From Tilletiaria anomala UBC 951 (lineage: Eukaryota > Basidiomycota > Exobasidiomycetes > Georgefischeriales > Tilletiariaceae), in NCBI RefSeq assembly GCF_000711695.1, contig NW_013546891.1, forward strand, positions 1 to 42,121: a DNA stretch of 42,121 nucleotides. Direction: 5' to 3'. The position numbers and the translations under genes are program-made. This document shows, in pieces, positions 1 through 42,121 of the stretch. The notes under the pieces were generated by a model. That model searched no databases. It was not told the origin of the DNA and saw only the letters and a program-made list of their open reading frames with translations. Position 1 is the stretch's first letter. Every line of letters starts with the position of its first letter.

Positions 1-2014
1 ATGTCCTTGGTATATTGGGTCGTTGGTGCGATCATTGCTGGTGCAGGTTTTGCAGTATACGCCGAATTCGCAACTGCAATACCGCGTAATGGTGGAGAGT
101 TGTAAGTGGGCTCGCAAGCTGTGCTGTGGCGCTACTTGATTAGGACAATGAACTGACAGCGTACGCGGGCACCCAGGAATTACTTGCAGCATGCGTACCG
201 GAAACCGAAATACTTAGTCAGCATCATGTACGGTGCTCAGGCACTTCTTCTTGGTCAAGGTTAGAAGCCATCACTCTCTCGTGCGCACATCATTCTTGCT
301 AACTGACTCCGGCTCCATGCCTCATTCTTTCAGCCGCTGGGAACGCATACACGGCTGGCCGATACTTTATTCGCGCAGGTGGTGGCCTGTCCAACGAATG
401 GGGCTCCCGTGGTATCGGTGTGGTCGTGATAGTCTCGGCATTGGTCATCCACAGCGCCTTCTTGAAGTGGGGTCTCCGCTTCCTCAAGTAAGTATATCCA
501 AAGTCACTGCTACGAGTCTTCAGAAAGGCGGAATCGCTAACGGCCCTTTTGCGTGCTACAGCATCGTCGGCACGTTCAAGATCGCTATCCTGCTTCTGAT
601 CGCTTTCGCCGGCTTCGCCGCGTTGGGCGGCCACACGATCGGCCCCGCGCCTCATAACTTCGCCAATGCTTTCGAAGGTACCCGTGGAGATATCTTTGGG
701 GTGTCAGCCTGCATCTACAACGTGAGCTTGGCTACTGCCATGCGGCTTATGCACACCATGGCTCTCCATCGGATTTGCTGATTCGCCCTCCCCGGCTTTC
801 TCTCGCATGACAGGCTGGCTGGAGCTACGTCGGATACTCGAACGCGTTCTACGCCATGGGCGAGATTCGCAATCCACGGCGCACGATCAAGATCGCCGGT
901 CCGCTCGCGCTGGGCACGATTACCGTCATTTATATGCTCGTCCAGATCGCCTACTTTGCCGCCGTACCGAGAGAAGAGATTCTCGGTAGCGAGCAGATTA
1001 TCGCTGCTCTTTTCTTCAAGCACATGTTCGGAGAGTCGTCTGCGCGTGCTCTTTCGTGAGTTTGCCTTTTGCAGCACTGCACTCTCTCCAATCATATGCG
1101 GCGATGAGCATTGCCTGACCTCTTTTCTTGCTTGGGTAGTGTGTTCGTCGCTCTCTCCGCCACGGCCAACGTCTTCTCTGTCATCTTCGCGCAGGGCAGA
1201 TTGAACCAAGCGCTCGGTCGTGAGGGTATCGTCCCGTTCTCCAAGATCCTGGCCTCAAATCGTCCCTTCAAGTCGCCTCTCGCTGGCCTCTCATGGCACT
1301 CGATGATGACCCTCATCATCCTCCTTGCTCCACCTGCAGGCGACGTGAGTGTAGCTTTTCATTACTCCTGCGCACGTTCATCGATGGCTGAGCACCCCTC
1401 CTTACTCTTCAGGCGTATAACTTTGTGCTCAACCTGTCTAGTTACCCGCTCAACATCGTTAATGCCGCCGTGGGTATCGCCCTTGTCACGGCATACTTAC
1501 CCGTGAAGCTGCGGCCAGAGTGGGCACGGGACTGGTCGCCTCCATTCCGCGCCAGCTCTCCTGTGGCAGTCTTCTTCACCCTCGCCTCGCTCTTTCTCGT
1601 GATCACCCCATGGATCCCGCCAAAGAAGGTAAGTGGCATTTACTATGGTTGTTCCTGCGCAAATGAGCTCACTCCGTTTTCTCTGGCTTCTATTTTCATT
1701 GCCATTCATTTCCAGGCGGCTGATGCTGTCTATGAGCACATGTGGTACGTCTGCGCTTAACGTAGATTCGCGCTCTAGCCCGATGTCGACGTTGTTGTAC
1801 TGATCCACGTACTCTCCGATACCTTTCTCTCTCGTGCAGGTACGGCATGGCTCCCGCCGTCACCTTCGGCATCTTCGCTGGCGGTGCGCTCTACTGGCTC
1901 TGCTGGGCTAAGGTCCTACCCCACGTTGGGCAGTACGCGCTGGTTCCGACGACGGTCGAGATGCAGGATGGAACCATCGCAACGGTCTTCAAAAAGGAGT
2001 CGCTTCATTCATAA
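1..2014 (+). CDS. Mup1-like amino-acid permease (APC family), 5' end cut by window
   Basis: Membrane amino-acid transporter of the APC superfamily, closest in feel to fungal high-affinity methionine permeases (Mup1) and LAT-type carriers. Nine exons fit by phase: 1-101, 177-259, 334-487, 562-721, 814-1055, 1140-1344, 1413-1628, 1716-1744, 1840-2014, giving 454 residues and a TAA stop at 2012-2014. Family hallmarks are IPRNGGELNYL after an early hydrophobic segment, GWSYVGYSNAFYAMGEIRNP in the middle, and GRLNQALGREGIVPFSK before the later membrane helices. Several hydrophobic segments of about 20 residues are visible. The ATG at position 1 lies inside what should be the second helix (MSLVYWVVGAI), so the true N-terminus with helix 1 is probably upstream of the window. 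Substrate is inferred from family resemblance only. All introns are short (66-95 nt). Confidence 0.85.
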
Positions 2015-2872
2015 TCTGAACAGTAGTCTAGCATGAAAGCCACCGAGCTTACTGCGTTTCTCCTTGTTAGTTTCATTTCAAACAATCCGTGTATCACGAG
2101 GGATATCCACTGTTACGGACACGATATGAGGATCGATCTGTGATGCCCCCAGGCAGCGGCAAACTATACAAAGCACGAATCTGCCGGCAGCGAAGGCCGA
2201 CCATGACGACGAGGTCGGTTCAGAGATGAAGACAGTGACGTATTCATAGTGAGAGTAACTAAGCGCCCCTACGGGTCAGGTGCCTCTAGAGTGCCTCATG
2301 CCACTGTCCGGGCAGTTGGGCGACAGAGGTTCAGGGTACTGCCATGGTCCAGTAGCCACCCTTGGCCAGGGGCCACATTGGGGTAGAGAGGGTGTTGAGG
2401 TTCTGCAAAGCCACACAAAACACAGTGGTTTCGTGCCTTCGTATGAAAATTGTCCAGCAGCGCCAGGCACTTGCTAGCACACCTCACACCACGCCGTGCC
2501 ACGTTTCACGCTCCTCCTAGCCACGTTGCAAGATCTTGGAGAGCAATTGGGACTGTTCTCATATTCAGTCAGATGTAACACTACAAATCAAGATCGAAAT
2601 CAAGGCCGAAAATCAGGATGTCCAACACCGCTCTGTGTGCTTAGCAGGCAGCAGAGTCGCCAGCCATAAACCTGCATGCAGAATGCACAGCTCTTGCTAA
2701 TACAAAAGCATAAACAAAGCCGAAAGAGCCGACAAGGACACCTGGACGAAGATGTATTTATCCGTCACCTGGCCTCCGGTCGATACCTCATCCACACACT
2801 CCTCGCCTTCCGTTCTCTCTTCCGGGATGGTATCGCTATCGGGGAATAATATTTACGCATATATAGAACCTG
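2015..2872. other. Intergenic region, no supported gene
   Basis: No open frame here has recognisable protein character. Overlapping frames on both strands near 2276-2502 are short and mutually antisense. A short open stretch ending at a TAG about 2248-2250 (reading KADHDDEVGSEMK) resembles an acidic permease tail, but no donor in the permease's last exon links to it. The right part is AT-richer and leads into a TATA motif. Confidence 0.5.
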
Positions 2873-2878
2873 TATAAA
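2873..2878 (+). promoter_or_regulatory. TATA box (TATAAA)
   Basis: A perfect TATAAA, with a second AT-rich TATATA stretch just upstream at about 2859-2864, lies 95 nt before the ATG at 2973 and 126 nt before the ATG at 3004. The spacing suits the promoter of the candidate secreted-protein gene that follows. This is inference from position and motif only. Confidence 0.4.
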
Positions 2879-2972
2879 TGGGAGACGCCTGCCTCTCCTT
2901 ATCGCTCACCTGCAGCCTTCCAATCCAGCAGCTGACTTCCCATCCAACAGCCGTGACCTTGCGCTGACAAGA

Positions 2973-3591
2973 ATGCGGCCATTTGGCTCACCCTTACGAA
3001 TCGATGAACAGGCTGGCTGCAGCAGTGGTCTCTGTCACGACAGCAAGTGCGCTGATTCGAGCTCCTCTGCCGGCGGCGGCCTGACTGGCTGGTTCCTTGG
3101 TAGCTTCGGTCCGTTGTCGGACAAGAGCAAGGTGGCGATCGTTCAAGCCACCACCTCCGGTGAGAATGTCGCGCACATGAACGTCACAGTAGGCGCCACG
3201 CCACTCAGCATCTCACGTGCTGTTCCCGCCAGCGTCATCTACCATGAGACCCTCCCCTCCTCTACCACTTCACAGCAGCAGAAGCGGCAGAGTGTCCCAG
3301 ACCTGGGTCATTGTCAACTACCAATGGCAGTTGCAACCACTCTCCCTAGACCCAGGGGTGACGAGCGAACGCTACATAACGCAAAATTCTCACAACATTA
3401 ACGGAGGCGTTGTCTCAATCGGAGGCGACATGGTCGGGAACACCTGGCATCATGCGCCCGCAGAAGACGCACTGTACGATAACGAAGTTGCACTCCTCCA
3501 GCCAGCCGGTTCCTATTACTGTGACGAAGGCGTCGAGGGTACGCTGCTCATTGGAAGCATCATCAATGAGCACGTACCCAACGGAGCGTAG
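2973..3591 (+). pseudogene. Candidate decayed (or mis-spliced) secreted-protein gene, family unknown
   Basis: Coding-like sequence is spread over two frames. An ATG at 3004 opens a signal-peptide-like start (MNRLAAAVVSVTTASALIRA) that meets a stop at about 3082. From there the other frame, open since 2973, continues with LTGWFLGSFGPLSDKSKVAI and NVTVGATPLSISRAVPAS up to about 3270. The first frame then resumes with TWVIVNYQWQLQPLSLDPGV and runs to the TAG at 3589-3591. The two switches fall in a GC-rich GCCGGCGGCGGCC stretch and in a CAG-rich stretch. That suits small indels, though a GTGAGA donor near 3161 leaves an intron possible for the second. No known family is recognised. The TATA box upstream supports a once-expressed gene. 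Confidence 0.35.
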
Positions 3592-4307
3592 GCGTTGGTG
3601 GTCATCATAGGATGCTGGTTAAGGGTGAGCCAACTTCGGCCGTTAAGGTGTAACATCAGAAATCGTAATTGGGAACTTCACCATCCGAAGGAGAGAAAAG
3701 CATCCACTTGCGTGCAACGGAAGTGTAGTGCAGCCAATATGCGATCAAATGGAGGTGCAGCCGCCTGCTTCTTGCATCGCAGATGGCCGCACAAAGTTTC
3801 TCTGCCAAATGGAATAGCACAGCAGTGCGTGCCCAGCAGTTCCCCTGTTCTTTTGGTTTATCTTCCCCATCTTTTACATGCGCGGCGCATCTCTCCATCC
3901 CCAGAAGGAGAAGGAAAGGTGTGCGCGTGTGCGGAGGCCATACATGTGGTTGTCTGCCGCTATAAAGATCGAGTCTGCGTGCTCTCGATCGTAAGCGATA
4001 TGTGTTCGGGTGGCAAGTGCCCCATCACCGTGCCCGCATTTGTTCCGGGACATGACTTGCTGCAAGGTTGAGTGCGCAGCAGAAATTCGGGAGTGCCGAA
4101 GCCATCGCCCATTTCGCCTTGTGTTGATGCCTTCGCGCTCGCGCCAGCAGTTGTCGGAAAAACTTCTGAGAGCCTCGGTGAGCGAGGAAAGCCCTCCCCT
4201 TCCCTCCTTTCTCAGCTACTGCTCACTGCCATCACCACAACCTTCTTTTGGCTGTGCCTTCTGATGCCACATCTTCCCCTTCTGCCCCCTGTAATCCTTC
4301 GCTGCTC
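3592..4307. other. Intergenic region downstream of DHH1, no supported gene
   Basis: The segment holds the likely 3' flank of DHH1, transcribed from the opposite strand. Open frames on the plus strand here run on into antisense of the DHH1 glycine/arginine-rich tail and have the proline/serine composition expected of such shadows. No gene, repeat or RNA element is recognised. Confidence 0.5.
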
Positions 4308-6263
4308 TTACGACCGTGCAGCAGCCGGAACGCCCGCGCCATTCCCAGCGCCCGCACCCCTCCTTTCGCCTCCCCCGCCTCCTCGGCCCCCACCTCGTCC
4401 GCGCCCACGGTACCCTCCTCTGCCACCTCCGTCGCCTCCTCGCCTGTGGGACACCGTCTCTGTAAAGTTCTGCGATTGTGGGATAGCATTCGCGTGCATG
4501 GCTGCTTGCGTCGCTGGAATCACGGGTCGGCCGGCTTGCAGATGGGACGGCGCAGTGCCTGCGCTTGCACCCGCTTGCTGTTGTTGCTGCTGTCCAGCCT
4601 GTTGGGATTGCTGCTGCTGCGCTGCCTGACCATTCGCAGGAGTTTGGCCGCCGTTCTCGTGGATGAGCGATGGGGCGACGTAGAGCTTTTTGTCAATCGT
4701 ACTCGGGATCGGCTGGATCTCCGTGCCGAGCTCCTGCTCGATACGGTAAAGGTTGAAGCGGTCTTCATAGGTAATCAAGTTAATCGCGAGACCCAGGTGG
4801 CCAAACCGACCGGACCGGCCGATACGATGCAGGTAGGTCTCTGCGTTCTTGGGGAAGTCAAAATTGATGACGACGTTAACGGCTTGGATGTCGATACCTC
4901 TCGTGAGGAGATCAGAGCAGACCAAGTTGCGGCACGCGCCGTTGCGGAAGTCATGAAAGACGCGATTGCGATGCGACTGGAGCATCTTTGCGTGCGAGTA
5001 GAAGCACGAGTAGCCAAGATCGGTGATCTTCTTGGCAAGCAGCTCGACTCGGTTGGTTGAGTTGCAGAAGATGATGGATTGGTTGATTTGCAGACGAGAA
5101 AAAAGGGTGTTCAAGCAGTGTACCTTTTGCCGTTCCTCGACAAATGCGTAGTATTGTGTGACACCGCGCAGCGTGAGCTCGTCCATAAGATTGATCTCGT
5201 ATGGATTGACCATGTGCTTGTCCTTGAAGTCCTTAACTATCAGAGGAAATGTGGCGGAGAAAAGCATGACCTGGCGCTCTTTGGGTAATAGGGCGAGCAA
5301 TTGTTCCATGACTGGAGTGAATTCGGGGGATAGCAGTTTGTCTGCCTCGTCCCTTTTGTAGCCAATCCGCGCAACAGTCAATATCCGAGCATACCCTACC
5401 GTTCAGGCACGGCGCGTCTGCATACTCACATGACAAAAGTGGTGCATTGCGAAAGATCTGTGACACCCTTTCCGGCCAAATCAAGAATTCTCCCTGGTGT
5501 TCCAACGAGCACGTGTACAGTCTGGCTGAGCCGCAAAATGTCGTCCTTCAACGTAGTGCCCCCGGTGGTGACCATGACTTCGACGCCGGTGTGCTTTCCC
5601 AGAGTTTTGCAGACTTGACTCGTCTGCAGCGCCAGCTCTCGTGTTGGAACAAGTAGAATGGCCTGGATCTTGTTCTTCTTGGGGTTCAAACGCTCTAGGG
5701 TTGGAATGATGTAGCTTGCTGTTTTGCCCGTGCCATTCTGTCCTCCAAGTCTGGTCAGCAAGCTTGTCCAGGAAATCATACTTTCACAACGAGACACACC
5801 TTTGCTCGCGCTAGAATATCTCTGCCAGTCAGAGCGATCGGGATGCTCGCTTCTTGGACCGGACTCGGGCGTTCTGGGTGTACACCAGCCTGCATCAGCA
5901 GGTGCTGAGTCTGGAAGCATTTGGTTCAGGACTCACCACTACAGCAGCCAAGGACCGCCCAGACAGGGGAAAGAAAGAGATGATGAGCATGCAGAACAGC
6001 AATACGTGGTGTCGAGATAAGTGATGGAGAGACAGCGTCAGTGCGATCAGATGTGGTAGAGGGAAGAACTGTCTAGGCACGCACAACCCTGCTTCAAATA
6101 TGCCCATAAGGAGCTCGCGCTTGAGATAGTAGTCTTCCCAGTCGTGGCCTTGCGTGTTGGTCACATCCTCTGTCTGTGGCCGGTCATCTTTGGGTGCGGT
6201 GGCCATCACCTGCTGTTTCCACTGGGCCTCGGACTGGCCAGCTGCTGGCCCCGCTGTCGCCAT
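4308..6263 (-). CDS. DHH1: DEAD-box RNA helicase Dhh1 (DDX6/RCK/Me31B family)
   Basis: Cytoplasmic ATP-dependent RNA helicase of P-bodies that promotes mRNA decapping and translational repression. Exons on the minus strand: 6263-6085, 5938-5937 (a 2-nt micro-exon), 5873-5800, 5737-5430, 5352-4308. They total 1608 nt, 535 residues. Motifs in order: FERPSPVQ Q-motif at 60-67, AKNGTGKT (motif I) at 84-91, [16 protein letters not shown] at 189-192, SAT at 220-222, RGID, and HRIGRSGR at 363-370. The two RecA-like domains closely resemble Dhh1/DDX6. The C-terminal tail is glutamine-rich and then RGG/glycine-rich, typical of fungal Dhh1 and of phase-separating tails. The ATG at 6263 starts [11 protein letters not shown]; the frame upstream begins with GTG, so it was not used. 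It is divergently paired with EDC3, its known binding partner. Confidence 0.95.
5937..5938 (-). other. DHH1: 2-nt micro-exon (TG) of DHH1
   Basis: On the minus strand the sequence reads ...GCTGCTGTAG, then TG, then GTGAGTCCTG.... This places two bases between a good acceptor and a near-consensus donor. The preceding exon ends GGG TT (donor GTGCGT at 6084) and the following exon starts AACGCC after CACCCAG at 5875-5874. Joining TT + TG + AA gives TTT GAA, producing FEAGFERPSPVQ, which matches the conserved Dhh1 Q-motif region residue for residue in layout. Joining the two larger exons directly breaks the frame. Flanking introns would be 146 and 63 nt. Confidence 0.7.
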
Positions 6264-7029
6264 CTTTGCGAATTGAAGGTTTGCGACCACTGACGTGGCT
6301 CTCTGGTATGGCTGACGATGGTCTTTCGCTTCTCACTGCAACTCTGTTACTTCTGTGAGCCGATTCGAGTGAGTGGATGCGGTGCGAGCGGATGGGCAGG
6401 GACGTCCCTGGTTGGGCCTTTGGGCGGCGTCGAATGTCGATGTTGGAACGTTAGATGAGAAGAGCGAACCGCAATCAAGCACACAACTTTCGAGATGTGC
6501 TATGCTGCGCTCTCAACTAGCTTGTACGTTGCATGAAGAACTGTCGTCGCTACTAAACTTTCACGTTGTAGGCCATGCTCTCAAGTATAGAGATGGTTTG
6601 AGGAGCGAGCTCGGTGAGAGCATGTGGGAGAAGGAACGAGACACATCTGATGAGGGCGCGCGGACGGGGGCGAGACGATGAGCCAGCGTTCAGCATCAAC
6701 GGCCAGCGGCCTCTAATAGGCATCTTTGGCAGATTAAAGGGGAGTCCCCCAAGGACGAGGTGGGCATATAACCCTATTTCTCTGTTTTCCTCGCTCGCGC
6801 ATTCCACACTACAGTCTCCACATCGTGAGTTCGTAACTTTCATCTGTGTGGTATGGTGACGAGGGTGGTGCCCTCTCGTCAGCGCTGCATCCACACAGTC
6901 AGACCTCTCCTTCAGCAAACGGTGTCTGTCATCTTCGTTTGGCTCTCGAACACCTTCTAATACCGCAAGGCCTAATCGTCTAGAATCTCAGCTCTTGTTC
7001 CCAGCACGACCCAGGCTCTGCCCTCCAGC
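6264..7029. promoter_or_regulatory. Shared divergent intergenic region of DHH1 and EDC3
   Basis: The 766 bp between the two start codons must contain both promoters and 5' leaders. Pyrimidine-rich stretches occur before EDC3 (around 6770-6830 and 6920-7010). No consensus TATA box was seen near the expected distance for either gene. The open frames inside are short, antisense to one another and have no recognisable product. Confidence 0.5.
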
Positions 7030-8585
7030 ATGGCCGCGAGCAGCTTCATTGGCACATTTGTTGAGGTGCAGCTCTCGCACGGCGCTGACCTCTTCGGGTT
7101 CATCACCGCCGTCGATCCTGTAGCACAGACGCTGAGCTTCCGCGACCCTCACACCGGGCATATCAGCACACTCTCCAAGGGAGATATCGTCAATTTGCAG
7201 ATCAAAGAGGCTCCCCTGCTTGATCATCCATTGACAAAGGATGAGGCTGACAAATTGCAGGCGCAGGCCGACTTTCATCCAGCAGCGCGAGAGCTGTCAC
7301 AGCCCCCGACAAAGCCGGCAGCAGCAGCAGTAGATCATACCATAGTCCGACCGCACGACGAGAAACAGGTGCAACTGAAGCAGCAGCCTAAGGAGAAGCG
7401 AAAACAGAAGGACAAGGGTGCGCACATTCGGAGCGAAACACCGACACGTGCTGCTCAGCACGGACAGCAGCAGCAGCAACGACAGCCAAACAAAAGCGAA
7501 CGATCACAAGAAGCACAACATTCTACATGCGCAGCGGCGTATATGAAAGAATTTGACTTCCAAGCGAACTTGGATCAGTTTGACAAAAAGAAGATCTGGG
7601 AGGAGATTCGGGTGAGTTGGTATCGAGCAAGACCCCCAAAATTTGTGATTCAAGTCACCTATCTTACCTTCTGCAACCTCCATGTCAGAATTCGGACAAG
7701 ACCGATCCATCGCTGCTTTTAGTGTCTCACAATCGTGCTTCAATTCCCGTGCAGCTAGTACGCGGCCCAAATGGTATCGGGCCGGTACCTATTGGAGGAC
7801 ATCGCAACGGCGACAACGTTTCGGACTCTGCACGTGTCTCGCGTCGTCAGGTGGGAGGTGCAGGTGTGGGAGACGGAGGAGGTGCACGGAGAAGGAATGG
7901 GCAAGAAAAATTAGGGAACTACGAACCGGTTCTTAGTCCAAGTCCGCCGCCTGTGGAAGAGCGAAGGGCGGATGCAGACGCAGCCACAAGCGGCACGAAC
8001 TACGCCTTTCCCCCCATGGATGGACATGTGGCTGGCAAAATCAGCGCCAGAGTTGATAGCGAAACTCTACGAGCGGAGTTACGCGAATTGCATTTCAAGC
8101 TTACCCTGCTCCAGACGCTTTCAGGCATCACGATACACGAGCAAGGATCCAGCGGAACTAGGTCCTCGAATGGGTCTGACCACCACCAGCAGGAACAAGC
8201 CCACAGAAAGTACCAGTGTACAGTGTGGAAAGATCACAAGGCACAGGCCGAAGCACGTGAATCGGGCGGCTTGGAAGGCTGCCTCTGTTTTTCCGTCGCA
8301 GCCACCATGCAGCATCAGCAGAAAACTAAGAGGACTGTCGCTTCCCCTTTGTCTGCACATACCATGTCAACGGACGCATCGTCAGCGTCAGCAGCATCGC
8401 AGGCACAGCATGTAGCGGTCGCCATCGGGGGTTTCAGGTATCTTGGGCCCATTGCGGCTCGCAGCGATGCGACAATCATCGAGAATATGCCGGCGAAATA
8501 CAAGCAAGAGCTGAGCTTGCGCAACGAGACTGCTAGCATCTTTTTCAGGCGCCTGCGCCAGGCTGCATTCGGCGAAGCTGGGTGA
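7030..8585 (+). CDS. EDC3: Enhancer of mRNA decapping Edc3-like protein (Lsm + FDF, no YjeF_N seen)
   Basis: P-body scaffold that activates Dcp2 and binds Dhh1. Exon 1 is 7030-7611 and exon 2 is 7689-8585 (intron GTGAGT...GTCAG, phase 0), giving 492 residues. Residues 1-65 form a divergent Lsm domain beginning FIGTFVEVQLSHGADLFGFI. The FDF motif is at 175-177 within EFDFQANLDQFDKKKIWEEI, followed across the intron by NSDKTDPSLLLVSHNR. The linker between is rich in Q, K and S. The remaining 290 residues are serine/glutamine-rich. They lack the YjeF_N Rossmann-like domain that normally ends Edc3 and makes the dimer. No intron was found that would recover such a domain before the convergent NADH pyrophosphatase gene 126 bp downstream. 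An Scd6/Lsm14 relative is the alternative, but the Lsm start and FDF context favour Edc3. Confidence 0.8.
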
Positions 8586-8710
8586 GAAGCATAGCATGGC
8601 GCGCATATGTGCCGCGCATTGACTCGTGATTAATGTAACCCTGTGTTGCCGTCACGTGTTATCTACGTCAATATTGCATTGCACTTTCACTCTCTATGTC
8701 GCTTCTACAT

Positions 8711-10474
8711 TTACATCTTCCCCTTGCCGCTCGACGAGGCTGGAGGTGGTGGGAGGTAAGCTTCCTTCCGAGCCCACGAGGCGATCAGTACATGAGCAAT
8801 GGCAGTGGCGCCAGGGATCCTGCACAGGATAAGCATGGAAAAGTGATTAGTACCGTGAAGCTTGGTATTTAAAACACGGGACTCTGCAGCAAACGTACTT
8901 GAAAGGCGCCTGTGTGGCAGCATGACGATCGCCAGCTTTCACAACACCGTCTGCGGCCTTCGAGTCCCACTTCTCATCATCGCCATTTCTCGGGCACCCC
9001 TCGGCTTCTCCCTTCTTCCTATCCTCTTTAGCGTGGATCCTTGTATTCTCGTCGAACTTCTCCACGTCCTGTTTAGTAAGACTGCTGGTCGCGCTGCTCT
9101 CGAGCACCTGCAGCACCTCGGCGCGCGTGAACCACCGCGCGTCCTCCAGCTCGTTGTCCAGATCGAGTCGGATCGAGTCCTGCCCTTCCATCGCGTAGCC
9201 CAGGACGCCGATCATGAATTGCGAAGGGAACGCCCATGATTGCGTCGAGTGGTAGACGACGGCACCGACTCCGACACCGGCCTCCTCGTGGATCTCGCGC
9301 CGAACGGCTTCTTCTAAGGACTCGCCAGGCTCGACAAAGCCGGCCAAACAGCTGTAGAATGACTTGGGCCATGTGCGCTGGCGCCCAAGCAAGATCCGCT
9401 CGCCGTCTGCGCTGAGGATACCGGCGATAATGACCGGGTCCGAGCGCGGGTAACTAAAATTGGAGAGCAAACGTGTGGATGGGCAGTCGCCCTTACCGTC
9501 TTCCCCAAAGTGCTTGTGCTCGCCGAGAAACGGTGTAATAAATGGCGACTGTTCCGCTTGACGAAGGCCAGAAGAGCATCCGCGCTTATATCCAGCCCAC
9601 AGGCTGTATTGCCTTCTCGAGCATGCCGGGCAATGCTAAAGAAAGCAAACCCGATGAGTCTCCAACCAACGTGCCAAAATGTGATGCCTTCTACAACATC
9701 CTCAATGACGCACATGGTGCCTTTCATTCCAATCGATCAGGCTCCTGGCGTGAGCAAGGATGGCAGCGTCCGACTTGGGCCATGTGCCCGCTAGAAGTGG
9801 GGGAGAGGGCGTCAGTCACTGCCGAATTCTTGATCATGCCATAATCGAGCCTGCGCACCATGCGCGAGTGCTCTGGTATCGACGAAGTCGTAGTCGGGGT
9901 GCTCCTCTAAATGCTTCTTTAGAGCCGCCATGGGCCATTCCTTTCCAGTCGGGGAGGGTGGAGTGAAGTTGAGAGAGAGGGCAAAATAGGGAGTGCCTGC
10001 AGGTTGCTGCTTCGTCCCCGCCAGGTCTCCAGGAAGCGACTTGGTGGGCACTTGGGATTCATCCACACCTAGGAACACCAGTGCAAGGGTACTGGGTCCA
10101 ATGGAGTCGGTCGCCTTCTTGAATTCTTTGACCGTCTCCTCGTCAGCTCCTTCAGGAAGCTTCAAGCCGTACGCGTCCGGCCCAAAGACTTGAACAGCGT
10201 CACCGGTCGTGTGTGGATCCCCACCAGAGGCTTTGACGCTACTCAGTATGCAGTCCTTGACGTCTTTCCAGCTCAGGGTTGCCAGCAAGGAGTTGCGGTC
10301 ACCGCCCTTGTAAACCAGTGGGTTGAGCCGATTGAGAACGACGAAGCGAGAGTCGTCCGATGTCAGAGCTGCGTTAATGAATTCCGAAGAAGTTCGCAGC
10401 CAGGAGAGGCGATTCAGCTTGGAACCGGAGTAAAAGTTCACGGTGGTGAACGAAGCGAAGCCTGTCTGCTCCAT
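8711..10474 (-). CDS. NPY1: NADH pyrophosphatase / NAD-capped RNA hydrolase (Nudix, NPY1/NUDT12 type)
   Basis: Hydrolyses NADH or NAD+ to NMN(H) and AMP; family members also decap NAD-capped RNA. Exons: 10474-9859, 9790-9714, 9635-8899, 8819-8711, total 512 residues with consistent phases. An N-terminal NUDIX-like domain is followed by the helix DAAILAHARSLIDWNERHH. Next comes a zinc ribbon: CPAC, a third Cys in KRGC and a fourth in GDCPSTRLL. YPRSDPVIIAG then opens the catalytic domain. The Nudix box GFVEPGESLEEAVRREIHEE plus AGV matches GX5EX7REUXEEXGU perfectly. The downstream NADH signature SQPWPFPxS is altered to TQSWAFPSQ. A charged insertion of about 60 residues precedes the final helix IPGATAIAHVLIASW. 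The C-terminus (GKGKM) is not a PTS1. The frame stays open upstream to an ATG at 10636. Confidence 0.9.
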
Positions 10475-11162
10475 GATGCTTCGATTGATGGGACAGCGAG
10501 CCTGGAAGGTCGGTCGAGGTGAGCGAATAGCGTACGCCGTTCTTAGAAGCCGAGGCTTGCGCAGTGCCGCGATACGAAGACGCAAATGAATTGTTCTTCG
10601 GACCAAACTGCCCTGCACTTGGCAGAGTGGCTGCATGAATTGATTAAAGAGGAAAAGGGGACAGTTGATCTGTTGAAACTCACGATGGAGGGTGCGAGGA
10701 GGACATCAATACGAGACGAGGTCCCCCAAAGATAGCGTCCAGCTCGCTCGATCATATCACCAGCAGACGACATCATCTGCGATCCATCGTCGTCGTCATC
10801 TAACATCTCTGTCGAGTGGCGAGTCTCGTCCTCGATTCGATGACGCGACCCTCTCCTGTCAAGCTTGCAGCGTTTGAAGTCAAGAGGGCTCTCGGCCGAA
10901 AAGACGCGCAGCGTTGGACCAGGGCTCGTTTAAGTACGCGTCGCGTCGTTGTCGCGTCCTTTCTCGTTCTGTTTCAGATCTCGATGTGCCGGAAGGGCAA
11001 GTCGTCAGGAAGCAAGCTGCTCCTATTGCTCGGCCCATTCGCTTCAACCAGACTTGTTGCCTCTTCTAGTCAACGTTCTCCCTGCTTTCTTGGACAGCAG
11101 CTAATCAGACATCGTGCCCAAATATCAACACTCTGGCAAGAGAATAACAACGCTCGATCAAG
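10475..11162. promoter_or_regulatory. Divergent intergenic region between NPY1 and MCMBP
   Basis: The 688 bp hold both promoters. On the minus strand the frame of NPY1 remains open to an in-frame ATG at 10636. The 54 extra codons have about thirteen Arg/Lys and no acidic residue, as in mitochondrial presequences (RRTIHLRLRIAALRKPRLLR). Whether this is translated depends on the unknown transcript start. No TATA box is obvious for MCMBP. Confidence 0.45.
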
Positions 11163-13347
11163 ATGGTGGTACCAGCGGATACTGACTTCTCACGTGCGCT
11201 TATCAAGCCTCTGGAGCTCATCCAGTCCCTACTCGACCAAATTGCCTCAAACGGAGGCCCTGCCAATCTCGACACCCTGCCGGCCACAGCTGCCAAGAAA
11301 TTTGAAGAGATTTTTACGGGCAGCAGAGAGAGCTTCGCAAAAGTGAGCTGAATCTAGCCTGGCCGAATCCGATGACGTCCTTAAGTTGTTTGATTGGTAC
11401 GCCGCTTTTGCAGATCCCAACACTTGCTGCGGTGCTCTCCAGAGATGGCGCAGCGGGCTCTTCGCCAGCTCAGCAACCAAAACTGGTGCGATGGAGATGC
11501 ATGATTCAGGACACCGGAGTGAGTTGAGCTGCCGAAGGACATTTGCTGTTGATCAAAGATTCTGATGGTCGCCTTTTGCGCAGCTTGGCACCGAGATGTT
11601 TCTGAAAACGCTACCAAGTACAACAGCAAGCAGCCCAGCTGACAGCAAGCTGTCTGGCTACTTTGGCGCGGGTGACTTCTCCGCCTCAGCAACCGACTCG
11701 TCTGCTAGTGGCGGAACGCCAGCGCCTGCACTCTTGCCAGACGAGTACTCCAATCTTGCCGAGCGCACGTCCATGTACGCCGTCAGCGTTCCTGGCGAGA
11801 CCGATTGGCACGCAGAAGCTTGGAATGACGCTCCCTCCGGCACGATGTTGGAAACAAGCACAAGCATGAAGATGAAGCAGCCTTTGGCAGGCGAAAACGG
11901 AACGATAGGCGCATTGCTTAAGGTGCGCTGTTCCGGTTAGAGCAACTGAAGCACTCTGCGTTGACACACCGGTTTTACTTAAAAGATCTACGACGCTTCA
12001 ATTTCCGAAACAATGGGCGTCACGGACGTGGTAGAAGTAGTGGGCGTTCTCAGCAGTTCACCGTAAGTCCAAAGCAACCCCTTTACTGCCCCCAAAGTAC
12101 CCGGATTGACCCGCTTTTTCTTTACATATCCTGGACATCTCAGTTTCCCCACGTCTGAGTGGCAATCCTCGGGTGCAGCGTCCTCTGCTTCTGTTTCAAA
12201 CACCGAGTCGCTCCTGCCATGCCTACATGTCATCTATTCGCATTCAATCACCTTTGACACGCTGCCTCCTTCCTTGCGAGTGGACGTGTCGGCCACACCG
12301 GAGCTCATTTTGGCAGAACAGCAGGAAAAGGAACGCGAGGCTTTGGTGGCATATCTGCAAGCTGCGTGCCAAGGAGATGAGCTCGTTGCCGAGTTTCTCT
12401 TGCTGGCGTTGACCGCGAGAGTGTGAGTGTGACCTGATCCGAGCGGACGCTGTGCATGCATTGTGAGAAGACTGACCCGTATCCTTTTTGTTCGTCCTTA
12501 AGTCGCTCCACCCGTGCAGGAGTGGCAGTCGGCTCGCTATCGCTCAACATTTGCGACGCTTCAGCTGCGCCTGAGTTGATGAACTCGCTCGCCTCAGTTC
12601 TTGGGCTACTATGCCCATCTGTCGTCTCGCAATCGCTCGCACTATGTGAGCTGAATGACACCAGCAAGCAGCTATTTCCTTCGTCTGATGGAGAGAATCT
12701 CAAGGCGGGAAGACTGCAGCTGCCAAAGGGGTCCGTGCTGCTGATTGATGAGAGCAAGATGGGCGAAGGAGAACTCAAGGACACAGGTAAGTCTTTCTTG
12801 AAAACTGGTGCAAGGGCGGTGGCAGCTGATCGGAATCTCTAACGCGTGTTTAGGTGTGCGGAATGTGCGTGCACTCAACTCAGTCATCGCGAATCGCAAA
12901 CTGCCCTACGCCTTTCCCTATTCCGAATTCGAATTCGACAGTGACCTCAACGTAATTGTCGTCTCGCAGGGAAAGTCCTTCCTCTCTCTCGACGTCTATG
13001 TGCCCATCCAAGCGACAGCCCACATCGATGTCCAAGTAGCTGAGCCAAGCGCTGCTTCGCTACACGCATGGCGCCGTCTCATCCTTGAGAGCAGGCGATC
13101 GGAATTGACCGTGTCGCAAGAGATGGCAGATTTGATCCAGAAGGAGTTCGTAGCCGCGCGCAAGGGCGCCATGGGCGCTAAGGCTCTAGGGCAAGAGGAT
13201 CTGCTGCGGCGAATGGCGATCGCGAGGCTTTATGCGCTTTCGCACGGCAAGGCAGACTTGAATATGGGCATGTGGCGAAAGGTCGTCGGCTTGGATGAGG
13301 AGTGCTCTAGGCGCTTAATGGCGCTGCCAAGCAGAAAATCGACTTGA
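11163..13347 (+). CDS. MCMBP: MCM complex-binding protein homologue (MCMBP / Mcb1 / ETG1)
   Basis: Nuclear factor that binds MCM2-7 subunits, assists their assembly and unloading from chromatin, and supports sister cohesion. Seven exons fit by phase: 11163-11342, 11414-11518, 11584-11922, 11986-12062, 12144-12422, 12503-12786, 12854-13347, giving 585 residues. Recognition rests on the family order. An N-terminal segment carries IPTLAAVL, then LVRWRCMIQDTG followed by LGTEMFLK. Next comes DVVEVVGVLSSSP (the counterpart of the metazoan KVNDILELYGVLS region) and GSVLLIDESKMGEGELKDTG. The C-terminal GVRNVRALNSVIANRKLPYA is followed by DLNVIVVSQGKSFLS. The protein is a little shorter than human MCMBP (642). 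It is convergent with the AN1 gene, with 96 bp between stops. Confidence 0.88.
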
Positions 13348-13443
13348 CGGGGTCTTGTATGTTACAATGACTTGCACAACGTGTGACGAATGCATCGTTG
13401 GAGTGATTTTACCGCCTCGCGACTGCGACGGAGCCTGACCAGT

Positions 13444-13983
13444 CTACCGCTTGGGTTTCGCAGCTGCACCTCTGCCTGGGAAATTCTTCTTCAGGATCTC
13501 CTGGGCTTTTCGTTTTCGCTCCTCGGCCGCCAGTATCTTCTTTTGCCCTTCCGTCAAGATGACTGGGGCTTTGCAGTCGTGCGAACCGAACGAACGATGT
13601 CTGAAGCCCACAGTGGCATCGCCGTGAGAACGAGTTGTGCATTTCGATGACATGCATCGCATTCTAGAGTACACTCACGCCATACAGAAGGATCCTCTAC
13701 AACGCTCGCATCGTGGAGCAGCGTGAGTAAAGCCCCCCACACTTGTCCGCGAGCTAGTATCTACTTCTAACGTGAAAGCATCGCAGCCCTTCGCTTCGCA
13801 TGCTTTACGTGGCGACGCGGCAGCATTTCTTTCTCGTGAAGCCAAGGTTGATGGTGCCGCACAGGTATGTCGATCTGGGAAGTGATGGTCCTCGCAAAAG
13901 GTCGCCTTGCAGTAAGTGCAATTGATGGGCAAGAAGGAGAGCCTGGAGCACGTCCCAAGTGAGCAGTTGGTGCCGTACTCCAT
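13444..13983 (-). CDS. AN1-type zinc-finger protein with two AN1 fingers (ZFAND2/Cuz1-like)
   Basis: Predicted stress-response adaptor of the proteasome/Cdc48 system, by family analogy. Exon 1 is 13983-13679 and exon 2 is 13600-13444 (phase 2 intron, GTGAGT...TTCAG), giving 153 residues. The first AN1 finger spans about residues 7-41 (C7, C12, CTYC, CEDHH, H...C). The second begins CEAKGC and ends CERCRGSFCMAHR...SHDC, with the intron falling inside CMA|HR. The loop between its first and second cysteine pairs is longer than usual. The C-terminus is a basic helix (EERKRKAQEILKKNFPG) without a ubiquitin-like domain. An in-frame ATG four codons upstream (13995) is an alternative start. Confidence 0.82.
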
Positions 13984-14457
13984 CTTGAGTCTCAATCGGC
14001 TCGCACGGCAACGGGCGATCTCTCTCGTGGCGAGGAAGCAACCCCTTCATCAACCGCCACGGGTCATTCTTCAGTGTGCTGTCGAAGTGACTAGTATTTC
14101 TATACCCGGACTGTAAGAAGCACAGCGGGTCCATCCAGAGTTCGAACTTGTTCGAGGCTTCGAGCTGACTGAAGTCATCAGCAGGCACAAAAGCAACCAG
14201 TCTCGCGGCGCGTTCTGCTGCGCCCCCGCGCTCCTGCCAGTTGCGGGTTACCACTGTGCCCTGTCGTGCCTAAAGCGCGCTCTCAAGTTGAGTGGACAAC
14301 TTAACCCCTGCAAGGTAATAAATAATAACGCGATCTGAACAAGCTTGGCGTCGTGTGCGACAATTGCCTTTGAAGGTCCAAATACCCATCACGAAGCACA
14401 CGTCTGCGGCATTCGCTCTGTCAGATACGCCGGGCTCTACGCACCGCAAAAGCCAAG
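13984..14457. promoter_or_regulatory. Divergent intergenic region between the AN1 gene and RBX1
   Basis: The 474 bp lie between two divergent start codons and should contain both promoters. An open frame on the minus strand crosses part of it, but in another frame from the AN1 protein and without recognisable character. An AT-rich patch lies at about 14311-14326. No convincing TATA box or operator was seen. Confidence 0.45.
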
Positions 14458-15164
14458 ATGACCGACGTAATGGAGGTGGATCAGGCCAAGACGCCACGCT
14501 TCCAGGTCAAGAAAGTATGTCGAGAGCATAGTACCACTGGGCCGTGCGGAGCAAGGATGACCCGATCACTAATCTTTCCCATGTCCGTGTCGGTGTTCTC
14601 ACAGTGGAACGCGGTGTGTCTGTGGAGCTGGGACATCGTTGTTGATAACGTGAGCGCAGGCTACCATCGGGGCCCTGGTCGCGATACTAAGCCTCACGCC
14701 TTCGCCTCTGCTCTCTTCAGTGTGCCATTTGCCGCAACCACATCATGGACCTTTGTGAGTCATCATCCGTGTTCAACCTCGCGGTCCCTGCCGAGGCTGA
14801 CCGATATAAAATACTCTGACACTGCAGGCATCGAGTGCCAGGCGAATCAAGGTAGCGCAACTCAGGAGGAGTGCACTGTAGCTTGGGGGCAATGCAATGT
14901 GAGCTGCTGGAGCCCATTGTGTGCACTGCGGATTGAATTGCCAATGGGAACCTGACCTACCGCTGCTTGCTTGCTCGTGTAGCATGCCTTTCATTTCCAC
15001 TGCATCTCACGATGGCTGAAGACCCGACATGTCTGTCCGCTAGATAACAGAGAGTGAGTGTATCACGCGCATCCCGACCTGGTAAGTCGGCGTGGGGCAT
15101 TCCTGACGCTGGCCGCCCATCTTCCTCGTCATTTAGATGGGAAATTCAAAAGTACGGAAAGTAA
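14458..15164 (+). CDS. RBX1: RING-box protein Rbx1/Roc1/Hrt1, cullin-RING ligase subunit
   Basis: RING-H2 subunit that binds cullins and recruits E2 enzymes in SCF and other cullin-RING ubiquitin ligases, also promoting Nedd8 transfer. Six small exons: 14458-14514, 14605-14649, 14721-14754, 14828-14898, 14983-15053, 15137-15164. They total 306 nt, 101 residues; human RBX1 has 108. The order is canonical: NAVCLWSWDIVVDN (cullin-binding strand), [59 protein letters not shown], then YGK. All zinc ligands of the H2 RING and the extra zinc site appear present. Only the last 9 residues come from the final exon. Introns are 66-90 nt. Confidence 0.96.
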
Positions 15165-15682
15165 CGACAGGAGGGCCCTTTCAAGCCACGACATGACGGA
15201 GCAGCTGCCGTGGACGAAGTGTCACTCGGGCCAGAGCGCGACGAAGGACATGCCACCATCGGCCAACTCAAGCACTTTGTACCACTCTTTTGTATAGTAG
15301 TAAGCTCCGCAATTTTCTTGCATTACTGGGGCCAGAGTAAGCGCAATGGTGGCGCATGACGCACAGCCAGCCGCTGCGTGCTGCATGGGCTGCCGAGCAA
15401 AACGTGCGCATGCTTCTGTCGTCCGTGCACTGCTGTGCCGCATTCACTCGGATCTCTGCAGCTTCAACTGCACCTTGCGTCACAATGGAGAGAGTACACG
15501 GCAAGTGGATAATTGAAACACTTTCTTTTAAGGAGAACGCTACGCCCGATACGATTCCCTTGAACAACAAATGCCGAAGTTCGGAAGTTGAAGAGAACGC
15601 GAAATGCGAGGTGGCTGTTGGGGGGGGGCGTGAGCGCGTTGCATGCAACGCGTGTTTCGACGTCGTGGGAGGCGGCAGTCGC
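15165..15682. other. Intergenic region with one short coding-like frame on the minus strand
   Basis: Between RBX1 and the decayed WSC gene. A minus-strand frame ending at 15222 reads coherently for about 50 codons (MQHAAAGCASCATIALTLAP, then NCGAYYYTKEWYKVLELADG). It has no recognised family and no clear start or splice partner. A run of nine G at about 15621-15629 is present. The remainder holds nothing recognisable. Confidence 0.3.
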
Positions 15683-17120
15683 CTAAGGCTGAATGAGCTT
15701 GGTCAGCGACATGGGGAAGTGATGGCCGCTGCAGGCCATGTCGCACGTAGCGTCAGTGCTGCCGTACTTGAGCGTGTGGCCGGCGCCGCATGCTACGGAA
15801 GACGAAAAAGCGGAGCGTAGTGCAGGACCGGCTAAGTACATTGTTCGCATATGGCAACGCTATCGCTCAAAAGGGGACAAGACGCTCACCAGTGCCGTAC
15901 TCGGTGGCAATGTAGGCGTAGATGCCCCTGGCGAGACTCATGTTGGCAAAGTGGACGCACTTCTGCTGGGTTATGCCGGCGTCGGAAGCGTAGAAGTCGA
16001 TGAGTGCGCAGCCAGCCTTGTCGGTGCGGTCATTATGGCAGCCAATGAGGTTGTACGTCAGGCTGTTGGCTGTGACCGTGGCCAGCGACTTCGGAAGCTT
16101 CGTTGAGTTGATAAGCGTGTCGACGGTGTCGTATGACGACTCTCCTCCAGATATCCTTGCTGTCCCTAATACAGACGCTCCTGCAGTTGCTGCCGGCAGC
16201 AGCGGTCCTAAGGTTGACATTGAACAACCTGCCGCACCAGCACTAGTAGCTGTATTACAGGCCGGAAAGTTCATAGCTCTTCGAGCTGCACAATCCGACA
16301 CAGGTCTCGACAGTCATGCTAACCTGGTTGTTGCTGGCGAGGTAGCTGAGCTTGCGGTTGGTGGTGCTGTCGGCGTAGCAGCCGAGGTAAGTCTGCCCGG
16401 AGAGCTTGGTGATGGTGGCGGGAGTTCGGAAGAGGGAGTTGAAGACGGAGGTGATTGGGCCCGCCGGCGTTCTGCGCGCTGTTGCCTGACCCAGCGGTAG
16501 TGCAACCACCGTTGGTGCCGGCGCGGAGCGGGGATGCGCTATCGGCCTGGGTGGCAGCCATGTCGATGTTGGATCCGCAGAAGCTCTGGTAACCGTACTC
16601 TAGCTGTTCCCGTTGCGGAGACGCAGGTAAGTCAGACCTTCGGTTCATAACTCGTATCCCGGACTCGTACTCAAGTCGACGTACTGTTGCTGATGGCTTT
16701 CACAGTCCTGCAAGCATTTGCCAATGATCACCTCGCTGATGCTCTCGAGATAACCGCCGTTCAGGATGCGGGAGCTGGGATACGTGTCTGTACATCGCGA
16801 ACGCAGCGCAAGCAAATCAGAAGAAGGTCCTTCGTCCCAATAATAGTGACTTGCTCGATCACACAGGCACCATTGTGGCAACCGCGCGTCGCCAAGTTGA
16901 CCTTTGCGGAACCTGCAGGGTCATAAGCCAATTTTCTGGCGCCGGTGGTCGCGCGGACCTAGATGGGCGAGGCGAAAGCGGACGCGGCCGCGACAGTGGC
17001 AGAGAAGAGCAATGAAAGACGAGTAGCAGGAGTGTTTGGGCGGGAAGAGCAGCCTTGATGCTGAGTGGTGAGGAAGAAGGGTGTGTGGACTTGACGACAG
17101 GCGAACAGCCCAGAAGACAT
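15683..17120 (-). pseudogene. Decayed gene for a secreted multi-WSC-domain protein
   Basis: Three WSC (cysteine-rich carbohydrate-binding) modules follow a signal peptide, but the reading frame is broken repeatedly. A signal-peptide core (SLLFSATVAAASAFASPI) meets an in-frame TAG and then continues VRATTGARKLAYDPAGSAKV. Module 1 reads TDTYPSSRILNGGYLES ... CLQDCES and LEYGYQSFCGSN. Module 2 (TYLGCYADSTTNRKLSYL ... CVGLC) lies in another frame and carries TAA and TAG before CWCG. Module 3 (YNLIGCHNDRTDKAGCALID) splices cleanly over 15889-15793 to ACGAGHTLKYGSTDATCDMA and ends at TAG 15683. Two of the three stops (TAG and TAA) are one C-to-T step from CAG/CAA. The only ATG before the signal peptide touches the TATA box, so the true start seems lost. 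A functional gene with unusual introns cannot be excluded, but it would need several. Confidence 0.7.
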
Positions 17121-17121
17121 G

Positions 17122-17130
17122 CTTTATATA
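17122..17130 (-). promoter_or_regulatory. TATA box (TATATAAAG) upstream of the WSC gene
   Basis: TATATAAAG on the minus strand lies about 120 nt upstream of the signal-peptide-like segment of the WSC pseudogene, in the expected orientation. This suggests the promoter of the decayed gene is partly preserved. Motif and position only. Confidence 0.4.
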
Positions 17131-19341
17131 CATACCCTTCACCATCCATTGCGAAGTTGCATCAGCAGCACGGCAGCATGTATATACCCCGCATGGCCCA
17201 GCGCCAACCCCTCGCACGTTCATTACCGCATCACCGACAAAGACTGGGCCGATGACGAGTAGGAGCACCGCCGCTCCCATGCCGATGCCAGACCTTGTGC
17301 GGCATGGTCCTGTCTCCCTAGCAGTGAATGCCGCTCTTCGCACGATCAAACTTCGAATCGATATGGTATGGTCAGTTCTATTCTGGTTCGAGCCGTGTCG
17401 ACGTTGTTGTGATTCGGTTGCTTACGCCCTGCGCAGATCGTGTTGTACCTGGGTGCATGCAGGACCTGACAGGTCTGGATTCTGCGTTGTGTGAGATGGG
17501 ATTGGCGAGCAGGGACGGAACGTGTTTCCAGGCAGAGGTGAGTCAAGTAGAGAGAGAGCGAGAGCCTTGTGTGCTCCTCCCGTTCCCAATGCTGCTTTGC
17601 GGACCGGACAAAACGGAAGACCGTCGATCGGCCACCAATGATGATGAGTGCGCATTACGACAAGCTTCCCTTCCCGCCATGTAAGCCACGCGCATGCGAC
17701 TTCGGGAGCGAGCAGAATCAATATCTTCTCCAGGTTCTGGAATGAATCTGCTAGGGGGGGGGTCATTTATCATCAGCATCGCATTACTCTCCACGCCTTG
17801 TCATCTGTCCTACAGCGTCCAGCAGGCGAATTCCTACACCAAGTTCCTGCCCCATCCGGCTTCTGCCTCAACAGACCTCGGATGTTGTTTCGACCGGCCA
17901 CGGCTTGAGGTTGTTCTCCTATTTAACATTAGCGGGCTTGATCATTGCTCGACCCTGCTGGCCACTGATTAGCTGTACTAACGTACCTGCATTAATGAGG
18001 TTTTACACATTGCACTCCGACAAGGCGTCGGAGCCCAGACCTCATGAGCAAGTCATGATTTGCGATGGCTTGTGCACGACTTTGGGTAGATATGATTAGA
18101 TCGTATGCCATCCGCACCCTACTGTCGCTCTGCCCTCACGTCGACAGCCAATCTCAAGACGACTGGTAATGGTCCTTCGATTCTTCATTCTACAGGCACA
18201 GCCGGTATGCATGGTACACAAGTGTATATAATGATGCACAGTGGTACACTATACAGCGCTTGCTCAATGCGCTCTTCTCCGGCCATCAGCTGGCGCACCA
18301 GGGTGGTATATGGCACCATGTCCGATGACACACTGACAGGCCTTTGGAGGCCAGAAGCCAATATGTATACCAGCTTGTAGAGCACTGGGCACCGTCGAAC
18401 ACCCGTGGCCAGCGTTGGCATGGAGCGAAAAGGGTGGTGTATGGAGAGGTGTCAGCGAAGTCTTTCATCACACTGGTGGAGCCCGGCCGCCTGAAGGCCG
18501 GAAAGACGAGCAAATTGCAACTATTTGAAGTTACATTCAAGTGTGAAAGAGACATGAGATAGGATGTGCCGGGTGCCTTTTTCCAGGAAACTCTTCTTTT
18601 CCTTTCAACGCGTTGACTGTTGATGCGGGATGCCTGCAGGCTTGACGCTCGACATGTTGACTTCTGCTAACCATCTGTGGGTTGAGGCCAAGCGCGCTCA
18701 CTCATCATCCGCCAGTTACCGCGAATGCTGCAATACCCACGTGCACCAAGGAAGGAAGGGAACAAAGCGTCTCAAGAGGATCGAAGAGTAGAGCGTGTAG
18801 ACCAGAAGACCACGATACCTTTGGCAAAGCTCTGACTGTCCAAGGCCCATTGTGTGTAATGTATGCCTCGTGATGAATCAATGCTGCGTTGCAACGTGTG
18901 AACGGTGCATGGAAGGTGTGCTTCTGGTGTATCGCATGCAGAAACTGCGGAGACAGTGCATGCGGAAAGTGCAACCGTGCGAAGGACGGACGCTAGGCGT
19001 ACACCGCCGTGACCCGTTTCCTCTCCGTTGAGTCCCCTGCAGAGGATCTCTGTTGAACAGTTTCAAGTATTCGGTGTTGAAACAAGCAACGAGAGTGGTT
19101 GGTCCGACGAGGGAGCTCTGGGGCAAACAGCGGGGCTCGCAGAAGCGGATATGAGCAACAGAGTAGGGTTGCAGGCACAGCCCCAGCCCCACACGCTCGC
19201 TGGTCATCGACGCCCAGCTGGCTGACACGCACGCAAACGAACCCACAATTGCGGCCGGGAGGTTGCCTTGATGATGCGGGGATGATGGATAGCGGATGGA
19301 TGCGATGCTATTGATAGTACTGGTAATGATCGACCCTTGAT
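17131..19341. other. Gene-poor region upstream of the BCAS3-like gene
   Basis: No gene is supported. A plus-strand chain of short open segments can be drawn: an ATG at 17252, an exon-like piece ending in a GTGAGT donor near 17537, and a hydrophobic open frame MNLLGGGSFIISIALLSTPC at about 17742-17801. No consistent splice phases or family could be established. A run of nine G at 17754-17762 sits inside the last piece. The segment 18100-18560 has imperfect internal similarity (CCATACACCACCC and CCATATACCACCC on the minus strand). The right part is the promoter side of the BCAS3-like gene. Confidence 0.4.
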
Positions 19342-22300
19342 TTGGTTGATCCCCCCGGCACATGTACTTCGCATCGACTCGAAAGTGACGATGCATGGCT
19401 AGCTGAGCGATCCGATTACCACATCCACGCTCCCTTTTATCCCTGTGCTCCCCAGGTGGCGCCGCTGCTGCAGAGACACTCGACAGACGAGGCGCAACAC
19501 CAGCCCATGTCACCCGCGCGCCGTCTTGCACGCCAGCAAGCGCGACTGACAAAGACCAGCAGCAACCAGGTGAGACAGCAGCTGCTTCTGGACAGCAAAC
19601 ACACGCAGTCCGACGCTGTACCATCAAGCGAGCGCGACACGTACCAGCAGCAGGCGCCTCCCGCCTCCGAGATACGACGCGCGTCCAGCAGCAGCCGATC
19701 GTCGAGCCGAGACGCGACTGCGCACGACGACCACGAGTACAAGCAGATCCATAGCATTGATATCGCAGCAGCATCATCGGAAGAAGCAGCAGATGCAAAC
19801 CATGAGCATGGGATGAGTTCACGCGGACGTGCTCTCGGCGAGCAGCTCTCCCCCAAACCGCACACAACCATAGCAGAGCCTGACATAAGCAGCATCGCCA
19901 GCATCGTAACCATGCCCGCCTCTGCCAACCCGCCTGCGTCTCGACCCGAAAGCGTCTCGCCCTCGCCGCCCTCATCACTCGACAAGCACTCTCCCACACA
20001 TCCCAGCTCGCCCGTCTCTGCCTCCGCCCCTCCGGCAGGAGCCAGCAGCAGAGGCGACGCGACACACGCAGCTTTGCTTTCGTCTCCAACCGAGAGAAGC
20101 ACCCACATGTGGGTCGCGCCGTCTCTGGCCGCTATTCCCACTACCTCTGCTTCGACCGCCACCGCTCCTCCTGCCTCCCCCGAGACTGTGGACATCAGGA
20201 GAAGCACCAAGCCGCTGGTTCAGCACGCAGGCCTGTCGATCGCCAGCGAGCCGTTCGCGGCGCTCGCAGCCGCTGGGCACGCCTTCTCTTCATCATCATT
20301 ATCATCATCCGCACCCTCCGCAGCGATCGTTGGCGCCCTCGTTGGCCCGAAGAATTACCAGTCTGCACTTGCGCTCGCACACGCGGGCCGCAGCGCCGTC
20401 AAGGGCCTCTACGCCGCCGCGGTGCAGCACGCCAAAGCCAGCGGTTTCGCGCCGCCATTGGAGCAGGAGCAGGCTCAGGCGCAGCTGGAAGAAGCAGGCC
20501 TCAGCGATGCTGGGCGGCGCGACGGGGTACGGACTGTACAAGCGGCGGCACACCCGAGGTTCTTCGAGGATTTTGCCAACACTGCTGCGCCGTCGACGGC
20601 TAGCACGCCAGCCGCGCAGCTGACGCAGCAGCGCCTTGTCGCCTGGTCGCACTGGGACAAGCTCGGCTCCGTGTCTTTTCTGCTAATCGGTTACAAGGAC
20701 GGCAGCCTACAGGTCTGGCGCAAGGAGGGCTGCACCAGGTTAGATGAAGTGCTCCGGCTTCCCCCTGCGTTCCTTCATTCGAAGGAACAGGCGAAAGCGG
20801 AAGCGCATGGAGGCGAATGTATGGAGATTTTATCTGCCAGGCTTCGCTGGCGTAACTGCAGCAGTCGCGATGGCGAGGGCACTGATAGTGGTAATGCCGA
20901 CAGGGAGCTCAGGCTACTTGCAGTCGTTGCAACGCGCGCTCCAGCAACCGCCACCGGCTTCCTTCTACTCGAACTCGAGCTCGCTACCGGTAAGATTGTG
21001 CAGTCCGCTCCTCTGGCATCGTCACCAACCTCGGCCTCCGCGACATCAGCAGCGTACGCGAGCATGCGCTTCTCCGCGAACTTTATCATCATCGCTTTAT
21101 CCACTGTCGATTGTGCTTGGTCGTCGCGCGCCAGCTCCCCCGCCACCGACTCAAGCATCCACATCCACTCGTCTCGGACGCTTATGCAGCTGCACTCGCC
21201 GCTGCGTGACACGGCGCAGCCCTTCGCGGACCGCGCGCCCGCATTCGACATCAGCGGCCGGCTGCTGGCGTACGCATCGACCAAGCCGGCCGCGGCTGCG
21301 TCGAGCGCTGCTCTCAGCTTTGGCGCGGGTTCGTCCGCGAGGCTGCACAGGCGCGGGCGCCGTGAGGACGCTGCTGTCGTGTCGCCGCCTTTGCTCTCCG
21401 CGTCGTGCTCACTTTCAGGCAGTGGAACGGCGGCTGACCGCGAAAGCGCTTCCGCTTCTGCGACCGCAGGTCTAGGTGCAACGACGCAGCAGCAGCAGCA
21501 GCAGCTGTACGATGTTGCGAAACGTGTCGGGGGCAGTGTCTTCTCGGGAGCAAAGGCCCTGGGCAGCATGGGTGCTGACTATCTCGGCGGCGTCGCGGAT
21601 CCCGCGGCAGCGGTCGCAGGCAGAGAGCGAAGGATGATGCAGCAATTGCAAACCACTGCGAACGCTTCCACTCAACTGTTCACTGCTCAACGCACATGCA
21701 TCCGCGTGCTCGATCTCGGCTCTCCAGGCAATCAGGAAGGACAGCCGGCGCCTGCCCTTCGTGCCGTTGCGCACTTCTCGCAGGCGCGACAGCAGCCGCT
21801 TGCGCTGCTCCGCTTCAACCCTACGGGCGAGATGCTCTTCAGCGCCGACGTGCTCGGGCGCGTCTTCCAGGTGTACGCCGTCGATGCCAAGTTCAGCGTT
21901 CGCGCTGGCGTGGCGGCAGCACCAGCGCCAGCAGCTGGGCTTGCGCAAGACGAGCCAATCTACAAGGTGAGAAACCCTGATTCAATTCGCATCTCCAATG
22001 CGATGTAAGGGAATGCTTCAGTGCTGATCTATTTTCCCCACCCCTTCTGGTCGCAAATTATCACAGATTACACGCGGCCTGACCAATGCGCACGTAGCAG
22101 ATGCCCAGTGGAGCCGTGACTCGCACCTGCTGTTCGTCTGCACCAAGCGAGGCACGACGCACATAGCCGCTCTGAACCCTCATGGCGGCGGGCCCGTCGA
22201 CGTGTCGGCCGTCTTACAGGGAAGGTGCACGCAGTCGCCATTGCTGCTTGCGAGTAGCTCCTCCCTATTTGGCGCCGTCGCTAGAGCGCCGTCAGCAGCT

Positions 22301-23890
22301 TCGATGATGCCACCGCCGCCGCCCTGCACCACAATCTCCGTCGCTGCTCATGCGTCCGCGAGCGCAGCGCTCACGATGACTGTCGCTGACAGGACTGAAT
22401 CGGACAGCGACGCGACGCGTGTCGCGTCCGCATGGCCGTGCATCGCCGTCATGCGCGACAGGCCCGGCAAGGACGCACGCACAGCGCGTATCGTCAACTT
22501 TAATGGTGCAACAGGGCATCTCCTTCAGAACAAGGCAAAGCTGACATTTCAGCACCAACATCCCAGACGCCCGTCGTCATCATCAGCTTCTTCATCGCCC
22601 TCCCACGTATCCGGTTTAACGGAGATGCTGAGGAAGAGCGCGTTCGGTGACCGGCACAACGCTCATTCATTCGCGTACCTCGTGTCGTCCCCAGCCACTG
22701 AGCTGCCAGCACTTGCTTGGCCGAGAGTTACGCGACATGTCGAGCAGTCCGTTGCTGTCTTGGGCCTCTCTGCAGACCGCGATGCTTCTTATATGCCTTC
22801 TCGAGCACATGCACGAAGCCACAGCTCGTCCAGACCTTGGGTGTCCGGTGCGGAGATTGAGACATACATCAAGCTCCCGCGCGCAATGCCCTCACACATC
22901 TACATTTGCCCACAAATGCAGTTCAGCACATATGCGAATCCGCCTTTGGCGATTCAATATGCATGCGACGCGCATCGCACGGCCGTCGAGCCACTGCGCG
23001 TGCGCACGGGCGTCGAAATGACGCCTTTCGGCGACGCCGACTCCTTCGACGCAGATCTCGGCTCTGCCATCTTGCAGGCCGGCTGGGACCGCGAGGCGCT
23101 CGCGGCCGCAGGTGTCGGCACGACTATCCCCAGCTTCCCGCAAGGCCTGCCCGCTCGCAGCCCCACATGGACGCAGAACGTCAGCAAAGGCATCCCCATC
23201 CGCTCTGTCGCCGGCGGCATCGGCGAGGGTATGCAACGTGCACGCAGCGGTCTGGGCCGCAGCATGGAGGTCGTGCGCAAGTTTAGCAGTCCCCATGACC
23301 ACGGCAAGCCCAAGGGAAAAGGCACCTCACTCTCTTTCGACGACGCTGAATACGACGAGCGAACTTTCGCCGAGGCCGTGTCGAGCGAGGCGAACAAGTC
23401 TCTGCTCTCCGACTCACTATCCCAGCGTGGAGGCGCTGGGTCCGCGGAGACGCCATTGACCGCCATCAGTTCCGGCCCGTCGGATGAAGAATTTGACAAG
23501 GAGGACCCGGCCTGGGACTTGGCGCGAGGCACAGCTGAGGATGTCGAGGGTGATGAGTTGGGCTGGGACACGTTCGCCCTCCCAGATTGCGTTGGCGCCA
23601 GCAGTGGAAGAAACGGGCTCAAGCGTCTTGGCACAGTAAATAAACCTTCTGTCAGCCCTGATCGACAGGAAGAGTTTCTCATAGGCGATTTTGATGAATT
23701 TGACGACGGATCGGCAAGCATCCCTTGTCCTCCACAAGTCGCATCGAGTCTGCCCCCCGTCAAAGCGCAGGGTCTCCCGCCAACCAACTCTTCAAATATG
23801 GACACGGACAAGTCTGCTTTCACGCCCTCTTCTCTGGGCTCTCAGGGAGTATTGAAAGACAAGCGTAGGAAGAAGAGGCTAGCAATGTGA
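19342..23890 (+). CDS. BCAS3-domain WD-repeat-like protein
   Basis: Large beta-propeller-type protein of the BCAS3 family. In animals BCAS3 binds phosphoinositides at autophagic membranes together with PHAF1 and also affects the cytoskeleton; the fungal role is not established. Exon 1 is 19342-21966 and exon 2 is 22067-23890 (phase 0 intron), giving 1482 residues. WD-like sequence starts near residue 430 (LVAWSHWDKLGSVSFLLIGY then KDGSLQVWRK). RTCIRVLDLGSPG and RFNPTGEMLFSADVLGRVFQ are further blades. Across the intron, IYK|ITRGLTNAHVADAQWSRD and LLFVCTKRGTTHIAALNPHG match the family's RGT(T/S)H...NP(H/Y)GG signature. The first 300 residues and the tail are serine/alanine-rich and probably disordered; acidic DFDEFDD and EDPAWDL occur near the C-terminus. 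An in-frame ATG at 19507 is an alternative start. Confidence 0.75.
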
Positions 23891-23929
23891 AAGGGACATA
23901 ACAATCGTACGTACGCATGTACTCTACAA

Positions 23930-26900
23930 TTACTTGACCTTGGCGAACAGCTCTTGCATGCCCACGGGCAAGTATTGAACGTGACCTGTTGTCGCATCTC
24001 TCTCTTCCAGCCATAACACGTCATCCGAAATGTAGAAATTGATGCCGTGCTTGCCGTCGAGCGCTCGTGAGATGCGGTACAGCGCGGCTCCGGATGTCGA
24101 CTCCGTGCGATTGAGAGGCTGGACGAGGAGATCCGCCTCTGCGGCTGCCTCCTCGACGAGAGACTTAAAGGACACTTCCTCGGGTAGTCGGTTTGCGACG
24201 GGTACTTCTGCCTGCCTCTGCACCTTGTGCACTGCGGCGAACTCAGTTCGGGACATTGGTGTAATGTCCGGCTTGCGGAGTTTGCTATGTCGCTCATCAC
24301 CAAGTTCGATGGCTTCGTTGATAAGGTCGAGGCCGCGTCGGAATCCTTGCGAGATGCCCGGCAAGGCAGCAACAGCTTTCGGGAACCAGGCTTTCCAGAA
24401 CGTGTACCATTGAGCCACCTCGTCCAGGTTAGCGGATGGCTGGGTGAGCCACATGTGTAGAATCTCCAGCCATTTGGGGAAAAATTCTTTCTCCAAAATG
24501 CGACTCAGAACGCCTGGGCGTAATAAATCTGTCCACTGGAGTGCGCGCTCGAGCGGACTCATGTCCTGCTTGCTGGGGTTGATGGTCAAGTCGAATCGCA
24601 GAGCCGCGCCGAGCTTGGGTACGATGACATCTAACATCATCGAATCCCAGTCGCTCTCCTTGAATACCTCACGCCACTTGCGTGTGCCCGAAGGTATGTC
24701 GCGCGATGGTTTCCAGGCTTTCAAGCCAGATCGGAAGCGTCGCTTCGCGTCCGTCAGAAGTTCTTCTGCTCGTTCAGGGAAGATTGGTAACCATGGGAAG
24801 ACGATGTGCTGCAGATCGGAAGTGCTACCGCGCGGGTCCCATTCGGAAAGACTCTTCTTGATCTTGGGCAGGAGAAGTTGATCCATGGTGTTGTCCTTGA
24901 TGAAGCGTGGCAGCACGGCTGACCAAGCGGTGACAAGCACGACAGCCGCACTGGGGTGATGCGGATCCCAGTCGTTGTTGATCGCACTCCGGATCTTGGG
25001 CATGACGATCTGCCAGAGCAGAGTCTCATAAGGCGTCATGGCACCTTTTCCTTTCTGATTGCGCTGCGGCTCTTCCAGACGCAAAGCGGTGGCCCATCGC
25101 TTCAAATGGCGCGTCATCTTTACTGGCTCCTTCAGAGGCTCCCAGTCAGTTGCGATGCGGCGGACCTGAAGTAGGAATGAGGACGATTAGTCAATTTCAA
25201 GGAAGTGAACCGTTGAACTGGTTGGACTCACCACTGGAGCGATTGCTCCCACTAATGCCTCATCTAGGCTGAATTTGACGACATCGTCAGCGAAATCTCT
25301 CTGCAGGCGTTGGACTATCGTGTCGAACACATCGAGGCCCAAGCTCTGATCCAGCTGAGCCTTTCTACCTAGCCCTTCGATGTCCCGCACAAGCTCTAGC
25401 ACCCGCTTGAGACTGTCTGCGCCTTTGCTTTCTTTGATGATCCTCCGCTCTGCCTCTTCCAGCTCGCGCTGCACCCACTTCTGTCGATCTCGTATCGCCG
25501 CGCCTTCCTTCGCCAACTCATCGAGCGCCTGCCTATTGCAATCGCAGATGAGGCGCAGATTGTGCCGCAGTTCAGGTAGACGTGTACTGTCGCTCGTGGG
25601 AACCGCATGTTGAGCAAGTGCCGATGCCAGAGAGGAGACTTCACGCATCTCTCGTCCGGTTGCATCGATGATTTGCCCTATTCCTGCGTCGGTGCTCGGC
25701 AATGTACCAGCTTCTTCGATGATCTCTTCGTATGTCCGATGCTCGATCTTGGGCTTGCGCGGCTTCTTCTCCGCTTTTGTCCAGGCACGTGGACCGGCGG
25801 ACCGACCATCTCTGGTCTTCGCCTTGCCCTTTCCTTGCCCATTTCCCTTGTCGGCCGCTTGGTCTTCTTCATCGCTAGAGAAGACTTGACCGCGTCGACG
25901 GGCTTCCTGGCGATTCTGCTCAGTCATTTCTCGCCTACCGCCGAAGCCCATACCCGCTCGTTCAGGTCGCACCTGCACGTCAATCGGGTTGACGATGCCT
26001 TCTCCCTGCTTCCCTAACCCTCCACCGGACCAGCCCATCTTCGCCAGCATTTCTGCAGGATTGAACCCTTTGCCAAACTTGATGCTCGATCCTTTCTGCA
26101 CCGCAGCCTTGCCTCTACCACTAGTTGATGAGAGGAATGAGTTTTTGGAGACAGAAGGGCCATTGTCGTTGAAGGATGAAGGCCTGGTCGATCCAAAGCT
26201 GGGTGGCAGATGCGAGAGAGGAGCAGGGCCGGCATCTTCCAGTACCTGGTTTTTAGAAGTTGAAGCGACGGGCGTGCTGATGCCTGAGTCGGTACTTGCG
26301 ATACCCGGTCTTGCACGTAGACCAGGCTGTCCATTTGCGCGGTTTGTACCCTGTACCTGCTCCTCCGTCTGCGACGAGGTTGCATCCGGCCTTCTTGAGC
26401 CAATGCCACTTCTCGAGCTGACAAACGACGTTGGTTTAAAGCCAGCTCCACTGGCTTCTTTCTTCGCTTCCTTTGCCATTGCAGTTGGTCCACTGAAGCC
26501 CAGGCCTCCAAATGCAGGCCGCGTTTCCAAAGCAAGTTCCTCGTCTATTGGTTCTTGGCGAAGGCGCTGCATTTCCTTTTCGAGCGGGTCATCCTCTTTC
26601 CCTTCAAAAGTTGATGAAGAGTCTGACTGTTCAATTTCGTTCTCGTCTTCCACAGCAGATGCCTGCTGCGCGCCCTTCGAAGAAGCAGGTACGAACGCCT
26701 GCCCTCTCAAGTAGTCGACCTTCTTTCCCTTGCGGTCCCTCCCCCGTACTGTCCTTCCCACCCCTCCATCTCGTTCTTGCGCCTCATCATCCTCGTCTTC
26801 GGCGAATACACCATAGATGTGATCATCTTTGGTCTGATACTTTTTGCGACGCTTGCCATCGTGGCCGTGTTCGTCCGAAGCGTAGTTATCCCCGTCCGAG

Positions 26901-26953
26901 TCGCCGTCGGACGACGAGTAATCGTCGATGTGCGCCTTTTTGCGGCGAGCCAT
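23930..26953 (-). CDS. TFIP11: G-patch splicing factor of the TFIP11/Ntr1(Spp382) family
   Basis: Activates the DEAH helicase Prp43 through its G-patch during spliceosome disassembly (intron-lariat complex). Exon 1 is 26953-25232 and exon 2 is 25165-23930 (66-nt phase 0 intron), giving 985 residues. The start MARRKKAHIDDYSSSDGDSD is typical, with an acidic Ser/Asp N-terminus carrying FAEDEDDEAQERD. The G-patch begins near residue 292 (KFGKGFNPAEMLAKMGWSGG, then GLGKQGEG). A helical segment of about 100 residues leads into the GCFC-like C-terminal domain (TRHLKRWATALRLEE, MTPYETLLWQIVMPKIRSAI, PWLPIFPERAEELL, WYTFWKAWFPKAV). The last residues, LWLEERDATTGHVQYLPVGM, fit the family's end. The frame stays open upstream to 27115, but MARRKK is the conserved start. 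Its stop codon lies 39 bp from that of the BCAS3-like gene. Confidence 0.92.
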
Positions 26954-28099
26954 CACTTCATTTAGCTGCTCCTCGCATGACTTCCGGAAGATGATCGATT
27001 GGAAAAGCACAGTCTTGAGTCTTGACCAGCCAACCTCCTTAAACTGCAATTGACTTGTAGAAAGGCATTCAAAAGTGTCACTGACATCGGTTAGATGAGA
27101 ACGGAGAGGCACCATGATCTAGTGACAAGAATGAGTTCCTAGTAAGATGAGACACTTTGCTGCGCTCTCACTTGAGCGCTGGCGCGGACCCCTGTCTCGT
27201 TCAATCTGACGATGAGAGCAGCCTGCCGTATTTTCTCCTGAAACATATGGTCTACAAGACCACCGTCCCTCACCTTGTTCCCAGTCTTCACACATTACGC
27301 TCTCATGATGCTCTCAGCCCCTTCCTCCCACAGCATGGGCGACATCGGGCGAATCTGAATCATGGCGCTGGTAACCCTCAATCGCCTGCAGATCGAGCAC
27401 GGAAGGGGCGCGCGCCGAGTACGATCCCGCCGTCGCTCATGTCGCTGGCAGAAGCCAAAGCATTGTTCGAAAGCGTCCCTTCGTGGAAACTTCGACCTGT
27501 CTTCGGCAAAAGACGCTATGCTAAGGCGGCAGTTTTTGCTTCTGTCCCCACCATGAGGCGGCCCCCGCGCAATCGATAACGGGATGATCGTACTTGGTTC
27601 CACCTTCGTATCTCTGCACGGCCTTCACTCGATCGCAAGCCTTCAGTGGTATCATGTAGATCACAAAGACTTCAATGCCACGGAAGGGTAAGGTAGCAAA
27701 AGAGTTGTTGGCGGGCGAGCAAACAGTGATCGTAAGGAGAGCTAGACCTACCTCATGGTAGGGTATAGAATACAGGCTGCCGCCTTGTCAAAGGGGTGAT
27801 CGAACTTTTTGCATACACAGTCCTCAGAGGAGCCTTAAACAATCCCCGTGTAACGTGGAAAGAGGGAGGCCGCGGCCTGATTCGCTCGCACAGTCGCGCT
27901 CGATCGCAAGCCTGAGGAGCGAGGCGGGATGGGATGTCGCTGCGTTCTACCATGCATCATACCTTACATATTATGCGCAAATTATCGAATGAAAGCCAAG
28001 CCTTGTGCATGTAGGGAAGGCGAAAGGTAAATAGAAGGCGGTAATCGCGATCGAAGACGAAAAAGAGTATGCCGTTGGCTGAAGAATATGTTGTTACAG
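26954..28099. other. Intergenic region with a coding-like minus-strand fragment
   Basis: It lies between the start of TFIP11 and the end of the next minus-strand gene. Plus-strand frames at 27157-27579 have no recognisable product. The only coding-like content is the minus-strand stretch 27521-27953, described separately. No RNA gene or transposon was identified. Confidence 0.4.
27521..27953 (-). pseudogene. Possible remnant of a small protein gene with an internal repeat, family unknown
   Basis: A frame on the minus strand from about 27751 to a TAG at 27523-27521 opens with a secretion-like hydrophobic stretch (VGLALLTITVCSPANNSFA). It continues FRGIEVFVIYMIPLKACDRV and KYDHPVIDCAGAASWWGQ. 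About 120-270 bp upstream similar words recur, ACDRA and KFDHPFDKAAACILYPT, followed by a GTAGGT donor-like site. The nucleotide words CAGGCTTGCGATCGAG / AAGGCTTGCGATCGAG and AAGTTCGATCACCCC / AAGTACGATCATCCC support a partial duplication. No start codon or consistent splice phase links the parts, so this is reported as a likely remnant only. Confidence 0.25.
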
Positions 28100-31000
28100 T
28101 TACGCCTGGACGACATCCAGCGAGGCTTGCCATGCCATAATGTCGTTCAGTCCGTAGCCTTTCTTCTGTTTACTGTGTGTGGAGCTCCTGCGTGAGAGAT
28201 GAGGTGGACTGAGCACGTCCATTCCACTCAGCGATGGCGTCGGGAATGACTCCCGATCGAACCCTCGTACCAACGGCTGCGTAGCCTGCCTGGACGCAGT
28301 ACGCTGTGGTACCTGCAGCCTTTTACGGACAGGTGGTGAGTCGTGCGCAGGTGCAGGCATCCACGACGAGCTTTGCTGCTCTGCCTCACGATTGAGACGG
28401 CTGCGAAGCGCTGGGACGATATTCTCGCCCCATTCTATTGGCGTGGGGACATGCCTGGTCATGCCGACCGCTCGCTCCGTATCGAGCGGAGGGGGCGCCG
28501 GCTCTTGAACTGTAGGCACGTTGCTCAAATGCTCGGTAACATCCGGCAGCTCCACTTGAGCGTCAATCGCGAGAGAGCGATGCCAATCGGAGGGCATACG
28601 TGGCCTGCGCATGCGGGCTTCGGGCACATGAAGGAAGCGACATGAGCTCGCGCCAGTGGCGGCAGTCGTGCCCGTGAATGCGCCAGTGCCAGCGTTCAAG
28701 CGATCACATGAAAGCAGCCGCAGAATTTGCGCTGCATCCTCCGACTCGGAGCCGGTGTAGTAGCTTAGGCGAGACACGGTAGTCATGCCAGAGGCATTCA
28801 CCATTCTGCGGTCAGCTCCGGCGCGCCGGCGAGCACGTGAAGCGCTGTGACGAGAAAATGTCTCGTCTATGCCGCTGGAAGAATCTTCGGATGCTTTGCG
28901 ATGAAGGCGTGAGCTCCGGTACGGGTCAGTCCGTCTCCTTGGTCGACTGTGCTGCAAAGTAGGAGGGTCGACATCGTCGTTGCTCCCCTGGAGACGCTCA
29001 AGCCTCCGGCGTGCAGCCGCGAACTGTTCCCCTCCGCTCCTGCTAGCCATGCCCATTAGTCGTTCAAAGGCCCATTCACGATCAAGGTCGTCGCTGCGTT
29101 CCAGGGCGTGTAGTGCGGCCAAGCTGGCCTGCACGGCCCTTTCTGGGAACGGGACAGGTTCTGGCAACGTGTCACCTGAACTGTCCAGGTCCGAAAGCCC
29201 AGGAGGCGCCGCCGGGTGAGACTTGAATCGGTGTCGCCCATGGGACTTTCGGTTTGTTGTTGGGGACACGCGAGAGTAGAGCACTGCAGGTTCAAGATAA
29301 ACTTCCGTGATCCGGCTGCGGTAATCTGTCGAATTGCTAGAAAATCGCGATCCGCGCACATCCCCCCGGAAGCTGTGCTGACCCTGCGGCGGATCCGGCG
29401 GATGTGTTCCAAACGTCGGGCTGGCGAAAGGATGAAGAACGTTCGATCTTTCCAAGGGTGACCTGGATGCCCTGTCCGCAGCTTGAGTTTGGTGGAGCAA
29501 AGTCTTGGCGAATGGGTCGCTTTCATGGCTGATTTCGCCATCGACGGATCGAGCTGTGGTCGTGGTGATTGCCCGTGCGGGCGCGGCCGTATTGACAACC
29601 GTAGCGCTGTCGCCGCTGTTTTTCTTGATATGCCCAAACGCGTTCGACCCAGAGTTCCTGGGATCGAGATCGGTCAACGCGCCTCCCAAGTCTACTGGCT
29701 CGGAAGGGTTCACACTGATGACACCAACGCTTGCATCTGTTGCTTCGGAGGCCTCGCGGCTTCGGAGCATATCGCCTCGGTGCTTGTAGTCGGATCCAAG
29801 ACTGGAAAGGTGGCCGGACGCGTTGTTTCCCGTGAATGGCCAAATCTGCGGCACAGGCAGTGGTCGCCGGGGACGACCAGCGATTCGATCTTCCTCCATA
29901 GACACCTGTCGGAAGCGTTCCTGCTCGTCATCAATGCCCAAATTCGAGGGCAAGATTTCTCGCATTCCCCCTGAGGCGTGTGGGCTCGAATTGCGCACTT
30001 CATGTTGAGTATGTACGCTCATGGAAGCCGGCGTGAGGAATTCGGGCGATTGATAGGTAGCGCTGACTTGCGCGGCCACAGGGGAGCTGTGCGAAGACTC
30101 CGACGTCGAACTCAGGCTGGACCGCTTCCGGCAACTCGACCTGCGTCGTGGTGGCACAAGCTCAAAGGGCACCGATCCGCTGGAAGGGAAGCCCGAGGCA
30201 GCAAGCTCGTACCTCTGCCATTCCGAAAACTCCCTCGCTTTCAAATACGTGTGTTGGTCCATAGTTGCTCCCTGATCCTCAAGCGTGGAACTGACCGGCA
30301 CAGAGTCGAAGCCACGGATGGTAGCAGAGACGTCGTAGCTGTTGATGATCTGTCCTAGCTTCTCCGAACTGCTGCCAAAGGTGGTTGAGAAGGGCGTGGA
30401 TTTGGTGCGACTCATGTGCGCGACTACAGCAGTGGGCGGCGACGCGGACGCATCCGAACCTTCGGATTTGGACCTGTCCCATCCGACGGACCGACGCGCG
30501 AGAGACTTCGCGGCAGGTGACGCGAGGAGTGCAGTGCGATCCTCCACGTCCTCCCAAGCACCTTCTTGAGGTTGGAGCTTTGTTTCGGTACGCATTGTAT
30601 CGGGGACTGAAGCGCGATCGTTTACAACCGGTGTACCTTGAATGGTTGACAGCCTCTCTAGTATTAACTTGTTGCGAAGGCTGGAGTCGCTGTACCGTGC
30701 CTTCGCCCGCAGGCTCACGATCGAGGTGCGCTTGACACTGCGGACAGCATGCTGTTTCGGGTGTCGGCGCTCAGGCGAAGCATTGTTGCTTTGCTTACCC
30801 TTGCCTTTAGCAATGACTTTCTGCTCGGTGATTGCAGCAGCTGATACAGACGATTCGGAGCCTCCCCGCATGGTATGCTTCCTGCGGCCCTTGCGCCCGC
30901 GCCTGAAGCGGCTAAACAGACCAAGGCTTTTGCGCTTGGATGCAGCAACGCTGATACGATCAAACAACGCGGTAGCTGACTCGACGTCGACAATGTGTGC

Positions 31001-33251
31001 GCGCGGACCAGCTCGGAGCGTCTCGACTTCGATGTGTGCGGTAGACATGGAGTTCGAACGCGAATGCGTTGCCGGACGAGAGGTGACCGACTCTCGCTTC
31101 GACAGTGCCTCAGCCTTTCTGCGGCCTCTTGTGCCTTGTGCAACCGAGCCGGATCCAGAAGAGTGGCGCAGGCTCGGGGTGCGGGTAGCAGCTTTCAATG
31201 TGCTCTCTGGCGAAAAATTGGGCGCGGCATGCTCGAAGATGGAAGTGGGTGTCGTGGGAAAGATGGTATTGTCCTTGGGATGCACGTATGCTTCGTGGGC
31301 GCTTGACGCCGCTGGACGCGGGTGAAATGAGCTGATCTGTGGGCCGAAGAAGCGTTCCCGCTCGATTTGATTTTCGCCCAGCTTCAAAAGGCTCTGTTGA
31401 AAGGCCCGAGTTGGAAAGGGAAAGTCAGTTCACCAGCACGTCCACGCCGAATGAAACGACACGACTCACACTGGAGTTGCGCCTTGTGTTACGCTGCGCG
31501 TCTAGGAACGCGATGTTGAGCCCGCTCGGTGTCTCCGGCTCAGGTGTATAGTACACTTCACCCGATGCAGAGCTAGCCGTGCGCACCAGTCCTATGGGTA
31601 GCGTTCGTGGCTGGGTTGTGCCCGTGCTGATCTGGTGCAATCGCTCCAAGTCGCCAACACCGGGCGTCCAGCTTTTTGGGCGGGTTCGAGAGCGAAGAGC
31701 AGGCTGGTTCATTGGGTCGTGATCGTCATCGACGTACACATGTCCCAGTCCCTGCTTTAGCGCAAACGCCAGCGGCTCAGGCACGGGGTTCGGCGTGTGA
31801 CCACGATCAGAAAATTGGACACTTGGCACCGTGCCGCCTTCAGCGCTGTCTCTGCGCTCGTTGCGTACGTTGCCACGGCAAAAGGAAGGGGTTAGCCCTC
31901 CAAGGCTGTAGGAACTTGAGTCGGAGGTATCAGCGTCGACCCACGCCCCCGTATAGCCTCCACTGCCACTACCGGTAGCGCTACCGCTGTCTCCGTTGCC
32001 GCTGCTTCTGGCGCCCGAGCTACTTGTTACGCTTGAGTGCTTCTCCTTGGCAGCTAGCACGCACGGCCCCATGCGCGGGCTGGTCACCTTATCACCACCC
32101 TTCTTGCATACACTAGTGCTCCCCTGCATGTTCACACTCCCCCTGCGCTCGCTCAACTCCTCGTCTTCCTCGCCTTCAGGGATCGGTGTGATGCTCGAGC
32201 GAGCGACAGACCATGGCGTGATCATCGACAGCGTGGCTGTCGGTGGCGCATTCACCTCTTGCGAAAATGGCTCAGGCGCGTTTTGGCCATCAGACGCAGG
32301 AAGGAAACCTTGCATCGCCACAGATGTGGAGTTGGGAAGGCTATGGCTGCGGATCATGGGACGACGGACGATTCGGGACCGTCGTTCGCTATCGCGCTTC
32401 TGCCCGCATGCGTTATCAGCGCTTTGACCTTGAGACGGCACCAGTGCGGTGTTTGACGCTGCTGCTTGAGTATGATAGCAAGGCTGAGAAGTGAGGGTTG
32501 GTTCTCGATAGCCGTGCACATCTGCCATTTTTTGCTGTGCAGCATTGGGAAGTGAGCCGTGAGCAAACATCCAGCTAGTGGATGAGGGCGGTGGAAGCAC
32601 TACAAACGTGTCCTGCGGAACGTGAGCAGCGCCGGCGCGAAGGGGTTGCTGAGCAGCACCCGGCCGGGACCGCATAGGCCCGATAAATTTGCGCTTGCCA
32701 TTCATCTGATGTATCGCGTGCGCCGCGCCATCCTTCGAGGTATTGCGCTGCTCCGAATGCACTGGTACCGGGTTGAGGAAAGATAGCAACTCTTGTCTGC
32801 GAGTTACTATTGATCCCGAGCCAGCGCTGAAGACTGACGACAGGCGACGTGTGCCGCGTTGCAGGAATCCAGACTTGGCCGTGGCTCCTCCATCTGACGT
32901 GAGGAATGAAATTTCTCGACGGTGCGCTTGGCGCGGCTGTCCACCTTGATGCAGGTTTGGCCGACATTGCGAGTAGGCATGGCGGGGGACGCTTGTGCTA
33001 TAGTGGATGCTACCTTGAACCAACCGGCCATATGCATCTTGTTGGCCCTGAGCATAGTCGCTGGCGCGGATGCCGGTCAACAATGGCGTCACTGCCGGCG
33101 AGGATAGATTCGATTCCAGCTGCTGGCTGGGGCTGTTGTGGTCAAGGTTGACGGCGCGTGCGTCGATGGGTTGAAATGCGTCTTCGAAATCACTCAGCGA
33201 TACTGCCGAGGGGTGGTAACGAGTTGCAGTTGCCGACTGCGTCTGGCCCAT
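28100..33251 (-). CDS. Large disordered protein with N-myristoylation motif, function unknown
   Basis: Two exons, 33251-31470 and 31393-28100 (76-nt intron, GTGAGT...AACAG, phase 0), encode 1691 residues. The N-terminus MGQTQSATATRYHPS fits the myristoylation consensus (Gly2, Ser6), suggesting membrane attachment. Most of the protein is Ser/Thr/Arg/Pro-rich low-complexity sequence with many SP, RRxS and RSxS sites, i.e. phosphorylation-prone. A basic cluster (KSLGLFSRFRRGRKGRRKHT) lies in the first part of exon 2 and could bind acidic lipids. Conserved-looking islands are ALFDRISVAASKRKSLGLFS, a region starting QASLAALHALERSDDLDREW, and the C-terminal KKGYGLNDIMAWQASLDVVQ. No catalytic domain was recognised. 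A GTGAGT...CTACAG intron lies just upstream of the ATG. A membrane-associated regulator is possible, but that is inference. Confidence 0.75.
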
Positions 33252-33253
33252 TG

Positions 33254-33325
33254 CTGTAGCAAATGTCGGGAAATCAGTACACCACTCCGCCTAGCATGAA
33301 TATTGCATCCACTCTCAAAACTCAC
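33254..33325 (-). other. Probable 5' UTR intron of the myristoylated-protein gene
   Basis: On the minus strand a GTGAGTTTTG donor at 33325 and a TTTGCTACAG acceptor, with a CTGAT branch-like motif between, define a 72-nt intron ending two bases before the ATG at 33251. Joining an upstream ATG frame across it would be out of frame, so a leader intron is the simplest reading. Confidence 0.5.
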
Positions 33326-35811
33326 TGAATACCGCTGAATGACAGTTGGGGAACAATCACGCGAGCTCAGCATTGAATCCTGAGAATGTAGGCGTATGTA
33401 AATGGGGGTCGAGAATATTAATACGACGGAATTCAGACGAATGCATAGGCATTGAGTGCAAGGGGTGGAAAAGAGAGTGGATGCAGCCAGAATGGAGCGG
33501 TGGTGGGGAGCAGGTGCGAAATGCTAGCGACGGCACATCGGGCTTGCTCAATTGTTGACGGCAGCCGGGGTGGATGTAACTGTGGCGTCTCGAAGGGGAT
33601 GGATGCACGGCCTGCGAGGTGAGGGTGTGGATGGAACTGAGCTGGAGAAGGAGGTGGATGCAAAATGGTTTCGAAGACGAGGTCAGGCCAATTGGAAAAG
33701 CTAATGCGGACGGCTTCGACGTCGCGTGGGTGGGCTTGAAGGGCTTCGACGCGATTGGGAGACGATCACGTTCCGCCACTCGGTTCCAAGCAATGGCTTT
33801 GACACACCTATCTCAACTCTAGTGCCAGCCGTAGGCGTAAGCTCACTCAGGCACCTTCCGCCTGTATCTTACAAACAAAAGCACGCGGCCAGTACCTCCC
33901 AGGCATTACGCCTGTGTCCTGGGATTATTCTGCTGCCGAGCAGCATCGATCCCTCGGCGACTCCGGGTTGCTGAGGGGCCAAATGCGGCCCGCCGCCTGA
34001 TTCAGGATGCAACCCTATTCATTTGGACAGCAGATCCTCACTCGTCCCACCAAAGTTCCAATGTAGGCACATGTGTTGCACCCCTCTCTTTCCATACGAG
34101 TCTCCATCGCGTCGGAGAAAGGGGCAGCGCAATAACTCAAGCGTGCTACCACCGCCGATAGTGCTTGCTGTGGTTTACTTGGCCGAATATTGACGACCTG
34201 TGACGCCGAATCCCTACCAGCAACAAAGGGGCCATGGTTTTGACGATGGCAGGTCTGGCACGATGGCGATGAAGGTCGAGTCAATCCAAGAAAGCGCCAT
34301 CTGCCCCCTGCAGCCGTTGGTAGTAAACTTGAGGACGTGATGATGGATTCCCACACCAGCACAGCCTATCAGCAGAACCTGCAGCCTCCAGACATATGGA
34401 GCGAATCGTAACTAGTCCCAGTTCGCCGGCTTGCCAGCTGCACTACACCAGTGCATCGTACCCATGCCCTGCTGGTTGACGAGCCCTCCAGGCTTTCCAC
34501 GGCCATGCTATGTAGCCACTGGGGTCTCCTTCGAAAGGAAGAGAAAGCAGCAGTTGACCCTCGTCTAAAATCAGGAGTTATGCCGACAGATATTACAGAA
34601 CCAGGACCGGGTGGTGATGACCAAAAAAGTGTATATGATGTGTTGGATTCAAATCCATAGCAATATTTAGGTAGTATGTCCATAGTATTGCATGGACTGT
34701 AGAAGCAACATAAGCTTCCGGTGCAATCGAGTGCGGCAGTGCGGAACAGTCGACTGCGAACGATCAACTCGCGTTGTGCACGAGACTGTATATCTCAACA
34801 GGTAACAACTGAATGTTCTGAAAAAATGTATGTCCATGTAGTGTCTACTCAAGTGTGCGCACATTGCACCGAACTATGATGGTAAATCAGGCAAAAGGAT
34901 GTTCTTGTGAATTGGCCTGCCAGCTTCCGCACCGGCCATACTCGCCAATCTGGTCAGCCACAGTCCGCCACACAGCACTCAGCAGACCACAGCTTGTATA
35001 GCCTGCAACAGTTGAGTGACAACTGGCAGGCGCCAACTGCCACTTTCTTGCACAGCCTGCCGCAGTAGCCAGCGGTTAGTGGCCAGCTATCGGCCTGGAG
35101 GCCCTGCGTCTGCCTGAGTAGGTCTTGAAAGGCCTGAGCCCCTGTGGCTTTCGAGCTCGAGATGGTTACATAGAGCCCGCGAGGACAGTCTGAGACAGCC
35201 TAGAGAGTAGAGGAAGGTGGAGACGCGGCTAGGTTGAGCGGGTCGCGGACCCGAGCGTATTCGTACACACTCTATTATGCACGAGAATCACAACAGATTA
35301 CAGCAGGTTGCGGCCCTAACAGTATCATGTGAAACGCCAGAGAGGAGGCTAAAATAAGAACATACAACATGTACCCACTGTCATACCGAGGCACATCAGC
35401 TACATGTTTCACATGATGAGCGATGAGCCGTTGTTTGGAAGGACGGACATTTTGAGCGTAGGTAGCACCGTAAAGATGAGTAGCGGGCATGGCGCGCTCA
35501 GGGCTTGCCACGTGTGTAACACTGCGTTGAGTACTTTACGCGTCGGCCATCCGTACGCGCGCGCGGCGCGTCGCGGCTCCCAGGCAGAGATTTCCGGTGG
35601 CATTCCAGGGACACTGAGAATCACCTACATCGACTTCTGTCAGGAGCACACCCACGCTTCAAAAGGGTTCAGTCAAACGCCTCATGTGCCTCGTTGAGAG
35701 TGCTATGACCAAATGGTGCAATAGTACATGTTGTGTTGCATGCCGCACGGCCTTTGCAACGGCCGTGAAATTCCGGACGACCAATGGGCTCCCTCACGAC
35801 ACGGAAGGCCC
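33326..35811. other. Gene-poor region of about 2.5 kb
   Basis: The part up to about 33900 is pyrimidine-rich on the minus strand and suits a long leader or promoter of the myristoylated-protein gene. The rest has no supported gene; frames on both strands are short and lack family features. A segment at about 34641-35321 begins TGTTGG and ends CTAACA, discussed as a possible old LTR. AT-rich patches occur at 34630-34700 and 34780-34850. The right end is the 3' flank of CLP1. Confidence 0.4.
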
Positions 35812-38194
35812 TCATACGTCCTGCCAATCAATCGTCTGCCAAGCCAAGGGAAGGGGGGCGTACGTATCAGTCCGAGTTAAAGGAGCGTGGTATTGAAAGA
35901 TCTGCGGAAGGGAAAGAATACTGACTCCGAGCAGCGCCGTCTTGCTGGGCAGCTTTCCAGGCAAAGGAGAGAGCACGGTCATCTTCTTCCTCTGAGCATC
36001 GATGTCGGCGCTGCAAGATGGGGCAAGGGAGAGGCAGAGTGCGTGGAGGCAAACGTCAGCACCCTTGGATACAGTGTGGTCGGCTTCGATTGGAGAGTGT
36101 GGCATATGAGAGACTCACACATGCAAGAAGCCCAGCACCTGCGCGCCAAGGATCTCATCGTCCTCCGGCGGCGGCTCCACCTCGCTATCCGCCTTCCCGG
36201 GACCGCCGCCTCCGCGCGGGGGCTGGACGAGCGCGAGAACAGCGTGCAGCAGGCTGCTCTGGTCCATGGTCGAGTTGAGCTGATCGAGCTTGACAAGCTG
36301 CGCGGCGGTGACGCTGCGCGAGGCGCCGATCGGCAGCGCTGATGTCGGCGCCATGCTCTCCTGCCCAATACGGTACACCTCGAGCAGGTCGAGCGGGATC
36401 GAAGTCGAGAATGCGTTGAGAACCGGCACGCCGCCAAGCGGCTCGCCGAGCTTGCCGCCGATGCCAGTAGCGCCGTACTCTGCACTCTTGAAGGCCGTGC
36501 GATCAGCTTCAGAGCCTCCGCCGCCGTAAAAGTAGTTGCGCACTTGCGCTCTGCGCAAACGCTCTTTGTACGTTTCGTCGAGCTCGACGACGCCTTCAGA
36601 CTTGGGCAGCTTGACGATCGAGACACCCGAAGAGCCAGCGGGGAACGCGCGGCTCAGCTCGATATTGAGCTTTTCGTGGCCTAACACAACGACAATATCG
36701 ACTGGAGATGGGGCCAGGAGCGCAGGCGACGATTGCGTGCGTCAGTCAGCGTCAGAGAGGTTCGCATCACTGCGCGTCGCGGGGAAATGAAAACTTACCC
36801 TTGAACGTCCGAATGGTGTGCTGCAGCAGTGAATACTTGTTTCTCCCGTCCGCGGTCGTGACGCCGGGCATGTCGATGAGAAGGCCACTCATGCGTGCTC
36901 TGGGATCCCGCGCGAGCCTGCGCTCAGTACCCTCAGCGAGATGTTCGATCAGCCGCCGCGCATGCAGCTCATTCTCGCGCAGCGACGTGCGGCCAAGCCA
37001 TAGCACCAACGGCGATACAGCCTGCGCGGTCGCTGAGCCCGACTGGAGGTAGCCCGTCGTTTGCGGGAACGTGCCAAAGGGAAGAGCGGGGGACGCAGAG
37101 GGAAGAAGGGGGAGTGGAATTGGTTGAAGAGGAATGGCGGACAGTGTTGCCGGCAGAGGCGGTGCGCCCTGTGGTAAGAAGGCAAGCATTGTCAGATTCT
37201 TGACTCGAATACGCACGTACTGGCCGTGCCCTTCCATCATTCACTTCTGATGGGTCAAGATTGACGATAACTGGCCACCATCCTGTGATCTGCCTGTCCT
37301 CTGCCTCTTGCTTGGCATGCTCATCCTCTTGCCTAGATGCGCCCCCGCCCCCGCCGCCCAGCGCGCCGTTCTCTTTCCCGTCCTGCTTTCTTTTTCTCCC
37401 AATGTCACACACCGCCGGACTGCGCAGCGCGAGGTTGGCGAGAAGCTTAACGAGTGACGTCTTGCCTGCCGGCTCACCGCCGACGACCATCACGCGCGGA
37501 CCTTGGCCCTCGGGCCTGTAGGCACTCGCTCCCGCCGCGCCCCCCTCCACTGCGGCCGCCGGCTTGCCTTCCTCGGTGTGGGCTTCCGACGCAAGTCCAT
37601 CCCTGTCCTGCAGTACGCTTGTTGGGCGCTTGCCGCTGAGTCGCTGCAGCTCCTCCTCGGCCAGTGCCGCCGCAAGAGAGGCGTCGTTGGCTCGCAGCTC
37701 CGCGCGCGCGCCGAGCCGCCGTTTCTCCAGCAGCAGATGCAGGTTCGCGTACGCGGAGAAAGCTGGTGAAGGCTCGTCGGCGACGTAGTCTGTTGACACG
37801 GAGCCTACTACGTGCGGGCGAATGACAGAAGAAACCGATCAAGAGAGCAAGAAAGAAAGGGTGGAAGAGGAGGGCCTGTTAGCTTGGACTGTCGTCAAAG
37901 ATAACTCTGGGCTAAAGAGGCACTCATCTCTAGCGCCGCGCCATTCCAGCTGGTGACAGCTCCTTTTGCCTCATCTCCGAAGGTGTACCACCTGTCCTCG
38001 CCCTGTGCAATCTCAGCGCCAAAGATGTCGGCATCTGGTTTACTGCTGCTGCTGCTCGCGCCGCCGCCCTGGTAGGGCCCGAGGAGGCGTATGGCGATGC
38101 GCTCGCCTCTTTCCAGCTCAAAGCGCCATTCGGAGCGCGGGGGGAGCTGGATTATCTTGCTTCCGCTGTCGGACGGGTGCGTTGCAGCAGCCAT
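35812..38194 (-). CDS. CLP1: Polyribonucleotide 5'-kinase-type mRNA 3'-processing factor Clp1
   Basis: Subunit of the cleavage and polyadenylation machinery (CF IA in yeast, CF II in animals). Exons: 38194-37924, 37807-37245, 37168-36799, 36701-36119, 36010-35812, total 661 residues. The N-terminal beta-sandwich carries WRFELERGERIAIRLLGP. The P-loop GGEPAGKT is at 200-207. NLDPSE joins GAPPLPATLSAIP across intron 2. Then follow PLVLWLGRTSLRENELHARR, MSGLLIDMPGV and FK|VDIVVVLGHEKLNIELSRAF. The C-terminal domain contains KKMTVLSPLPGKLPSKTALL. It is much longer than human (425) or yeast (445) Clp1, with Gly/Ser and Lys/Glu-rich insertions around the P-loop and an EVEPPPEDD loop. Intron 1 uses a weak GTGCCT donor, and its acceptor could shift by three bases. 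The last ~25 residues may hide another intron. Confidence 0.9.
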
Positions 38195-38356
38195 CTTGCC
38201 CGAACGTGTCGTTCTGCCTGCGAGAGGATGCGGAGAAGCGAGTGGGATAAAGGATTGCTCGCTATGGTGGGTGTGCGTTCTGGCTGCCTGAAGCAAATAT
38301 GACTTGGGAGGCTGCAAGAATCCGACGATTCATCCACCCAGCCGAGCACAGATATA

Positions 38357-38410
38357 GGCAGGCAGGCAGGCAGACAGGTACAGGCAGGCAGGCAAGGCAG
38401 CAAGCAAGCG
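38357..38410. repeat. Imperfect (GGCA)n microsatellite
   Basis: The tract is built from GGCA units with occasional GACA, GTACA and AAGC interruptions, over about 54 bp. It lies in the CLP1/transcription-factor promoter region, about 160 bp upstream of the CLP1 start. Such tetranucleotide tracts are expected to vary in length between strains. Confidence 0.85.
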
Positions 38411-38804
38411 AAGCTACGCGGAGACTTTGTAGGGCCAAGGCGAGTCCTGCACAGCAGCGTACACGCGCGAATACAATGGATGTATGTGCTGTCCCTAGGG
38501 GGGAGGGGGGTTTCTGGGTAAGCACAGCGAGCTTTCCAGACTCTGTGGAGAAGATCGCAAAGCGCAGCCCAAGCTTGACGCTGGCAGCAGCCGATGCGTA
38601 GGCAAGCCCCGAGTCGGGTGCCACAAAGTTGATGTGGGGGGACGTTCAGAAGGTGTGCAAGGCAAGCGTGGGCAACGAAGAAGGCAGAAGATGGGAGCAA
38701 TGAGGTGAGATGGATCCTTTGTAGACACTGTACGGCGGCGCTTCTGCTCTCGCACACACTCTCTGCGAGTGAGGGCAGCGCGGTTCTTTCCCATCGCTGC
38801 TGTA

Positions 38805-38819
38805 GTCAGTCAGTCAGTC
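38805..38819. repeat. Short (CAGT)n tract
   Basis: About four CAGT units in a row within the same divergent promoter region. Short and of uncertain significance. Confidence 0.7.
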
Positions 38820-39186
38820 CACCCATATGCCCCCCCCTTCCCCAGGAGACTCTTCTTTTTCTGGCACTGAACGGACTATTTCCCGGGCGCCGGTTGAACA
38901 TTTTCCCCGCCCGTGTGAGAGTATGTGTAGGAAGTAGTGCTTCAGTCGAGACTCAAGACTAACATTGATGACCTCGGCCTTGGGTGTACACAGGCAATGA
39001 TTGGACAAGGCTACATGCTCCATCCTGCAAAAGTAGCAACCATGCACCCAACGTAGCCAGCGTCTGTGCTCGACGGCTGAACGCGCAGCGCAGCCAGCTA
39101 GCCAAAAAAACAGCGACTGCCGCATGTCGTAAGAGCCATCCGCTCCTGGCTAGGACCCATCTAGTCTCCCGCACATATATCCACAG

Positions 39187-42121
39187 ATGACATCCAACCC
39201 GCACGCCGGCAGCGGCAGTCACCACTACCCTGCTCTCTCCGCGACCTACTCTGGCACACACACGCCAGAGACAGCCATGAGCCCATACCACGCAGGGCAC
39301 GCGTCCTATCCTCCGCCGCCACCAGCATCCGTACCCGCTGCAGCTTCGCACGGGATGTCGTCTCACTCCACCTCGGCCTACTCTGGCCATATCCACGGCA
39401 CATACAGCCCGCAGTACCAGACCAGCGGCACTCGCACGCCCAATGGTGGCGGGAGCAGGCTCAGCACGATCCCTCCACCCGACTTCAACATGGTCGCAGC
39501 AGCCGGGGCGGGACGAACGCAGGCGCAAGCGGAGGAACGCTACGGAGGAGAGGACGATGACGACGAAGACGACGAGGAGGAGGAGGAGGAGGAGGAAGAA
39601 GAAGAGGACGAGGACGAAGAGGACGAGGACGAACAGGACCACGCCGAGGGCAGCAGCAGCGGCGCCAAGAAGCGCAAGAGGGACAGCACAGCGGCCTCAC
39701 GACCTGGAAACACCAAGCGCAAGGCAGATGGGCCGAGCAACGCTGCCAACGGGTCATCTGGCCCCAAAAATGCGGTCGGACCCGATGGCAAGAAGCCCAA
39801 GCCCAGTCGTGGAGCCAAGGCGTGCACCAACTGCCGACGCTTGAAGATGCGCTGCGTCGGTGCTGAAAAGGGCCCGCCCTGCAATCGCTGCCGCAACTCG
39901 GGGCACGACTGCATCTTTGAGCAGTCGAATCGAGGGAAAAAAGGGAACAAGGGTCAGCGCGCAGAGGCGATGGCACAGAGTCTGAAAAAGATGGAGGCGA
40001 CGCTGGCGACCGTGCTGAAGAGCATCCGCCACCCCAGCCTTGCGGCCCAGCTCGGCGGCATGGCGACGCGCAGTCCGAGCCCCGTAGGGGACACGGCCGA
40101 TGCTGCGCGAGCTGACCGGTACACATCCGAACAGCAAGAACCGCACTTCTCCGGCATACTCCCTGCGCACGAGGCGCTTAAGCGCCGCTCCGCCCCGCGG
40201 ACGGGCGACCTGAACAAGCTGGTTCGCGACTATGAGGAGAACAAGAGCCAGGGCCAGAGCGACGAGGCCGCCGCCGCCATGGCCGCCGCAGCGCAGGAGG
40301 CCTTCTCCGGCGGTAGCCTCGACCCGGTCATCTTAGCGGCGTCGAGGAGCAGCAGCAGCCAAGCGCCGAGCATCAGCGCCGGCAGCCCTGCGGACAGCGC
40401 CCGGTCGCCCGCCTTGCCAGTATCCCTTGCGGCGCGGGCCGCCGCTGTTGCTGCCGCCAGCAGCGGCTCCATGCCTGCTACTGCTCCAGGAGCGGCGGCG
40501 ACGACGGGCACACGCTTCCTCGAGCCGATGCCGCATTACCACCGCGCCCAGCCGATGCCGCAGCGCGAGACGGTCGGGCGCTACCGCTCCAGCTCCCCGC
40601 GGATGCATGCGCTACCGGACAACACGCTCAACCCGCTCGGCCTGCTCGCCGAGGCAAGCCTGCACAACAGCCACAAAGCCAGGAGGCAGCAGCAGCAGCC
40701 TTCGGGTCACGGGCGCAGCCCGAGCAACAGCACCAGCAAAGACGGCACGTCACCAGCTACAGGCAGTGGCAGTGTCAGCGGCAGCAATGCAGCAGCAGCC
40801 TCCGGCAGCGGCCACGCTTCATCTGGAAAAGGGTCCGTTGCCGGCGACCGCGGCGGCGCAGGTAGCAGCGGCGGCAAGGAGCCCGTGTCGCTCGGTGTGG
40901 CGAACGAGACGTACTTCAAGCCGGGACCCATGACGATCTTGCCGTTGCGCCAGATCATCATCGAACGCGACTTCCAGGTAGAGATCTTGACGCAGGGTAT
41001 CGTCTCGTCGGAAGAGGTGCTGGACCTGTTCAAGATCTTCTTCAACTACTGCATGCAGCACGTCTTCCTCCTCGACCCGGACTGGCACACGCCCGAGTTC
41101 CTCTGCAGCCGTTCGCGCTTCCTCTTCACGTGCGTCTGCACCGTTGCGGCACGTTTCTACACCCGCAGGCCCGAGCTGCACGCACAGTGCTTCATGTACG
41201 CGCGCAAGTGCGCATTCGAGATCCTCGATATGGGATACAAAAGCGTCGAGATCGTACAGGGCTTCTTGCTCCTCAGCATGTGGTGCCAGCCGTCTGAGCG
41301 CTTCGAGCAGGATCTAGCTTGGTGAGTGCTGCGTCGTGTACGTGCTCTCTACGTGTATCCGCTGGCTGACGCGATAGCTGACGTGCGATCTCTACAGGCT
41401 CTTTTCCGGCGTAGCGATCCGCATCGCCACAGACCTCAACCTTCACCGCAAGAGTCTCGCTGCGCTACCTGGGCTCCCGCAGCCGGACGACCCAACTGTG
41501 CTGGACCGCGAGCGAGAGATCATGAACCGCGAGCGGACGTGGTACATCTGCTTTGTAGTCGACCGCAGCCTCAGCGGGCAGATGGGCAAGCCTTACACGA
41601 TCCGCGAGGACTGGCTCATCCGCAACTGCCGGCACTGGTGCCTGCAGCGGCTCAGCAAACCGTGGGACGTCGGCATCAGCGCCATGGTCGAACTGCAGCG
41701 CATCCAGTCGCGTCAGATTGACTTCTTGTACTCGTCCACCGCCTCCGTATCCGGGCTCAATCTGGACATCGACTACCCTTCCGTTCTGCGCGCCTTCAAC
41801 GAGCAGCTCGACGAATGGCGCGAGCTCTGGCGTTACAGGGGCCTCTTCCAGAGCCAGGACAGCCTGCCCAAGACGCAGCCGGGAGGTGGCGAAATGGATG
41901 CACAAACAGGTAGTAGCACTGCGGCTACTGCTCCTGGTGCTGCTGCGAATGACACACGTGGTTCAGCATCGTCAGGCTGCGGTAAAGCTGATAGCTCTGG
42001 AGAACAAAGGACAGGGCATGTAGATGCGACGACCAAGTTCCTCGATCAACTCGTGGGCCGAGAGCCGCCACCGGATGACGCGGACCATACTGAGCGCACC
42101 ATGTACTTTCTCGTCCGTCAG
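39187..42121 (+). CDS. Zn(II)2Cys6 fungal transcription factor, 3' end cut by window
   Basis: Nuclear DNA-binding regulator. Exon 1 is 39187-41321; exon 2 starts at 41398 and is open to the window end (GCT TG|GTGAGT...CTACAG|G, rebuilding Trp). The binuclear zinc cluster has ligands C213, C216, C223, C232, C235, C242 (CX2CX6CX8CX2CX6C; CTNCRRLKMRC then CNRCRNSGHDC), followed by a basic linker and a short coiled-coil-like helix. A nearly pure Asp/Glu run lies at about residues 122-152, followed by KKRKR, a likely nuclear signal. After a Ser/Ala/Gln-rich spacer comes the fungal-specific regulatory domain: ILTQGIVSSEEVLDLFKIFF, HVFLLDPDWHTPEF, FLFTCVCTVAARFY, LFSGVAIRIATDLNLHRKS and ERTWYICFVVDRSLSGQMGK. 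It recalls basidiomycete PriB-like factors, but targets are unknown. Residues after about 950 lie outside the window. Confidence 0.9.
39555..39645 (+). repeat. GAG/GAC trinucleotide tract coding for an acidic run
   Basis: A purine-rich tract of GAG, GAA and GAC codons inside the Zn2Cys6 factor encodes an uninterrupted Asp/Glu run. Mixed codons show it is partly degenerate rather than a fresh expansion. It could be length-variable between strains. Confidence 0.8.

Follow-up and report, generated by a model that had tools for sequence, protein, structure and literature searches.

Plants and a fungus are already known to have exons of a single nucleotide. The 1-nt exon of Fusarium CYP621A is supported, in the available text of PMC12940212, by 20 orthologues and by SRA reads, and its origin is proposed there to lie in the loss of exon-end bases inside a conserved motif, which a cryptic exon within the intron then rescues. 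In plants, 1-nt exons are described for APC11 and VPS55 (available text of PMC8831610 and PMC4674806). Here we describe the DHH1 gene of Tilletiaria anomala UBC 951, which very probably contains a constitutive internal exon of 2 nt (TG, positions 5938–5937, minus strand), flanked by introns of 146 and 63 nt and completing a Phe and a Glu codon. Positions refer to the window, i.e. the whole stretch of DNA analysed (contig C131, 42,121 nt).

The predicted exon resembles that of Fusarium CYP621A in that it lies in a fungal nuclear gene and is deduced from out-of-phase exons within a conserved motif (PKG in CYP621A, the Q motif in DHH1). It differs in measuring 2 nt instead of 1 nt, in belonging to a basidiomycete instead of an ascomycete and in being predicted from the sequence of one species, whereas orthologues and reads are reported for CYP621A. 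By analogy, the loss-and-rescue origin proposed in PMC12940212 would fit the TG exon. With plant APC11 and VPS55 it shares an exon length below 3 nt, a housekeeping gene as host and the absence from reference annotations and, with VPS55, for which this feature is given, a GTRAGT donor behind the exon. According to the text available on them, the plant exons are conserved across land plants and verified by RT-PCR, whereas that of DHH1 is predicted from a single species. The microexon of Trichoderma Xlr2, likewise located in a fungal gene, is described as a glucose-dependent switch (PMC11121469, available text), whereas we read the TG exon as constitutive. The stwintrons of the Hypoxylaceae also involve consecutive splicing reactions in one stretch; in the accessible descriptions, however, the external intron of a stwintron is interrupted within a splice signal by the internal one (PMC9024468, PMC12403724), while in DHH1 two bases have to be kept in the mRNA. 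A literature search over titles and the starts of abstracts, covering few subscription papers, returned no exon of 2 nt for any basidiomycete or for DHH1, and the available portions of PMC3990503 and PMC8042270 contain nothing about 2-nt exons. The TG exon would therefore be a 2-nt addition to the ultra-short exons known so far.

Gene structure and the Q motif

The source assembly comprises 18.41 Mb in 202 contigs; the genome paper gives 18.7 Mb and 289 scaffolds for this member of the Georgefischeriales (Ustilaginomycotina) (PMC4056295). The best protein match of the gene is the deposited DHH1 of the same strain. We propose the following structure, which encodes 535 aa with no internal stop and in which all four introns are of the GT–AG type; the last line gives the stretch where the deposited model departs from it:

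6085..6263, minus strand: DHH1 exon 1, coding part (179 nt), ending GGG TT in phase 2
5939..6084, minus strand: intron 1 (146 nt), GTGCGT donor at 6084, GTAG acceptor ending at 5939
5937..5938, minus strand: proposed 2-nt exon TG, predicted from the sequence
5874..5936, minus strand: intron 2 (63 nt), GTGAGT donor at 5936, CCCAG acceptor ending at 5874
5800..5873, minus strand: DHH1 exon 3 (74 nt), AA CGC CCG AGT CCG, coding for (E)RPSPVQE
5738..5799, minus strand: intron 3 (62 nt), GTGTGT...ACAG
5430..5737, minus strand: DHH1 exon 4 (308 nt)
5353..5429, minus strand: intron 4 (77 nt), GTGAGT...AAAG
4308..5352, minus strand: DHH1 exon 5 including the stop codon (1045 nt)
5864..5873, minus strand: ten coding bases taken as intron end by the deposited model (acceptor CGAG), with loss of the residues E-R-P-S

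The assignment to the DHH1/DDX6 family of DEAD-box helicases is based on a match to yeast Dhh1 (1s2m) that covers residues 24–415 of the query (E 1.7e-208), spans both helicase domains and the Q motif and is ungapped at the junction. The DEAD domain was found with 153.2 bits in the N-terminal 243 residues of the predicted protein. This score cannot tell four tested splice forms apart (152.9–153.2 bits), because the Pfam profile begins past the junction.

The last codon of exon 1 has only its first two bases, and exon 3 lacks one base. TG supplies the final base of the Q-motif Phe codon and the initial base of the Glu codon, so that joining exon 1, TG and exon 3 gives TTT GAA (Phe-Glu) and the Q motif G-F-E-R-P-S-P-V-Q. 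The mRNA junction would then read GGGTTTGAACGCC (junction 24-mer GAAGCAGGGTTTGAACGCCCGAGT), while the genomic DNA at the site, as assembled, is GGGTTGTGCGT. When TG is skipped and 6084–5874 is removed as a whole (junction 24-mer GGGTTAACGCCC), the frame shifts and a stop follows after 169 codons. When introns were retained in silico, a stop followed after 123 codons for intron 1, after 63 for intron 2 and after 122 for the two together. These results agree with the preliminary description, which had claimed that TG stands alone between a GTAG acceptor and a GTGAGT donor on the minus strand, that it is needed for the frame to run into the conserved Q-motif sequence and that joining exon 1 to AACGCC shifts the frame. 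Judged by their sequence, the two GT–AG introns on either side of TG are spliceable, and TG is required for the reading frame as well as for the conserved motif. As regards coding potential, intron 1 (6084–5937, minus strand) is free of stops in the frame of exon 1 and scores 0.05 per codon over 47 codons; the score of exon 3 is slightly negative (−0.15 per codon, 23 codons).

We compared the motif among the 120 listed of 7818 homologues found. All but two of those listed have a 14-residue motif of the same length without any indel, the exceptions being the deposited T. anomala model and a protein (P0040) whose N-terminus does not include the region. The position completed by TG is Phe in 117 and Tyr in one of the 118 listed homologues with the motif, and the following position is Glu in 116 and Asp in two. 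The Q motif consensus is given as GFxxPxPIQ (PMC4608764, available text). The codon completed by TG probably corresponds to F66 of yeast Dhh1, because F and Q are spaced seven residues apart. In the text available of PMC5096884, yeast Dhh1 carrying both F66R and Q73A is described as an ATP-binding mutant whose P-body defect is strong, while F66R alone has a minor defect in cells and loses droplet formation in vitro.

Splice sites and chance expectation

Splice sites were scored with 288 introns of this genome, of up to 250 nt, which had been predicted without supervision and include false positives. The training data consisted of 48 loci with 321,272 bases, including the window, after the removal of locus L001 and of three overlapping loci; the DHH1 introns were excluded from the set. 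Both donors next to TG are common among the predicted introns, GTGAGT ranking first (81 introns) and GTGCGT third (24 introns), and the base before the acceptor AG is C or T in 266 of the 288. At least 202 of the donors in this unsupervised set start with GTG (GTGAGT, GTGAGC, GTGCGT and others), not with GTA. Intron 2 of DHH1 has a strong donor (9.6, not exceeded in 214 of the 288 predicted introns) and a strong branch site (8.3, not exceeded in 281 of 288), GCTGATG, whose A (5895) is 21 nt away from the intron end. The donor of intron 1 lies under the median (6.7; 95 of 288 no higher), and its best branch-like site, GCTCATC with the A at 5984, 45 nt from the intron end, has a median score of 5.0. 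Both acceptors are low (53 and 47 of 288 no higher). That of intron 1 is preceded by a stretch of 128 nt which is free of AG and consists of 71% pyrimidines. As a homology control, an in-frame single-intron join was found for all 24 kinase exon pairs; 21 of these joins score above 4, one of them with a doubtful GC donor, and their lengths range from 59 to 163 nt. GTGAGT serves as donor in 12 kinase joins and GTGCGT in two. The lengths of introns 1 and 2 fall inside the range of these 21 homology-joined introns.

In order to estimate how often such an arrangement arises by chance, we searched shuffled and genomic sequences for the motif. Within the 211-nt interval AG-NN-GT occurs once, as AG-TG-GT. 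AG[TC]GGT with at least 45 nt on each side was found in 719 of 20,000 dinucleotide shuffles and in 153 of 2991 genomic segments of 211 nt, the site itself excluded. When one of four strong donors (GTGAGT, GTAAGT, GTGCGT, GTGAGC) was demanded, the counts fell to 6 of 20,000 shuffles and 3 of 2991 segments, again without the site itself. A third test with the exact cut-off values was passed by the observed site and by one other. Elsewhere, AG[TC]GGTGAGT occurs at two sites in 642,544 strand-bases, i.e. about 0.0004 per interval, a rough value as it is based on two sites. A 128-nt run free of AG precedes 34 of 41,820 AGs and one of the 288 predicted acceptors; it is reached in 957 of 20,000 shuffles and counts as weaker evidence, because the composition is rich in pyrimidines.

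In-frame splice solutions and rival explanations

We enumerated solutions with an open reading frame that use either a single intron (GT or GC donor, AG acceptor, at least 40 nt) or one microexon (GT donors, exon of at most 30 nt) and obtained 85, which were ranked by a profile of the 118 homologues that have the motif. The TG solution came first with 1050.5 bits. The second reached 1039.6 bits with a donor of −10.1 bits; lower values were obtained for a GC–AG join of 6092 to 5890, which replaces F by VHP (1039.3 bits, donor −8.2), for another solution whose donor scores −5.5 (1037.0 bits), for a GTGCCT donor at 6080 joined to 5890 (1035.2 bits, donor −1.8) and for the deposited model (1027.9 bits, acceptor −2.4). 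Ranked by mean splice score, the TG solution takes second place (18.72) after a form in which intron 1 is kept and about 55 residues are added (19.15, profile 1023.9 bits), and these two are the only ones of the 85 in which all sites score 3 or more. Among the solutions listed, the TG micro-exon alone restores the exact family sequence. Taken together, the ranking supports the reading of TG as a micro-exon at the level of sequence.

The deposited model removes a single intron of 221 nt (6084–5864) that ends in CGAG, which leaves the Q motif four residues shorter (GF-PVQE; mRNA junction GGGTTTCCGGTC, 24-mer GGGTTTCCGGTCCAA). It is the version in public use and stems from a JGI annotation that was accompanied by RNA extraction and in which 93% of the models are transcript-supported over more than 75% of their length (PMC4056295); its frame needs no 2-nt exon. 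Nevertheless, we regard it as extremely improbable that this model is correct. Its acceptor bypasses CCCAG (3.8) ten bases upstream, the bases it drops code precisely for the family residues E-R-P-S, which none of the 118 listed homologues with the motif lacks, and its profile score falls below that of the TG solution. It also cuts out a run of 24 residues rich in Gln by using a weak donor (4.3); this points to sites chosen ab initio. A very unlikely explanation is an assembly or sequencing error, by which the draft would have lost two bases from a true exon 1 ending in TTTG at the GTGCGT donor of a single 211-nt intron. Such a donor, TTG|GTGCGT, would score slightly higher than the one assembled (7.5 versus 6.7), and the draft is a 25x Illumina assembly (PMC4056295); however, the site is no homopolymer, and AG-TG-GTGAGT with exactly the missing bases would then be a coincidence of the rough per-interval frequency given above.

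Equally hard to credit as the deposited model is another in-frame intron, be it the GC–AG join, the GTGCCT join or retention of intron 1 combined with a 47-nt intron (5936–5890). All three forms have open reading frames and the last has the top mean splice score, but the donors of the other two are poor, all three lengthen a motif of invariant length in the 118 listed homologues, and their profile scores stay below that of the TG solution. Moreover, the acceptor at 5890 lies just 5 nt past the best branch A (5895), the next AGs following at 21 nt (the proposed acceptor) and 31 nt (the deposited one), and AGs very near the branch A are generally bypassed. The GTGCCT join had been listed in the preliminary description, with LCAGVHP in place of F; it does exist and was rightly considered unlikely. 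The CGAG acceptor at 5864, the GC–AG join and the retention of intron 1 were missing from that list. The expectation that gene finders would misread DHH1 proved correct, with a deposited protein reading GIFEAGF-PVQEA and an unsupervised intron finder that picked a wrong intron at this spot (5936–5738). The reading frame, the agreement with homologues, the scores of the splice sites and the misreading in the deposited model lead us to infer that cells splice DHH1 with TG kept.

Other origins and arrangements of the interval were also considered. A stwintron was rejected, since removal of the whole interval leads to the frameshift described above and TG could not remain. For a tandem duplication, introns 1 and 2 were aligned under lenient scoring, and none of 500 mononucleotide shuffles reached their score of 40. 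This score was equalled by 46 of 3000 random genomic 146-mers, and under three stricter scorings the introns are an ordinary pair, so that this origin was rejected as well. The similarity between the end of exon 1 and intron 2 is not significant (257 of 500 shuffles). A repeat or introner element was rejected, as the 211-nt interval matches the genome only at itself in a search that skips simple repeats, and one scan of viral contigs found no relative.

Predicted order of splicing and consequences for annotation

With only two bases between them, U1 bound to the GTGAGT donor would overlap with the factors that occupy the acceptor of intron 1. Because of these overlapping footprints, introns 1 and 2 of the proposed TG-exon gene are most likely removed sequentially and not engaged simultaneously. 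Intron 2 probably goes first, because its donor (9.6 versus 6.7) and its branch site (8.3 versus 5.0) are stronger and its length is more typical (63 versus 146 nt). Its removal would fuse TG with exon 3 into a 76-nt exon, before the 146-nt intron 1 leaves, so that the 2-nt exon need not be recognised as such, and it would consume the acceptor required for skipping. The reverse order would also yield a strong donor (TTG|GTGAGT, 9.5), so that the order with intron 2 first is a probable one. The TG exon might in addition act as a frame gate on DHH1, with protein made only upon complete splicing with TG kept, and the order and efficiency of intron removal could then set the level of a protein which drives mRNA decay in its turn. 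We consider such a role unlikely, although skipping and the three retention forms, which hit early stops in silico, prompt the idea.

If the TG exon is real, a central helicase of mRNA decay shows that a basidiomycete spliceosome can cope with exons close to the physical limit, and the 211-nt interval would be a compact natural substrate for testing ordered intron removal at ultra-short exons. The consequence for annotation stands apart from the splicing mechanism: a concrete error is exposed, as the public T. anomala DHH1 protein is four Q-motif residues (E-R-P-S) short. The public protein is also without the 24 Gln-rich residues, the deposited model cutting a 72-nt in-frame stretch as an intron (4559–4630, minus strand; donor 4.3 bits, acceptor 5.0), which may be either a further error of annotation or an optionally used intron.

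We also observed an EDC3-like gene divergent from DHH1 (7030–7722, plus strand), with an FDF-domain match toward the end of its first ORF that scores 23.9 bits, slightly below the cut-off of 26.1. Edc3 is a partner of Dhh1. If the neighbour is EDC3, two decapping-related genes flank one intergenic region, with about 770 bp from start codon to start codon.
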